64,000 nt of DNA from an uncultured Cocleimonas sp. (GTDB lineage: Bacteria; Pseudomonadota; Gammaproteobacteria; Thiotrichales; Thiotrichaceae): positions 1-64,000 of the forward strand of contig NZ_CANLZW010000015.1 of NCBI RefSeq assembly GCF_947495625.1, read 5' to 3'. How positions within the stretch are numbered: position 1 is the stretch's first letter; each line of letters opens with the position of its first letter. The position numbers and the translations under genes were made by a program. Shown here piece by piece: positions 1 through 64,000 of this stretch. The notes beneath the pieces were generated by a model that did not search any database, was not told the origin of the DNA, and was given only the letters and a program-made list of their open reading frames with translations.

Positions 1-148
1 AAAAACATTGAATGTTAGAACACCGAATGAGGTATTCTACAAAGGAACGAATATTGCATTTAATAGTTGAATTCACCCCCCCCTACTTTAAGGCGGTTTT
101 TCAAAACCTAACTTAACACTGAATGATTAAATTCTGATTAGCTTAAGC
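1..148. other. intergenic segment at window edge
   Basis: No coding sequence is supported here. The segment contains one copy of the dispersed C-rich repeat F1 at 73-101, just past the 3' end of the CBS-domain gene. Confidence 0.5.
73..101 (+). repeat. F1 C-rich dispersed repeat, copy 1
   Basis: TTCAC, a run of eight C, TACTTTAAGGCGG, then a T-run. The C-run is two longer than consensus. It lies downstream of the CBS gene, antisense to it. Confidence 0.9.
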
Positions 149-580
149 TTAGCTGTGAATATACTGTTCAAGCTGACCAATTAAGGTCTCTTGCTCTGCG
201 ATGACTTCTTTTACCAGATCACCAATAGATATAATACCAATCAACGAACCATTCGAATCAATCACTGGTAAATGACGAATGCGTTTTTCAGTCATGATAG
301 CCATACCTTCAGTGACAGTGTTTTGAGGTTCTATCAAAGAGACCTCTGATGACATCACTTCACCCACTTTTGTTTTATCTGTATCAAGATCATTCAATAA
401 CACTCTACGTGTAAAATCCTGTTCTGTGATGACCCCTTTAATGTCATTTCCCTGTAAAACTATTAAAGCTCCACACTTCATTTTTGCCATTTCTTTAACG
501 GCATCAATAACGCATGTTTCAGGAGTTGTTACATAGACTTGATTGCCTTTTACTTCGAGAATTTGATTAATCGTTTTCAT
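149..580 (-). CDS. CBS-domain protein (paired CBS domains)
   Basis: A 143-residue soluble protein made almost entirely of two CBS domains, about residues 8-62 and 75-130. The repeated pattern of a hydrophobic strand followed by G(V/I)I(T/S)..D is visible as GVITEQDF and GIISIGDL. CBS pairs usually bind adenosine nucleotides and act as energy or ligand sensors, but the partner of this stand-alone copy cannot be read from the sequence. AGGA precedes the ATG. It is probably monocistronic, separated from the next gene by a strong bidirectional terminator hairpin. Confidence 0.9.
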   Translation of the reverse strand: MKTINQILEVKGNQVYVTTPETCVIDAVKEMAKMKCGALIVLQGNDIKGVITEQDFTRRVLLNDLDTDKTKVGEVMSSEVSLIEPQNTVTEGMAIMTEKRIRHLPVIDSNGSLIGIISIGDLVKEVIAEQETLIGQLEQYIHS

Positions 581-710
581 TATAAATCCTATCCTGGTGT
601 CATAAAGCGCTTATAAATTATTATGTGCTACTTATTAACATAGTACAGAATGAATAGATTTACCCATTTCTGAGCATCATCGATTAGTATTATCAAAGCC
701 TTAAACGAAA

Positions 711-764
711 AAACCCAGCCAGTGTATTGATTTAGAAGCATCAATACACTGGCTGGGTTTTATA
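711..764. terminator. strong bidirectional intrinsic terminator
   Basis: A near-perfect stem of about 20 bp (AAACCCAGCCAGTGTATTGA paired with its complement) closes a short loop and is flanked by A-rich and T-rich runs. It lies just past the 3' end of the CZB coiled-coil gene and can stop its leftward transcript. Confidence 0.85.
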
Positions 765-803
765 GATATAACAGACTAATTTTAACTATAGTCTTCTTGT
801 CAT

Positions 804-2576
804 CTAAACAGTTTCATGAAAATCACTATGACCCTGCATTTCTTTTAAACTTTCTTTTACAAGATCTTGCTTAATTTCTAGCTCACGAATTTCTTGTCGT
901 TTTGCCTGTTGATTTTCTTCTATTTTCTTTAATGCATCCTGTTTCAAAGATTGTTGCTCTTCTAACTCTCTAATTTCTCGTTGTTTAACAACTTCAACTT
1001 CTGTTTTCTTTTGACCTAAATCCATAAGTTCTTGTTTAACAGCCTGTAATTCATCTTTACGAAGTTGCTGTTGTTGTTCTAGCAAATTTAATTCCTGTTG
1101 CTTTTCTTTTTGGACTTCTGCTTTATGTTCATCGAGTTTTTGCTGACGCTGTGACTCTAATTCACTTTGTTCAATTTTAATGCTCTTTTGTTCAGCAATA
1201 CTCTCTAAATCTTTATTTTTACCTTCTTTCTGCGATTCCAGATCAGCTATATCCTGTTCAACGAGTGCAACCTGATCTTTGAGTTTTTGAAGATCTTTCT
1301 GGCGCAGATCAAGATGCTTATCGATCTGTTTGATATCTTCAAGTTTATTCGCTTTTTGTTCATCCAATTGAGCAATTTGCTGTTTCTCAAATGTGACACT
1401 TTGTTCTTTTTTCTTTTCTAATTTTTGATCTACCATTTCCAGTTGATCGAGTTCTTGTATCTTACGACGTGCTTGCTGATCCAGATTAGCTAGTTCTTTT
1501 TCTTTAAGATTTTTAACTTCTAATTTTCTAGTTTCTAATTCAGTGTGCTCGCGCTGATTTATCTCCATCTCTTGATGCTTCAGTAGGTAATACTGCTCAA
1601 GTTGCTGGATACTTTGTTGTGTTAATTTTTGACGCTCTTTGAATTGATTTAACTCTAATTGGGTTAATTCGATTTCTTGTTCAATTTGCTTGATATCTTG
1701 TTGTTTTAAATACTGTCTTTGCTGATATGGATCAGTACTCGATGTCGAAACAAATCCTTGAACGGGCGCAGATTCATTATTGTTAATCTCAACCGTAGGA
1801 ATATGTTGCGAAGCATTCATTTCTAAAATGGCATCTTCAGGTATATCGTCAATATCAAGTTCAGAGTTATTGTTATCAAGATAATCAATAGGGCTGTCTA
1901 GTTTTTCAGTCTTATTAAATTCAACCGGCTTAGCTAAATCAGCCTTCAATTCTTCTACTTCTTGCTTATCATTTTCTTGATCATGACTTTCTTCTATATT
2001 TACAGGTGTAATTTCAATTGAGTCGGATTTATGCTCATGACTGGAATCGTGATCATCTTCCTTTTCAGCAACATTCTTATCTTCAGTTGCTTTAGTATCT
2101 GCTTTAACGTCCTCAGTAACTTTAGAATCAGCTGCAGAGGGATGCTCTTCCTCAATCACTACTTCTTCATCGACTAATTTTTCTTCAAAATCAGCAACGA
2201 TCATGTCATCTAATTCTTCGTGTATTTCTTTTAAAAGCTTTTGATAGGCATTTGAATGCACGTTTAAATCATCGAATCTTTCAATCAACTCAGCACGCGT
2301 CTTCGGGTTATACATTCGCATAGATTCATAGTATAAAACGCTGTAAGACTTATGGAATTTGGTATGAATATCATTGACTTCTTTGTACCAGCTAAAGTTT
2401 CTTAACCTTGTACCGTTAGAATTAAACCAAAGATGAAATTCGCAATCTTCACAATCAAGTGGAGCCTGGGCCGTATCCAGGTTTAACCCATCGATTAGAA
2501 TCTGGCCGTGTTTAACCCAGACTTCATGTGATTCAATAGCACTATTGATAATACTGATGACTTTTTCTTTTTTCAT
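804..2576 (-). CDS. CZB-like zinc-binding domain fused to a long coiled coil
   Basis: A 590-residue cytoplasmic protein with no membrane segment. The N-terminal ~125 residues resemble the chemoreceptor zinc-binding (CZB) fold: H17xxW20, a CEFHLWF stretch centred on C45, and H71xxxH75. These give the 3His-1Cys ligand set of that family. Residues ~130-290 are an acidic, low-complexity linker. Residues ~290-585 are a Q/E/K/L-rich heptad-repeat coiled coil. CZB domains usually sit on chemoreceptors or diguanylate cyclases; neither output domain is present, so the coiled coil may be a scaffold. The function is unknown. The Shine-Dalgarno sequence is weak. The CZB assignment comes from motif spacing only. 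Confidence 0.75.
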   Translation of the reverse strand: MKKEKVISIINSAIESHEVWVKHGQILIDGLNLDTAQAPLDCEDCEFHLWFNSNGTRLRNFSWYKEVNDIHTKFHKSYSVLYYESMRMYNPKTRAELIERFDDLNVHSNAYQKLLKEIHEELDDMIVADFEEKLVDEEVVIEEEHPSAADSKVTEDVKADTKATEDKNVAEKEDDHDSSHEHKSDSIEITPVNIEESHDQENDKQEVEELKADLAKPVEFNKTEKLDSPIDYLDNNNSELDIDDIPEDAILEMNASQHIPTVEINNNESAPVQGFVSTSSTDPYQQRQYLKQQDIKQIEQEIELTQLELNQFKERQKLTQQSIQQLEQYYLLKHQEMEINQREHTELETRKLEVKNLKEKELANLDQQARRKIQELDQLEMVDQKLEKKKEQSVTFEKQQIAQLDEQKANKLEDIKQIDKHLDLRQKDLQKLKDQVALVEQDIADLESQKEGKNKDLESIAEQKSIKIEQSELESQRQQKLDEHKAEVQKEKQQELNLLEQQQQLRKDELQAVKQELMDLGQKKTEVEVVKQREIRELEEQQSLKQDALKKIEENQQAKRQEIRELEIKQDLVKESLKEMQGHSDFHETV

Positions 2577-2878
2577 TGTTAACCCGACAACTCGATTATT
2601 TTTATTAAAATTATGTTTCGATGTGTTCTATGTGTTCTATGTGTTCTATGTGTTCTATGTTTGCATCGTCGTTTGCATGCTACTATGCAATGACTCTATA
2701 TTAATGCAGTATTCATTTATTTTCAAAGCGAATAGATTAGCGGTATATAAGGCTTTCAGATAGTTTTTTACTTATTGTTTAATAACAGAAAAATAAAATA
2801 CAATATTGTTAAACTTCTAATGCAAAAGCATGATTCAAGGTCTACCATAGCGATTCTTTTTATCAAGAAGTACAACTT
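2577..2878. other. divergent intergenic region (CZB coiled-coil gene / rep)
   Basis: About 300 bp separating two divergent genes, so it must hold both promoters. The only distinct structure is a 9-bp tandem repeat at 2623-2658. The rest is AT-rich without clear motifs. Confidence 0.6.
2623..2658. repeat. 9-bp tandem repeat, four exact units
   Basis: Four perfect head-to-tail copies of GTGTTCTAT, followed by a partial unit, lie about 50 bp upstream of the CZB coiled-coil start. Copy number could vary by slippage. Confidence 0.9.
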
Positions 2879-4900
2879 GTGGCAGATATACCTCAAATGA
2901 ATCCACAACAGCAGCAAGCTGTTGAACATATTGGATCACCTCTTCTAGTGCTAGCTGGTGCTGGCACAGGTAAAACTCGCGTGATCACACAGAAAATTGC
3001 CTGGTTGATTCGCAGTGCCAAAGTAGATGCTAAAAATATCGCAGCAATCACTTTTACCAATAAAGCTGCTCGTGAGATGAAGCATCGCGTGTCCGAAATT
3101 CTTACCAAAGAAGAAGGTAAAGGGCTAACTGTATCAACGTTTCACACTCTGGGACTGGATATCATCCGTAAAGAATTTAAAGCATTAGGGTACAAACCCG
3201 GCTTTACCATTTTCGATGCACAAGATAGTTCTACGATTCTCAAAGAACTCACCATGAATAAAGTCGTCAGTGATGATCAGGAAGAAGATAATGATGATGC
3301 ACGCTGGATTATTTCACGCTGGAAGAATGACTTTGTCTCACCTGAAAGAGCTTTTGAGATAGCAACATCTGCGCATGAAGTACATGCTGCCAAACTCTAT
3401 AGAAGTTATCAGCGACAACTGAAAGCTTACAATGCAATAGATTTTGATGACTTGATTCTGCTTCCTCTACAACTGTTTAAAGATCAACCAGAAATATTAA
3501 AAAAATGGCAGAATAAACTACGTTATTTACTGGTTGATGAATATCAGGATACCAATATTTGCCAATACGAACTGGTTAAACTACTCGCTGGTTTGCGCAA
3601 AGAATTAACGGTTGTGGGAGACGATGACCAATCAATCTATGCCTGGCGTGGTGCAAAACCAGAAAATATCGCTCAATTACAAGAAGATTACCCGACCTTG
3701 AAGGTAGTTAAGCTCGAGCAAAATTACCGTTCTACCTCATTAATACTCGATAGCGCTAATGCATTGATTGCAAATAACGATCACTTATTTGACAAAAAAT
3801 TATGGAGTAGTCTGGGTGAAGGCGAGAAAATTAGGATCGTACCCTGTAAAAATCCCGAGCACGAAATAGAAACAGTGATTGGTGAAATCATGAAATATAC
3901 CTTTCGTGATCAGGCAAAATATCAGGATATGGCGATTCTATATCGTAGCAATCACCAGAGTCGCTTATTTGAAAAATACCTAAGAACCAACAATATCGCT
4001 TATAAAATCAGTGGCGGAAAATCATTTTTTGAACGCGCTGAAGTCAAAGACATACTCGCCTATTTAAAATTAATAGTGAATACGTCAGATGATGCAGCAT
4101 TTCTGCGAGTCATTAACACACCCAAAAGATCTATTGGTGCAAGCACTCTGGAAAAACTGGGTAATTATGCGAACGAACGTCATATCAGTCTATTCACTGC
4201 AAGTCAGGAAATGGGCTTTGCACAACGTGTTTCACAAAAAGCACATGCCAGGGTTAAAGGCTTCATCTACTGGATCAATGAGTTGATTACAGAAAGTCAC
4301 GAAACCCAGCCTCAGGACATCGTAGAAAAAATAGTTTCTGAAACAGACTATGAAGACTGGCTACACAATGTCTCTGGCTCTGATAAACAGGTAGAGCAGC
4401 GTATGGCAAACGTCAATGAAATCATTGATTGGACCAGACGTCTTTACGAAGATGGCCAAGGCAAAGAAACCTTGGGCGAAATCATTGCTCACATGAGTTT
4501 GATGGATCTTTTAGAGCGAAATCAGGAAGAGGAAGAAGAGAACGCAATCAGCCTAATGACCATGCATACGGCAAAAGGTTTGGAGTTCCCTTATGTATTC
4601 CTGATTGGTGCAGAAGAAGAGATACTGCCTCATGCCAATAGTATGGAAGATGATGGACTAGAAGAAGAACGTCGATTAGCCTATGTGGGAATCACCCGAG
4701 CAAAAAAGCATTTGTGTATCACCTACGCTAAAGCACGTAATAGATTTGGCGAAAGACTCAGTTGCGAACCCAGCCGATTTTTAGAAGAGTTACCCGACGC
4801 GAATGTCGTCTGGGCAGATCGTGAAGAAGTGTCTCCCGAGAAAATGCAAGAAACAGCACAGTCTTATATTTCTAATTTACAAGCAATGCTGGATGATTGA
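2879..4900 (+). CDS. rep: ATP-dependent DNA helicase Rep
   Basis: A superfamily 1A 3'-5' helicase that helps replication forks pass bound proteins and restart. At 673 residues it has the length I recall for E. coli Rep. Visible motifs are Walker A GAGTGKT (27-33), TFTNKAAREMK (motif Ia), LLVDEYQDT (motif II), VGDDDQSIYAWRG (motif III), QNYRS (motif IV), MTMHTAKGLEFP (motif V) and VGITRAKK (motif VI). The start is GTG; an ATG at residue 7 is an alternative, and neither has a clear ribosome site. It stands alone, followed by an F1 repeat. Confidence 0.95.
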   Translation: MADIPQMNPQQQQAVEHIGSPLLVLAGAGTGKTRVITQKIAWLIRSAKVDAKNIAAITFTNKAAREMKHRVSEILTKEEGKGLTVSTFHTLGLDIIRKEFKALGYKPGFTIFDAQDSSTILKELTMNKVVSDDQEEDNDDARWIISRWKNDFVSPERAFEIATSAHEVHAAKLYRSYQRQLKAYNAIDFDDLILLPLQLFKDQPEILKKWQNKLRYLLVDEYQDTNICQYELVKLLAGLRKELTVVGDDDQSIYAWRGAKPENIAQLQEDYPTLKVVKLEQNYRSTSLILDSANALIANNDHLFDKKLWSSLGEGEKIRIVPCKNPEHEIETVIGEIMKYTFRDQAKYQDMAILYRSNHQSRLFEKYLRTNNIAYKISGGKSFFERAEVKDILAYLKLIVNTSDDAAFLRVINTPKRSIGASTLEKLGNYANERHISLFTASQEMGFAQRVSQKAHARVKGFIYWINELITESHETQPQDIVEKIVSETDYEDWLHNVSGSDKQVEQRMANVNEIIDWTRRLYEDGQGKETLGEIIAHMSLMDLLERNQEEEEENAISLMTMHTAKGLEFPYVFLIGAEEEILPHANSMEDDGLEEERRLAYVGITRAKKHLCITYAKARNRFGERLSCEPSRFLEELPDANVVWADREEVSPEKMQETAQSYISNLQAMLDD

Positions 4901-4983
4901 TTTCGGTTTTGAAAGGGATTAGGTTCTGGAAACGACATTAGATTTGTATACTTGATTTGCATAATGAAGAGTAAACAAAAATA

Positions 4984-5011
4984 GTCACCCCCCTACTTTT
5001 AGGCCTTTTTT
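4984..5011 (+). repeat. F1 C-rich dispersed repeat, copy 2
   Basis: GTCACCCCCCTACTTTTAGG followed by CC and six T. It lies between the convergent ends of rep and the zinc-ribbon gene. Confidence 0.95.
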
Positions 5012-5071
5012 CTATAACGTGTATTATTAGATAACTTAGCTTATATAAAATAGCTCATAAGAGTATTTGGC

Positions 5072-5722
5072 TTATTCTCTAAATGTATTACCGCAAAAGC
5101 GACAACGCAAAAAGCGAATATCAGGAAGACTTGAAACTTCTTGAGAAGGTTTTAACTTAATAACGTTTTGGCTTCCACAATTTGGACAATCACCTTCATT
5201 ATGTGCAGGAAGATTTGGCAGATCTACTTTGGTATCACTTACGCGCTGTCTTCCGGTTGTCTTATCTTCAGTAGAAAGCAATGATGCAGTTTCCACGCTT
5301 TCATCTGCATCTAAAGGAGGTAAACGATTATCATGTTCTGCAATTAATCGCTGACATTGCTTTCTGAATGGTTTTAACAGACCTACTTTATCAAATTCAT
5401 TCCTGAATTCATTGAGCAGTTCTTTGGTGGGTAATTTTGGCTGGAAATCTGGTTGCATAAAACTGAATAAAAACAGCTGATGCTTTGCCCAACGCAGTAA
5501 GCCATCATCATCCAGGCAAAGTACTTCTTGAAGTGCCACCAAACGCAATAAGATTAATTGTTCATTGCCTGACAAATTAACCATTTTTTTTGTGTCAAAA
5601 AACTTTTTAAAGCGTGCCCAGGGCAAGCTACTGGAGAATAAAGCGATAGTACTTATAAAATGAGGGTCCGGTGCCACATATGAACTTCCCTTTCCCATTT
5701 CTTCTGCAACATATAAGTTCAC
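5072..5722 (-). CDS. transposase-derived protein: DUF772-like N-domain plus C-terminal zinc ribbon
   Basis: A 216-residue protein. Residues ~48-125 (LSGNEQLILLRLVALQEVLCL to LNEFRNEFDKVGLL) resemble the N-terminal DUF772 helical domain of IS5-family transposases, with the usual PxxxLLxEFR..(x)..GLL ending. No DDE catalytic domain follows. A charged linker instead leads to a zinc ribbon with CPNC (C179, C182) and CRFC (C207, C210). The reading frame is intact, and no terminal inverted repeats or duplicated target site are seen. It therefore looks like a domesticated DNA- or RNA-binding protein rather than a dead insertion sequence. This is inference from motif pattern; the function is unknown. 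Confidence 0.65.
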   Translation of the reverse strand: MNLYVAEEMGKGSSYVAPDPHFISTIALFSSSLPWARFKKFFDTKKMVNLSGNEQLILLRLVALQEVLCLDDDGLLRWAKHQLFLFSFMQPDFQPKLPTKELLNEFRNEFDKVGLLKPFRKQCQRLIAEHDNRLPPLDADESVETASLLSTEDKTTGRQRVSDTKVDLPNLPAHNEGDCPNCGSQNVIKLKPSQEVSSLPDIRFLRCRFCGNTFRE

Positions 5723-6218
5723 ACTAACTCCTTGTGTATTAATTTTAAAAAATGCACATCCTGCATTTTCGTATTTAAAAATTGATGTATTCGCATATTT
5801 ATTTGTACAGAATAATTAAATCAAAAACTCACTGATATAAACTAATGTGGCTTGGTCTATATCAGCAGACAAACGGTAGTTGTTTTAATGAACCATTTTT
5901 GAAGTTACAAATGTTGTATGTTCTTTGAGCAAGGGTATAAATACTAATAGCTCAGCTCATAATATTTTTTTGCTTTCTTCGCAAAAAATGCGGGGGTCGA
6001 CGACTACATATTCGATACATGAGCTGGCAATAACAAGACATAGAAACTTATTATTCGTCGATAGACTAAGTGGCAGATTACCGTGTCTGGGTTCACTGAA
6101 ATTACATTGTTTAACCATAGCGATAAAACACGATTAAATGAGTTTATGTTTTTATTGAAACACGCGTGTTCTTTACCTATCATTGTGCACCTATGTCCTT
6201 TACTACCCCTTCCCTACA
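5723..6218. other. long intergenic region upstream of smc
   Basis: About 500 bp between divergent genes. No convincing coding sequence, RNA gene or hairpin is seen. It presumably carries the promoter of smc and that of the zinc-ribbon gene. Confidence 0.5.
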
Positions 6219-9200
6219 TTGCGTTTAAGCAAAATAAAAATCGCCGGCTTTAAGTCCTTTGTTGATCCCACAACAATAGACCTGCGCAGCAATTTGACAG
6301 GTATTGTTGGGCCCAATGGTTGTGGCAAATCAAACACCATCGATGCTGTTCGCTGGGTTATGGGTGAAAGCTCGGCAAAACACCTGCGCGGTGCTTCGAT
6401 GGAAGATGTTATTTTTAACGGATCATCTGCGCGAAAACCAATTGGACAAGCTTCCATAGAATTACTCTTTGATAACAGCGATGCGACTTTAGGTGGTGAA
6501 TACGCCCAGTTCTCTGAAATTGGCATAAAACGATTAATTTCAAGAGACGGACAATCTAAATACTTTCTCAATGGCACACGCTGTCGACGCCGTGATATTA
6601 CCGATATTTTCCTCGGTACAGGTCTTGGTCCCAGAAGTTACGCGATTATTGAACAAGGCATGATTTCCCGGCTAATCGAAGCTAAACCCGAAGAGTTAAG
6701 AAACACTCTGGAAGAAGCAGCAGGTATTTCTAAATACAAAGATAGACGCCGTGAAACAGAACGCCGCATAAAAAATACCCGTGAAAACCTTGATCGTCTC
6801 AGTGATTTAAGAGAAGAACTAGAAAAGCAGTTATCACATTTAAATCGACAGGCTAAAGCAGCAGAGAAGTTTAAAACCTTCAAACAGGAAGAACGTCGCG
6901 TCAGTGCAGAATTAATCTTATTACGCTTGAATAAAGTGAAGCAGGATATTCTCACTAGAGAAAATACCATTAACGAAAAAGCCACCTCGCATCAGGCGCA
7001 ACTTTCTGAACAGCGTTCACTAGAAAACCAGATCGAAACTAAACGTGCTGAACACATCGAAGCGAATGAAAACTTCAACACGGTACAAGCTAATTTCTAT
7101 CAAATTGGAGCTGAGATTTCACGCTTAGAGCAAAACATACAACATCAAAAAGAACTCGCTGAAAGGCATCAACGCGAGTTAAATCAAGTCGATAGTGAAA
7201 TAAATGCCGCGAACCTGCATGCCGAAGAAGATCGAAGACAATTCGAACTGGCACAACAGGAATTAGCCACACTGGAACCGCAACTGGCCGAAAAACAGCA
7301 GGCATTTACTGAATCAACAGAAGCGCTGAACGAAGCAGAGTCCAAACTCAGCGAATGGCAGTCTAGCTGGAATTCTTTACAGCAGAAACTCGCTGAACCT
7401 GCACAACAGGCTCAGGTTGAACGTGCTCGTATGGAGCAGTTGGAAAACCAGTTACAACAAGTTGCCAGTCGTTTAATAAAACTGAATACGGATAAAGGTA
7501 TTTTCAATACCGAGTCACATAAAGAAGAGCTAGTTCAACAGCAACAACTACTGACTGAAACAAAGCAAAAATCAACGCAGGTTCAGGAAGAATTTAACCG
7601 CTGCAAAGATGCTTTAAGTGCTCAAATTGAAAACAATAAATCACTGCAAAATAAAATTCAGGAATCGCGTTCTGAGCTACAAGGTTTGAGTGGCAAACTA
7701 TCGTCTCTTGAGGTTTTACAACGCGCTGGTTTAGGTAAAGACAGTAACAACAAAGCCGCCAAAAAGTTAAAGAACTGGTTAGTAGAAAATGGACTCGACG
7801 ATGTTTCACCTTTAGCTGAATCTATTAGTATTGAATCTGGATGGGAGAAAGCATTAGAAACCGTCCTCGGTGATTTACTCCAGTCAAAACCGTTAGAATC
7901 ACAACAACAACTTAAAAAGTTAATGGCAAATGCGCCAGATGTTTCGGCTTCTTTCATTATTAAAAGTGATAATGACACCCCCCCACTTTCAGGCAGTTTT
8001 TCTGATTCGTTTACGGGAAGCCTTGCTGAAAAAGTGACTAAGCCCAGTTACCTGCACACTTTACTAATTAACTTTAAATGCGCAGATTCACTGGAAGATG
8101 CTATTTCAAATCAGCAGTCATTAAAAGCTGGTGAAGTTTTCATCACCAAACAAGGCGTTTTATTAGGATCAAACTGGTTAAAAACACAAGCCAAAGATTC
8201 TGGAAATAAACACGAAGGTGTTTTAGAACGACAGAAACAAATCGATGAAACACTGGCTAAAATTGAAAATACTAAACAGCAATTAAACAGTCATGAAGAT
8301 TCATTAGAAAATGGCCAGCAACAAAGAAAAGCATTAGAAGAACAACAGTCTGAATTACAAACACGTTTGAATGAATTACATCGTGAAGAATCACAGGCAC
8401 AGTCTGTCATTTTCGCCAGTGAAAACCGTATAAAACAAACTGAATCAAACCAGCAACGGGTTCTTGCTGAAGTTGAAGAATTAGAAGTTCAGCAAATGAC
8501 AAATCAAGAGTCTCATCAAAGTGCGACTCTTTTACGCAATCAGGCTTTGTCTCTATTAGAAACGCTAGAGTCTCAAAAAGTGGATATCGAAGGCAAAGAC
8601 GCGCCTTTGGTTGAAGAAGTAAATCGATTAAAAGAACAAACCAGACAACTTGGCAGTGAGACTCAGCAAACTCAAATTAGAGTTGAGAGTTTTAAGACAA
8701 CTCAGACCAGCGCGCAGCAACAGTTGAATCGTCTTGATGAACGTTTAAGTTTATTACAAGAACGAAAAATCCAACTTGTTGAACAGGATAAAACAGCAGA
8801 CAACGATTCAGTCGAAGTTTCAACACAGCAACTAGAAATACAATTAGAAAAACGCAAAGATGTTGAAACCGAATTAGCAAAATCGAGAGATGCATTACAG
8901 CTAATCGATAATACCGTAAGAGAACTGGAACAGAAAAGACATCAGGCTGAGCAGGAAGTTGAACGCTTTAGAACGTTACTTGAAAGCCTAAAAATGGAAT
9001 GGCAGGAAGTCAGTGTTCGCGAGCAAACCTTGCAAGAGCAGTTTGATGAAACCGAGTTTAATCTAGAAGAGCTTTCACAAGAGATAGATGAAAGCATCAC
9101 ACTGGAATCTCATAAGAACTTATTGGAAAGCATACAGACTAAGGTATCAAGACTTGGGGCAATCAACTTAGCAGCGATTGAAGAATTCAAAACCCAAAGT

Positions 9201-9767
9201 GAGCGTAAAATATATCTCGACAAGCAAGATGCGGATCTGATGGAAGCACTTGAAACTTTAGAAACAGCCATTGCCAAAATTGATAAAGACACCAGAAGCC
9301 GCTTTAAAGAAACCTTCGAAAAAGTAAATTCGAGAATTCAGGATATGTTCCCGCAATTATTTGGAGGCGGTAAAGCACACCTTGAAATGACCGGAGACGA
9401 CCTGTTAACGACCGGCATCGCGATTATGGCGCAACCACCGGGCAAACGCATATCTAGTATTCACCTAATGTCTGGTGGTGAAAAAGCCTTAACTGCCGTG
9501 GCGATGGTGTTTGCCATCTTTGAATTGAACCCAGCGCCATTTTGTATGCTAGATGAAGTTGATGCACCGTTAGATGAAGCCAATGTAGGACGTTTTTGCC
9601 AATTAGTGAAAAAGATGTCGGACAGAGTCCAGTTTATTTTCATCACGCATAATAAAACAACGATGGAGCTGGCCGAGAATTTAATCGGTGTCACCATGCG
9701 CGAACCTGGTATTTCCAGATTGGTAAGTGTAGATGTAAATGAAGCATCCAGAATGGTTGAAGAATAA
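6219..9767 (+). CDS. smc: chromosome segregation ATPase SMC
   Basis: Condensin-type SMC that organises and segregates the chromosome. The head N-part opens with RLSKIKIAGFKSF and has Walker A GPNGCGKS (31-38). A long coiled coil, a hinge (roughly residues 490-670), a return coiled coil, signature LMSGGEKA (~1084) and Walker B CMLDEVDAPLD (~1107) follow. The TTG at 6219 is chosen because family members begin M(R)L..IKIAGFKSF; the frame stays open to a TTG at 6183, which would add 12 atypical residues. No good Shine-Dalgarno is visible at either. A dispersed F1 repeat is read in frame in the hinge at about residues 586-595. zipA follows. Confidence 0.95.
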   Translation: MRLSKIKIAGFKSFVDPTTIDLRSNLTGIVGPNGCGKSNTIDAVRWVMGESSAKHLRGASMEDVIFNGSSARKPIGQASIELLFDNSDATLGGEYAQFSEIGIKRLISRDGQSKYFLNGTRCRRRDITDIFLGTGLGPRSYAIIEQGMISRLIEAKPEELRNTLEEAAGISKYKDRRRETERRIKNTRENLDRLSDLREELEKQLSHLNRQAKAAEKFKTFKQEERRVSAELILLRLNKVKQDILTRENTINEKATSHQAQLSEQRSLENQIETKRAEHIEANENFNTVQANFYQIGAEISRLEQNIQHQKELAERHQRELNQVDSEINAANLHAEEDRRQFELAQQELATLEPQLAEKQQAFTESTEALNEAESKLSEWQSSWNSLQQKLAEPAQQAQVERARMEQLENQLQQVASRLIKLNTDKGIFNTESHKEELVQQQQLLTETKQKSTQVQEEFNRCKDALSAQIENNKSLQNKIQESRSELQGLSGKLSSLEVLQRAGLGKDSNNKAAKKLKNWLVENGLDDVSPLAESISIESGWEKALETVLGDLLQSKPLESQQQLKKLMANAPDVSASFIIKSDNDTPPLSGSFSDSFTGSLAEKVTKPSYLHTLLINFKCADSLEDAISNQQSLKAGEVFITKQGVLLGSNWLKTQAKDSGNKHEGVLERQKQIDETLAKIENTKQQLNSHEDSLENGQQQRKALEEQQSELQTRLNELHREESQAQSVIFASENRIKQTESNQQRVLAEVEELEVQQMTNQESHQSATLLRNQALSLLETLESQKVDIEGKDAPLVEEVNRLKEQTRQLGSETQQTQIRVESFKTTQTSAQQQLNRLDERLSLLQERKIQLVEQDKTADNDSVEVSTQQLEIQLEKRKDVETELAKSRDALQLIDNTVRELEQKRHQAEQEVERFRTLLESLKMEWQEVSVREQTLQEQFDETEFNLEELSQEIDESITLESHKNLLESIQTKVSRLGAINLAAIEEFKTQSERKIYLDKQDADLMEALETLETAIAKIDKDTRSRFKETFEKVNSRIQDMFPQLFGGGKAHLEMTGDDLLTTGIAIMAQPPGKRISSIHLMSGGEKALTAVAMVFAIFELNPAPFCMLDEVDAPLDEANVGRFCQLVKKMSDRVQFIFITHNKTTMELAENLIGVTMREPGISRLVSVDVNEASRMVEE
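7974..8001 (+). repeat. F1 repeat inside smc (copy 3)
   Basis: GACACCCCCCCACTTTCAGG followed by CAG and a T-run, read in frame as DTPPLSGSF in the SMC hinge. It carries C where intergenic copies have T in TACTT. Confidence 0.9.
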
Positions 9768-9829
9768 GCGTTAAGCAACCCGCTTTGTATATAAACTAAA
9801 AACTATAAAAGGCTAATCACGAGTAAACG

Positions 9830-10528
9830 ATGAATATAACCAGTATTTTAATCACCATTGTCGGCATTATTTTTATAATCGCGCTGTATTTATTGAGCCG
9901 CATTTCTCAAAGTAAATTGCCGAATAAAGACGTGTCACTTTTGCCTGATATTAAAGATGACGATGGTAAGCCTTTCACTTCTATTCTTGATGATATTCCT
10001 GCAAGAGATGGAATCAAACCCACTAAGACTGCAAAAACTGAAGTGTATTACGAAAAAGTAAAGTCTGCTGCTGCAGATAAAAGTGTTTTGAAAAAGTCGG
10101 TTGATTCTAATTCAAGCACTCAAAGTATCGATATTCAGCCAATCAAACAACAGATTGTTCTGTTTATTTCTGCGCATGATGAATCTGGTTTAGACGGTAA
10201 TTTAATCGAACCCGCTTTAGCTAAACATGGCCTGCAGTTAGGTGAAAATGATATTTACCATTATTTCGATGAAGAATTAGACAGTAAAAGCCTTTTTAAA
10301 ATTGCCAATGGTGTGGATCCCTGGACATTGACCAGCCAGGATTTAAGCAATAAAAAACTCGCTGGTTTATCCGTTGTTATGCTTCCAAACACCAAAATAG
10401 ACGGAAAAATGGCCGTATCAATTCTTTTAAAGACGGTTGAAAACCTGGCTAACGATATAAATGGCGTATTAAAAAACGATCAACAACAACTACTTACGCA
10501 ACAAGATAAAGAATTTTTATTAAATTAA
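9830..10528 (+). CDS. zipA: cell division protein ZipA
   Basis: Anchors FtsZ polymers to the inner membrane at the division septum. The 232-residue protein has an N-terminal membrane helix (about residues 4-23, N-out type I topology expected), a charged and Ser-rich linker to ~105, and a C-terminal ZipA domain (~108-228) with IVLFISAHDESGLDG, an ANGVDPWTL stretch and an LTQQD end. It lies 62 bp after smc, as in many gammaproteobacteria, but ligA, often the next gene, does not follow. An AT-rich inverted repeat with a T-run just after the stop may terminate it. Confidence 0.88.
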   Translation: MNITSILITIVGIIFIIALYLLSRISQSKLPNKDVSLLPDIKDDDGKPFTSILDDIPARDGIKPTKTAKTEVYYEKVKSAAADKSVLKKSVDSNSSTQSIDIQPIKQQIVLFISAHDESGLDGNLIEPALAKHGLQLGENDIYHYFDEELDSKSLFKIANGVDPWTLTSQDLSNKKLAGLSVVMLPNTKIDGKMAVSILLKTVENLANDINGVLKNDQQQLLTQQDKEFLLN

Positions 10529-10704
10529 ATAAAATTTAATATTTTTTATTACCGCTCATCTGGCGTTAAGCTAGAGTCACTATAATGAAACCCATACACT
10601 AGTAATGTATATCAAGATAAGTTCAGCTAATTATCTTATTTTAATCAAAAATAGCTTTAAAAAAACAAATAACAATAAGACTGCTAACAGGGGAAGGTAA
10701 TAAT

Positions 10705-10908
10705 ATGAGATACAATGATCAAACGTTAAATCCGGATTTAGATGATAAAGAAGTAATTCCAAATCTGGAAGAAGTCAGTGGCGATGACAAATCAGACAAA
10801 AAAATCAAAGCACACGTTGTGCGCAGAAACATCGAAGATTATCTAGAACGTAAAGCACTAGAACGTAGTCTGAAAGAAGTTTTTGATGACGATTATTTAT
10901 TAGACTAG
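10705..10908 (+). CDS. small charged protein, PA3496-like
   Basis: 67 residues, highly charged, with a C-terminal RRNIEDYLERKALERSLKEV helix. This pattern resembles the PA3496 family of short proteins annotated as putative envelope-integrity factors. There is no signal peptide or membrane helix. A good ribosome site (GGGGAAGG) precedes the ATG. The function is not established, and the family call rests on recollection of the RR.IED..E pattern. Confidence 0.6.
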   Translation: MRYNDQTLNPDLDDKEVIPNLEEVSGDDKSDKKIKAHVVRRNIEDYLERKALERSLKEVFDDDYLLD

Positions 10909-10916
10909 TTTTACAA

Positions 10917-10957
10917 TTAAAGCATAAATTAATACGTATTAATTATGTTGCGCTTTA
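10917..10957. other. AT-rich palindrome after the PA3496-like gene
   Basis: The centre is an 18-bp perfect palindrome, AATTAATACGTATTAATT (10927-10944), flanked by AAAGC and GCTTT. It may act as a terminator or a protein site; there is no T-run immediately after it. Confidence 0.45.
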
Positions 10958-11114
10958 TATATATTGCGTTTCGTAAAATAAGAACTAAGTAAAAGTCGAA
11001 AAAAACTGATAAATACTATCGAAATTGCTTTTCGTAATTTGGGGGCATGAATATGTTTTGAAATATCCCTATTCGTTTTGTAAACAGCTAAAAATTTTAA
11101 ATCACAATAAAAGT

Positions 11115-11132
11115 TTGGATATTTATATCCAA
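11115..11132. promoter_or_regulatory. perfect inverted repeat upstream of a -10-like box
   Basis: TTGGATAT-TT-ATATCCAA (8-bp arms) ends 8 bp before TATACT (11141-11146), a plausible -10 box for the DUF599 gene. It is placed where an operator would block or recruit polymerase. No regulator is identified. Confidence 0.4.
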
Positions 11133-11184
11133 GACTTATCTATACTATCCCTATATTTTTAAGTCTATTTATTGGGGAATCTTT

Positions 11185-11871
11185 ATGCCTTCCGATATAT
11201 CCTTGTCGGATATCTTTGCAATTTTATTATTTCTATTATCCTGGTTCAGTATCAACTGGATAAGTAATCATTATAAAACCAAAGAAAAAAATACCCTTTA
11301 TAGCTTATCAAAGAGCTACCGCAATCAATGGATGCATAATTTACTCGAGAGGGAAAACCGCATATCCGATGTTGCTCTTGTTGGTCATTTGATGCGCAGC
11401 TCTTCATTCTTTGCTTCTACTAGCTTACTGGTACTTGCGAGTTTAATTGCGGTATTCGGTGTTATTGATCAAGCCATAAAAGTAGTAGACGATATTCCTT
11501 TCGCTATGCATGTTTCAGCTTCGTTCTGGAAAATAAAATTATTACTCATTACTGTTATCTTTATATTTGTGTTCTTCAAACTTGTTTGGTCAATCAGGCA
11601 ATATAACTATACTGTCATAATGATTGGAGCTGCTCCGAGTATATTTGATGAGAACCAACAAATGTTCGCTTACGCGGAAAAATTAGGCGTCGTCATTAAT
11701 CGTGCAAGTCGTCATTTTGTTGACGGAATGCGTGGTTTTGAATACGCCTTAGCCGCACTAGCCTGGTTTATACATCCCTTTGTTTTTATTGCTGCTACTT
11801 TATTAGTAACACGCGTAATATATCGACGCGAATTCTCTTCAAGAACCTTACAGGCCATGGAAGATAATTAA
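11185..11871 (+). CDS. DUF599 family inner-membrane protein
   Basis: 228 residues with about four hydrophobic segments (near 8-27, 75-97, 115-135 and 190-210). It carries the conserved DUF599 core YR..WM..L..R..RI.D and a VIMIGAAP stretch. DUF599 proteins are integral membrane proteins of unknown function. GGGGAA precedes the ATG by a normal distance. It appears to be its own unit, with a possible operator at 11115-11132, and EamA follows 63 bp downstream. Confidence 0.8.
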   Translation: MPSDISLSDIFAILLFLLSWFSINWISNHYKTKEKNTLYSLSKSYRNQWMHNLLERENRISDVALVGHLMRSSSFFASTSLLVLASLIAVFGVIDQAIKVVDDIPFAMHVSASFWKIKLLLITVIFIFVFFKLVWSIRQYNYTVIMIGAAPSIFDENQQMFAYAEKLGVVINRASRHFVDGMRGFEYALAALAWFIHPFVFIAATLLVTRVIYRREFSSRTLQAMEDN

Positions 11872-11934
11872 TTCTCAAGAAGAACAAATTAATTAATCTC
11901 TAACTTAAATTCACATCTAAAATAAGCGGTAAAA

Positions 11935-12840
11935 ATGAACAAAGATTCTGTAAATCACGGGCTGGGCGTTTACTTTATATTATTGCTACCCCCATTATTC
12001 TGGTCTGGTAATTTTGTAGTCGGAAGAGCAGTAGCGGATGCAAACGCACCTTTGGGATTATCCTTTTCACGCTGGATGCTCGCTTTTTTCCTATTACTTC
12101 CTTTTGCGATCAAACCGATCTGGCAGCAACGCCATATTATCAAGTCACATTTCTGGGGTATTACACTGCTGGCTGTTTTAGGTATCACTGGTTTTAACTC
12201 CATTGCTTATATAGCGTTGCAATACACCACGGCAACCAATGCCACCTTACTCAACTCGTTTATTCCGATCTTTATCTTTGTGATATCTGTTGTTTTCTTT
12301 AAAGAGAAAATAACCCTTAAACAAGTTCTCGGTGTTCTGGTGTCGTTGCTCGGTGTGGTCGCAATTATTACCCGTTTAGATATTGCCGTGATCCAGCATC
12401 TAACCATCAATATAGGCGATCTTTGGATGCTATTAGCGGCTCTAGTATGGGCGCTTTATTCGATACTTCTAAAATATCTAAAACCCAAAGAAATGTCTGC
12501 TATTGCATTTTTAACAACTATTATTTTTATAGGCTCTACAGTTCTGTATCCCATTACATTATGGAATCCATTTAATGAGCCCGATATTGTATGGAATGGC
12601 ACCATGATTAAAGCTGTATTTTATATAGCGGTATTTCCTTCTATTGTGGCTTATCTTGCATGGATATATGGGTTAAATATAATTGGTGCGGCAAAAGGCG
12701 GACAATTTATCCATCTGATGCCATTTTTTGGGGCTATTTTAGCCGTTGTCTTTCTTGGAGAAAAAATCCAGTTATTCCATCTAGTCGGTGGGTGTTGCAT
12801 CGCATTAGGTTTATGGCTGAGTTTATCTAAAGCTAGATAA
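11935..12840 (+). CDS. EamA-type (DMT superfamily) transporter
   Basis: 301 residues, about ten transmembrane helices arranged as two tandem EamA repeats (roughly 15-145 and 155-297). Recognisable are the PPLFWSGNFVVGRAV start and the GE(K/R)-type ends of each repeat (FFKEKITLKQVLG, FLGEKIQLFHLVGG). Family members export or import small metabolites such as amino acids and purines; the substrate cannot be predicted. It converges on rluD, with an F1 repeat in the gap. Confidence 0.88.
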   Translation: MNKDSVNHGLGVYFILLLPPLFWSGNFVVGRAVADANAPLGLSFSRWMLAFFLLLPFAIKPIWQQRHIIKSHFWGITLLAVLGITGFNSIAYIALQYTTATNATLLNSFIPIFIFVISVVFFKEKITLKQVLGVLVSLLGVVAIITRLDIAVIQHLTINIGDLWMLLAALVWALYSILLKYLKPKEMSAIAFLTTIIFIGSTVLYPITLWNPFNEPDIVWNGTMIKAVFYIAVFPSIVAYLAWIYGLNIIGAAKGGQFIHLMPFFGAILAVVFLGEKIQLFHLVGGCCIALGLWLSLSKAR

Positions 12841-12850
12841 ATAAATATAA

Positions 12851-12878
12851 GTCACCCCCCTACTTTTAGGCGGTTTTT
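12851..12878 (+). repeat. F1 C-rich dispersed repeat, copy 4
   Basis: GTCACCCCCCTACTTTTAGG followed by CGG and five T; close to the consensus. It sits between the convergent ends of the EamA gene and rluD. Confidence 0.95.
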
Positions 12879-12904
12879 CTATAAGTATTAATCTGTGTTT
12901 AAAT

Positions 12905-13978
12905 TTAATCAGATTTTACAATCTGTAAGCGGTCCACCAAATATTGCATATCTTTTGGCATATCCACTTGCCATGACATTTCTTCTTGGGTGTGTGGATG
13001 CATGATTGTTAGACGCGTTGCATGTAATGCCTGACGATTCATTTTTTGTAATAGTTCGCGTAACTCTTCATCAATATTCGCTGGTACGCGTGATCGCCCA
13101 CCATAAACTCTATCACCCAATATAGGCATATGCTTCCACGCCAGATGCACTCGTATTTGATGAGTTCGACCTGTTTCTAGATTTACTCGAAGCAAGGTGT
13201 GATGGAATAGCTTTTGCTCTACGCGATAATGCGTAATTGCTGTTTTGCCGCCACCGTTCGTCAACACTGTCATCTTTTTTCTATCTTGTGGATGACGACC
13301 TATATTGGCTTCGATGGTATCGCCAGCAATCACTTCTTTGCAAACTAGTGCTAAATATTCTCTTTTAACTTCACGTTCCTGGAGTTGATTAACTAGTGCA
13401 GTATGCGTTTCTAAGGTTTTTGCCACCATCATCAAACCCGTGGTGTCTTTATCTAAACGATGCACGATACCTGCTCTTGGTAAATTCTCTTGTGCTGAAT
13501 TATGTGCAAGCAGTCCATTAACCAGTGTGCCACTCTGGTTACCTGCTCCTGGATGCACTACTAAACCAGCAGGCTTATTAATAACTAATAAATGGTCATC
13601 TTCATAAACTATGTCTAGTTTAATTGCTTCTGGTAAATCATACGTTTGTTGCTGCAATACCGGTGTTACAATGACTTCTTCGCCACCCACGACTTTATCT
13701 CTGACATTACCCGCTTTGTTATTAATCCGAATATCGCCAGATTTAATCCATTTCTGTAATTGGCTACGAGAAAATTGTGGGCAGAGTTCAGCAACTACGC
13801 GATCTAGTCTTTCGCCTAGATATTCTTCTGGAATAGAAAAACATATCTGATCATTTGTGTTCGTACTCATTTCTGGCTGTGTTTCATTATCATTGTCATT
13901 CTCGTTATGATTATTTTGACTATTTTTTTCATTATTACTCATATTCACTGTTATTTTTGACCGCTTCTCTGCAAACAA
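12905..13978 (-). CDS. rluD: 23S rRNA pseudouridine synthase RluD
   Basis: Isomerises uridines of helix 69 of 23S rRNA (1911/1915/1917 in E. coli), needed for ribosome assembly. An Asn-rich disordered N-tail (to ~45) precedes an S4 RNA-binding domain (~52-105: LGERLDRVVAELCPQFSRSQ) and the RluA-type catalytic domain with HRLDKDTTG (173-181, catalytic D176), INKPAGLVVHPG and TGRTHQIRVH. Later in-frame ATGs at residues 13 and 37 are possible true starts, since the tail is not conserved. It is divergent from bamD, as in other gammaproteobacteria. Confidence 0.93.
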   Translation of the reverse strand: MFAEKRSKITVNMSNNEKNSQNNHNENDNDNETQPEMSTNTNDQICFSIPEEYLGERLDRVVAELCPQFSRSQLQKWIKSGDIRINNKAGNVRDKVVGGEEVIVTPVLQQQTYDLPEAIKLDIVYEDDHLLVINKPAGLVVHPGAGNQSGTLVNGLLAHNSAQENLPRAGIVHRLDKDTTGLMMVAKTLETHTALVNQLQEREVKREYLALVCKEVIAGDTIEANIGRHPQDRKKMTVLTNGGGKTAITHYRVEQKLFHHTLLRVNLETGRTHQIRVHLAWKHMPILGDRVYGGRSRVPANIDEELRELLQKMNRQALHATRLTIMHPHTQEEMSWQVDMPKDMQYLVDRLQIVKSD

Positions 13979-14104
13979 CTTCCAATTATAAGGTAATATT
14001 TATTCATAATGTTGTAATACTGTTCTAATAATTAAACTGCTGTATAATTAAGCAGATAAAAGAAGTGAAAAATAAAACAAGTACATAATAACCAAGGGCC
14101 TTTC

Positions 14105-14911
14105 ATGAACACACTTAAACCTTCTATTAATCACAACAATTCTAATTCCATTTGGATAATTGCAGTGATGATATTTCTTTCGGTAATGCTTAGCTCATGC
14201 TCACAAAAGAAGAAAAATATATCAGCAGAAGATTCAAAAGCTACAGCTCAGCAATTATTTAAAGACGCCAGAATTTCGATGGACTCCAAGAACTACGAAG
14301 AAGCGATTAAAAAATATGAAGCTTTGGAAGCGAAATACCCACTAGGTCGTTATGCACAACAGGCTTTATTAGAACAAGCTTATGCTTACTACAAATATGA
14401 TGAGCCAGACACTGCTTTAGACACAATCGATCGTTATATGCGTGTTTATCCAAGAAGCCCACGCATGGATTACGCTTTGTATTTGAGAGGTCTGGTTAAT
14501 TATAGTCGTGGTGGAAGCATTATCGATAAAGTATTCCCACGTAATTTCTCTGATCTAGATGGTGTTCGCCAAAAAGAAGCGTTTCAGGATTTCTCAACGC
14601 TAATCACTAGACACCCAAAAAGCCCTTATGCCGTTGATGCTAGAAAACGCATGCATTATTTAAAAAACACACTGGGTGAATCAGAAGTAAATATCGCTAA
14701 ATATTATATGAAACGCGGCGCTTACCTCGCAGCTTTTAATCGTGCAGATTATACAATCAAGCATCATCAGGGTACGCCTGCTGTAATTGAAGCACTTCAG
14801 ATCAAAGTCTGCGCATCAAGAAAACTGGGTAAAACAGGTTTAGCTGATGACACTATGAGAATTATCAAATTAAACTTTCCGACAAAAACCAAATTTTCTT
14901 GCTTACAATAG
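14105..14911 (+). CDS. bamD: outer-membrane assembly lipoprotein BamD
   Basis: An essential lipoprotein of the BAM complex that inserts beta-barrel proteins into the outer membrane. Of its 268 residues, the N-terminal helix (~16-30) ends in lipobox LSSC (Cys 32 modified). It is followed by tetratricopeptide-like repeats: AQQLFKDARISMDSKNYEEAIKKYE, YPLGRYAQQALLEQAYAYYK and YPRSPRMDYALYLRGL. The N-terminus is somewhat long before the hydrophobic stretch. It is divergent from rluD, and a terminator follows. Confidence 0.93.
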   Translation: MNTLKPSINHNNSNSIWIIAVMIFLSVMLSSCSQKKKNISAEDSKATAQQLFKDARISMDSKNYEEAIKKYEALEAKYPLGRYAQQALLEQAYAYYKYDEPDTALDTIDRYMRVYPRSPRMDYALYLRGLVNYSRGGSIIDKVFPRNFSDLDGVRQKEAFQDFSTLITRHPKSPYAVDARKRMHYLKNTLGESEVNIAKYYMKRGAYLAAFNRADYTIKHHQGTPAVIEALQIKVCASRKLGKTGLADDTMRIIKLNFPTKTKFSCLQ

Positions 14912-14936
14912 ATGACTAACCTCTAATTAAAGAATT

Positions 14937-14965
14937 AAGAGCTTCCGATATGGAAGCTCTTTTTG
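14937..14965 (+). terminator. intrinsic terminator after bamD
   Basis: AGAGCTTCC-GATAT-GGAAGCTCT followed by TTTTT, 26 bp past the bamD stop. Confidence 0.9.
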
Positions 14966-15098
14966 TATATATCGTAGTGACAACCGCTAAGAATTTACTA
15001 ATAAAGAAACTTACTTATCTTATATTCAGCTAATAGGTATTATCTTTATTTAAAAACTGTATACTTGCGCCCAAAATCATCAAGCCAAGTAATTTCAC

Positions 15099-16661
15099 AT
15101 GTTTAGCATAATTTCACACCGTCCAGAAAGTATTAAAAACGACCTACTTTCGGGGCTTACTGTTGCACTCGCCTTAGTTCCAGAAGCAGTAGCTTTCGCC
15201 ATCCTTGCACATTTACATCCTCTAACCGGTTTATATGCCGCTTTTACTGTAGGTTTAATAGCCGCCATTGTTGGTGGTCGACCTGGAATGATTTCTGGTG
15301 CCACAGGAGCAATAGCCGTAGTAGTCGGCACGCTGGTACTACAGCATGGCCAAGAATACCTATTTGCCGCCGTTATGATGATGGGTTTAATCCAAATCAT
15401 TTTCGGCATTTTGAAAATGGGTAAATTTATTCGACTGGTTCCTCACCCTGTTTTCTTAGGCTTTGTAAATGGTCTGGCATTGGTGATTTTAATCGCCCAG
15501 TTTGAGCACTTTAAAGTTCCAGGGCCTAACGATACTCACGAATGGATTACTGGTTCAGCACTTTATATTATGATTATCTTAATAGTGCTTACTATGGCAA
15601 TTATTCAGTTACTCCCTCGCTTTACCAAAGCAGTACCTTCAACACTTGCTGCGATTATCGTTGGTACATTGCTCGTTATTGGTCTTAACCTTGATACGCG
15701 CACTGTAGCTGATATGGCTTCTATCAAAGGTGTTTTCCCTCCATTCCATTTGCCAGAAGTTGATCTATCCTGGGAAGCATTCAAAATCGTTTTCCCTTAT
15801 GCAATTGTGATGGCGCTTGTTGGCTTAATCGAAAGTTTATTAACGCTAAATCTTGTAGATGAATTAACAGAAACCACTGGTCATCCTAATCGCGAATGTA
15901 TCGGTCAAGGTGTTGCCAACACAGTAACAGGCATGTTCAGCGGTATGGGTGGTTGTGCAATGGTTGGTCAGAGTATTATCAATATCAAGTCAGGCGGTAG
16001 AAGTCGCCTTTCAGGTATTTCAGCTTCGATATTTTTACTCATCTTTATTCTCTACGCCTCATCGCTGATTGAAGTGATTCCAATTGCAGTGCTAGTAGGC
16101 GTTATGTTCATGGTAGTTATCGGAACATTCGAATGGGGTAGCTTGCGTTTGCTGGGCAAAATTCCAATTACCGACTGGTTGATTATCGTAGCTGTAACTG
16201 CAATCACTGTTATCTCAGATAACCTGGCTCTTGCGGTAATCATTGGTGTCATTCTTTCTGCCCTGGTTTTTGCCTGGGAACACGCGAAACACATTGATGC
16301 AGAAGTACGAATAGACCGCATGGGCAACAAAGTCTATGAGATTACCGGGCCGTTGTTTTTTGCCTCTATCAGTAACTTCCAGGAAATATTTACACCTAGA
16401 GAAGATACCGATGATGTGGTGGTTGATTTCAAAAATTCACGTATTGCTGATCATTCAGCTATAGAAGCGATCGATAAACTGGCGGACCGCTATGATCGTG
16501 CCGGTAAACGACTCCATATAAAACACCTGAGCAAAGAATGTCGAGTGTTATTGAAAAAGGCTGGACCTTTGGTAGAAGTAAATGTTGTTGAAGATCCTGA
16601 TTATCATGTTGCCGCAGACAATGTTGCCGATAAGGTAAACTCTGGTTTAAATCTGAAGTAA
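15099..16661 (+). CDS. SulP family anion transporter with STAS domain
   Basis: 520 residues. The membrane part (~1-400, 10-14 helices) contains the SulP signatures LVPEAVAFAILA, GLYAAF and MISGATGAIAVVVG. A cytoplasmic STAS domain (~430-515) contains VDFKNSRIADHSAIEAIDKL. SulP proteins move sulfate, bicarbonate or other anions with Na+ or H+. The short STAS with the DHS motif resembles the BicA/SulP bicarbonate-type branch, but the substrate cannot be fixed from sequence. It stands alone, and an F1 repeat follows the stop. Confidence 0.9.
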   Translation: MFSIISHRPESIKNDLLSGLTVALALVPEAVAFAILAHLHPLTGLYAAFTVGLIAAIVGGRPGMISGATGAIAVVVGTLVLQHGQEYLFAAVMMMGLIQIIFGILKMGKFIRLVPHPVFLGFVNGLALVILIAQFEHFKVPGPNDTHEWITGSALYIMIILIVLTMAIIQLLPRFTKAVPSTLAAIIVGTLLVIGLNLDTRTVADMASIKGVFPPFHLPEVDLSWEAFKIVFPYAIVMALVGLIESLLTLNLVDELTETTGHPNRECIGQGVANTVTGMFSGMGGCAMVGQSIINIKSGGRSRLSGISASIFLLIFILYASSLIEVIPIAVLVGVMFMVVIGTFEWGSLRLLGKIPITDWLIIVAVTAITVISDNLALAVIIGVILSALVFAWEHAKHIDAEVRIDRMGNKVYEITGPLFFASISNFQEIFTPREDTDDVVVDFKNSRIADHSAIEAIDKLADRYDRAGKRLHIKHLSKECRVLLKKAGPLVEVNVVEDPDYHVAADNVADKVNSGLNLK

Positions 16662-16674
16662 CCACATCTAAAAA

Positions 16675-16703
16675 GACACCCCCGTACTTATAGGCACTTT
16701 TTT
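16675..16703 (+). repeat. F1 C-rich dispersed repeat, copy 5
   Basis: GACACCCCCGTACTTATAGG followed by CAC and a T-run. It shares the CCCCCG variant with copy 19. It lies between the convergent SulP and HAD genes. Confidence 0.9.
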
Positions 16704-16722
16704 CTTTGTGTTAAAAGTGTCT

Positions 16723-17379
16723 TTAAGCGTGATCGCTTAACCATTTCGGCAGTTGGTTGATATCATCAATAAACCCTACGGGCCCCTGTTTAAGCAATCT
16801 CAACAAATCATGCACGCCGTAACTCACCGCAAACCCATCAACCTTGGCATTATTTGCTAACTGCAAATCATATTCGCTGTCACCAATCATCAGTGCTTGT
16901 TTAGCATTGGTATTGTAATCGACCAGAATTTCTTCAAGCATCTGTGGATGTGGTTTAGAACGCGTTTCATCAGCACAACGCGTAATCGGGAAATACTGAT
17001 GTAAACCCGTCTCGGATAATCCTTTATCTAAACCACGTCGTGATTTACCTGTGGCTACGGCTAATTCATAGCCTTTTTCTTTTAGCCCTACTAAAACGTC
17101 TTCCACTCCAGAAAATAACGGACTAGGTGTCTTATCTTTGAATAAATAGTGCTCTCGGTATGTCTGAGCGGCATGCTGCACTTCTTTAGGTTTTAGAATT
17201 GGGTAGAGGGCGATAATCGCTTCTTCAAGACCCAAACCTATGATATTGCTAATCTGCTCATTGCTTCGTGCTTCCAGACTTAATTCTGTAATCGCTGATT
17301 GCATGCAGTTAACGATTTGTACTTTGGAATCCATTAAGGTTCCATCCCAATCAAACACCAGTAGTGAGTATTTATCCAT
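16723..17379 (-). CDS. HAD-IA hydrolase, phosphoglycolate-phosphatase-like
   Basis: 218 residues with all HAD motifs: DWDGTLMDS (nucleophile D10, acid D12), VATGKSRRGL (motif II Thr), K118-region SKPHPQML (motif III Lys) and MIGDSEYDLQLA (motif IV). An alpha-helical cap (~20-85) marks subfamily IA. Such proteins dephosphorylate small phosphoesters such as phosphoglycolate; the true substrate is unknown. It lies 47 bp downstream of rluC on the same strand, an arrangement shared with pseudomonads, so cotranscription is likely. Confidence 0.88.
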   Translation of the reverse strand: MDKYSLLVFDWDGTLMDSKVQIVNCMQSAITELSLEARSNEQISNIIGLGLEEAIIALYPILKPKEVQHAAQTYREHYLFKDKTPSPLFSGVEDVLVGLKEKGYELAVATGKSRRGLDKGLSETGLHQYFPITRCADETRSKPHPQMLEEILVDYNTNAKQALMIGDSEYDLQLANNAKVDGFAVSYGVHDLLRLLKQGPVGFIDDINQLPKWLSDHA

Positions 17380-17426
17380 ATTTTTCAGTTATTTATAAAG
17401 TAATTTAAAAAAGTAATCTAAAGAAA

Positions 17427-18521
17427 TTATCTAAGTTGCTCTATTACAGCAGTCAGTTCCTTTGGTAAGTCTATTTTATAATCATAAACCTTACCGCTAC
17501 TATTCAGCTTAAAATTCAAATGATAAGCATGCAAGAAAAGACGTTTCAATCCGATATCTTTTTTCGCCGCACGATTTGCCGCAAAATCACCGTATTGTGA
17601 ATCGCCCATGACTGGGTTACCTAAATCTGCAAGCTGTGTTCTGATTTGATGCATTCGCCCCGTGAGGAGCTCTACTTCCATCAAACTATATTGTTGATAG
17701 AGCTTTATTGGCCTGAAGATACTTTCAGATTCTTTGGCTTTATCTGAATTTTTATCTTTGACGACTCTTACTTTTTGCTTACTGCCACGGTTTCGCTGTA
17801 AATGATTCTTAATATGCTGCTTGCCGCCCTGCCATTTACCCAATATTAACGTCTGGTAGAACTTATTGATTTGTTTCTGCTTAAGCATTTCATGTAATTC
17901 TAAGAGCACCCCCCTACTTTTAGCCAACATTACTATGCCACTGGTTTCTTTATCAAGTCGGTGCACCAGTTCTACAAAGGGTAATTCAGGGCGTAATTGC
18001 CTAAAACTTTCTATAAGACCAAAACGCACACCAGATCCACCGTGAACAGCTAATCCTGAAGATTTATTGATCAATATAATATCGTCATCTTCATGGATTA
18101 TTGACTCTGATAAAGTGTCTAGAAACGATTTAGGGACAGTTTCCTGTTTTTCTTTAACCGGTAAATACACCGGTGGAATTCGAACGATATCCTGATCTTG
18201 TAATTTTAAGGTAGGTTTAGCGCGTTTTTTATTAACCCTGACCTCACCTTTACGCAAAATACGGTAAACGTAAGACCGAGGCGTATCTTTTAATTCTCTT
18301 AATAAGAAATTATCGATACGTTGACCGGCATGAGAAGCATCAATGGTTACAAATCTTACTTTATGCACTAATACGTTTTCAGGCATGGATTTTTTATTAT
18401 CTTGATCAGAAACACGTTTTTTATCGGTCTCTTGTACTTTTTTAGTATTTGCTTCTGATGCTTTTTTCATGGGAGTGAGTTTACACAAGTGATATTTTAA
18501 TTGTTGTGGAAAAACCTCCAT
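17427..18521 (-). CDS. rluC: 23S rRNA pseudouridine synthase RluC
   Basis: Makes pseudouridines 955, 2504 and 2580 (E. coli numbering) in 23S rRNA. A lysine-rich N-tail (~1-50) precedes the S4 domain (~60-115: GQRIDNFLLRELKDTPRSYVYR) and the catalytic domain with HRLDKETSG and TGRMHQIRTQ. Of several in-frame starts, the ATG at residue 18 or 46 could be real. An F1 repeat is read antisense in frame as AKSRGVLL right after the catalytic motif, a place where E. coli RluC reads AKKRSALR, so nothing appears to be inserted. It is divergent from rne, as in enterobacteria. Confidence 0.93.
   Translation of the reverse strand: MEVFPQQLKYHLCKLTPMKKASEANTKKVQETDKKRVSDQDNKKSMPENVLVHKVRFVTIDASHAGQRIDNFLLRELKDTPRSYVYRILRKGEVRVNKKRAKPTLKLQDQDIVRIPPVYLPVKEKQETVPKSFLDTLSESIIHEDDDIILINKSSGLAVHGGSGVRFGLIESFRQLRPELPFVELVHRLDKETSGIVMLAKSRGVLLELHEMLKQKQINKFYQTLILGKWQGGKQHIKNHLQRNRGSKQKVRVVKDKNSDKAKESESIFRPIKLYQQYSLMEVELLTGRMHQIRTQLADLGNPVMGDSQYGDFAANRAAKKDIGLKRLFLHAYHLNFKLNSSGKVYDYKIDLPKELTAVIEQLR
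17906..17925 (+). repeat. F1 repeat core inside rluC (copy 6)
   Basis: GCACCCCCCTACTTTTAGCC matches the F1 core at nearly all positions but lacks the T-tail. It is coding (antisense) in rluC. Confidence 0.85.
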
Positions 18522-19060
18522 ATTGATATAATTAATAACTGATTTTAATGTATTTTTTGAAATCTAAAGATTTACTTAATCAAGATCAGATATATCTTAT
18601 ATCAACTTGATTTAAACGACAGCGTTTATCTGGTCGAAATGACAAACAGATAAATAATTAAAGGACGCAGCTCCTTGCCAATTAGAACAATTTTGAAGCT
18701 AATAACATAAAATTATCTTCAAAGCTTACACATCATTATTTAAAAATTTGTAATTATTTTGTAGAGACATTTGTAGTCATTTTGTAGTTATAACAATAAC
18801 CTGAAAACAGGATTGGGCTAAAAACCAAACAGGGATTCTCAAGAAATTAGTTCTAAAGCTATAAGATAAAATAGCTTATTTAATATTAGTGTGTATTTTA
18901 AAATACATTTTTAAGCACCTTAATTGGCGTCTTATAGTGGTTTTTTGTGTAGATAGAAATCGTTAGTACCGTTTTTTGAACGTTAACAGACCTATCCTGA
19001 CTGGCAATACGTGAGCTGTAGCATCGGTTAATTCCGATACAAAACAGGAAACGTACACCC
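18522..19060 (+). promoter_or_regulatory. long rne leader / divergent rluC-rne region
   Basis: 539 bp without a gene. In E. coli, rne has a long structured 5' UTR through which RNase E limits its own synthesis; a similar leader is likely here. Visible hairpins: TTTATCTG/CAGATAAA (18625-18654), AAGGA/TCCTT (18661-18676) and ATCGG/CCGAT (19023-19038), the last just before the CAGGAA ribosome site. Three TTTGTAG motifs lie near 18757-18788. The function is inferred from E. coli. Confidence 0.6.
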
Positions 19061-22000
19061 ATGAAAAGAATTTTAATAAACGCGACACAACAAGAAGAAA
19101 TACGCGTTGCAATGGTCGATGGCCAATATCTTTATGATCTAGACATCGAACATCCCTTTAGAGCACAGAAAAAAGCCAATATTTATAAAGGCATAATCAC
19201 CCGAGTTGAACCTAGTCTAGAAGCAGCATTCGTAAATTACGGCGCTGAAAGACACGGCTTCCTACCCTTCAAAGAAATTTCACGCGAATACTGGAACCAG
19301 TCTAAATCGAAGAAAAACGATAAGAACAAAGGTCGCCCATCAATCTCTGATGTAATCAAAGAAGGTCAGGAAGTATTACTCCAGGTAGACAAAGAAGAAC
19401 GCGGCAACAAAGGTGCTGCTCTTACTACTCAAATTAGCTTAGCAGGTCGCTATTTAGTACTGATGCCAAACAACCCAAGAGCGGGTGGCGTATCACGTAG
19501 AATTGAAGGCGACGACAGAAACAAGATTCGTGAAATACTTGATCAATTAGATCTCGACGAAGGCATGGGAGCGATTGTTCGCACTGCTGGTGTTGGACGT
19601 GAGTTAGAAGAACTTACGTGGGACATGGAATACCTGAAAACGCTTTGGGCGGCTATTAAAGACGCGCATGAGCAAACAACGGCACCAAGCCTGCTATATC
19701 AGGAAAGCAATGTAATCATCAGAACACTGCGCGATTACTTCCGTAAAGATGTTGGCGAAATCATTATTGATAATGAGCGCGTTTATCAACAGGCACATGA
19801 CTTCATCAATGCTGTTATGCCGCATAACCTAAACAAGCTTAAGCACTACACTGACAATGTGCCTTTATTCAGCCGTTATCAGGTAGAACACCAAATCGAA
19901 TCTGCATTCCACCGTGAAGTGACTCTCCCTTCTGGTGGTGCAATAGTGATCGATCACACTGAAGCACTAACATCAATTGATGTTAACTCTGCGCGAGCTA
20001 CCAAAGGCCGCAGCATTGAAGAAACAGCACTAAACAACAACCTTGAAGCAGCCGACGAAGTAGCAAGACAATTACGTCTTCGTGACCTTGGTGGTTTAGT
20101 TGTTATCGACTTTATCGATATGCAACCCAATAAAAACCAGCGCGCTGTTGAACGCCAGTTACGCGATGCTTTGAAAGTGGATCGCGCTAGAGTACAAATC
20201 TCGCGTATTTCGCGTTTCGGATTACTCGAAATGTCTCGTCAAAGACTTCGTCCTTCATTAGGAGAATCAAGCCAGATTGTGTGCCCACGCTGTAGTGGTC
20301 AAGGTACCATCCGTGGTATAGAGTCAATGGCTCTATCTATTCTTCGCCTCATGGAAGAAGAAGCGATGAAGGAGGGAACGGTTGAAGTAGTTGCTCAAAC
20401 ACCGGTTAAAGTTGCGACGTTTATTCTCAATGAAAAACGTAAAAGCCTGACTGAAAGTCAAGCGCGCCATAATCTTCAACTGACTGTATTACCTAACCCA
20501 GAATTGGAAACTCCTCATTACGAGATTATTCGTCGCAAAGAAAGCGATGTAGAAGATTCAGCGGTTCAAAGCTACAAGCAAATAACCAAGCCAGAAGTGC
20601 AGCCAGAAAGCACCAAAGAAACTATGCCGCAATCAGTAGAAACTGCGGTAGTTAGCAATGTAACTCCTGCTAGCCCTGCTCCTGCACCTCAAGCTATCGC
20701 GGAAACGAAAAACCCTGGTGTCGTTACTCGTATATTCAGTGCTCTATTCGGCAGCAAGAAAGTCGAGGAAGCTGTAGAAGAGCCAAAGACTCGTCAACGC
20801 CCAGAAAAGAAACCAGAACCAGCTCGTAATAGCAGTAACAATCGAACGCGTAATACTAATTCTCGTAACAATAACAATCGTTCAAATAATAATCGCAGAA
20901 AGCCTAACAGCAATCAGAATGCAAATAAAAATAATCGCAATCAGAATGCTAATCCAAACGCCAAAGGCAATAATGCGAATAAGCCTACTCAGGATAACAA
21001 TCAGCCAAATGCATCCCAGGCTAATGACAACCAAGCTAATGGCAATATAAAAGATAACACCAAGTCACAGGCTCCTAGGCAGCAAGGTAAGCGTAACAAT
21101 AACAGACCAAGACAAAACCAGAAGAATAACGCTGCAGAAGTTGATAACAAGCAAAATTCAGTAGCTGAGAATGCTGGCAATCAGAATAACCAGCCTGCCA
21201 ATCAAGCTAGAGCAAAACAGGAAAATAAAGCGCCAAAACAAAACCGTAAGCCTAAGTTCGAAAAAGACAATACCAAGCCTAATGAGACGACTAAACAAGC
21301 AGAAGTTCAACAGGATCAATCTCCCATCGAGATTAAAATTCCTGCTTCTCCTAAATCGACTAAAAAGCCAGGCACAGATAAAGCAGCAGCTAAATCATCG
21401 ACTTCAGAAGCACCGACTTCAAAGTCATCATCTGCTTCAACTTCTGAATCTACATCGACAAGTAAGCCTTCAACGGCTGATACGGCCAATAAACCAGTAA
21501 CTGATAATAAAGATAATACTTCTGTAGAAACGAAAACGAAAAGCACAACTGCTGAATCCAGGCCAGAAACCGCTAAAGCTGAGACAAAAACTCAAACCAG
21601 AAGATCTAGATCAGCTAAACCTGCAGATGTAAAACCTGCTGAAGCTAAATCTGCTGAGGCTAAAAGTACCACTAAAAAGCCAGCTGCAAAGAGAAAAGCT
21701 CCAGCTAAGGAATCCTCTACAGAGGCTAAAACATCAGAAACCAGAGGCACTGAGACATCTACTCCTGCTAAACCAGCTACGGCTAAAACCTCAACCACAA
21801 CGACTCGTCGTAAAACAACAGCGAAGAAGGATGATACGGCAGATAAAGCGAATACTTCTGCAAAAGCCAAGGCAAAGCCGAGTGCGACTAAAAAGCCTGC
21901 TCCCAAAAAACGTGCTCCAGCTAAAGCGAAGAAAACGGAAAGCGAAACTGCTGCCCCAAAAGCAGCAGACAAAGCTAGTGAAGCGGTGGTTAAATCACCA

Positions 22001-22141
22001 ACTACCGCTCCTGTAGCGGCGAGTACTACAACTAAGAAAAGATCTTCTTCTGCTAATGCGCCTGAAAATTCAGAGAAACCAGTAGAAGTTGTGGTGAAGA
22101 AACCAGAATCTAAAACACCTTCGCAAGAAGTCAGTGAATAA
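19061..22141 (+). CDS. rne: ribonuclease E
   Basis: The main endonuclease of mRNA decay and rRNA/tRNA processing, and scaffold of the degradosome. The N-terminal ~520 residues are conserved: S1 domain (~37-125), 5'-sensor/RNase H region, DNase I-like catalytic part with [11 protein letters not shown] (~D307) and IDFIDM (~D349), and the Zn-link CPRCSGQG (~408-415). Residues ~530-1026 are disordered: an Asn-rich block (~590-760) followed by Lys/Ala/Thr/Ser-rich sequence. No enolase or RhlB site could be recognised, as is usual for this fast-evolving tail. CAGGAA precedes the ATG. Confidence 0.96.
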
Positions 22142-22197
22142 GCTCATGAGCAATTTAATCTGAGATGATTAGATATTAGCAATAAGCTCAAATGAAA

Positions 22198-22232
22198 AAG
22201 CCCAAAAGTGAATAACTCTTGGGCTTTTCTTG
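22198..22232 (+). terminator. intrinsic terminator after rne
   Basis: AAGCCCAAAAGT / ACTCTTGGGCTT stem followed by TTCTTGTTT, about 60 bp after the rne stop. A-rich flanks suggest it may also work toward the convergent gene. Confidence 0.85.
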
Positions 22233-22300
22233 TTTATATGAAATCCAAACTTATTCTCAAACACTCAATAGATTATATAAACATGGTCAAATCATCAGTC

Positions 22301-22795
22301 CTATAGATCATTCTTTATAATATGTTCCAATAAACCTTCCGCAGCTGCTTGCACCATATCAAAGACCTGGTCAAAACCATTGTCTCCACCATAATAAGGA
22401 TCAGGCACTTCATCGTTATCCCATACTGAAGTGAACTCCATAAACAGGTGTAGCTTGGCTTTTCGATCATATTCAGACTGTTCACCTAGATGTTTAAGGT
22501 TTTCATAATTAGAGCGATCCATAGCGATGATATAATCAAAACCATTAAAATCTTCAACAACTGCTTTTCTGGCTGTCTGGCTAGACAGGTCAATGCCTTT
22601 ACTTAATGCTGTCTTTTGCGAGCGTGAATCTGGTTGTTCACCAATATGATAAGCGTGAGTTCCCGCGGAATCGATATCAATACTATCCAGTAAATTTCGT
22701 TGTTTTACGGTATGACGAAACACACCTTCTGCTGTGGGAGAACGGCAGATATTACCCATACAAACAAACAATACAGAGACTTTATCTTTATTCAT
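22301..22795 (-). CDS. low-molecular-weight protein-tyrosine phosphatase
   Basis: 164 residues, slightly above the family's usual ~155. The P-loop CMGNICRS (12-19; nucleophile C12, R18) sits at the N-terminus and the general acid is in the DPYYGG loop (~131-136). These phosphatases act on phosphotyrosine proteins or small phosphoesters. It starts 7 bp after the K+ channel gene, so the two are almost certainly cotranscribed, although no functional link is evident. Confidence 0.92.
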   Translation of the reverse strand: MNKDKVSVLFVCMGNICRSPTAEGVFRHTVKQRNLLDSIDIDSAGTHAYHIGEQPDSRSQKTALSKGIDLSSQTARKAVVEDFNGFDYIIAMDRSNYENLKHLGEQSEYDRKAKLHLFMEFTSVWDNDEVPDPYYGGDNGFDQVFDMVQAAAEGLLEHIIKNDL

Positions 22796-22802
22796 ATTTA
22801 CT

Positions 22803-24713
22803 CTAATCCTCTTTATTGATGTCTTTTACTGGTAAATCTTCTGGCTGTTTTTTCTTTTGATTTTCTGACAGCTTCTTTTCATCCAATAATTGATTATCTG
22901 CTTTGTCAGCAATGTTCTTATCTGTATTTTCATTGTCGAGCTCATTATCAGATTGACTCTCTTCAATCATTAGATCATCAACAACATTTATTTTGCTATT
23001 GTACTTGTTATGCCTGCGCTCCCAGAGCTTTCTTAAAACCCAGCCAGTAGGTTTATCTTCGCCGGTTAAAATATACTCCAGCAAATTAATATTTTTAAGA
23101 CTGTGGATCATACAATCTCGAGCTGCTGTACTTCCACACATCAGGTAGCGATCGCCTTCTTTTATGAAACGATTACCTTCTGGCAAAATCACATTGCCAT
23201 CACCTCTTCGCAAAAAAAGCGGAAGCGATTTCTTTTGATAATTTGTAGATCCTTCCTCAACCGTTTTTATTCCGTATAAAATATCAGAAACCAGTAGTTG
23301 TTGATTTTGTAACACTTTATGTAAGGCAGGAGTTTGTTCGGCATTGATTGATAATTCCCATAGCTCAGGAATATCATTTTCGACAACACCAATAATGCTA
23401 CTGACTAATTCATTGGCGCGATCATTTTTAAAACGCGAAACAATGCGCAAGAAATCACCAAGTAACGGCGTTTTAATTAGAGCAAAGATAGTATTGGATA
23501 TAACACTACCTCGTTGCATCACCATATTCAGATGTGCCGCTTCAAAAAGGTGCGCATTCTTATCTTCATTCTGACGCGCCACTCTGAATAGATCGGGGTT
23601 TTCTTCAAATGCGGTCATCAGGATTGATAGGTTATTCGCATCAACATTAGTACCCGCTATAATTCCAACCGCTTCTTTGATTCCAGCTTTGCGCAAGGTG
23701 GCGGCTTCGGTTGCGCGACCTATAACGGTTCCAGCGGGTAGATCTCGTATAGACCTATCTGATTCAATGACCCGTAATTCTACATCTTCATCATCCAGAT
23801 GCTCATACAGTGAATTTCCAAAACGACCAAAACCAGAGATGATCCATAATCCTGGCTCTAAATCTGGTGGTTCTTTCATCACTTGATGCGTAATCCCAGT
23901 CATCCAGTCATATAAGCAGTAAAGACTGGGTGATCGGATAGCTAATGCCAGTCGCGAGGCAAAGGTCTCGAACGGATTGATGACTTCATTCGCACCGAAA
24001 GACAATATATTGGCCTCTGCCTCCGGTGTCTCTGCACGTGCAATCAATCGTAAATCGGGATTCAACAGTTGCGCCACAATGGCTACCGTCAAATTGACCG
24101 TATCATCATTAGCGAGAGTCACCATACCCTGACACCATCGATGGGTAACGCCTGCCATCTCCAGGTATTCGGATTGAGAAGCATCCGCACAAAGAGCGAA
24201 TACAGGCGATTTAAAATCATCTCCTTCCAGTTCAGTAATACGATTTTCATCGATATCAATAACGACACACAAAATATGTTCGTTGGTTAACGATCGCGTT
24301 AATTGCGTGCCAGTATCACCATAACCACAGACGATATAGAAAGGTTCGCGGATATTGCCTACACGTCTGCGAAAACTATTAATTCGTAATTGTTGTCGAA
24401 ATACGGCATCCTGGAAAATGCTGAGCAGCATACCAATGCAATAAAGCCAGGCGACAACCGTGGCATACATCGTGATTAACGCCCAGAAGCGTTGCGTATC
24501 GGTAAAGGCGTAGGGTATTTCACCAAATCCAATGGTGGTTGCCATAAAGCTGACAAAATAGAAGGCATGGAAAAAAGACATGTCCCATGGAGCCCCCTGA
24601 TCATCGACACCAGGTATCAGTACGAAACCCAGTATAGAAATCGAATAGACTGCAACTAGTACAATCAGCGGCGAACGCAACCGCCGAAACAGAATATGAA
24701 ATAAACTAGACAT
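22803..24713 (-). CDS. two-helix potassium channel with two TrkA-N/RCK modules
   Basis: 636 residues. TM1 (~13-33), pore helix and selectivity filter TTIGFGE (59-65; the last residue is E rather than the usual D), and TM2 (~75-95) form a 2-TM K+ channel. Two Rossmann TrkA-N domains follow: YIVCGYGDTGTQL (~117-240) and WIISGFGRFGNSL (~283-400). A TrkA-C-like region precedes an acidic/Lys-rich disordered tail of ~90 residues. RCK domains gate such channels by nucleotide or ion binding. It lies in a row with the DUF6394 gene (upstream) and the phosphatase (downstream). Confidence 0.88.
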   Translation of the reverse strand: MSSLFHILFRRLRSPLIVLVAVYSISILGFVLIPGVDDQGAPWDMSFFHAFYFVSFMATTIGFGEIPYAFTDTQRFWALITMYATVVAWLYCIGMLLSIFQDAVFRQQLRINSFRRRVGNIREPFYIVCGYGDTGTQLTRSLTNEHILCVVIDIDENRITELEGDDFKSPVFALCADASQSEYLEMAGVTHRWCQGMVTLANDDTVNLTVAIVAQLLNPDLRLIARAETPEAEANILSFGANEVINPFETFASRLALAIRSPSLYCLYDWMTGITHQVMKEPPDLEPGLWIISGFGRFGNSLYEHLDDEDVELRVIESDRSIRDLPAGTVIGRATEAATLRKAGIKEAVGIIAGTNVDANNLSILMTAFEENPDLFRVARQNEDKNAHLFEAAHLNMVMQRGSVISNTIFALIKTPLLGDFLRIVSRFKNDRANELVSSIIGVVENDIPELWELSINAEQTPALHKVLQNQQLLVSDILYGIKTVEEGSTNYQKKSLPLFLRRGDGNVILPEGNRFIKEGDRYLMCGSTAARDCMIHSLKNINLLEYILTGEDKPTGWVLRKLWERRHNKYNSKINVVDDLMIEESQSDNELDNENTDKNIADKADNQLLDEKKLSENQKKKQPEDLPVKDINKED

Positions 24714-24753
24714 GATTCAAACTAATGAAGGCTAGATCAAGGTTCACGACCTA

Positions 24754-25137
24754 TTATCTGCGAACTGTGATAGTTTCTGACACTAATAAAATGACCGAAA
24801 TTATATTAGCCAGTAAAGCACCACCGGAGAGAGATACGACTATTGATAAGGTTTCACCATTGAGAGAGGTGCCTGACACATGCTCAGTATAGCCCCAGAC
24901 AACCGCAGCGGCGATTAACTGTAAATCTGCGACCAGGCTAGTCGCCAGAAAAACTGCCCCCAGATGAGTACGATCACCCACTTTTAAAATAGTAGAAATC
25001 AAGCTAACAACTAATGCTGCATAGAGTTCATAGATATTATGATGACTGGCATTGTCCATACCACCCAGAAAAAAACCGAAGTTAAGTGTCAGTGCCAACA
25101 CAATGAAAAATGCGAATATGACTTTTTCTGAATTCAT
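24754..25137 (-). CDS. DUF6394-like small inner-membrane protein
   Basis: 127 residues with four membrane helices (about 7-27, 38-56, 62-85, 97-122). The strongly conserved-looking core contains LKVGDRTHLGAV and LVADLQLIAAA. The pattern matches my recollection of DUF6394, whose members often lie beside a RCK-type K+ channel, as here (40 bp upstream of it). The function is unknown; an accessory role to the channel is inference from position. Confidence 0.7.
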   Translation of the reverse strand: MNSEKVIFAFFIVLALTLNFGFFLGGMDNASHHNIYELYAALVVSLISTILKVGDRTHLGAVFLATSLVADLQLIAAAVVWGYTEHVSGTSLNGETLSIVVSLSGGALLANIISVILLVSETITVRR

Positions 25138-25207
25138 AAGTGAGCCTTTTGAAAAGAAACAGGAATAGGTTTAATTATAGTTGTAGTAGTTGTCAGTAGT
25201 ATAAAAA

Positions 25208-25237
25208 GTCACCCCCCTACTTTTAGGCACTTTTTTT
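25208..25237 (+). repeat. F1 C-rich dispersed repeat, copy 7
   Basis: GTCACCCCCCTACTTTTAGG followed by CAC and seven T; a full consensus copy. It lies between dcd (3' end) and the DUF6394 gene (5' end). Confidence 0.95.
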
Positions 25238-25294
25238 GTAGCTTAAATAACTAATTCAACAATATCAGCACTACATCAACTACCAGTACAACTA

Positions 25295-25861
25295 TTAAGT
25301 CTTAGGTAATGTAACGCCTTGCTGACCTTGATATTTTCCACCACGATCTTTGTAAGATGTTTCACAAATTTCATCGGATTCAAAAAACAACATTTGTGCT
25401 ACACCTTCATTGGCGTAAATCTTCGCAGGGAGTGGTGATGTATTTGAGAATTCCAGGGTTACGTGTCCTTCCCATTCTGGTTCTAAAGGCGTTACATTCA
25501 CGATAATACCGCAACGCGCGTAGGTTGATTTACCCAGACACACCGTCAACACACTTCTTGGAATCCTGAAATATTCAACAGTACGTGCCAATGCAAATGA
25601 GTTCGGCGGAATAATACAAACGTCTGATTGGATATCAACAAAGCTGTCTTCATCAAACGCCTTTGGATCTACAATCGCTGAATTGATATTGGTAAATATC
25701 TTAAACTCATCCGCACAACGTACATCATAACCATAACTTGATGTTCCGTAAGAAACGATCTTCTGGTTATCTTTCTCACGCACCTGACCCGTTTCGAACG
25801 GCTCAATCATGCCTTGCTGTTCCGACATTCTGCGGATCCATTTATCAGACTTTATACTCAT
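25295..25861 (-). CDS. dcd: dCTP deaminase
   Basis: Converts dCTP to dUTP, the precursor for dTMP synthesis. The 188-residue length is typical. Signatures include [24 protein letters not shown] (catalytic-site region), [18 protein letters not shown] with the catalytic Glu, and [12 protein letters not shown] at the C-terminus. It lies downstream of the lipoprotein gene and apbC on the same strand, as apbC-dcd do in several gammaproteobacteria, with the lipoprotein gene intervening here. Confidence 0.95.
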
Positions 25862-25917
25862 AAGTTCTCTACTTGATTAATAGTTATAGTGAGGGAATAT
25901 AACCCTTTTACTGGATA

Positions 25918-26409
25918 TTACTGGATAATGCTGCTACCGGCGCGATTGAAAGGTATCTTAAACCAAGGTAAATGGATTGATCCACCAAGGTCATAATTTA
26001 CACTTCGATTCCGTAATAAACCTGGCAACATATTCAGCATATTACTAAAACTGAATTGTAATGGAATTTCTAACTTTTGGCTTTGTTTTGCACCAATAGT
26101 GACACGCTCTGATTTATTGCCTTCAGCGACTTGAACACCATTTAGACGTAAACCGTAATCCAGACCAGTTAATGGAATAGCAAAGCTATTTGGATTCTGA
26201 ATATCTAAAACAAAAGTAGCACTACCGCCACTTAGACTGAAATTTCCCATCTCTACTTTGTGTACTTGAATGGTTGGCTGTTCGACAAAGCCTTTGATAC
26301 CACCAGATGAACATGCTGAAAGAAAAGCGGCAAGTACCACGACTAAAAGCTTAGCGTAAATAGACTGGCTAAAAAAGTGGCTATAAGTGGGGGGGTGAGT
26401 TTTTCTCAT
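25918..26409 (-). CDS. LEA-type-2 / WHy-domain lipoprotein
   Basis: 163 residues. The N-terminus encodes a lipoprotein signal (LLVVVLAAFLSAC, Cys ~33), followed by a WHy/LEA-14-like beta-sandwich (~45-150) with FVLDIQNPNSFAIPLTGLDYGLRLNG. Bacterial members are periplasmic and of unknown role. The first ~14 residues (THPPTYSHFF) are encoded by a copy of the F1 repeat, and no later ATG exists upstream of the hydrophobic core. The repeat therefore supplies or extends the start region of the signal peptide. Confidence 0.8.
   Translation of the reverse strand: MRKTHPPTYSHFFSQSIYAKLLVVVLAAFLSACSSGGIKGFVEQPTIQVHKVEMGNFSLSGGSATFVLDIQNPNSFAIPLTGLDYGLRLNGVQVAEGNKSERVTIGAKQSQKLEIPLQFSFSNMLNMLPGLLRNRSVNYDLGGSIHLPWFKIPFNRAGSSIIQ
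26371..26399 (-). repeat. F1 repeat at the start of the lipoprotein gene (copy 8)
   Basis: On the minus strand ACTCACCCCCCCACTTATAG, then CCAC and a T-run, sense to the gene and in frame. It has C in place of the usual T before ACTT. Confidence 0.9.
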
Positions 26410-26503
26410 TATTTTGTAGGCCCTTTATTATTGATAATAAAATGATAAGAATGGATCTATAAATAGATCATAAATGCTTAAAAATCAGCGTTATATTAAA
26501 ACA

Positions 26504-26537
26504 AAAATGCCCCATAAGAAACCTTATGGGGCATTTC
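26504..26537. terminator. intrinsic terminator after apbC
   Basis: AAATGCCCCATAAG / CTTATGGGGCATTT stem with a very short loop and A/T flanks. It is located 63 bp past the apbC stop on the side of the lipoprotein gene. Confidence 0.88.
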
Positions 26538-26599
26538 GAAACAAACAGCTAGCAAACGACTGCTAAACAGTCGCTTCTAAGCTAAATGTAAACTCACTA

Positions 26600-27691
26600 T
26601 TAAGTATTTTGAATAACGATATTCGGGAACTTAGTACTGTAATCTTTACCCTTAGACGCTAGTCTAGCTGACATTTTACGAGAGATTTCTTTGTACAACT
26701 CGGAAATCTTTCCATCAGGATCAGCAACAACCGTCGGTCTACCTTCATCAGCTTGCTGACAAATTGTGTAATCCAAAGGCAATGCACCAAGATAATCAAC
26801 ATCTGACTCATCCGCCATACGTTTACCGCCGCCTTCGCCAAAGATATGTTCAGCATGACCACATTCGCTACAAATGTGAATGCTCATATTCTCGACCACA
26901 CCAAGAACAGGCACTTCCACTTTCTCAAACATTTTTAGACCCTTACGCGCATCCAGCAATGCAATGTCTTGAGGCGTAGTCACGATTACAGCACCACTCA
27001 CAGGGATTTTCTGCGATAAGGTTAGCTGTGTGTCACCCGTTCCAGGAGGAAGATCAACAATCAGGTAATCCAGCTCACCCCAGTTTGTATCATTTAGTAA
27101 TTGCTCAAGTGCCTGAGTAACCATCGGACCACGCCAGATCATTGGCGTATCTTCTTCAACTAGAAAACCAATCGACATCGCTTTGATATCGTAATTCACC
27201 ATAGGCTCAAGTGTTTTTCCATCTGGAGATTCAGGCTGACCAGAAATACCCAGCATACGTGGCTGACTTGGCCCATAAATATCAGCATCTAACATACCTA
27301 CCGATGCGCCATCCGCAGCCAGTGCTAATGCAATATTCACAGAAGTGGTCGATTTACCCACACCACCTTTACCAGACGCCACAGCGATTATATTTTTGAT
27401 ACCTTCGATTCGCTTAAGACTCTTTTGCACCGTATGTGCTGCTATTTTTTGTTCAACAGTGACTTCAGCTTTTGAGATACCAGCCTCGGCTTCTAATTTA
27501 GCTTTAACTTCATCAGCCAATTCATCTCTGTAACCACCAGCCGGGTAGTTTTGCTCTAGACGAACAAAAACCGTATCACCTTTAATATCAACATCTTTAA
27601 CAATATTTGCAGCAACTAGATCTTTTTCTAGATAGCGCTCTTGAATGCTTTGTAAGACTGCATCTACTTGCTCGCGTGTAACTTCCGACAT
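26600..27691 (-). CDS. apbC: iron-sulfur cluster carrier protein ApbC (Mrp)
   Basis: A P-loop ATPase that binds and passes on Fe-S clusters. The 363 residues comprise an N-terminal MIP18/DUF59-like domain (~5-85), deviant Walker A GKGGVGKS (107-114), DADIYGPSQP, a VDLPPGTGD Walker B region, and the cluster-bridging CSEC motif (C274, C277). The family is widespread and often lies next to metG or dcd; dcd is two genes downstream here. Confidence 0.94.
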   Translation of the reverse strand: MSEVTREQVDAVLQSIQERYLEKDLVAANIVKDVDIKGDTVFVRLEQNYPAGGYRDELADEVKAKLEAEAGISKAEVTVEQKIAAHTVQKSLKRIEGIKNIIAVASGKGGVGKSTTSVNIALALAADGASVGMLDADIYGPSQPRMLGISGQPESPDGKTLEPMVNYDIKAMSIGFLVEEDTPMIWRGPMVTQALEQLLNDTNWGELDYLIVDLPPGTGDTQLTLSQKIPVSGAVIVTTPQDIALLDARKGLKMFEKVEVPVLGVVENMSIHICSECGHAEHIFGEGGGKRMADESDVDYLGALPLDYTICQQADEGRPTVVADPDGKISELYKEISRKMSARLASKGKDYSTKFPNIVIQNT

Positions 27692-27920
27692 GTATGTATC
27701 TCCTAAAACTGTCTATTTTTATTGGGTGTTTGAGATTTACCAGAACTGTAAATTTCGTAAGTGGCGTGGATATTACACTAATTAGTTTAAACTGAATATT
27801 AGTGTGGATTAATATCCTTAAATATAAACAGAATATAAGATAAGTTGCTGTAAATTACAGTATCAATGAAGTTTATTTTTCGACAATTTCTTAAATTGTT
27901 AAATATCAGGCATCTGAAAT

Positions 27921-28514
27921 TTACTCTTTGTCATTTTTTATTGCTTTGCTCACTGACTTTTTAAGGTTTTGTTCATCGCTTCCGTTTTTATCAATTACAC
28001 TTTCATCAATGCTTTTCTCAGACTTAACCTTATTTGGTATAACTTGTTCCATTGTTCTTTTAAGAATACCCGGACGATTACTTTTAGTTTCATGATCAAT
28101 AATATGATCTTTAGCAACCCTATTTAAACCCGCTTCTCTATCCCATGAGTTTCTTGCCCATGCCCACCAACCAAAACTTCTTATCGCTAAATAAATCAGT
28201 TTCTTTATGATCGGCTGAACTTCTAAAACAGTCATCGCTTCCAGCATGATATTATCTGATTGCAAACGGCTTCGTTTCTGTGTCCAGTACAACCAATCGT
28301 GGATGACGCTAGCATTCCCGTAGACACCCCATTTAGGCAATGCCCACCACAACAAACGAGGTACGGATGCAAAATCAGTAACAAATCCTAGATCAACTTG
28401 AATTCTATCGCCGCTATCTTCGGCGCCGACATCGTAGAAAAAATCTTTATATATTATCCATGACTTACCATCCGCAAGTGGGGTGACAATAAGTGCTTCT
28501 GTGAATTGACTCAT
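27921..28514 (-). CDS. DUF1353 domain protein
   Basis: 197 residues from the chosen start. DUF1353 core (~20-125) with VDLGFVTDFASVPRLLWW and a VIHDWLYW motif; the Lys/Ser-rich C-tail is disordered. DUF1353 is common in phages and scattered bacterial genes, and its role is unknown. The ATG at 28514 is preceded by GGAGGA four bases upstream, so it is preferred over an in-frame ATG 30 bp earlier at 28544. An F1 repeat lies just upstream and could overlap its promoter. Confidence 0.82.
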   Translation of the reverse strand: MSQFTEALIVTPLADGKSWIIYKDFFYDVGAEDSGDRIQVDLGFVTDFASVPRLLWWALPKWGVYGNASVIHDWLYWTQKRSRLQSDNIMLEAMTVLEVQPIIKKLIYLAIRSFGWWAWARNSWDREAGLNRVAKDHIIDHETKSNRPGILKRTMEQVIPNKVKSEKSIDESVIDKNGSDEQNLKKSVSKAIKNDKE

Positions 28515-28518
28515 AAAA

Positions 28519-28524
28519 TCCTCC
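28519..28524 (-). promoter_or_regulatory. ribosome binding site fixing the DUF1353 start
   Basis: GGAGGA on the minus strand, four bases before ATG 28514; it decides between two in-frame starts. Confidence 0.8.
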
Positions 28525-28540
28525 GTTCTAAGGATTGAAT

Positions 28541-28568
28541 TCACACCCCCCTACTTATAGGCAGTTTT
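28541..28568 (+). repeat. F1 C-rich dispersed repeat, copy 9
   Basis: TCACACCCCCCTACTTATAG followed by GCAG and a short T-run. It lies between the peroxidase gene's 3' end and the DUF1353 gene. Confidence 0.9.
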
Positions 28569-28638
28569 ACAAATAGACAAACCATAGTCCTACATGTAGA
28601 AAGGTGTTTCTTTTATCATAGCTACTCATTAAATCCCA

Positions 28639-30045
28639 CTAAAAAGATAGCATCTCACCCAGTGTAGAAACGTTCACTCCATCACTTGGCTCCCAGTTTC
28701 TATTCACAGTCATATACGACCTTGAATCTGCTTCCATCAAACCAATCAAAGTTTCAGCAACTATACGAGCACCCACTGGGCCGAGTCCTTCTCCTTTATC
28801 AAAAGTACCCGTACTTGTTTCTCTACCTATTTGTTCTGCTTCAGATAAAAGATAAAACCATAATGGCGTACCCGTTGATAAATCTACATTATTGCCAGCT
28901 ACTGTTTGAGCATTACTGCTAACGCTATCGATTTCTACCTGAGGTCTCTGCATTGCTTGTGCAATATTTTCACCAGAAGGCAGCAGAAAACTTTGACCAC
29001 GTAATAAATTTCGGGTAGCTAACGATTGTTCACTGGTACTGGCAATAAAAGGTAGCTTCAATAAATCTGTTGCTAGTTTGGTGTCGAGCTTTTCAGCCAT
29101 TTGCACATTTCTACCAGCATTGCTGTGGACTATTTCTAACCAGTCTACAATACCTCTGGCGTCGCTCAATGGCTCAAACCCTCTACCAAGCAATGCACCA
29201 AACAATTCCAGCGCAGAATCATTTTTCTGTATCTGAATTTTCTGAGGAATCATTGAATGGCCAAAACGGTAAGCTGCCACTGAAAACTCAATCGGAATAT
29301 ACGCATCACCAAATTGTGCTTTGTAATATTTACAGCCACTGCCTAAAATATCATTCACCACGGCACCACCGCACATTTTCACTAAAAAATCATGAACTAC
29401 TACCCACTGATAATGCCAAGTTGTGTATTCACGCGAATGCTCGTATAACTCAGCACCAGAATAGTCAGCCGATAAATGATCAACAACATGATTATGAAAA
29501 TTAATCATCGCCAGTTGTAACTGCGAAATGACGCGATTTTCATCATTTCTTGGATCACCTATAATTGCACGACCGTGAATAGATCTGACTAAATCTGCAG
29601 CTTCTAGCTGTGTAGGGTTAGCCAAGTCAGCGCCTGTCAGCAACTTAATTCCTGAGAAATTTCCTTGAGATGAATATAGGTAGGGTTGTGCTTCAGGTCC
29701 ATTTCCATAAATATTATCCAGATCAAGTGATGGGCTTCTAGCATTATGCAGCTGAGTCACATCAGTTGTTGAAGACAAACTCGACATTACATCAAGGGTA
29801 ATATCGTGATCTATGAATTGGCCAAAAAACACGTCACCTACTGCTACAGTACTGGTACGGTTGGAGTTTGTACCACCATCCATTGGCCCACCTTGTTTGC
29901 CTAGTTCTTTTAATGAACCAGGATAAGTACTTAAAGGGGGTAAATTAAACATTCTGCCAAAACTTTCGCCTGGACTTCTATGATGAAATGGAGAACAAAA
30001 AGCATCGATTCCATCGAGTGTATGCATACCATGATTATCAGACAT
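28639..30045 (-). CDS. animal-type (peroxidase-cyclooxygenase) heme peroxidase
   Basis: 468 residues resembling myeloperoxidase/cyclooxygenase-type peroxidases. Distal His in GQFIDHDIT (75-83, H80), Ca-loop LDLDNIYG, RSIHGRAIIGDPRNDEN with the catalytic Arg, and proximal His in AYRFGHS (H263). These enzymes oxidise halides or organic substrates with H2O2; bacterial versions are sporadic. No signal peptide is visible, so it may be cytoplasmic or leave by a non-classical route. All key residues are present. The substrate is unknown, and the flanking genes (DUF1353, zincin) give no pathway. Confidence 0.9.
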   Translation of the reverse strand: MSDNHGMHTLDGIDAFCSPFHHRSPGESFGRMFNLPPLSTYPGSLKELGKQGGPMDGGTNSNRTSTVAVGDVFFGQFIDHDITLDVMSSLSSTTDVTQLHNARSPSLDLDNIYGNGPEAQPYLYSSQGNFSGIKLLTGADLANPTQLEAADLVRSIHGRAIIGDPRNDENRVISQLQLAMINFHNHVVDHLSADYSGAELYEHSREYTTWHYQWVVVHDFLVKMCGGAVVNDILGSGCKYYKAQFGDAYIPIEFSVAAYRFGHSMIPQKIQIQKNDSALELFGALLGRGFEPLSDARGIVDWLEIVHSNAGRNVQMAEKLDTKLATDLLKLPFIASTSEQSLATRNLLRGQSFLLPSGENIAQAMQRPQVEIDSVSSNAQTVAGNNVDLSTGTPLWFYLLSEAEQIGRETSTGTFDKGEGLGPVGARIVAETLIGLMEADSRSYMTVNRNWEPSDGVNVSTLGEMLSF

Positions 30046-30421
30046 TTGAACGACTCCTCGCTTAGAGTTAGATTGAATTACGTATCCTGAGTATTTTTAT
30101 TTTTTGAAATAGTGGATATGTAATCGAACAGCATACGAGCGGAGAATATTATTTCTGTGACTTATTTAACACTTTTGTACGATAATGATTTGTATAGCTG
30201 CTAACTAATTGATTCTTATTAGGTGTAAAAAAATATTTGGCAATGCAATTGATAGATAAGCTAAAGATAATTGTTAAAAGCACATTATCTGAAGTTCTAC
30301 TTTTGGTATTTAATTAACACGAACATCTCCCGTTTTTTTACAATTACTGCGTAACATCACTTAAACTGTTTCTATTGATAAATAACTCGTGGCTGACATT
30401 TATGCTAAAAACTCGCTATTC
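30046..30421. other. divergent intergenic region (peroxidase / zincin)
   Basis: About 340-375 bp, AT-rich, holding the promoters of two divergent genes. No repeat, hairpin or RNA gene was recognised. Confidence 0.5.
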
Positions 30422-31192
30422 ATGAATTTTAAAACAATAAGAATCACCATTCTCTTGCTCATTCTTGCTTATGTCGGGTTTGATACGTTTTTAACTGACC
30501 AACGGGCAACAGATTGGAAACGTTCTTTGCGAGTTGTAATCTATCCTATTAATGCTGATGGAAGCGAAGCTAGTGCTGATTATATTGCTCAAATTGAAGA
30601 GTCTAATTACGAAATAATTAACGATACTCTGGTTGAATTAGGTAATAACTTCAATAAGGACTTTTCTATACCCGTAAGCATAAAATTAGCGCCAGAGATT
30701 AAATCGCTTCCACCTAAGTTACCTGAAAATAGAAGCATGTTAAAAGTTATGTGGTGGAGTATAAAGTTACGTTACTGGGCATGGAATGAAGATAACTACG
30801 AAGGTATCAAACCACAGATTCGTTCTTATGCCTTGTTTTATGATCCTGAAGACCATAAAGCACTCAAACATTCCACCGGCTTGAAGAAAGCCAAGATTGC
30901 AATTAATCATTTGTTTGCAGATAAGAAATACAATGGTCAAAATAATGTAGTCATCATGCACGAGCTTTTTCATACACTAGGTGCAACTGATAAATATGAT
31001 CTACACTCTGGGTTACCCATATATCCAGAAGGTTATGCAGAACCTTCACGAGAGCCATTACATCCTCAAGCACTCGCTGAAATTATGGGCGGCCAAATTG
31101 CTGTATCTCGATCTGAAATTAAAATGCCAGATTCATTGGCTAAAGTCGTTATTGGGACAAAAACAGCAAAAGAAATCGGCTGGATAGATTAG
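30422..31192 (+). CDS. membrane-anchored zincin-like protein (HExxHxxGxxD)
   Basis: 256 residues from the ATG at 30422; a GTG at 30389 would add 11. One N-terminal membrane helix or uncleaved signal (~4-19) is followed by an extracytoplasmic domain. HELFHTLGATD (180-190) gives the zinc-binding HExxH plus the xxGxxD extension seen in snapalysin-type metallopeptidases, so D190 could be the third ligand. I do not recognise a named family. A peptidase role is inferred from the motif alone. Confidence 0.7.
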   Translation: MNFKTIRITILLLILAYVGFDTFLTDQRATDWKRSLRVVIYPINADGSEASADYIAQIEESNYEIINDTLVELGNNFNKDFSIPVSIKLAPEIKSLPPKLPENRSMLKVMWWSIKLRYWAWNEDNYEGIKPQIRSYALFYDPEDHKALKHSTGLKKAKIAINHLFADKKYNGQNNVVIMHELFHTLGATDKYDLHSGLPIYPEGYAEPSREPLHPQALAEIMGGQIAVSRSEIKMPDSLAKVVIGTKTAKEIGWID

Positions 31193-31263
31193 AATTTTTT
31201 GATTATCGCTAGCCAGCGTTAATAGCAAATTATCAATTATACGTAAATAGATAGGTTAATAGA

Positions 31264-32442
31264 ATGTCATCAATCGTAAAAGACTCAGAACTTCACCATC
31301 AAATGACTTCGTGGAGGCATTGGTTGCACCAACACCCAGAGCTTAGTTTTAATGAGTTATTAACCAGTGATTACATCGCTTCCGTTCTGGAAGGCAACGA
31401 TATAGAACACCATCGTGGCTTAGCCAAAACAGGCATCGTTGCGACTATAAAAGGTAAGAAAGCAGGCGGTAGTATTGGTTTACGCGCTGATATGGATGCA
31501 TTACCCATTCAAGAACTCAATGAGTTTGCGCATAAATCGCAACACGATGGAAAAATGCACGCCTGCGGTCACGATGGTCATAGCACCATGTTACTGGGTG
31601 CTGCGGTTTACTTAAAACAGCACAATGATTTTGCTGGAACCGTACACTTTATCTTTCAGCCAGCTGAAGAAGGCGGTTGTGGCGGTAAATTTATGGTCGA
31701 GGAAGGACTTTTCGATTTATTCCCCTGTGATTCTGTTTATGGCATGCACAATTGGCCTGGACTTGCTGCGGGTAAATTTGCGGTACACGATACCAATGTA
31801 ATGGCCGCAGTGGATCAGATTAACATTACCATTACCGGCAAAGGTGGTCATGCAGCCATGCCAGATCAAGTCATTGATCCGGTATTGGCAGGCGCGCATG
31901 TAATTACCGCTTTACAGTCTGTAGTTTCAAGAAATGTACCCCCAGTAGAAACGGCCGTTATTAGTATTACAATCGTCGAAGCTGGGAGTATTTCTAATGT
32001 AATACCGAACGAAATGAAGTTGACGGGTACCCTGCGTCATTTTAATCCTGACGTTGGTGTAATGTTGAAACAAAGAATGAAAGAAGTCGTCGAAAACACT
32101 TGTGCCGCAATGGGTGCAACAGGTTCGCTTCATATCGAGCCAGGTTATCCGGCTACTATTAATACCCCCAAGCATGCCCAATTGTGTGCCGAATCTGCCG
32201 CTAGAATAGTTGGCGAAGAAAATGTCGTTCGGACGCTTCCGCCCAGTATGGGTGCAGAAGATTTCTCTTTTATACTCAACGCTAGCGAAGGCGCATACAT
32301 CTGGATTGGAAATGGCGAAGTGCCTAAAGATGAACTCGCCGGCGGTTGTATGTTACATAATACTCAATACGACTTTAATGATGCAGTATCAGCAGATGGG
32401 GCAAGCTATTGGGTACAATTGGTTTATGATTTATTAAAATGA
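31264..32442 (+). CDS. M20 family amidohydrolase (hippurate-hydrolase/aminoacylase-like)
   Basis: 392 residues with the M20D layout: N-terminal catalytic part with RADMDALPI and HACGHDGHSTMLLGAA (metal Cys/His), QPAEEGGCGG (catalytic and metal Glu), a dimerisation insert starting GHAAMPD, and C-terminal MGAEDFSF. Such enzymes hydrolyse N-acyl or N-benzoyl amino acids or related amides. The substrate cannot be assigned. The stop codon TGA runs directly into an F1 repeat. Confidence 0.92.
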   Translation: MSSIVKDSELHHQMTSWRHWLHQHPELSFNELLTSDYIASVLEGNDIEHHRGLAKTGIVATIKGKKAGGSIGLRADMDALPIQELNEFAHKSQHDGKMHACGHDGHSTMLLGAAVYLKQHNDFAGTVHFIFQPAEEGGCGGKFMVEEGLFDLFPCDSVYGMHNWPGLAAGKFAVHDTNVMAAVDQINITITGKGGHAAMPDQVIDPVLAGAHVITALQSVVSRNVPPVETAVISITIVEAGSISNVIPNEMKLTGTLRHFNPDVGVMLKQRMKEVVENTCAAMGATGSLHIEPGYPATINTPKHAQLCAESAARIVGEENVVRTLPPSMGAEDFSFILNASEGAYIWIGNGEVPKDELAGGCMLHNTQYDFNDAVSADGASYWVQLVYDLLK

Positions 32443-32469
32443 CACCCCCCTACTTATAAGGGTTATTTT
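32440..32469 (+). repeat. F1 repeat overlapping the amidohydrolase stop (copy 10)
   Basis: TGACACCCCCCTACTTATAA then GGG and a T-rich tail. The gene's TGA stop is part of the repeat. Confidence 0.9.
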
Positions 32470-32589
32470 AACTGGTAGCTGTTTAGCGTTAAGCGGATTA
32501 TCTAGATTGTTTTGGTGACAGACTGACTGGTTAAACATTTTTACAAACATTATGCTGTTTACTTATAAAAGGATTTTAATTAAGTAGCA

Positions 32590-33657
32590 ATGACAGACAT
32601 TTCACACCAACTTCACCGTGATGCTGAGTTACCGGATTCTCGAATCAGTGATTCGCAACTAAGTGATTCTCCAGTTACTATTTCTTCGACAAATAGTACG
32701 GACGGTTTTGACTGGAGCGATGAAGAATACAAAAATTTTAGCCGTGAAATACAACTGCTGAAACATGAATATCATAAGTCAGAATTATTCAGTGATGAAT
32801 CCTTAATCAAACTTCTGGATGACTATCCAAGAACCTGGTTGCAATGTTATACCATGGGCACCAATCCAGAAAATCATAATGAATGGACGCCGGTGCATAT
32901 TGCGGAAAGCAATGGTACTGAGATTATGCAGGCCTTGAAAAAAGGGCGTATCTGGATCAATGCGGTGAATATCGATAAGTACGATAAACACTACGGTAAA
33001 TTAATCGAAGAGATGTATACAAAGATCAGTGCAAATTGTCCGCATATTCATAATTTGCGAAATGCATTTAATGCCCTATTGATTTCTTCACCTGGTATTC
33101 AGGTCTACTATCACTTAGATACCGACCCCAATATGTTATGGCATATCCGTGGGGTTAAAAAATTCTGGGTATATCCTGCGCGAGACAAACGTTTTACACC
33201 ACAGAACTATATCGAAGAAATCGTTGCACAAGAACGCCATGAAAATATGCCCTACCAAAGCTGGTACGATGACCATGCCTACTCGGTATCATTAGAAGAA
33301 GGACAAGCAGTGAGCTGGCCTCAGCATTCTCCTCATCGAGTTGAAAATGTAACGGTTAACGTTTCTCTAACGAGTAGTTATGAATCTTCCGAAAGTCGCC
33401 GCTTAGTCGGTGTGCACGGTGCAAACTATTACTTCCTGAAAAAACTAGGTATTAAAAACAGGCCAACCAATACCCAGGGTGTTGTGCCTGCGCTTAAATC
33501 ATTTAGTTATTATGTGTGTAATAAACTGAGCTTACTAAAAAAAGGCAGTCGCACCAGTACCTATGTTTCTGATATCAAGGTAGATGCTAATAGTGAAACT
33601 GGATTGAGCAAAATGAAGATTGCCAGTCGAACGGCTTTTTCTTATATAGATGAATGA
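32590..33657 (+). CDS. JmjC/cupin-like oxygenase-type protein
   Basis: 355 residues. The N-terminus (~1-45) is Ser/Asp-rich and disordered. A cupin core spans ~120-270, with YYHLDTDPNMLWHIRGVKKFWVYP (H175, D177) and WPQHSPHRVEN (H246 or H249). These could form the HxD...H iron site of 2-oxoglutarate-dependent JmjC-like dioxygenases. Homologues are described loosely as cupin-like or transcription-factor-jumonji proteins, and substrates are unknown. It converges on the BcsL-type acetyltransferase gene, and the two may act together, which is positional inference only. Confidence 0.7.
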   Translation: MTDISHQLHRDAELPDSRISDSQLSDSPVTISSTNSTDGFDWSDEEYKNFSREIQLLKHEYHKSELFSDESLIKLLDDYPRTWLQCYTMGTNPENHNEWTPVHIAESNGTEIMQALKKGRIWINAVNIDKYDKHYGKLIEEMYTKISANCPHIHNLRNAFNALLISSPGIQVYYHLDTDPNMLWHIRGVKKFWVYPARDKRFTPQNYIEEIVAQERHENMPYQSWYDDHAYSVSLEEGQAVSWPQHSPHRVENVTVNVSLTSSYESSESRRLVGVHGANYYFLKKLGIKNRPTNTQGVVPALKSFSYYVCNKLSLLKKGSRTSTYVSDIKVDANSETGLSKMKIASRTAFSYIDE

Positions 33658-33749
33658 ATAATTGGTGAATAAAAGATAAATATATTTGAGTGCAGTTATT
33701 CTGTTAAATACGCTTTATATTTTTTGTAATTAGCATCAAATTAAAACAA

Positions 33750-34958
33750 CTAAACGCGCAATAGCTTTTTTACCCATTGCTTAAAACTTCCGTGTATCCA
33801 CTGATACAGAGAATATTTAAACCCAGTCTTATCATAAGATACCGAGTACATTATCTCGGTAGTTCCCGAATAGCGTTTCTTATATGTGCCTTCTTCATCT
33901 GAGTACATGAAATTAAAACGGGTTAACTGCGGATTATTAATACTACTTTCAATTTCCTTACTTAACATCGTTGTAAGTAATGAATAACGATGGCCATTTT
34001 CAGTTTCGAAGCCACTTTGGTAAGGGTGAATCGTATCCCCATCGATAAACGAATAAAGTGCTGCCACAGGCTGTTCACCAAAATGCAGTATTTTAAAACT
34101 GATCTGCTTTTTAGGTAATAAGCGCTTAATAACCCGACGATGAAATTTTACAAAATTCTCCTGTTCGAACACGCTGTGTTTTTTCATATCACCACGTCGT
34201 GAACGATTAAGCTCGGCCAGAATCTCAATAGACTCATTTACTTTCGCTTCATCATCTATGATATCAATCGAGTAATTTTGTTCAGACTCTAGTCTAGAGA
34301 AAGACCTGGTAATATTGTTGCGCATTTTCTTACGCAAACCCATTAGGTAATCTTTATAGGTCTCGGGTAAATCAATATAGGTCCTGAAGCCTTTTTCTTT
34401 TGTTTCTTTGATAATATTAAAAGAGCCATCTTTGATTTGTGTAGAAAACAATCTGGAAAGATAGGAGTTTTCTAATAGCTCATGGAATTTCATGCCATCC
34501 CATAGATCATTGTTTTTAGTCAAGAAGCTTGAAAAGCAATCTATGACTCGTTGCTCTTGTCCCTGCTGAATAATCAGATCCATATATTCCCCAAAAACAT
34601 AACTGCCATCCGTTTCGCCTGTTCCTAACAGTATCAACTGGCGACTACAGGGGAAATATTTTTTGGGATTATTGATAATCTGGAAAGGAGCAATTCCAAT
34701 GATTTGATTACGATTGTTAGTGCAAGTGAGAATATATAGCTGACGATTACCATCTTTTGCATAGGTTTCCCACCAGGTATATAGCCACTCCCAGGAAACA
34801 AAGACAGTACCTTTTGGCGAACTCTCGTTAATGGCATTCCACTGATTTCGAAGCGTAAAAAATTCTTCAGTTTTACTGATAATAGATACACGATTTGATA
34901 AAGCAGTGGTTTTTACCTCAGCTTTTTCTGCAGAAAATCTAACTTCTTGAGCTTGCAT
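33750..34958 (-). CDS. BcsL/CelD-like GNAT-fold acetyltransferase
   Basis: 402 residues. An N-terminal GNAT-like half (~25-200) contains WEWLYTWWETY. The second half (~215-380) contains RKKMRNNITRSFSRLE, HPYQSGFETENGHRYS and FNFMYSDEEGTYKKRYSG, a pattern I know from BcsL/CelD (FemAB-related) acyltransferases of polysaccharide and cell-surface loci. There are no membrane helices. The acceptor is unknown, and no polysaccharide cluster lies nearby. Confidence 0.8.
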   Translation of the reverse strand: MQAQEVRFSAEKAEVKTTALSNRVSIISKTEEFFTLRNQWNAINESSPKGTVFVSWEWLYTWWETYAKDGNRQLYILTCTNNRNQIIGIAPFQIINNPKKYFPCSRQLILLGTGETDGSYVFGEYMDLIIQQGQEQRVIDCFSSFLTKNNDLWDGMKFHELLENSYLSRLFSTQIKDGSFNIIKETKEKGFRTYIDLPETYKDYLMGLRKKMRNNITRSFSRLESEQNYSIDIIDDEAKVNESIEILAELNRSRRGDMKKHSVFEQENFVKFHRRVIKRLLPKKQISFKILHFGEQPVAALYSFIDGDTIHPYQSGFETENGHRYSLLTTMLSKEIESSINNPQLTRFNFMYSDEEGTYKKRYSGTTEIMYSVSYDKTGFKYSLYQWIHGSFKQWVKKLLRV

Positions 34959-35250
34959 AAATAACTGTAGTGCTTTTCCTTTTTATTTACATGATGCTTT
35001 TAGTGTTTAATCACTGAAACTTAAATGATAAAAACGTAAAATTTCAAAAGTAGACATAATTTGAACAGTCATACTAGCTGATTAAAAGTAAAAGCACTTT
35101 TGGCTGATGACAAAAGGTATTCAGCAAAAGATTAAAGATCATCTTTATCATCATCTATATTATCGTCTTCATTTCATCTTCAAAAATCAGTCTTCAAGCT
35201 ACAAACCACATCTATATTCACATACCATTATTAAGGTATCATACCAAGCT

Positions 35251-38200
35251 ATGCTAACCATCCATACCAGTAATCAGTTAGAGCAACTAAAAAACCAGTT
35301 TTCCAAGCTGATAAAAAAGCCTTTAGACAGTATTTTTGCTACTGAAACAGTGGTCGTGCAAAACGCTGGAATGGCACGCTGGTTATCCATGCAATTAGCC
35401 GATACCTCGGGTATCAGCGCTAATACACAATTCCTTTTCCCTGCTGAATTCATGTGGCATTTATTGCGTTTGGTTTCTGAGGATATTCCAGAAAAAAACC
35501 AATGCACACCAGAGACCATGCGTTTTCACATCATGCGTGAATTAACTAATTCGCCTGAGCATTACCCCGAATTAAAACACTATATCGGTGATGAAAGAAA
35601 CCAGGATGAATTAGCTACGTGGAACTTGTCTTGTGAAATTTCGCAGTTAATGGATCAGTATCTATTTTACCGCAGCGACTGGATAAGAGACTGGGAGGCA
35701 TCGGACTGGAATAGCGATAATAACTGGCAATCACGTCTATGGAAACGCTGCGTTCAGGATAGGAATTTAATTCATTGGCTAGCATTACAGGATCAATTCA
35801 AAGAATCATTTCAGTCTATTGATAACAGTAAACTAGACCAACGAATTACCTTCTTTTCAATGTCGGCTTTGTCTCCCGGTTACATCGATATGTTAGGAGA
35901 ATTAGGAGAAAAGACGGATGTACATCTCTTCCTGATTAATCCTTGTCTGGATATTTATTGGGGCGATATTCAATCAGAAAAAAGCATCGCCAAAATGGAC
36001 GCTGAAACTCAAACCTATATGGATTTACAGAACCCACTGCTAGCAAGCATGGGTAAACAAGGTAGAGATTTCATCGATAAATTATTAAACCTGCCTAGTT
36101 ACGAAGAGGCTTATGATCAAGACTCTGAAGAGATCTTTTATGACAGCTTTGAAGAAAGTTTCGAAAACAGTAACAAAGAAAATAGTGATGAATTAAAACT
36201 AGAAGCGAATCAACAAACCGTTCTAGGTAAACTTCAAAGTGACATTGAACAGTTGGCAGAACCAATAGCGATTAAGCCAGATCAGATCACTCATTTAGAC
36301 AACAGCATCGCTATCAATGCCTGTCATACACCGATGCGTGAAGTTGAGGTATTGTATGACCAAATACTCAATGAACTTGATTCTGATGAGTCTCTGGCAC
36401 CCAGTGACTTTGTGGTGATGATGCCCGATGTCGAAAAATATGCGCCTTATATAGAGGCTGTTTTCTCGGCATCTGAACCCGTCTTACCTTTCAGTATTGC
36501 GGATAGAGACGCTCTCAATGTCTTTCAAATTATTGAAGCATTAGAAAAACTATTCGCATTATCAGACAGTCGTTTTGACGTTGAATCTGTGTTTGAGCTA
36601 TTAAATTACACCGATATCAGCGAAAAATTTGATTTAGATTCAAACCAGATTACAACTTGTCGTGAGTTGGCTAAAGCGACCAATATACGCTGGGGCATCA
36701 ATGCAGCCAGCAGAAAACAGAATCAACTCCCCTACAGCGAAGAACACACCTGGAAATATGCATTAGATCGAATACTTCTGGGTTACAGCTTGGGTGAAGA
36801 TATTGAATCTTTACTATCATCTATTTCTTCAGCATCTTCAACATCCGCAAAATCTTCAACAATATCAGAAAAGTTATTCGAATCAGACAGACTATTATCG
36901 TTACTTGCTTTCACCGATATTGAAGGCAGTGAAGCGCTGATGCTGGCTAACTTCAAGCAATTTACCGATAGTATTTTTTCAATACAGCACTGGAATACTT
37001 TAGAACTAAATGTATCTGACTGGATAGAGAAAACGAAAACCCTGATTCAGGCAATTACGGCTGAAAATGCTGATCAGCAACTATTAATCAATGCCATTTC
37101 AAGCCTTAAAGAATTAGGCACTTTTACCGAATTTGATCAAACCATTCCCTATACCGTATTTAATAAAATGCTGTTGTCTTGTCTCCAATCTATTTCTGCC
37201 AATGAAAAGTATCTCGGCTACGGCATAACCTTCTGTGCTTTAGTTCCAATGCGTAGCGTGCCTTTCAAGGTCGTCTCTCTTATTGGCATGAATGATGGTG
37301 AATTCCCGCGTCAGGATAAACACCACAGTTTTGATTTAATGGCAGATAAACCCTTAAAAGGTGACCGATCAAGACGTGACGAAGATCGTTATTTATTTTT
37401 AGAATCACTATTAGCGGCGAGACAGAAACTGATCATCAGTTTTAATGGCTTGAGCGTTAAAGATAATTCGGATATTCCGCCGTCGGTTTTAGTCAATGAG
37501 CTTTTGGAAACACTGTCGATATATACCAATATTGCGCCTGAAGCACTCATCACTAAACACCCGCTTCAAGCCTTCAGCCCAAAATATTTTGAACATGATT
37601 TTGATAATCGCCTTGATAATGACCAAGATAATAATCTTGAAGCTAATACTGCTTTATATTCCTACGCTAAAGAATACTGTTCGCTGAATAAAAATGAAGA
37701 ACTGGTTTCACAGCGTTTTATCAACCAAGCGCTTGAAGAACCAGATGCTTCTTACAAGGAAATTTCTTTAATAGATTTAATCAGTTTCTATAAGAACCCT
37801 GCTCGTTATTTTCTGAAACATCGATTTGCGATCCAGACCTTTGATGACGATCCCAGTTTAAACATTAGAGAACCTTTCGAATTAGAGTCGTTTAAAGACA
37901 GAGAAGTTAGAAATCTAATATTAGAAAATCGTGCGTCTCAAAACCCTACACAAGAAATAAAAAAAAGTGATCATGAGGAATTAATAGCCAGAGCGAAAGG
38001 CTTATTACCGTATGGACAGATTGGGGATGAAATCTATCACAGAGAAAAACACATTACTGAAAACTTCATTGCAAATCTTCCTGAAGACGGTGATCAGGCG
38101 CAAAGCGCAAATCATCATTTCAAACTGAAATTGGGTGACTTTTCCATACACGGAAATATCGATCAGCTGATGGATAAAGGTCGTCTATTAAAAGTCGTCA

Positions 38201-38652
38201 CTAAACCTTTCGCAGGGGATTACATTAGCTTCTGGTTAACGCATTTAGTTTTAAATGCTTTAGATGACTTATATTGTGAAAAATTATATTGTGAAAAGAA
38301 CAGTTATCTGTATTCCCCCGAAATTGATCTTCAACTGACCCCGGTAAGCGATGCTAAATTACGACTGCAAGAGTTATTAGACTTCTACTGGAAAGGCTTG
38401 AGTTTTCCTCTGCTATTTTTTCCAAAAAGTGCTTTTTCGATGTATAAGAAACCAACCTTTGCAAACCCTAAAGAAGCACAGGATAGATGGCAAGGTGGAG
38501 AACTATTTGCCGGCGAAAAAGACAGTTTCGAACATTGGCTTTTGCATCGCACACTAGAAATGGATAAAAACAGTCTTCCAGAAGAATTTGTCGACATTAG
38601 CCAAAAGATTTTTGGTGATATGTATCTTCACCAACAGTCATTAGAAGTATAA
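35251..38652 (+). CDS. recC: exodeoxyribonuclease V subunit RecC
   Basis: The gamma subunit of RecBCD, which repairs double-strand breaks and recognises Chi. At 1133 residues it is about the usual length. The start at 35251 is chosen because MLTIHTSNQLEQL matches the family N-terminus (MLRVYHSNRLDVL in E. coli); the frame stays open 48 codons further upstream without conservation. NAGMARWLSMQLA, LLRVINPCLDIYWGD-like and GMNDGEFPR (helicase-like motif) segments fit RecC. recB and recD do not follow, so the complex's genes are split. Confidence 0.9.
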   Translation: MLTIHTSNQLEQLKNQFSKLIKKPLDSIFATETVVVQNAGMARWLSMQLADTSGISANTQFLFPAEFMWHLLRLVSEDIPEKNQCTPETMRFHIMRELTNSPEHYPELKHYIGDERNQDELATWNLSCEISQLMDQYLFYRSDWIRDWEASDWNSDNNWQSRLWKRCVQDRNLIHWLALQDQFKESFQSIDNSKLDQRITFFSMSALSPGYIDMLGELGEKTDVHLFLINPCLDIYWGDIQSEKSIAKMDAETQTYMDLQNPLLASMGKQGRDFIDKLLNLPSYEEAYDQDSEEIFYDSFEESFENSNKENSDELKLEANQQTVLGKLQSDIEQLAEPIAIKPDQITHLDNSIAINACHTPMREVEVLYDQILNELDSDESLAPSDFVVMMPDVEKYAPYIEAVFSASEPVLPFSIADRDALNVFQIIEALEKLFALSDSRFDVESVFELLNYTDISEKFDLDSNQITTCRELAKATNIRWGINAASRKQNQLPYSEEHTWKYALDRILLGYSLGEDIESLLSSISSASSTSAKSSTISEKLFESDRLLSLLAFTDIEGSEALMLANFKQFTDSIFSIQHWNTLELNVSDWIEKTKTLIQAITAENADQQLLINAISSLKELGTFTEFDQTIPYTVFNKMLLSCLQSISANEKYLGYGITFCALVPMRSVPFKVVSLIGMNDGEFPRQDKHHSFDLMADKPLKGDRSRRDEDRYLFLESLLAARQKLIISFNGLSVKDNSDIPPSVLVNELLETLSIYTNIAPEALITKHPLQAFSPKYFEHDFDNRLDNDQDNNLEANTALYSYAKEYCSLNKNEELVSQRFINQALEEPDASYKEISLIDLISFYKNPARYFLKHRFAIQTFDDDPSLNIREPFELESFKDREVRNLILENRASQNPTQEIKKSDHEELIARAKGLLPYGQIGDEIYHREKHITENFIANLPEDGDQAQSANHHFKLKLGDFSIHGNIDQLMDKGRLLKVVTKPFAGDYISFWLTHLVLNALDDLYCEKLYCEKNSYLYSPEIDLQLTPVSDAKLRLQELLDFYWKGLSFPLLFFPKSAFSMYKKPTFANPKEAQDRWQGGELFAGEKDSFEHWLLHRTLEMDKNSLPEEFVDISQKIFGDMYLHQQSLEV

Positions 38653-38709
38653 TATCTTTTCTATATGCAATTGTTAGGAGATTGCTGCTACATTAAAAGT
38701 GTGGCTATA

Positions 38710-38734
38710 AAGTAGCTATAAATAGAGGGGTGAC
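38710..38734 (-). repeat. degenerate F1 copy (copy 11)
   Basis: On the minus strand AGTCACCCCTCTATTTATAG, then CTAC and TTT: recognisable but eroded. It lies between recC and the SLC13 gene. Confidence 0.65.
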
Positions 38735-38944
38735 TTAGTTTAATTAGAATGACTGACTTATCAACATTCATTGATAGTTATGCATTCATAACAACGATCA
38801 ATCAGGCTATAAGTAAAAACGCATAGTAATCATAAATAAATACTTATTAAGCCCTATTAAACTTAAGGAATAAGGAGTATTATCCGCGCTTTTTATCCTA
38901 TTAGTAATCACTAATATAACAACCATCATTTTAAAAGTATTATC

Positions 38945-40954
38945 ATGAATCAAACTGTAGATACGCCACTAGAAGAAAAGGATGACTCATCCCAACGTAA
39001 TAATGCTTTTGCAAAAAAAGATATAATAAAAAAAGTGGGAGCATTGGCAATTTTTGCGCTTCTAGCCTTGTATCTTGCTTCTATATCACCAACAATTACC
39101 ATTGCCTGGGTTGTAGTAATACTAGTGCTTACCATCTACCTATTTGTATTTGAGATTGTGGATATCGATGTGGCCGCCATTAGTATTATGGTGTTGCTAG
39201 GGCTAACCAGTTTGCTTGCGCCGATAATGGGTTTAGAAGAAGGGCTGGTTGATACTAAACATCTGTTTGATGGCTTTTCCAGTAATGCAGTTATGTCAAT
39301 TATCGCGGTGATGATTATTGGCGCGGGTCTAGATAAAACCGGAATAATGTCTAAAGTCTCCAGTTTTATCCTGAATATAGGGGGTACCTCCGAAGGACGT
39401 ATCATTCCGATTATCTCTAGTACAGTCGCAATAATTTCATCATTTATGCAGAATGTGGGTGCAGCCGCCCTATTCTTACCGGTTGTTTCAAAGATTTCGT
39501 CACGTTCAAATATTCCTATGTCGCGCTTACTCATGCCAATGGGTTTTTGTGCGATTCTTGGCGGAACGGTTACCATGGTCGGCTCATCTCCTTTGATTCT
39601 GCTAAACGATTTAATTGAAACATCAAACATCGTATTACCAGAAGGCAGTAAAATGGAGCTCTGGTCGCTATTTTCTACAACGCCAGTAGGTCTTGCTCTG
39701 GTTGCTACCGGCATTCTCTATTTTGTTATTTTTGGTAAGCTTGTATTACCAGCGACAAAAGAGACTGGTTCAAAGAATGATGATTTACGCTATTTTGAAG
39801 ACGTTTATGGTCTTCGCTACACCTTGCATGAAGTTGTCGTTGGTGACCAAAGCTTACTTATCGGCAAAAATTTAGATGATATTGAAACTGAATATAAGAT
39901 TCGAGTGGTTGCCACAAAACGTCCTAGACAAGCATCTCAAATTGGTCCCGGCGCAATCGATCGTGATACATCAATTGAAGCCAAAATGGTATTAGCCATT
40001 ATCTCTGAAAGCCATGATTTAAAAGCATTCTTACAAAAGTATGATCACCTGGAAAAACGTAAAACCATAAAAACGTTTGCGGATGATTTATCCCCAAGTA
40101 AAACGGGAATTGCTGAAGTTCTTATTCCACCCAGCTCAAACCTTATTGGAAAAAGTGCTCGCGATGTCTGGTTACGAAAAACCTATGGTACTGCCATGAT
40201 CGGACTTCATCGTAATGGTGAAACCCTACATGAAGGCGATGATATTCGCAGCATCCCATTTCAATCGGGCGATACCCTGGTTGTTTATACGCCTTGGGAA
40301 GCGTTGATGCGTATCGAGAATTCATCTGATTTTGTTGTTATTAATAAAAATTTCCCACATGAAGAAGTACGCCCTAAAAAGATAGCTTTTGCTGCAATCT
40401 TCTTCTTCATTTCACTCTACATGGTGTTATTTACAGATATTCGTCTTTCAATTGCTTTGCTCACAGGAGCAACCGGCATGATATTAACAGGCGTACTCAA
40501 TATAGATGAAGCGTATCGTGCGGTTTCATGGAAAACGGTTTTCCTATTGGCCAGTCTTATTCCTCTAGGTATAGCAGTTGAACACAGTGGTACGGCCAAA
40601 TGGATCGCAGAACAAACCCTATCAGTAGTTGGCCATATGCCTATTTGGGTAATTCAAACTGCAGTGGCTATCTTAGCGACCTTCTTTACGCTAGTAATGT
40701 CGAATGTTGGTGCGACGGTATTATTGGTGCCACTTGCGGTAAATATAGCAATCGGTGTTGGCGCTAACCCAGCCGTATTCGCGTTGACTGTTGCGATAGC
40801 TACATCTAATTCTTTCTTGATTCCTACGCATCAGGTAAATGCATTGATCATGGGTCCCGGTGGTTATCGCGTTCCTGATTTCATGAAAGCAGGCGGAATA
40901 ATGACGCTATTATTCCTCGTCGTAATGATTGTAATGATGAATCTCATCTACTAG
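38945..40954 (+). CDS. SLC13/DASS-type permease with two TrkA-C domains
   Basis: 669 residues. Membrane half one (~28-270) contains GASP-like SSFMQNVGAAALFLPV and GGTVTMVGSSPLILLND. Two soluble TrkA-C (RCK-C) domains follow (~285-350 and ~375-455; LIGKNLDDI and LIGKSARDVWLRK). Membrane half two (~475-669) contains SNVGATVLLVPLAVNIA. Such proteins cotransport dicarboxylates, sulfate or other anions with Na+ or H+; the TrkA-C pair is thought to be regulatory. The substrate is unknown. An inverted F1 pair follows the stop. Confidence 0.88.
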   Translation: MNQTVDTPLEEKDDSSQRNNAFAKKDIIKKVGALAIFALLALYLASISPTITIAWVVVILVLTIYLFVFEIVDIDVAAISIMVLLGLTSLLAPIMGLEEGLVDTKHLFDGFSSNAVMSIIAVMIIGAGLDKTGIMSKVSSFILNIGGTSEGRIIPIISSTVAIISSFMQNVGAAALFLPVVSKISSRSNIPMSRLLMPMGFCAILGGTVTMVGSSPLILLNDLIETSNIVLPEGSKMELWSLFSTTPVGLALVATGILYFVIFGKLVLPATKETGSKNDDLRYFEDVYGLRYTLHEVVVGDQSLLIGKNLDDIETEYKIRVVATKRPRQASQIGPGAIDRDTSIEAKMVLAIISESHDLKAFLQKYDHLEKRKTIKTFADDLSPSKTGIAEVLIPPSSNLIGKSARDVWLRKTYGTAMIGLHRNGETLHEGDDIRSIPFQSGDTLVVYTPWEALMRIENSSDFVVINKNFPHEEVRPKKIAFAAIFFFISLYMVLFTDIRLSIALLTGATGMILTGVLNIDEAYRAVSWKTVFLLASLIPLGIAVEHSGTAKWIAEQTLSVVGHMPIWVIQTAVAILATFFTLVMSNVGATVLLVPLAVNIAIGVGANPAVFALTVAIATSNSFLIPTHQVNALIMGPGGYRVPDFMKAGGIMTLLFLVVMIVMMNLIY

Positions 40955-40992
40955 TTATTTGGCTTTAACTTAAGTTCCAAAAACTTCAATTA

Positions 40993-41020
40993 GTCACCCC
41001 CCTACTTATGGCTACTTATT
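40993..41020 (+). repeat. F1 C-rich dispersed repeat, copy 12a
   Basis: GTCACCCCCCTACTTATGGC then TACTTATT; the left arm of an inverted pair. Confidence 0.9.
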
Positions 41021-41028
41021 GTCATTTT

Positions 41029-41057
41029 AAAAAAGTGCCTATAAGTAGGGGGGTGAC
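41029..41057 (-). repeat. F1 C-rich dispersed repeat, copy 12b
   Basis: On the minus strand GTCACCCCCCTACTTATAGG followed by CAC and six T; full consensus, opposed to copy 12a. Confidence 0.95.
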
Positions 41058-41309
41058 TAAATTTTTAATACTGATTCCAGTTCGCATTGATAATCTTAAA
41101 CTACCTTTCGTAGAAAACACTTCTGTATAAAGCATAGGTTCAGACTTCTCTACCTATACTATTCCGATTAGAAAGCTATTAATAAACTTCACTTTTTGTC
41201 TTAGCTCCAATGAGCTTTAATGATTAGTTCCTGATTACATTTAATAGCTTTAAAAATAAAAACAATCTATTCAAACAGAACTTTAAAGTCAGAAGCCACA
41301 AGACAATAA

Positions 41310-42365
41310 TTGATGCCAAAAATTAAAATTCATCGCTCAGTAGAAGAAATTCTAATCATGGCAGCATCCGTTGTCGCGGCATCTACAGTTCTTCCTTTTG
41401 CTATCTATCGTTACTTTCATGGTCAATATACGATTGCTTTAGTTGAAGTTCTGGCTGTATTTATCGTTGCATCAATTGGACTTTTAGTCTGGAAAACAAG
41501 GGATACGACTTATACCAGTACAGCACTTTCTGCCTTTATCCTGGCAGGCCTGGTGCTGCTAAATTACTTGATTGATTCGTCTATATTTATTTGGACCTAC
41601 CCAATAATAATGACGGTATATTTTCTCAATCCTGCCAAACGATCTGCCCTACTGGTGATACCAACTCTCTTGGCCTTGTTCCCACTTATGTATATTGAGA
41701 AAACGACCATTGAATTTGCTAGTGCCATAGTAACGGTTATCATTACCTTAGTATTTAGCCACCTTGTCTCAGGTAAAATCAGACAGCAGAACGAGCGACT
41801 ACAAAATTTAATTAACTACGATGGTCTAACGGGCGCATTAAATAGACGCTCTCTGGATGACCGCCTAGATCTATTACAAAGTTTATATTTCCGCCACAAA
41901 GCACCTGGCAGCAATATCGTTTCGGTCATCATTTTTGATATCGATGATTTCAAAATGATCAACGACACACGCGGTCATTTAGAAGGAGATAAAATTCTTA
42001 TAAACCTGACTAAATACATTAAGAAAATGATTCGCAAAACGGACGAATTTTATCGTTATGGTGGCGAAGAATTTGTGGTTATTGTGAATGGTTCAAATTT
42101 GTATAAAGCAGGTGAATTAGCTGAAAAAATTCGTGCGGCTATCGAAGAAACTGAATTACTCAAAGACTTAACTGTAACTGCTTCTTTTGGCGTGGCCGAG
42201 ATACAAAGCCTGGAAGAATCCCAAAGCTGGTTAGCAAGGGCCGATAAAGCCTTATATCGTGCAAAACGAGCGGGTAAAAATCGCGTATATCTCGCCAATC
42301 CTGAAAAAGTAAACGACTTTGAAAAGGATTATGAAAACTACAAAAAAGAGAAATCACAAGCCTAG
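41310..42365 (+). CDS. membrane-bound diguanylate cyclase (GGDEF)
   Basis: Makes cyclic di-GMP from two GTP. Of its 351 residues, about six N-terminal membrane helices (~12-155) form an unassigned sensor. A short helix then leads to a GGDEF domain (~185-335) with FDIDDFKMINDTRGHLEGD and the active-site variant GGEEF (251-255), which is catalytically competent in other proteins. The product-inhibition I-site RxxD is present (R242, D245). There is no EAL domain. It stands alone, so its output pathway is not evident. Confidence 0.92.
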   Translation: MMPKIKIHRSVEEILIMAASVVAASTVLPFAIYRYFHGQYTIALVEVLAVFIVASIGLLVWKTRDTTYTSTALSAFILAGLVLLNYLIDSSIFIWTYPIIMTVYFLNPAKRSALLVIPTLLALFPLMYIEKTTIEFASAIVTVIITLVFSHLVSGKIRQQNERLQNLINYDGLTGALNRRSLDDRLDLLQSLYFRHKAPGSNIVSVIIFDIDDFKMINDTRGHLEGDKILINLTKYIKKMIRKTDEFYRYGGEEFVVIVNGSNLYKAGELAEKIRAAIEETELLKDLTVTASFGVAEIQSLEESQSWLARADKALYRAKRAGKNRVYLANPEKVNDFEKDYENYKKEKSQA

Positions 42366-42405
42366 CCACGCTAAGTATTTAGCATCATTAATACGTCTAA
42401 TACAT

Positions 42406-43407
42406 CTACGATTTGTTCTGACTCTTCTGCGTTTCTTTAAACTCTTTTTTCTGATTACGATGTTTATTGGCAAATTTAGTCACATCACCACCAATATGTT
42501 CTTCACCGCGCAGACGCGCTAATTCTATTTGTCTCTGACGTTCTAAATAACGTTGCTTCTGCACTTCATCGGTATGGTCATGACAATGATGACAACTCAC
42601 GCCATGCAAGAAATTCGGGTGTTGTTTATCTTCTTCAGTAATCGGCATACGACACGCGTGACACTGATCGTAAGAGCCTTTTTCTAATTGATGATTCACT
42701 GATACGCGATTATCAAAAACAAAGCACTCACCTTCCCACATTGACTCTTCTTCAGCCACGTTTTCAAGATATTTTAGAATGCCACCTTCCAAGTGGTAAA
42801 CCTCTTCAAAGCCTTGAGTTTTTAAATACGCAGTCGATTTTTCACACCGAATACCGCCGGTACAAAACATCGCCACTTTTTTGTGTTTATTGGGGTTTAG
42901 ATTTTCTTCAACATAGGCAGGAAATTCACGGAAAACGGTAGTATCCGGATTCACCGCATTTTTAAAGGTGCCGATAGCCACTTCGTAATCATTACGTGTA
43001 TCAACCAGAATAACATCCGGATCTGAAATCAGATCATTCCAGTCTTCTGGCTTTACATAGGTACCTACAATTTCTTTTGGATCGATTGTTTCGATACCCA
43101 TGGTAACAATTTCTTTTTTGAGTTTTACGCGAGTGCGGTAAAACGGAATAATGTCATCATACGATTCTTTGGTATCTACTTTTGCTAAACGAGGATCATT
43201 ACGTATCCAAGCCAAAACTGCATCGATTCCTTCACGTGTACCAGAAATCGTGCCATTGATACCTTCGCGAGCCAGTAATAATGTGCCACGCACACCATTA
43301 TCTTCCATAACTTGATGTAATGGATCTCGAAGTGCTTCAAAGTCTTCCAGAATCACAAAGTGATATAAAGCACAGACTACGAATTTTTCTGAAGGTGTAT
43401 TAGACAT
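42406..43407 (-). CDS. trhO: tRNA uridine(34) hydroxylase TrhO (rhodanese-like)
   Basis: O2-dependent hydroxylation of U34 in tRNAs, the first step of 5-carboxymethoxy/methoxyuridine formation. Of its 333 residues, the N-terminal acylphosphatase-like part (~10-100) has [13 protein letters not shown]. The rhodanese domain (~120-215) has VDTRNDYEV and the active loop [11 protein letters not shown] (C182). A Cys-rich C-terminal region has CHACRMP and GVSCHHCHD. It ends a same-strand row with tadA and DUF2237. Confidence 0.93.
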
Positions 43408-43483
43408 GATCTCGTATTTCTTAAAAGTTTGTTAAAGGTAAAAGTGTTTAAAATATGGTTGTTATAGCGGTGAGTTTCAATGC

Positions 43484-43861
43484 TTAATTTAAATCTGTCG
43501 CATATTGCTTAAGGATATCCAAAGAAACAATATCTAAGGCTCGCTTATGCGTTCTGCTTAAAAACACTCTAGGCGCGGCACCGTCATTATAAGCCTCTAA
43601 CCAACGTGCAGCACATAAACACCAGCTATCACCAGATGTTAAACCCACAAAACCAAATTGCGGAACAGGCGTAGAAAGATCATTGCCTTTGGCTTTTGAG
43701 TACTCAAGAAACAACTTGCTGATTTCAACGCACACCGTATGTGAGCCGACGTCTTCATCACAGGTATTACAGTAACTATCGCGATAAAAGCCAGTCATCG
43801 GTGCATCACCACACATATCTAATGGCTCACCCAATACGCTTACTGATTCATCTTTTTCCAT
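43484..43861 (-). CDS. DUF2237 family protein
   Basis: 125 residues, soluble. Conserved DUF2237 features are visible: LGEPLDMCG near the N-terminus, TGFYRDSYCNTC, DVGSHTVCVE and GDSWCLCAARWLEA. Several Cys could bind metal. The function is unknown. It lies between tadA and trhO on the same strand, with an F1 repeat in the gap after tadA. Confidence 0.88.
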   Translation of the reverse strand: MEKDESVSVLGEPLDMCGDAPMTGFYRDSYCNTCDEDVGSHTVCVEISKLFLEYSKAKGNDLSTPVPQFGFVGLTSGDSWCLCAARWLEAYNDGAAPRVFLSRTHKRALDIVSLDILKQYATDLN

Positions 43862-43901
43862 AGTCTTTCCTGTTTATAGGTATATAAATGAGAAATGAAA
43901 A

Positions 43902-43930
43902 GTCACCCCCCTACTTTTGAGCAGTTTTTT
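43902..43930 (+). repeat. F1 C-rich dispersed repeat, copy 13
   Basis: GTCACCCCCCTACTTTTGAG then CAG and six T. It lies in the tadA-DUF2237 gap. Confidence 0.92.
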
Positions 43931-43940
43931 ATCGATGTGC

Positions 43941-44450
43941 TTATTTGCGGCGCGCTTTAAAAAATGCTCTTAAAATATCACCGCATTCATCACGCATAAT
44001 ACCACCAGTTACATCAACACGGTGATTATGATAATCCTTTGAGAAAAGATCGATTGCACTTCCCGCTGTTCCTGTACGCGGATCCGGTGCACCAAAAATT
44101 AATTGACCAATACGAGCATGAATAATAGCACCCGCACACATCGTACAAGGTTCGAGTGTGACGTAAATTTTGGTATCTGGGATACGGTAGTTATTTAGGA
44201 TTCGCCCCGCTTCACGAATCGCCATAATTTCGGCATGTGCCGTCGCATCGTGAGTTTCAATCGGCCGATTCCAGCCTTCTGCAATCAATTCGCCATCTTT
44301 GACTACCAAAGCACCGACAGGAACCTCACCCTCATCACGAGAGCGTTTTGCCAACATAAGCGCGTGTTTCATCCATTTCTGATGAACAATATCATCTTCA
44401 TCAGAAATAGAGGTCACCCCCCCACTTATAGGCGTTTTTTCAACAGACAT
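43941..44450 (-). CDS. tadA: tRNA adenosine(34) deaminase TadA
   Basis: Deaminates A34 to inosine in tRNA-Arg(ACG). In this 169-residue protein the cytidine-deaminase fold carries HAE (H72, E74) and PCTMC (C102, C105), the zinc site and catalytic Glu. The conserved domain starts near WMKHALMLAKRSRDEGEVPVG (residue ~26). The ~20 residues before it include KTPISGGVTS, encoded by an F1 repeat read antisense. An internal start at M27 is possible but would trim the first helix. Confidence 0.93.
   Translation of the reverse strand: MSVEKTPISGGVTSISDEDDIVHQKWMKHALMLAKRSRDEGEVPVGALVVKDGELIAEGWNRPIETHDATAHAEIMAIREAGRILNNYRIPDTKIYVTLEPCTMCAGAIIHARIGQLIFGAPDPRTGTAGSAIDLFSKDYHNHRVDVTGGIMRDECGDILRAFFKARRK
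44413..44440 (+). repeat. F1 repeat in the 5' end of tadA (copy 14)
   Basis: GTCACCCCCCCACTTATAGG then CG and six T, antisense to tadA and in frame. It has the C-for-T variant shared with copies 3 and 8. Confidence 0.92.
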
Positions 44451-44485
44451 AGAAATAATTTGTGTGTTTTTTACTACTCAGGGTG

Positions 44486-44576
44486 CTTCTAGAGCTTATC
44501 AATTCAAGGCGGGGAAATAGGCGCTTACAAACGTAAGTAACTATTTTCCCAACGCAGAAATGGTAAGTTATAGAAG
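44486..44576. repeat. palindromic 3'-end element P, copy B (after guaA)
   Basis: A roughly 90 bp imperfect palindrome: CTTCTAGAGCTTATCA pairs with TGGTAAGTTATAGAAG, inner GGGGAAATAG with CTATTTTCCC, central CTTAC with GTAAG. It shares TTCAAGGCGGG and CAACGCAGAAATGG with the element after guaB. It ends 19 bp from the guaA stop. Confidence 0.85.
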
Positions 44577-44594
44577 TAGACTGTGGAGTAAAAA

Positions 44595-46172
44595 TTATTC
44601 CCATTCAATGGTAGCTGGTGGCTTTCCTGAGATATCATAAGTCACGCGAGACACATTCTCGATCTCATTAATAATACGATTAGACACATGACCAAGGAAG
44701 TCATAGGGCAAATGTGCCCAACGTGCTGTCATAAAGTCAATGGTCTCAACTGCTCGAAGCGCTATTACATAATCATAGCGACGTCCATCTCCTGTAACAC
44801 CGACAGACTTTACGGGTAAGAACACTGCAAAGGCTTGTGACGTCTTGTGATATAGATCTTGCTTATATAGCTCTTCGATAAAGATATTATCTGCTAGACG
44901 TAGTATATCAGCATACTGCTTTCTCACTTCGCCCAGAATTCGAACCCCTAAACCAGGACCTGGGAAAGGATGGCGACGTACCATCTCTTCGGGTAATCCA
45001 AGCTCAACACCAATGGTTCGAACTTCATCCTTAAACAACTCACGCAGAGGCTCTACCAGACCTAACTTCATATCTTCTGGTAATCCACCAACATTGTGGT
45101 GAGACTTTATCAAATGCGCCTTACCGGTTTTACTGCCAGCAGATTCAATCACATCAGGATAGATGGTTCCCTGTGCTAACCACTTCGCATTAGTCAGTTT
45201 TGAAGATTCTTCATCGAAGATTTCAACAAACAAATTTCCAATGATCTTACGTTTCTCTTCTGGATCAGTTTTACCTTCAAGCGCATCAAGATAACGTTGT
45301 TCTGCATCGACACGAATAACTTTCACACCCATGTGCTCAGCGAACATATCCATCACTTGATCACCTTCGTTTAATCGAAGTAGACCCGTATCAACAAACA
45401 CGCAAGTTAACTGTTTGCCGATCGCTTTGTGCAACATCGCAGCAACTACTGAAGAGTCAACACCACCAGATAAACCAAGAATAACTTCATCGTCGCCGAC
45501 CTGTTTTCTCACATTTTCAATACTATCTTCGATAATATTTAACGGCGTCCATAACTTTGCACAACCACAAATGGTACAGGCAAAGCGTTCTAAAATAGCG
45601 CCACCTTGCTTAGTATGAGTAACTTCTGGATGAAACTGAATGCCGTAGAATTGCTTCTCTTCATTCGCAATACCCGCAATCGGTGCGTTTGATGTACTCG
45701 CCATTAATTTAAACGACTCAGGAATCTCTACCACATGATCACCATGTGACATCCACACATCTAATAAACCATGACCTTCTGCATTCACTTCATCCTGAAT
45801 GTCTTTGAATAGTGCCGTATGACCACGAGCACGAACCTGTGCATAGCCATATTCCTGATGATCAGCTCTTTCGACCTTACCACCAAAATTCATCGCCATA
45901 GTCTGCATGCCGTAACAAATACCTAACACTGGCACACCTAAATCATAAACCGCTTGAGGTGCAACAGGCGCATTCTCAGCAATCGTAGATTCCGGGCCAC
46001 CTGAAAGAATAATGCCCTTCGCACCAAAATCTATCACATCCTGATCGCTAACATCCCAAGGGTAGATTTCACAATACACCCCAACCTCACGAATTCGACG
46101 AGCAATTAACTGGGTGTATTGAGCACCAAAATCGAGAATTAAAATGCGGTCTGTATGAATATTATTGGTCAT
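44595..46172 (-). CDS. guaA: GMP synthase (glutamine-hydrolysing)
   Basis: Converts XMP to GMP using glutamine and ATP, the last step of GMP synthesis. In this 525-residue protein a class I amidotransferase domain (~8-205) carries nucleophile C86 in GICYGMQ and FHPEVTH. An ATP-pyrophosphatase domain (~206-400) has the P-loop LSGGVDSS, and a C-terminal dimerisation domain ends in KPPATIEWE. It lies downstream of guaB on the same strand, with a palindromic element in the 210-bp gap. A guaBA operon is likely. Confidence 0.97.
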
Positions 46173-46280
46173 AGAAAATAGACTTTGTTGAATGAGTTTA
46201 AATCTGTTTTATGTTTAACGAGAAACAGTAAAACACTTAGGGAAATACTAAACAATATTTTCGTAATGTTTAGATTGCTG

Positions 46281-46367
46281 CTAGTACTTGTCAGTTCAAG
46301 ACGGGTGAATGTGAAGTTTACAGTGTGTAAATGAACATTCGCCCAACACCGAAATGGCAAGTACTAG
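46281..46367. repeat. palindromic 3'-end element P, copy A (between guaB and guaA)
   Basis: CTAGTACTTGTCA pairs with TGGCAAGTACTAG at 12 of 13 positions. Inner GGGTGAATGT pairs with ACATTCGCCC, and central TTTAC with GTAAA. It starts 16 bp past the guaB stop. Confidence 0.88.
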
Positions 46368-46382
46368 TAGTGAGCTAATCAA

Positions 46383-48216
<1,834 letters not shown>

Positions 48217-48513
48217 ATGAGGCAGTTGATGAGAATAAAAATATTAATTACCGCGTTTACTTTTGCCTTTGCAGCAGGACTATCAGCCACTGAAGCAGAC
48301 GATGCTATCCAGCAAGCAAAAGAAGCTCAAAAAGAAGCCGCTGAGCTGGGATATGAATGGCGCGATACGGGTAAAATAATCAAAAGTGCAGAAGCTGCCG
48401 CCAAAGAAGGTAATGATAAAAAAGCCATCGAATTAGCGAACATCATTATTGATCAACTTCCTGCTGTAAGAAAGCAAGCGGCCATTGCTAAAAATGCCGG
48501 ACCACGCTTCTAA
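48217..48513 (+). CDS. SoxK-like (SoxXA-binding-type) small exported protein
   Basis: 98 residues with a signal peptide (cleavage expected after GLSATEA or nearby). The mature domain has GYEWRDTGKIIKSAEAAAKEGNDKKAIELA, the pattern I associate with SoxXA-binding protein SoxK, which assists cytochrome SoxXA in thiosulfate oxidation. No other sox gene is present in the window, so a paralogue with another role is possible. AAAGGAG lies only 3 bases before this ATG; the ATG at 48229, with TGAGG six bases upstream, may be the true start. Confidence 0.6.
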   Translation: MRQLMRIKILITAFTFAFAAGLSATEADDAIQQAKEAQKEAAELGYEWRDTGKIIKSAEAAAKEGNDKKAIELANIIIDQLPAVRKQAAIAKNAGPRF

Positions 48514-48572
48514 CTCCTTCTATCTAGACATATAGATTGAAACTCTTTTTTATTAAATCACTCATTTCCTGA

Positions 48573-49907
48573 ATGCTAAATTCTAACCGAACTATCCTAA
48601 GTGTTGCCGAACTCAATTCTGAAGTTAATCAGTTATTAACTCGTGGCTTTCCCTTGTTATGGGTAGAAGGTGAAATTTCTAATTTAGTTCGACCGTCTTC
48701 AGGCCATTTGTACTTCACCCTCAAAGACAATAAATCCCAGATTCGTTCTGCCATGTTTCGTAACAGAAATATGAAATTGAGTATCAAGCCAGAAAACGGC
48801 ATGAAGGTTTTGGTAAGAGGCAGAGTTGGTTTATACGAACCACGCGGTGATTATCAATTAATCGCCGAGCACATGGAAGACGCAGGTGTTGGCCAGTTAC
48901 AAAAACAGTTCGAACTATTAAAACAAAAATTATCTGCTGCGGGTTTATTTGCTGATGTACATAAAAAAGAACTTCCAGAATATCCTAAACGAATTGGGGT
49001 AATAACATCACCTACAGGTGCTGCAATTCGCGACATACTGAATGTGTTACAAAGACGGAGCCCACAAACACCTGTATTGATTTATCCTGTAGCGGTACAA
49101 GGCGAAGCATCCAAACTAGAAATTGAAACAGCCATCCGTAGAGCCGACGCCGATAAAAAATGTGACGTTATTATTCTTGCCAGAGGTGGTGGCTCCATTG
49201 AAGACCTATGTTCATTCAATGAAGAAAATGTAGCTAAAACAATCTATAACGCCAGTACTCCGATAGTTTGTGGTGTAGGTCATGAAATTGACTTTACCAT
49301 CGCCGACTTTGTTGCCGACTTGCGCGCGCCAACTCCTTCTGCTGCTGCCGAGCTCATTACCCCGGATAGAAACCAGCTGTATACCGATGTTATTCAAACC
49401 AAATTATGGTTAGAAGAACGGATACAAAGAGAGATCTCATCACGCCAACAACATTTAACCTGGTTGCAATCTCGATTAGCATTACAAAAACCATCACAAA
49501 AAATTCAGCAACAATATCAAAGACTCGATGAAGTTGAATCACGTATGCATCAACAGCTAAATAAACTATTAGAACAAAAGAAAACTAGCATTACTTATTT
49601 ACATACCAGACTTAAAGCGACGCTACCCAACAGAAAAATTCAGCAACAAAAACAACAATTAGAACACTTCGAATCCCGGCTTAATCAAAGCATGCAAACG
49701 AAGTTGACCCAATCAAGATCGCTATTCCAATTAAAGATGGCAACTTTAGATAGCATAAGCCCGTTAAAAACATTAGATCGTGGTTATGCCATTGTAAAAA
49801 ATAAAGACACCGATGCTTTAATCACATCGATTAAGCAAACAGATAATGTGAAGGCTATTTCTATCAAATTAAAAGATGGTGAATTTGATGCGAACATCAC
49901 TCAATAA
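48573..49907 (+). CDS. xseA: exodeoxyribonuclease VII large subunit
   Basis: Degrades single-stranded DNA together with XseB. The 444-residue protein has an OB-fold N-domain (~5-105: LWVEGEISNLVRPSSGHLYFTLKD) and a catalytic domain (~125-320) with GVITSPTGAAIRDIL, ILARGGGSIEDLCSFNEE and GVGHEIDFTIADFVADLRAPTPSAAAE. A coiled-coil C-part and the DRGYAIVKN end follow. It is divergent from guaB, as in E. coli. A YchJ-like gene follows 14 bp later. Confidence 0.96.
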   Translation: MLNSNRTILSVAELNSEVNQLLTRGFPLLWVEGEISNLVRPSSGHLYFTLKDNKSQIRSAMFRNRNMKLSIKPENGMKVLVRGRVGLYEPRGDYQLIAEHMEDAGVGQLQKQFELLKQKLSAAGLFADVHKKELPEYPKRIGVITSPTGAAIRDILNVLQRRSPQTPVLIYPVAVQGEASKLEIETAIRRADADKKCDVIILARGGGSIEDLCSFNEENVAKTIYNASTPIVCGVGHEIDFTIADFVADLRAPTPSAAAELITPDRNQLYTDVIQTKLWLEERIQREISSRQQHLTWLQSRLALQKPSQKIQQQYQRLDEVESRMHQQLNKLLEQKKTSITYLHTRLKATLPNRKIQQQKQQLEHFESRLNQSMQTKLTQSRSLFQLKMATLDSISPLKTLDRGYAIVKNKDTDALITSIKQTDNVKAISIKLKDGEFDANITQ

Positions 49908-49921
49908 AGTTTGATTAAACA

Positions 49922-50329
49922 ATGAGTAAATCCCCTAATTTATGCCCTTGTGGATCTAATCAAAAATACACTATTTGTTGTGGTAAATATCACAAAGGTA
50001 AACTTCACGCGCCTACTGCAGAAACGTTGATGCGTTCTCGATATAGCGCGTATGTTCTAGATCTACCTCAGTACATCTTCCGCACCTGGGATGAAGATAC
50101 CCGACCAACATTACAAAGCTTAAGAGAAGGTAAAACGGAAAACTTTATTTCCTTGGAAATTCTGTCATCAAAGAATGGGGATATTAATGAAAGAGATGGC
50201 ACGGTTGAATTTATCGCTAAATTCAAAGTTGGAGATGAAATATTCGAACATCATGAAAACAGTACTTTTAAACGAGTAAAAAATCACTGGGTTTATGTTG
50301 AGGCAATCAAAACAGTTTTAAAAACTTAG
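49922..50329 (+). CDS. YchJ-like SEC-C motif protein
   Basis: 135 residues. An N-terminal SEC-C zinc motif CPCGSNQKYTICCGKYH (8-24) is followed by the YchJ middle domain with AETLMRSRYSAYV and FIAKF. The role is unknown. The usual second SEC-C at the C-terminus of enterobacterial YchJ is absent. It lies 14 bp after xseA, so it is probably cotranscribed. Confidence 0.85.
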   Translation: MSKSPNLCPCGSNQKYTICCGKYHKGKLHAPTAETLMRSRYSAYVLDLPQYIFRTWDEDTRPTLQSLREGKTENFISLEILSSKNGDINERDGTVEFIAKFKVGDEIFEHHENSTFKRVKNHWVYVEAIKTVLKT

Positions 50330-50361
50330 ACTACACTGTAGTTATAGAAGGATAAAAAATT

Positions 50362-50550
50362 ATGAACGGACTAGAAGCAAAAACCATCCAGTGTCCCTAC
50401 TGCTGGGAAATGTTTGAAATAACCATTGATTGTTCAGTTAACTCACAAGAATATGTGGAAGATTGTGAGGTCTGCTGTCAACCTATCTTGATTAAAGCGA
50501 CCGTTTCAAATGCGGGCGTTCCAGAAGTTGAAGTAAGCCGTGAAAGCTAA
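50362..50550 (+). CDS. CPXCG-motif cysteine-rich small protein
   Basis: 62 residues with a CPYCWEMFE ribbon half (C11, C14) and a second pair in DCEVCCQPI, matching the small CPXCG family, except that W replaces the G of CPXCG. Zinc binding is likely and the role unknown. It lies 32 bp after the YchJ-like gene, with AGAAGGA upstream of the ATG. Confidence 0.85.
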   Translation: MNGLEAKTIQCPYCWEMFEITIDCSVNSQEYVEDCEVCCQPILIKATVSNAGVPEVEVSRES

Positions 50551-50641
50551 AATCGCGATTTAGAACAGTTATCGAAACTTGTTTATAAAAATCCTATTAG
50601 TCCTATTTACCCAGTTAAGCCAATTCATGCAAAGTGAGGAG

Positions 50642-50986
50642 CTAAGTCACTTTTTTCGAATAGCTCGCTGTTTCCATCTCTACAATTTCAACCGTTATCG
50701 TTACACGTTTCAAAGATAAACCATCAAATTCTGATAAGACTTTTTCAGACAATTCTTGTCGTTGCTCTTCTGTCCGCCCCTCTAAAATCCTTAAAGTTAC
50801 GTGAATAAAACCTGCCTGTTTCACATCTCCTTTTTGGTAATACTCATAAGACTGTGTGCGCAGTTTAATATGATCCAGCTCAAACAATGCTGACTTTTTA
50901 GCCCCCGTTAAAACGGTATCTATAAGTTGTTGTTGATTAACACTTGAGAGAACATCTTCTGAATGTTCGATAATACAATGCGGCAT
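50642..50986 (-). CDS. 5-carboxymethyl-2-hydroxymuconate isomerase-like tautomerase
   Basis: 114 residues beginning MPHCIIEHSEDV. As in the CHMI family, removal of Met would expose the catalytic Pro1. The IRTQSYEYYQKGD-type middle and GFIHVTLRILEGRT are characteristic. In homoprotocatechuate catabolism the enzyme isomerises CHM, but no hpa genes are nearby, so the real substrate may differ. Confidence 0.85.
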   Translation of the reverse strand: MPHCIIEHSEDVLSSVNQQQLIDTVLTGAKKSALFELDHIKLRTQSYEYYQKGDVKQAGFIHVTLRILEGRTEEQRQELSEKVLSEFDGLSLKRVTITVEIVEMETASYSKKVT

Positions 50987-51030
50987 AAAGCACCTTTTAA
51001 ACTATTAATAAACTATTAACTATTGATAAT

Positions 51031-51058
51031 GTCACCCCCCTACTTTTAAGTGACTTTT
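51031..51058 (+). repeat. F1 C-rich dispersed repeat, copy 15
   Basis: GTCACCCCCCTACTTTTAAG then TGACTTTT. Its tail merges into the F2 tandem array. Confidence 0.9.
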
Positions 51059-51262
51059 CATTTTGTTATTTAAAATAACCAAAGGAACTTATGCTTTGCG
51101 GAATGATATTACGTTTTTGTTGTTTAAAAACGTAAATAGAATTTATGCTTCGCGAAGTGACTTTTCATTTTGTTATTTAAAATGACCAAAGGAAGTTATG
51201 CTTTGCGGAATGATATTTACGTTATTATTCTTCTAAAACGTAAATAGGATCTATGCAGAGCA
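51050..51262 (+). repeat. F2 tandem duplication (two ~107-bp units)
   Basis: Units start GTGACTTTTCATTTTGTTAT at 51050 and 51157 and are about 85-90% alike by eye. Each has TTATTTAAAAT..C, GCTTTGCGGAATGATATT, an ACGT...ACGT hairpin and AAAACGTAAATAG. GTTATTTAAAATAAC (51065-51079) is palindromic. Unit two ends ATGCAGAGC followed by AAAGGACTTTTTT. Confidence 0.88.
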
Positions 51263-51385
51263 AAGGACTTTTTTGCATTTGTTTAAATACACAAAGTGAT
51301 GATACCCTCAATGAAACTTTTAATAATCAAAAATGAACACTAACAATAATTAAAAACAACCATTGGGGACGCTGGGGAGCAAACA

Positions 51386-52681
51386 ATGTCGATCAAACAG
51401 AGCACGACTGAGGGTAATTTACGGCCTTGGTACTGGATTCCGACCTTATATTTTACCGAAGGACTTCCTTATTTCGCGATCGTCGTGCTTTCAACCTTTA
51501 TGTATAAAAGCTTTGGCTTAAGTAATAGCGAAATCGCTTTTTATACTGCGTGGTTTTATTTGCCCTGGGTGATAAAACCGTTGTGGAGTCCGTTTGTAGA
51601 TATCTATCGAAGCAAACGTTTCTGGGTTATCAGCATGCAGCTATTACTCGGTGCGGGTCTTGCTGGAATCGCATTAACCTTACCATTAGATAATTACCTA
51701 CTTTATTCACTAGTGATATTCTGGTTGCTCGCGTTTAGTTCTGCCACCCACGATATCGCAGCTGATGGCTACTATATGCAAGTGCTGGATAAAGGCCAGC
51801 AAGCTTTCTTTGTGGGAATTCGTTCTACCTTTTACCGAATCGCAATGATTACCGGACAAGGTTTAATTGTGATTTTAGCCGGTAAACTTGAAAATATTTA
51901 CGACGTAAGAACAGCATGGCAGATCACCATGGCTTTACTGGCAGTAATTTTAGTTGGCGTTTCCATTTACCATGCTTTTATTCTCCCTAAAGAAAACAGT
52001 CAGTCACGGTCATTAGCATCAAAATCAACATTTGCTTCTTATTTGGAAGTGTTTAAAAGCTTCTTCCGCAAGCAACATGTCGTTTTGTTTATCGCTTTTA
52101 TTTTGTTATACCGACTCGGCGAAGCACAGCTTGGCAAAATCGCAAGTCTATTTATGCTCGATCATAGAAGCGCAGGCGGATTAGGATTAAGTACGGAAGC
52201 CGTTGGTTTTATCTATGGAACGGTAGGAGTTTCTGCCTTGGTCGTTGGCGGAATATTAGGAGGCATTCTAGTTTCGCGACATGGGCTAAAAGCATGGATA
52301 TGGTGGATGGCATTGGCTATCAATCTTCCCGATATTGCCTATATCTATATGGCCTATCAGCAGCCAGAAAGTTCTTTGGTGATACACGTACTGGTAGCGA
52401 TAGAACAATTCGGTTATGGCTTTGGTTTTACCGCTTTCATGATGTATTTGATATACATTGCCGAAGGAAATTTCAAAACCGCACATTACGCAATCGCCAC
52501 AGGGTTTATGGCAATGGGTATGATGATCCCGGGAATGTTCAGTGGCTGGATTCAGGAACAGCTAGGCTACCCACACTTCTTTATCTGGGTAATGATTGCC
52601 ACGATTCCTGCTTTTTATGTAATCTCAAGATTACCTTTGGAAAAGGATTTTGCAAAAATGAGCAGAAAGAAAAAAGATTAA
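51386..52681 (+). CDS. AmpG-like major facilitator transporter
   Basis: 431 residues, about 12 membrane helices. The N-terminal pattern WYWIPTLYFTEGLPYFAIVVLSTFMYKSFGLSN and SATHDIAADGYYMQ fits the AmpG/SLC33-like MFS branch (muropeptide or acetyl-CoA type transporters). Whether it imports anhydromuropeptides is uncertain, because no peptidoglycan-recycling genes are adjacent and AmpG-like paralogues are common. GGGGAG precedes the ATG. Confidence 0.85.
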   Translation: MSIKQSTTEGNLRPWYWIPTLYFTEGLPYFAIVVLSTFMYKSFGLSNSEIAFYTAWFYLPWVIKPLWSPFVDIYRSKRFWVISMQLLLGAGLAGIALTLPLDNYLLYSLVIFWLLAFSSATHDIAADGYYMQVLDKGQQAFFVGIRSTFYRIAMITGQGLIVILAGKLENIYDVRTAWQITMALLAVILVGVSIYHAFILPKENSQSRSLASKSTFASYLEVFKSFFRKQHVVLFIAFILLYRLGEAQLGKIASLFMLDHRSAGGLGLSTEAVGFIYGTVGVSALVVGGILGGILVSRHGLKAWIWWMALAINLPDIAYIYMAYQQPESSLVIHVLVAIEQFGYGFGFTAFMMYLIYIAEGNFKTAHYAIATGFMAMGMMIPGMFSGWIQEQLGYPHFFIWVMIATIPAFYVISRLPLEKDFAKMSRKKKD

Positions 52682-52717
52682 ACAAGCCAGGCAGTGTTTG
52701 CTGTTTGCCAATCAGAT

Positions 52718-53509
52718 TTAGTCAACTATCTCAGTAACCATTTGATTCGCTTCTTTAGATGTATATTTCTTTATAGCGTTATCTACGAAGCCATCCTTCA
52801 GCATTTCGGCTAAGGTTTTGTTTATTTCTGGTAATAATTTAGATTGGCTAATATGTAAACGCATAGATACATCTATAGATGGTCCAATATCATACGCTTC
52901 TTTATAGTTTTCAGAATCATAGTTAAGTTGTTTTATCCAATACTTCAGTTCCTGGCGATCAACTACAATTCCATCAATACGCCCAGCTTTGAGTAAAATT
53001 AGATTGGTATCATGTTGCTGACTATCTTTTCTTATAATCGATTGATTGTGAAACGCTTCGCCAATAGATAAATCGTAGTTATATCCTAATCTTGTTCCAA
53101 TGATTTTATCTTTAAAATCCTTAACATAATTGCTACTCGTTTCTGTGGTTTTTCTCGCATAAATGACGTGCTGAACCTTGAAATACGGAATTGAGTAGAC
53201 AGATAAATGTTTATAGGCAGAGCGCCATGTAGGATTTGCGGCTGGTTCTAAATCTAATTCACCTTTTTGAAAATAGGTTAGCATCCGGTTTTGAGGCAAC
53301 CTGATGATTTTAAGGTCGAGACCCATCCGCTTTTCAACTTCTTTCAAAACATCAAACGCAATACCACTTATATCCGATTCGTTTTGAAAAATTTGATAGG
53401 GTGGCCAATACGTAATGCCAACGCGTAAAGGCTTATCAGCAAATACTATGGATGTTAGTGCCAGCTGACTAACTATACATACTAATAAAAAAACTTTAAT
53501 ACGCAACAT
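52718..53509 (-). CDS. periplasmic solute-binding protein (SBP family 3-like)
   Basis: 263 residues with a cleavable signal peptide (1-24, ending SIVFA). The mature part has LRVGITYWPPYQIFQNE, GIAFDVLKEVEKRMGLDL and the LDLEPAANPTW hinge segment, typical of family 3 binding proteins. No permease or ATPase gene is adjacent. It may therefore be a stand-alone binding protein of the kind that feeds sensors, rather than an ABC importer subunit. The ligand is unknown. Confidence 0.85.
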   Translation of the reverse strand: MLRIKVFLLVCIVSQLALTSIVFADKPLRVGITYWPPYQIFQNESDISGIAFDVLKEVEKRMGLDLKIIRLPQNRMLTYFQKGELDLEPAANPTWRSAYKHLSVYSIPYFKVQHVIYARKTTETSSNYVKDFKDKIIGTRLGYNYDLSIGEAFHNQSIIRKDSQQHDTNLILLKAGRIDGIVVDRQELKYWIKQLNYDSENYKEAYDIGPSIDVSMRLHISQSKLLPEINKTLAEMLKDGFVDNAIKKYTSKEANQMVTEIVD

Positions 53510-53635
53510 ACATAAAATTCTGATTATATGAATAAAAATTAACTTTAATTTTAATGAGCGAAGGACAAATCATAACAGGAAAGAATAATAATACTCACAA
53601 AATTATACTGAAGGTGCATTTATCTCTAATCTCAA

Positions 53636-54574
53636 CTACTCAAATTCCATTTCAGTATAAACCTTCTGTGCATTTCTCCCAGAGAGGGAATCATAATTGA
53701 GAAGATATTTATACGCTGACTGATCAACCTTACTAATTTCAGAAATATCGCCATCATCATCGATAAATTCAGCCACCGAATCTCGAAGTGAGGTTAAATA
53801 TCCATAGGTATCTTTATCGGCTGTTTCCAGCGTCGTTGGATTTCCGTGACCCGGAATAATATGTTCGGGGTTATGTGCTGCCATCGCTTCGTAAACCGCC
53901 ACCCAGCTTTTGCTATTAGAATGATCCATGATGCCTAGCATTCTTTCGATATAGACAATATCTCCGGTGAACATAACTTTTTGTTGTGGCAACCAGATAA
54001 AGCTATCTCCCGGAGTGTGCGCCTGCCCTGCATGCGTAATTTCGAAATTAACTCCGCCCAGTTCAAAATTATATTCTGTATCAAAAGTAGTATCGGCATA
54101 GACCGCTTCAGTGCCTTTTATACCTTCATCACCGACTAATGTTCCCAGCCTAAAAAATTGATCCTGAGTTCTAGCTTTTTGATCTTCAACCGCATCATTA
54201 CTGGCAATGATTTTTGCACCGAGCTTTTTAAAGTAGCCATTCCCCAACCAGCGGTGATCTTGTCCACCCGTGTTGATAACCGTAACGATGGGTTTATCTG
54301 TTATGCCTTTGATGACATTGTGGATTTTTTCAGCACCTTTATAGGTTGCACCTGCATCAATTAACACCACACCTTTATCTGTAACTACCACACCAAAGGT
54401 AGAGTTGTTACCGAGATTTACCGGGCTACGATTACTCAATTCGCCGACGATCGCATAGACATTATCTGTTATTTTTTTAAGCGTTAAATCAGAAGCTGCG
54501 ATAACAGAGTTATTTAAAATCAAAGCAGAAACCAGCAATAGTGAATTAACAAAAAGTTTGATGGAACGTGTCAT
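53636..54574 (-). CDS. secreted metallo-beta-lactamase-fold protein with altered metal site
   Basis: 312 residues with signal peptide (1-27). MBL fold: LIDAG (72-76), the motif-2 position reads TGGQDHRWLGN (102-112), AHTPGD (H186), FTGD (D205) and PGHG (H243). The usual HxHxDH therefore lacks its first two His (G, Q) but keeps D106 and H107. This leaves one metal site (D106/H107/D205/H243) plausible and the other lost. Related proteins resemble quinoprotein relay or SoxH-type hydrolases. Catalytic activity is uncertain. Confidence 0.85.
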   Translation of the reverse strand: MTRSIKLFVNSLLLVSALILNNSVIAASDLTLKKITDNVYAIVGELSNRSPVNLGNNSTFGVVVTDKGVVLIDAGATYKGAEKIHNVIKGITDKPIVTVINTGGQDHRWLGNGYFKKLGAKIIASNDAVEDQKARTQDQFFRLGTLVGDEGIKGTEAVYADTTFDTEYNFELGGVNFEITHAGQAHTPGDSFIWLPQQKVMFTGDIVYIERMLGIMDHSNSKSWVAVYEAMAAHNPEHIIPGHGNPTTLETADKDTYGYLTSLRDSVAEFIDDDGDISEISKVDQSAYKYLLNYDSLSGRNAQKVYTEMEFE

Positions 54575-54656
54575 TTTATCCTCGCAGTTGGTAATAAAAA
54601 CATCATATAAAACAAGATACAGAACGGGTTATTAAATAACCAAGGGATAATAAAAG

Positions 54657-54685
54657 GTCACCCCCCTACTTTTGATGCTATTTTT
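54657..54685 (+). repeat. F1 C-rich dispersed repeat, copy 16
   Basis: GTCACCCCCCTACTTTTGAT then GCTA and five T; it lies between the hypothetical gene's 3' end and the MBL-fold gene. Confidence 0.92.
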
Positions 54686-54702
54686 GTTAACGGTTTAAAT
54701 AA

Positions 54703-55131
54703 CTAAACTTTTCCAGAATAGTTAATGGTAAATACATTCGACTGTACTTTTCCTTCGTAGCTCATATCATATTCTTGCATCAGTAATTTGGTCACATCTT
54801 TAGCCACATTTTCCTGAATCATACTCAAGGATAAATGTGCATCAAAATAAGCAAGCGCAAAACACAGTGAGAAATTAATTTTCTCGTCTATATCGCGACT
54901 ATTATAATCATCTAAAAAAGATTCTTTTACAGATGCTTGCGCGTGTTTTATAAAGTTTGAATCCTGAATATCCCTATTTTCGCAGGCCTTGACGGTAGCA
55001 ATTTCTATTAACTGTTCTTTTTGCTTGTCGCTTGGAAAGGGATTGTTTTGTTTTAGCTCATCCCAGGCAAGTATCAATGCTTGATAGGCTTCATCAGCCC
55101 ATTGTTTGTTGTTTTGCGGATAACTTTTCAT
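54703..55131 (-). CDS. hypothetical protein, 142 residues
   Basis: Not recognised. Soluble, mostly helical by composition, with a Trp near the start and an acidic middle; no signal peptide, Cys pair or known motif. Both flanks carry F1 repeats within about 30 bp of its ends. Codon use looks like its neighbours and the frame is long and intact, so it is probably a real gene. Confidence 0.7.
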   Translation of the reverse strand: MKSYPQNNKQWADEAYQALILAWDELKQNNPFPSDKQKEQLIEIATVKACENRDIQDSNFIKHAQASVKESFLDDYNSRDIDEKINFSLCFALAYFDAHLSLSMIQENVAKDVTKLLMQEYDMSYEGKVQSNVFTINYSGKV

Positions 55132-55159
55132 AGTTTTCAGTCAGTAGGGGAATGAATAA

Positions 55160-55187
55160 GTCACCCCCCTACTTATAGGGTGTTTTT
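55160..55187 (+). repeat. F1 C-rich dispersed repeat, copy 17
   Basis: GTCACCCCCCTACTTATAGG then GTG and five T. An AGTAGGGG stretch at 55143-55150 could pair with its core. It lies between gltX and the hypothetical gene. Confidence 0.92.
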
Positions 55188-55197
55188 ATAGATCCTG

Positions 55198-56601
55198 TTA
55201 ATCAGCGTATTTAGCGGTGGCGAAAGCCACTGCTTTTTCCATTCTTTCCAAAGTGCGTTTTTTGCCGATAAGATTGATCGTAACATCAAGTGATGGCGAC
55301 ATCGCGACACCAGTTACAGCTACACGTAATGCTGGGCCGACTTTACCCATACCCAACTCTAACTCTTCACAGGTATCCTTGATCACAGCATCGATGCTTT
55401 CAGTATTCCAGTCATCTACCGCAGAAAACTTATCTAACAGATTCTGTAAAATACCCGGCGTTGCCGTTTTGAAATGCTTTTTTGTAGCGTTCGCATCAAA
55501 CTCTTCAAAATCCTGATAGTAATAGCGGATATTTTCAGCGAGTTCTTTTAGCGTTTTAGCGCGCTCACGGTGTGCTTCAATCACATCAGTAATCGCTGGG
55601 CCGTTGGATATATCCAGATTTTGATTTTCCAGATGCCATTGCAAGTGTTCAGCAATTTCTGCAGCCGGTAAGGTTTGAATATATTGCTCGTTTACCCAAA
55701 TCAGTTTTTTGGTATTAAAGGTCGATGGTGCCACGTTTACATTTTCAATTTTAAATAAATTGATCATTTCTTCGCGGCTGAATATTTCCTGATCTTCGTG
55801 AGACCACCCCAGACGTAATAAATAATTTAGTAAAGCCTGTGGAATAAAGCCATCATCTCGATATTGCATTACGCCCACCGCGCCATGACGTTTCGATAGG
55901 CGTTTGCCATCATCACCCAGAATCATAGGCACATGGGCAAATGCAGGTAGTTTCGCTCCCAACGCTTCGAACAAGTTGATTTGACGCGGGGTGTTATTGA
56001 TATGATCATCACCACGAATCACGTGCGTCATACCCATGTCTATATCATCAACAACAACCGTTAAGTTGTACGTAGGAACGCCATTTGGACGCGCAAGAAT
56101 CAAATCATCCAGCTCACGGTTATTGATAACGATATCGCCTTTCACCAAATCATGGATAACCACATCGCCTTCGAGTGGATTCTTGAAACGAACCACAGAA
56201 CCTTCTACCGGAACATCTGTACGGTGACGACATTTTCCGTTGTATTTAGGTTTTTCTTTATTTGCACGTTGCTGTTCGCGCACTGCTTCCAGCTCTTCAG
56301 GGCTACAATCACAACGATACGCTTTGCCTTCATCCAGCAATTGCTGAATTACTTCTTTATAGCGATCAAAGCGATCTGTCTGGAAGACCGGCCCTTCATC
56401 ATAATCCAGACCCAACCAGTTCATACCATCGAGAATTGCATCGATAGATTTTTGTGAGTTGCGTTCCAGATCGGTATCTTCAATTCGCAGAATAAACTTA
56501 CCGTTATTCTGTCGTGCATAAAGCCATGAATATAACGCAGTGCGAGCACCGCCAATATGAAGATCACCAGTAGGACTAGGAGGAAAACGAGTAACAACCA
56601 T
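55198..56601 (-). CDS. gltX: glutamyl-tRNA synthetase
   Basis: Charges tRNA-Glu. 467 residues from the chosen start: the ATG at 56601 gives [18 protein letters not shown], matching the family N-terminus; an upstream in-frame ATG at 56643 adds 14 unconserved residues. Class I signature HIGGARTAL and KRLSKRHG (KMSKS-equivalent) are present. A Cys/His cluster CDCSPEE...CRH in the middle resembles the zinc-binding SWIM region. It appears to be monocistronic. Confidence 0.96.
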
Positions 56602-56749
56602 GATATTAATCTGTTTAATTTTTAGAGAAACGAAGGGTAGCATTTAGCGCTGAAAAGCGCGAGAAATTGCCATCCAGAATATTAATAAATCATCAAATAA
56701 ATTATAGGAAGTACACTTTTAGATTACTAAGATTATGACTATTAAATTA

Positions 56750-56778
56750 GTCACCCCCCTACTTTTAGGCTCTTTTTT
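56750..56778 (+). repeat. F1 C-rich dispersed repeat, copy 18
   Basis: GTCACCCCCCTACTTTTAGG then CTC and six T. It lies in the divergent gltX/DUF808 gap, so it is upstream of both genes. Confidence 0.95.
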
Positions 56779-56900
56779 ATAAAACTGGAACAAATCTCAT
56801 AATTCTTTCCTACAGATTATGACCACCTATTATTTTCAAAACTAAAACCCTGAATTTAATGATATTATCCAGTTTCAAAAATAATTAGTAGGAACCGTAT

Positions 56901-57851
56901 ATGGCTGCTGGCAGTTTATTAGCGTTGTTAGACGATATCGCGACTGTATTAGACGATGTCGCTGTAATGAGTAAAGTAGCAGTGAAGAAAACTGCAGGCG
57001 TACTGGGTGATGATCTGGCATTGAATGCAGAACAGGTTTCAGGCATTAAAGCTGATCGAGAGATTCCAGTGGTTTGGGCAGTAGCGAAAGGCTCGTTCAA
57101 AAATAAACTGATTTTAGTACCTGCAGCTTTAGCCATCAGTGCTTTCATCCCCTGGTTGATTACACCTTTATTAATGCTAGGCGGCGCTTTTTTGTGTTAC
57201 GAAGGTTTCGAAAAAGTAGCACATAAATTACTACATTCATCTGATGAAGATCAAGAGCATCACAAGGAGCAACTAGAAGCACTGCAGAATCCTGAAGTTG
57301 ATATGGTCGAATTCGAGAAGGATAAGATCAGCGGCGCGATTCGCACCGACTTTATTTTATCCGCTGAAATCGTTGTGATCGCCCTGGGTACTGTCAAAGA
57401 TCAATCATTCCTGATTCAAGCATTAGTGGTATCAGGAATAGCGCTATTTATCACCATAGCCGTTTACGGTCTGGTCGCAGGCATTGTAAGAATGGATGAC
57501 GTAGGTCTTCATTTAATTAAAGACACAGCCAAATCAACGTGGGCAAATATTAAACGCTCTATTGGCAAAGGCATTTTGATATTCGCGCCTATTTTGATGA
57601 AAACGCTGACGATTGTTGGAACCGCAGCGATGTTCTTAGTAGGTGGTGGTATTTTAGTACATGGTTTTCATGATATTGGCGAAGGCGTAATACACTTCAG
57701 TCAATCACTTAAAACCTTACCACTGGGAGATTTCTGGTCAGCAATTACACCAACATTACTCAATGGATTATTTGGTATTGTGGCGGGTGGCGTTTTAGTT
57801 CTATTCTTTAAACTGGTATCGCCTGTTTATGCAAAATTTAAAAAGAATTAG
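56901..57851 (+). CDS. DUF808 (YedI-like) inner-membrane protein
   Basis: 316 residues. It begins MAAGSLLALLDDIATVLDDVAVMSKVAVKKTAGVLGDDLALNA-like, the highly conserved DUF808 start. About six to seven membrane helices follow (~80-100, 165-190, 225-265, 285-310). The role is unknown; E. coli YedI is the best-known homologue. AGTAGGAACC precedes the ATG. Confidence 0.92.
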   Translation: MAAGSLLALLDDIATVLDDVAVMSKVAVKKTAGVLGDDLALNAEQVSGIKADREIPVVWAVAKGSFKNKLILVPAALAISAFIPWLITPLLMLGGAFLCYEGFEKVAHKLLHSSDEDQEHHKEQLEALQNPEVDMVEFEKDKISGAIRTDFILSAEIVVIALGTVKDQSFLIQALVVSGIALFITIAVYGLVAGIVRMDDVGLHLIKDTAKSTWANIKRSIGKGILIFAPILMKTLTIVGTAAMFLVGGGILVHGFHDIGEGVIHFSQSLKTLPLGDFWSAITPTLLNGLFGIVAGGVLVLFFKLVSPVYAKFKKN

Positions 57852-57883
57852 AAAGCATTAGAAAAAATAAAACGCATAAATCG

Positions 57884-57926
57884 TGCGTCACTCACCTTTC
57901 AATAAATCAAAAGGTGAAGTGACGCG
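57884..57926. terminator. hairpin between convergent DUF808 and DUF3047 genes
   Basis: GCGTCACTCACCTTT pairs with AAAGGTGAAGTGACGC around an A-rich loop. No T-run follows, so termination is likely but not certain. Confidence 0.5.
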
Positions 57927-57960
57927 CTGAAAGTACTAAAACAGATGATTAGAATTCACA

Positions 57961-58623
57961 TCACTGTTCAGTAAAGAAGATATCTCCATACGCTGCTGTC
58001 ATTTTTCTTTTACTGTTATCAGTATCTGTCATTACTGCAACAGCATCTATTTTTGACAGATCTTTACCATAAAGCTTTCTAAAATCTTCTTTCACGTTGC
58101 GCTTTTCATATTGCCAAGCACCAACAGGGCCCTTCTGCCCTTTAACAGCCATCATCTTAGCGTTTTTAGGTAAAAAGGCATTACCCCATGTTGCACCACG
58201 CGCCTGATTGCTTGACCATACATAATTCATTGCTTTTGAGTTCCATGGGAACAAACCACCATCAATAATAACGTAGATACGAGCAGCATAATCATCACCT
58301 GCCTTGCTTTGCTCGTTTAAGCCCTTAAGCTGAGTATCAATTTTCCAACTCCAATTAAGAACCGGGGTTTTATTCAAATCGACTTTAATCTTTTTAACCA
58401 GCCCGGAAGCCGAGCTATTACTAGTCGCTTTAAGAACCTTACGTCCAGAGTCACTCACAATGTTATACACTGTAGTGCCACTGAATGATTTCTGCTCCCA
58501 TCCTGCCAAGTCTCCTGACGAAAATTGGCCTATTGGTAATCTGTCAGCAGCTAAGGCATTACTGCTTATCGCTATGACAGTGACGAGTTGTAGTATCTGT
58601 TTTATCATGTGTAAGTTTCTCAT
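57961..58623 (-). CDS. DUF3047 exported protein
   Basis: 220 residues with a signal peptide (ends SNALA). The DUF3047 core shows LNWSWKIDTQLKGLNEQSKAGDDYAARIYVIIDG-like sequence, NYVWSSNQARGATWGNAF and an acidic VMTDTDNSKRKMTAAYGDI end. The family is periplasmic, beta-rich and of unknown function. An in-frame ATG five codons in would also give a complete signal peptide. Convergent with DUF808, divergent from the TVP38-flavoprotein. Confidence 0.88.
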   Translation of the reverse strand: MRNLHMIKQILQLVTVIAISSNALAADRLPIGQFSSGDLAGWEQKSFSGTTVYNIVSDSGRKVLKATSNSSASGLVKKIKVDLNKTPVLNWSWKIDTQLKGLNEQSKAGDDYAARIYVIIDGGLFPWNSKAMNYVWSSNQARGATWGNAFLPKNAKMMAVKGQKGPVGAWQYEKRNVKEDFRKLYGKDLSKIDAVAVMTDTDNSKRKMTAAYGDIFFTEQ

Positions 58624-58764
58624 TTCATTATAAATATATAATTCTAATTCTCTTTGTCACGCTCTATGTAAGGTGATATTGAGCATGTTCAATCTAACTT
58701 ACGCATCTATGTTTGATTCGGTTGCGTAAAGAGATGTAAATTAACTAACCCCGAATAAAAAACC

Positions 58765-60897
58765 ATGAATAAAAAAATATTTATAATAGCATTCATAATC
58801 AGTCTTATAGTCGCGTTCTTCCTATTCGACTTGCAGCAATACTTCTCTTTAGACTATATCAAAGAACAGCAAACAGCCTTTCAGCAATATTATGCTGATA
58901 ACACCGTATTAACGTTACTGATTTTCTTTGTTAGTTATGTCGTTATTACCGCACTCAGTTTGCCAGGCGCTGCAATCATGACCATTCTTGCTGGCACTTT
59001 ATTCGGTTTAGTAACGGGTACGATTATGGTTTCTTTTGCCAGTACCTTAGGTGCTACTTTTGCTTTTTTAACAACAAGATATTTACTCCAAGATACAATG
59101 GAGTCACGCTATCCTGAAAAGCTTAAGTCAGTGAATGAGGGTATACAAAAGGAAGGTGCATTCTACTTATTTGCCATGCGCCTGGTTCCTATTTTCCCTT
59201 TCTTCTTAGTCAACATTGTTATGGGGCTTACAAAACTCCCTGTTCTAACATTCGCACTAGTTAGTCAAATAGGAATGTTATCAGGCACTATCGCTTATGT
59301 TTTTGCCGGTACACAATTAGCAAAAATTGATTCACTGTCAGGAATAATTTCTCCCGGCCTTATCTTTGCCTTCGTCATTCTCGGTTTATTCCCACTGGCT
59401 GCACGCAAGGTCATGGATAAACTACGCGCCAATAAAGTTTACGCTAATTATGAGAAACCAGAAAAGTACGACAACAACCTGATAGTTATAGGCGCTGGCG
59501 CTGGTGGACTTGTGTCTTCCTATATTGCTGCAGCGGTCAAAGCGAAGGTCACTTTAATCGAAAAACACAAGATGGGTGGTGACTGTCTGAATACTGGCTG
59601 TGTACCGAGTAAAGCAATTATCCGTACTGCGAAGTTACTTTCTGAAGCACAGCATGCCCCGCGCTACGGCATAGAAAAAATGAAAGCTGAAGTTGATTTC
59701 AAATCGGTGATGAATCGCGTTCATGATGTCATCCGCAAGATAGAACCTCACGATTCAGTAGAACGTTATACCGATCTAGGCGTAAACGTCATTCAAGGCG
59801 AAGCTAAAATTCTTGATCCATTTCGTGTTGAGGTAAATGGCGAAGTATTAACCACACGAAATATTATTGTCGCGACGGGTGCTAAACCCTTTGTTCCAGC
59901 AATTCCGGGGCTTGATAAAGTCGACTATCTGACTAGCGATAGCCTGTGGGAGATCGATGAATTACCTCAGAGATTTATAGTTTTAGGAGGCGGACCGATA
60001 GGTTCTGAACTCACTCAAGCGTTTGCTCGTCTTGGATCTCAAGTGACTTTGATTGAACGCGAAGAACGCATCTTAATCCGCGAAGATGAAGATGTTTCAG
60101 CGCTGGTTCTTGAAAGCTTCAATGAAGATAAAGTAGACGTGCTCACTCAACATGAAGCGGTTGAAGTAATTCAGCGTGATGGTCAGGATATTCTGGTCTG
60201 TAAACATAATGACAATACCGTCGAAGTACCTTTTGATAAATTACTTGTTGCTATCGGACGTAAAGCTAATGTGACAGGTTTTGGACTGGAAGAACTTGGT
60301 GTGGAAATTAATCCAAATGGCACAATTACCGCGAATCAATTTCTAGAAACCAACTACCCTAATATTCATGTGGTTGGCGATGTTACCGGTCCTTATCAAT
60401 TTACCCACACAGCATCTCACATGGCATGGTTTGCCAGCGTAAATGCCTTATTCGGCTTTGCAAAACGTTTTAAGGTCGATTATCGTGTTATCCCATGGGC
60501 AACTTTTACTGATCCTGAAGTATCACGCGTTGGGCTGAATGAACAGGAAGCTAAAGAACAAGGTATACCGTACGAAGTAACCAGCTATGACATTGATGAT
60601 CTTGATCGTGCAATTGCCGATAGTGCTGACCTCGGTTTTGTTAAGGTGTTAACTCAACCAGGCAAAGATACCATTCTTGGCGCTACCATTGTTGGTAAAG
60701 ACAGCAGCAGCATGATTGCAGAATTTGTTTTAGCCATGAAATATAAACTGGGTTTAAATAAGATCCTTGGAACCATACATATTTATCCAACGATGTCTGA
60801 AGCAAACAAATACGTTGCTGGTGACTGGAAACGTAAAAACGCACCGGAAAAACTACTCGTATGGGTGGAAAAATTCCATACCTGGCGCAGAGGCTAA
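58765..60897 (+). CDS. TVP38/TMEM64 membrane domain fused to mercuric-reductase-like flavoprotein
   Basis: 710 residues. A VTT/SNARE-associated membrane domain (~1-215) with GAAIMTILAGTLFGLVTG and FAMRLVPIFPFFLVN is joined to a pyridine nucleotide-disulfide oxidoreductase (~235-700). The latter has FAD site VIGAGAGGLVS, redox pair C274/C279 (GGDCLNTGCVPS), NAD site VLGGGPIGSEL and dimerisation domain with the HIYPTMSE active-site region. This fusion is known in several proteobacteria; its substrate is unknown. A sterol-desaturase-like gene follows at 7 bp, so they are cotranscribed. Confidence 0.9.
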   Translation: MNKKIFIIAFIISLIVAFFLFDLQQYFSLDYIKEQQTAFQQYYADNTVLTLLIFFVSYVVITALSLPGAAIMTILAGTLFGLVTGTIMVSFASTLGATFAFLTTRYLLQDTMESRYPEKLKSVNEGIQKEGAFYLFAMRLVPIFPFFLVNIVMGLTKLPVLTFALVSQIGMLSGTIAYVFAGTQLAKIDSLSGIISPGLIFAFVILGLFPLAARKVMDKLRANKVYANYEKPEKYDNNLIVIGAGAGGLVSSYIAAAVKAKVTLIEKHKMGGDCLNTGCVPSKAIIRTAKLLSEAQHAPRYGIEKMKAEVDFKSVMNRVHDVIRKIEPHDSVERYTDLGVNVIQGEAKILDPFRVEVNGEVLTTRNIIVATGAKPFVPAIPGLDKVDYLTSDSLWEIDELPQRFIVLGGGPIGSELTQAFARLGSQVTLIEREERILIREDEDVSALVLESFNEDKVDVLTQHEAVEVIQRDGQDILVCKHNDNTVEVPFDKLLVAIGRKANVTGFGLEELGVEINPNGTITANQFLETNYPNIHVVGDVTGPYQFTHTASHMAWFASVNALFGFAKRFKVDYRVIPWATFTDPEVSRVGLNEQEAKEQGIPYEVTSYDIDDLDRAIADSADLGFVKVLTQPGKDTILGATIVGKDSSSMIAEFVLAMKYKLGLNKILGTIHIYPTMSEANKYVAGDWKRKNAPEKLLVWVEKFHTWRRG

Positions 60898-60904
60898 TTA
60901 ACTA

Positions 60905-61687
60905 ATGAATGATCTTATCGCGAATGAGCCCCAAATACGGCTGTTCGCCTTTTTAGGAATACTTGCCATCATGATTGTATGGCAAGTACTGAAGCCACGT
61001 CGCGCTTATGTAAAACCTATTAAAGAAAAGGCTAAACGTTGGGCCAACCATTCATTGATGATGGTCATTTCAACCCTGCTTTTAAGATTAGCATTACCCT
61101 TCTCCGCGACTGCATTTGCACTGTATATTGCCGACAATGACCTCTCCCTATTCGGAATTAGTACACCTTTAGTTTTAGGCGTAATTTTATTAGATTGTTT
61201 AATTTATTGGCAGCATCGAATCTTTCATAAAGTCCCGCTATTGTGGAAATTACATCGTGTACACCATAGTGATGAAACCTTAGATGTCACTTCCGCTATA
61301 CGCTTTCATCCGATTGAAATCTTTCTCTCAATGCTGATCAAATTTTTAGCAATATGGTTATTTGGCTTATCTGCGGTGACCGTTCTGGTTTTCGAGATTA
61401 TTCTCAATGGAATGGCGATGTTTAACCATAGCAATGCGAGAGTTCCAGGAGATAGTATTTTACGTTGGCTGATAGTTACCCCTGATATGCACCGGGTACA
61501 TCACTCGGTTTACGGTAGGGAAACCAATAGCAACTATGGATTTAATATTTCACTATGGGATAGGATTTTTGGCAGTTACATCGCACAACCCAAGGATGGA
61601 CACGAAAACATGACTATTGGCCTGAATGAATACCCGGGAGGAGAAAGTCGCCTTAAAGGTTTATTGCTAATGCCTTTCAAGAGATAG
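60905..61687 (+). CDS. sterol desaturase / fatty-acid hydroxylase family protein
   Basis: 260 residues, integral membrane protein with about four helices. Di-iron histidine boxes HRIFHK, LHRVHHSDE and MHRVHHS, plus a HSN motif, fit the fatty-acid hydroxylase superfamily, which hydroxylates or desaturates lipid substrates with O2. The substrate is unknown. It starts 7 bp after the TVP38-flavoprotein, which might supply electrons; that is inference. Confidence 0.88.
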   Translation: MNDLIANEPQIRLFAFLGILAIMIVWQVLKPRRAYVKPIKEKAKRWANHSLMMVISTLLLRLALPFSATAFALYIADNDLSLFGISTPLVLGVILLDCLIYWQHRIFHKVPLLWKLHRVHHSDETLDVTSAIRFHPIEIFLSMLIKFLAIWLFGLSAVTVLVFEIILNGMAMFNHSNARVPGDSILRWLIVTPDMHRVHHSVYGRETNSNYGFNISLWDRIFGSYIAQPKDGHENMTIGLNEYPGGESRLKGLLLMPFKR

Positions 61688-61796
61688 TGTATCCAGTAAT
61701 ACTGTAATTTTTTTATCGCTACGGTATTACAAATTTACAAACATATTGACGCTGGATGGCTTTTATTCAGTTGTACTAAATCTGTTGTCTTTAAAA

Positions 61797-61833
61797 AAGT
61801 ACCTAGCTCTGCATAAATTCTATTTACGTTTTT
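61797..61833 (-). repeat. F2 element adjoining F1 (second locus)
   Basis: Minus strand: AAAACGTAAATAG, AATTTATGC, AGAGC, then ACTTTTTT. 26 consecutive bases are identical to the F2 unit at 51123-51148. It directly follows F1 copy 19 in the same orientation, as at 51 kb. Confidence 0.88.
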
Positions 61834-61862
61834 AAAAAAGTGCCTATAAGTACGGGGGTGAC
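61834..61862 (-). repeat. F1 C-rich dispersed repeat, copy 19
   Basis: Minus strand GTCACCCCCGTACTTATAGG then CAC and six T. It shares the G variant with copy 5. Confidence 0.93.
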
Positions 61863-61914
61863 CTATTTCATATAGTATTCAATCACTACTGCCAATTACT
61901 GCTAATATTTCAGT

Positions 61915-62544
61915 ATGAAAAAAATTGACTGGTATTTCGACTTTATCTCGCCCTTTGCTTATCTATCTTTAAAACGTTTCAATACGTTACCTGTAGATAT
62001 CGAAATTAATCCTATACCCATTTTATTTGCGGGATTACTCAATCACTATGACACCAAAGGACCCGCTGAAATTAAAAGAATGCGCGAATATACCTTTCGA
62101 CATATCGTTTGGCTGGCGCAACAATATCAAATTCCATTAACCCTTCCTCCTGCTCACCCATTCAACCCGCTCAAGTATTTACGCTTAAGTCTATTAGTAG
62201 AGAACGACCTGAAAGCTATCGAATCGATTTTTGATTTTATCTGGAAAGAAGGCCGCAGCGCTGAAAATGAAACTGACTGGAATACACTATCTAAGGCTCT
62301 GAATATTACCAACCTGGAATCTAAAATTTCTCAACAAACCATTAAAGATCAGCTGCTACAGAATACACAAGATGCTGTTAAAACGGGCATCTTTGGCGTT
62401 CCTACTTTCGTTGTAGATGATGAATTGTTTTTTGGACAGGACTCGATGGTATTTCTAACCGAGTATTTACAGAATCCCGAGATCCTTCACTCAAAAGCAA
62501 TGAGCTTAGCGGATATGCTCCCAGAGGGAATTACCCGAAAATAG
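61915..62544 (+). CDS. 2-hydroxychromene-2-carboxylate isomerase-like (DsbA-fold) protein
   Basis: 209 residues of the kappa-class GST/DsbA fold. The N-terminal DFISPFAYL carries Ser instead of a CxxC pair, and GIFGVPTFVVDDELFFGQD forms the cis-Pro and C-terminal signature. Named homologues isomerise HCCA in naphthalene degradation using glutathione. With no aromatic-degradation genes nearby, it may serve general GST-like chemistry. Confidence 0.88.
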   Translation: MKKIDWYFDFISPFAYLSLKRFNTLPVDIEINPIPILFAGLLNHYDTKGPAEIKRMREYTFRHIVWLAQQYQIPLTLPPAHPFNPLKYLRLSLLVENDLKAIESIFDFIWKEGRSAENETDWNTLSKALNITNLESKISQQTIKDQLLQNTQDAVKTGIFGVPTFVVDDELFFGQDSMVFLTEYLQNPEILHSKAMSLADMLPEGITRK

Positions 62545-62550
62545 CAGACT

Positions 62551-62580
62551 AAAAAACCTGCTATAAGTAGGGGGGGGGTC
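62551..62580 (-). repeat. F1 C-rich dispersed repeat, copy 20
   Basis: Minus strand GA, nine C, TACTTATAGCAGG and six T: the longest C-run of the set. It follows the isomerase stop. Confidence 0.88.
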
Positions 62581-62595
62581 TTTTTGCTAATACAC

Positions 62596-62623
62596 AAAAA
62601 AGCCCAGCAGGTGCCGGGCTTTT
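62596..62623. terminator. intrinsic terminator
   Basis: AAAAGCCC...GGGCTTTT stem between the convergent isomerase and ilvC genes, with A and T flanks on both sides, so it may serve both. Confidence 0.75.
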
Positions 62624-62654
62624 AAATCTAATAAAAAGATTATCAGAGTATTTG

Positions 62655-62758
62655 AATTTTGCTTTAGATCAAGGCGTCTGCTGCGCAGAATGTGAGCGTA
62701 CATTAGTACGTGACCATTCGAGCACAGCTGACAACGCAGAGATTAAGCGAAAGCTAAA
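62655..62758. repeat. palindromic 3'-end element P, copy C (after ilvC)
   Basis: An imperfect palindrome: GCTTTAGATCAAGGCG...CGCAGAGATTAAGCGAAAGC outer arms, GAATGTGAGCGTAC with GTACGTGACCATTC inside. It shares TCAAGGCG and CAACGCAGA with the elements after guaB and guaA and ends about 9 bp from the ilvC stop. Confidence 0.75.
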
Positions 62759-62766
62759 TGCTCTAA

Positions 62767-63795
<1,029 letters not shown>

Positions 63796-63827
63796 TTAAA
63801 GTATATTACTTTGATAATTAAATAACG

Positions 63828-63849
63828 TTAATTAGTTCTTTCTAATTAA
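63828..63849. promoter_or_regulatory. stem-loop in the ilvH-ilvC gap
   Basis: TTAATTAG-TTCTTT-CTAATTAA, perfect 8-bp arms, 45 bp before the ilvC ATG. It is AT-rich and could be a processing or regulatory site. Confidence 0.4.
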
Positions 63850-63892
63850 TCAGTTATGTTCTTTATTTAATGCAGTTTAAAAAGTTATAAAA

Positions 63893-64000
63893 CTACACTG
63901 TTAGAGAGGCATTTCCTCGTGGAATTCCCATTGCACCAGATCGAACCACTTCTACTATCTTATGAACTCTCATAGTATCTAAAAAGCCATCTAGCTTTTG
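63893..64000 (-). CDS. ilvH: acetolactate synthase small subunit, C-terminus (partial)
   Basis: The last 35 codons of a gene running off the window. The translation contains KLDGFLDTMRVHKIVEVVRS and GAMGIPRGN, the conserved end of IlvH/IlvN (compare LDGFLNALRPYDVIEVARSG of homologues), then a TAG stop. The regulatory subunit binds valine for feedback inhibition. ilvC follows, so this is an ilvBHC-type operon. It could also be called ilvN. Confidence 0.9.
   Translation of the reverse strand, partial: QKLDGFLDTMRVHKIVEVVRSGAMGIPRGNASLTV

Follow-up and report, generated by a model that had tools for sequence, protein, structure and literature searches.

A genus-specific repeated motif of Cocleimonas, apparently written into rluC by substitution and oriented with replication toward the terminus

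The uptake sequence of the Pasteurellaceae (USS) is a long motif with AT tracts, and REPs, which are mobile repeats, contain GTAG. Excerpts from the literature describe the USS as occurring in hundreds of copies, with inverted pairs, two dialects and fewer copies in coding sequence (PMC7811141, PMC12616744). For the Neisseriaceae uptake sequence (DUS), the source passage describes species dialects and many inverted pairs (PMC3630211), and passages of two of these papers give dialects, inverted pairs and coding under-representation as traits of uptake sequences (PMC7811141, PMC3630211). AIMS are octamers on leading strands, with bias and abundance rising toward the terminus, in the relevant portion of PMC5993296. 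As far as these excerpts extend, self-specific uptake sequences have been reported from two bacterial families, and polarity signals are short octamers of mostly unknown function. No open-licence PMC paper on a DNA uptake sequence in the Thiotrichales was found, and no title on such a motif appeared among the listed open-licence PMC papers on Cocleimonas, polar uptake sequences or Leucothrix mucor competence. The motif described here, F1, is repeated throughout the DNA of several Cocleimonas species, including a 64,000-nucleotide stretch (the window; genome handle G000).

One copy of F1 lies within rluC, a 364-aa ORF on the minus strand (17427..18521) that encodes an RluC-family 23S rRNA pseudouridine synthase. 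The top NCBIfam match of this ORF is RluC, at 298 bits, which is under the curated cut-off of 378; the ORF is over the RluA-subfamily cut-off and matches the RluC structure in the PDB at 1.4e-46. Among named relatives, Cocleimonas flava DSM 24830 (G003) is the nearest, with an RluC that is 84% identical. The F1 core, AAGTAGGGGGGTG, occupies 17907..17919 on the minus strand and covers the codons K-S-R-G-V. The window letters at 17907-17925, CACCCCCCTACTTTTAGCC, have one mismatch to the 19-base F1 consensus, a sequence that has 17 matches in the window at up to 3 mismatches; 100 dinucleotide shuffles had 0.00 on average. The rluC copy consists of the core alone and lacks the A5 tract and the GCC that flank most F1 copies. 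An earlier note on this DNA had claimed that 19-20 bases of F1 are read antisense as AKSRGVLL, and the window letters and the ORF bear this out, with IVML separating HRLDKETSG from A-K-S-R-G-V-L-L. A second pseudouridine synthase, over the RluD cut-off, is encoded at 12905-13978, and a further F1 copy (12853) occupies the adjoining gap.

A close orthologue of rluC is present in eight of the 12 genus genomes (G002, G006, G009 and G010 are without one), and five of the eight (G000, G003, G011, G008 and G004) have the F1 core at the same codons. All five carriers spell K-S-R-G-V as AAA AGT AGG GGG GTG. The remaining three (G007, G005 and G001) read AKNRQ(T/A)L in the same columns with no gap, using AAA, AAC or AAT, AGG or CGT, CAG or CAA, and ACT, ACC or GCA. 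Each codon difference of the carriers from these three (at AGT, AGG, GGG and GTG) creates F1. A clean deletion of 20-30 bp, which by the earlier note would have refuted an origin in place, is seen in none of the three. PDB 1xpi_A, which is deposited under the name pseudouridine synthase C and is taken here to be E. coli RluC, reads AKKRSALR at the site, also ungapped, as the earlier note had stated. Because the motif-less orthologues are ungapped, the difference in rluC arose in place, by substitution.

The codons themselves are also conserved. Among 150 residues shared by the five carriers (M and W excluded; one carrier gene is partial), 18% keep a single codon, while all five motif codons are invariant and form the sole run of five identical codons in rluC. 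This indicates that the DNA, and not just the protein, has been held constant at this site. In an unrooted rluC tree the five carriers fall on one side and the three motif-less orthologues on the other. A single gain is the simplest reading, the direction of change being read from the unrooted tree, with a single loss as the less simple alternative. Judged from the sequences, the rluC copy is best described as one member of a genus-specific DNA tag, written in by substitution and maintained at the DNA level.

Other coding copies show the same pattern. Motif-less orthologues of at least 56% identity allowed six comparisons, consisting of the three for rluC, one for FabD (G003 versus G005), one for a P60-like protein (G003 versus G004) and one for the window gene at 6183-9767 (versus G011). 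Five of the six are ungapped over the 21 residues around the site, and the sixth, that of the window gene, has a one-residue gap. The 20-30 bp deletion is absent from all six. In G003 the copies within FabD and the P60-like gene have the form AAGTGGGGGGGTG, and coding copies in general are spread over both strands and several frames. The earlier note had proposed that the motif was built by substitution in place, as uptake sequences are. The in-place part of this statement stands; the likeness to uptake sequences is an unproven analogy, and two properties of F1, replication polarity and strong exclusion from genes, are unlike a Pasteurellaceae uptake sequence.

The 4.6-Mb genome contains 777 exact copies of the 13-mer AAGTAGGGGGGTG (G-rich strand), of which 343 are forward and 434 reverse, and no copy of the reversed control. 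The consensus of 93 copies is AAAAA-nn-GCCTATAAGTAGGGGGGTGACTTTT, about 32 bp in length, and 88 of 93 copies of the exact 13-mer are intergenic. With genes called by a simple longest-ORF script rather than taken from annotation, 28 of 224 copies in G003 and 15 of 113 in G000 fall in genes, leaving about 87% outside them. A tolerant form of the F1 pattern finds 930, 896, 662, 626, 327 and 240 copies in six genus genomes, 25 in G002, 13 in G009 and 0-4 in the other four. The same pattern occurs 0-6 times per genome in 51 genomes from other genera of the family, and its controls 0-4 times. The copies are locally dense on contig C2 of G000, where 23 exact copies lie within 52 kb (80-132 kb) in a single orientation, mostly one to few ORFs apart. 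Six viral contigs (L247-L252) carry exact AAGTAGGGGGGTGAC.

F1-type 10-mers are the most over-represented in six of eight sampled species, and the motif differs among them in a consistent way. G000 and G003 have GGTGAC where G004, G008 and G011 have GGTGTC. The G007 dialect is AAGTGGGGGG..TGTAC (GTGGGGGG..TGTAC), and that of G002 and G009 is mostly GGATG (AAGTRGGGGGATG). These dialects group like the rluC tree, which is unrooted and represents one gene in eight species.

Within the window, intergenic cores with a counterpart in G003 are found on the minus strand at 4986..4998, 12853..12865, 25210..25222, 28544..28556, 32443..32455, 43904..43916 and 56752..56764, and on the plus strand, with one mismatch, at 61848..61860. 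Further intergenic cores are at 16677..16689 (minus, one mismatch), 38720..38732 (plus, two mismatches) and 62565..62577 (plus, one mismatch), and another with one mismatch is at 76..88 (minus). Three more, each with one mismatch, are associated with genes. The first (7976..7988, minus) is in gene 6183-9767 and is also present in G003; the second (26385..26397, plus) is at the 5' end of gene 25918-26409 and has a G003 counterpart; the third (44415..44427, minus) is near the 5' end of gene 43941-44450. The core at 51033..51045 (minus) is directly followed by hairpin repeats of a second family, F2 (51040-51265 in the window, with loci on G000 C1, G000 C2 and G003). F2 consists of a hairpin of ~35 bp and then GAAYTTATGC, sometimes in tandem with a spacing of 53-55 bp. 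Of 36 signature matches, 25 place it directly after (T/C)ACTT, the end of F1, as if inserted there. The window also contains a 9-bp tandem repeat, TTCTATGTG, in four overlapping 18-nt copies (2617-2661).

Cores also occur as inverted pairs 41-48 bp apart. The pair in the window has its left half at 40995..41007 (minus) and its right half at 41043..41055 (plus), is without a G003 counterpart, and folds into a hairpin of -43.6 kcal/mol (z -9.4). Five others lie on the dnaA stretch of G000 C1 (13455/13497, 32601/32642, 59714/59756, 69605/69647 and 120309/120350), and none were found among the exact copies in 140 kb of G000 C2. The three inverted pairs that were folded form strong hairpins. A single F1 unit folds no better than its shuffles (five sequences, z -1.2 to +0.8).

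Gene order in the window is common to G003, with 47 of 49 called ORFs matched in the same order, and the F1 sites are largely retained. Of 121 orthologous intergenic gaps compared between G000 and G003, 38 (about one third) have an F1 site in at least one species. The set of sites and their orientation are identical in 33 of the 38, differ in three, and are found in G000 only in two. In both of the latter G003 has a decayed site rather than an empty one. One of the differing gaps, near 222.5 kb on G000 C1, has an extra F1 site together with extra DNA in one species, which may reflect an insertion or a deletion. Per-position identity in 31 single-site gaps is about 45-50% in the flanks and 94-100% in the A5 tract (-13 to -9), which was not used for selecting sites in this comparison.

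The orientation of F1 follows replication in the terminus-ward part of the chromosome, and hardly does so near the origin. In G003, dnaA is at 969 kb on C1, and C2 carries at 116,877 a dif-like site, with two mismatches to the dif consensus. Orientation was counted in 79 windows of 20 kb, with one masked window excluded. On one side of dnaA, out to 600 kb (27 windows), the G-rich strand of F1 is leading in 67 of 114 copies (67:47), and between the dif-like site and the distal end of C2 (34 windows) in 116 of 135 (116:19). The leading-strand fraction thus rises from 0.59 near dnaA to 0.86 terminus-ward (Fisher, 1.5e-6). Beyond dif the ratio is 13:7 in the new sense, and on the opposite side of dnaA (7 windows) it is 13:13, without polarity. 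Total density is flat, at 4.2 copies per 20 kb near the origin and 4.0 terminus-ward, and leading-strand copies number 2.5 and 3.4 per 20 kb, respectively. These distances assume that the left end of G003 C1 joins the right end of C2. However, each contig has its own landmark (dnaA on C1, the dif-like site on C2), so the contrast between origin and terminus is independent of the assumed join. In G000, the dnaA stretch is weakly polar (28:15), and the other two stretches are strongly so (34:3 and 12:1).

Neither base composition nor gene direction accounts for this pattern. GC skew was rejected as the cause, as a rough (G/C)^8 expectation computed from intergenic DNA gives ratios of 2.56 toward the origin and 1.83 toward the terminus, compared with observed ratios of 1.4 and 6.1. 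Gene direction does not explain F1 orientation either (rank correlation 0.13, P 0.30). A summary by skew sign alone gives 143 in agreement and 63 in disagreement; it is blurred because origin-proximal windows have skew and hardly any polarity, a contrast that distance from dnaA and dif resolves. When each window is scored by its skew sign, F1 in G003 is 174:77 overall, 93:23 terminus-ward and 48:40 near dnaA. The same scoring of the USS in one USS-rich Pasteurellaceae genome gives 101:112, with no polarity, and in this control 135 of 213 sites (63%) are in genes; an H. ducreyi genome was too USS-poor to serve as control. Two Chi-like sequences, GCTGGTGG (12:23) and GNTGGTGG (76:64), show no such polarity.

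These observations raise the possibility that F1 is chiefly a mark of chromosome polarity, an unusually long AIMS- or KOPS-like site that a directional DNA translocase or loader would recognise, with no part in uptake. Of the rivals to the reading ranked first, in which F1 is a tag of the uptake type with a filter for polarity, this is the main one, and we regard it as a serious though clearly less probable account. It is favored by the 86% leading-strand bias terminus-ward, its turn near the dif-like site and its weakness near dnaA, and by the failure of local GC skew to predict orientation. It is further consistent with the copies that run mostly one way on G000 C2 (48 of the 53 exact ones listed, and 34 of 37 over the 140 kb stretch) and in the window (12 of 13), and with masked hexa-G runs, which show a similar though weaker trend (29:12 toward the terminus, 3:9 toward the origin). 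Against it, density does not change from origin to terminus, and the weakly polar sites of the dnaA contig are also kept (13 of 16 gaps unchanged, compared with 20 of 22 elsewhere). In addition, the canonical KOPS GGGNAGGG is already present and is polar by itself (18:2), a 32-bp consensus far exceeds the octamers that define AIMS, and inverted pairs would give no net direction. A specific version, about equally probable, would make F1 a dedicated orientation code of ~32 bp, built by substitution even within genes, whose putative reader protein moves or loads from the origin to dif. If this were true, F1 would exceed in length every code of this kind that we know, and its dialects would evolve because the reader evolves. 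As F1 is equally dense near the origin and is retained there too, despite having hardly any direction there, maintenance of the sites need not involve reading of direction. Direction is, in our reading, an extra layer nearer the terminus, added to the maintenance of the sites.

A role as a boundary for the exchange of gene segments, by site-specific or homologous recombination between copies, appears improbable. Four of ten differences in gene content between G000 and G003 do have equally oriented F1-type sites in the longer form and one fewer in the other species, and at G000 C2:84027/85791 (C2:84027-85803, in L096, versus L200:9438) the homologous flanks overlap exactly in the 13-mer. In the window, the cores at 54659..54671 and 55162..55174 (both minus) form the two edges of an ORF unmatched in the G003 stretch; the other species has a single F1 in place of this segment (54659-55174) and its equally oriented flanking copies. 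However, with F1 in about a third of the compared gaps (38 of 121), some of this association is expected. No recombinase is tied to F1, and nearly all copies in the window lie within gene order common to G003. A separate observation concerns exchange between the two species, whose genomes share 30 tracts of at least 98% identity on a background of about 80%; those in the window are at 44308-46253 and 63565-63880, and others are on G000 C1 and C2. From their sequence, these tracts are probably the result of recent interspecies exchange or recombination. They are not nearer to F1 than expected by chance, with 13 of 30 within 200 bp compared with 10.6 expected (P 0.20).

It is very unlikely that F1 is a mobile repeat, such as a REP with RAYT or a MITE, that spread by transposition. 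The motif resembles one in its hundreds of copies, in being intergenic in 88 of 93 exact copies, in occurring partly as inverted pairs and in containing GTAG. However, the coding comparisons are ungapped in five of six cases and differ by one residue in the sixth, the single unit has no better-than-shuffle fold, and both gaps with a site in G000 only are decayed, not empty, in G003. A RAYT or REP origin was rejected after a Y1_Tnp search of the 12 genus genomes. Matches were found in G000 and in all six genomes with few or no F1, and in none of the other five of the six F1-bearing genomes (G003, G004, G007, G008 and G011), though these are rich in the motif. The earlier claim that F1 in rluC did not arise by transposition is thereby further favored.

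Least probable of all is an RNA element or transcription terminator: the inverted pairs do fold into strong hairpins, and convergent genes flank 28 of the 86 intergenic G000 copies for which both neighbours are known (compared with 37 of 213 gaps of at least 60 bp in a G003 stretch), but orientation tracks replication and not gene direction, 12 of the 86 are between divergent genes, single copies have no significant fold, and Rfam has no match in the window.

The account that we prefer, to which we give roughly an even chance, is that F1 is a self tag of the uptake type, with a further constraint that orients it toward dif. In its favor are the coding copies made in place, the dialects, the inverted pairs with their strong hairpins, the retention of sites in 33 of 38 gaps, the tracts exchanged between species and the wide presence of ComEC; against it are the lack of polarity and the many genic sites of the USS control, and the high-identity tracts being no closer to F1 than chance. 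The substitutions that wrote F1 into rluC would most simply have occurred in an ancestor of the five carrier species. DNA bearing F1 would be preferentially taken up or recombined, near-matches would be drawn to the F1 consensus in all places that genes permit, and every lineage would drift to its own dialect. A second constraint would act nearer the terminus, where the observed bias suggests that copies whose G-rich strand runs against the direction from origin to dif may be removed by selection, as for AIMS and KOPS. Two candidates for a recogniser that covaries with F1 were considered and rejected. ComEC is present in 11 of the 12 genus genomes, whether or not they carry F1, and was unmatched in the F1-rich G004 (89% complete); minor pilins of the GspH/FimT type also occur in species without F1. 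As both are present with and without the motif, no co-varying recogniser was found among them. The genus includes a named, culturable member, Cocleimonas flava, which is not known to us to be pathogenic, and species with F1, with another dialect or with nearly none. This variation offers a way to find out whether uptake, segregation or both maintain such tags, and to identify the protein that reads them.

Compared with REP/RAYT elements, F1 is likewise multicopy, intergenic and GTAG-containing, but it leaves no insertion footprint in genes, is without a Y1_Tnp match in five F1-bearing genomes and has no fold as a single unit. The similarity to the USS lies in layout, as the extended Hin-USS given in the excerpted text of PMC12616744, AAAGTGCGGTCAATTTT, resembles F1 (AAAGTRGGGGGG..TGACTTTT). 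The two differ in the G6 run of F1, in the proportion of copies in genes (about 13%, compared with 63% in the Pasteurellaceae control genome) and in replication polarity, which is present for F1 and absent from that one control genome; a lack of polarity is no part of the uptake-sequence definitions in the excerpts. Species dialects and inverted pairs are shared with the DUS as described in the passage cited (PMC3630211), although uptake motifs of this type reach about 13 nt in the excerpt of PMC12616744 and the F1 consensus is about 32 bp. Like the AIMS and KOPS of the excerpted descriptions, F1 is G-rich (as is KOPS) and leading-strand biased, with a bias that grows toward the terminus; unlike them, it is longer, flat in total density, mostly intergenic and fixed in position. 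F1 therefore joins traits of uptake sequences with those of polarity signals.
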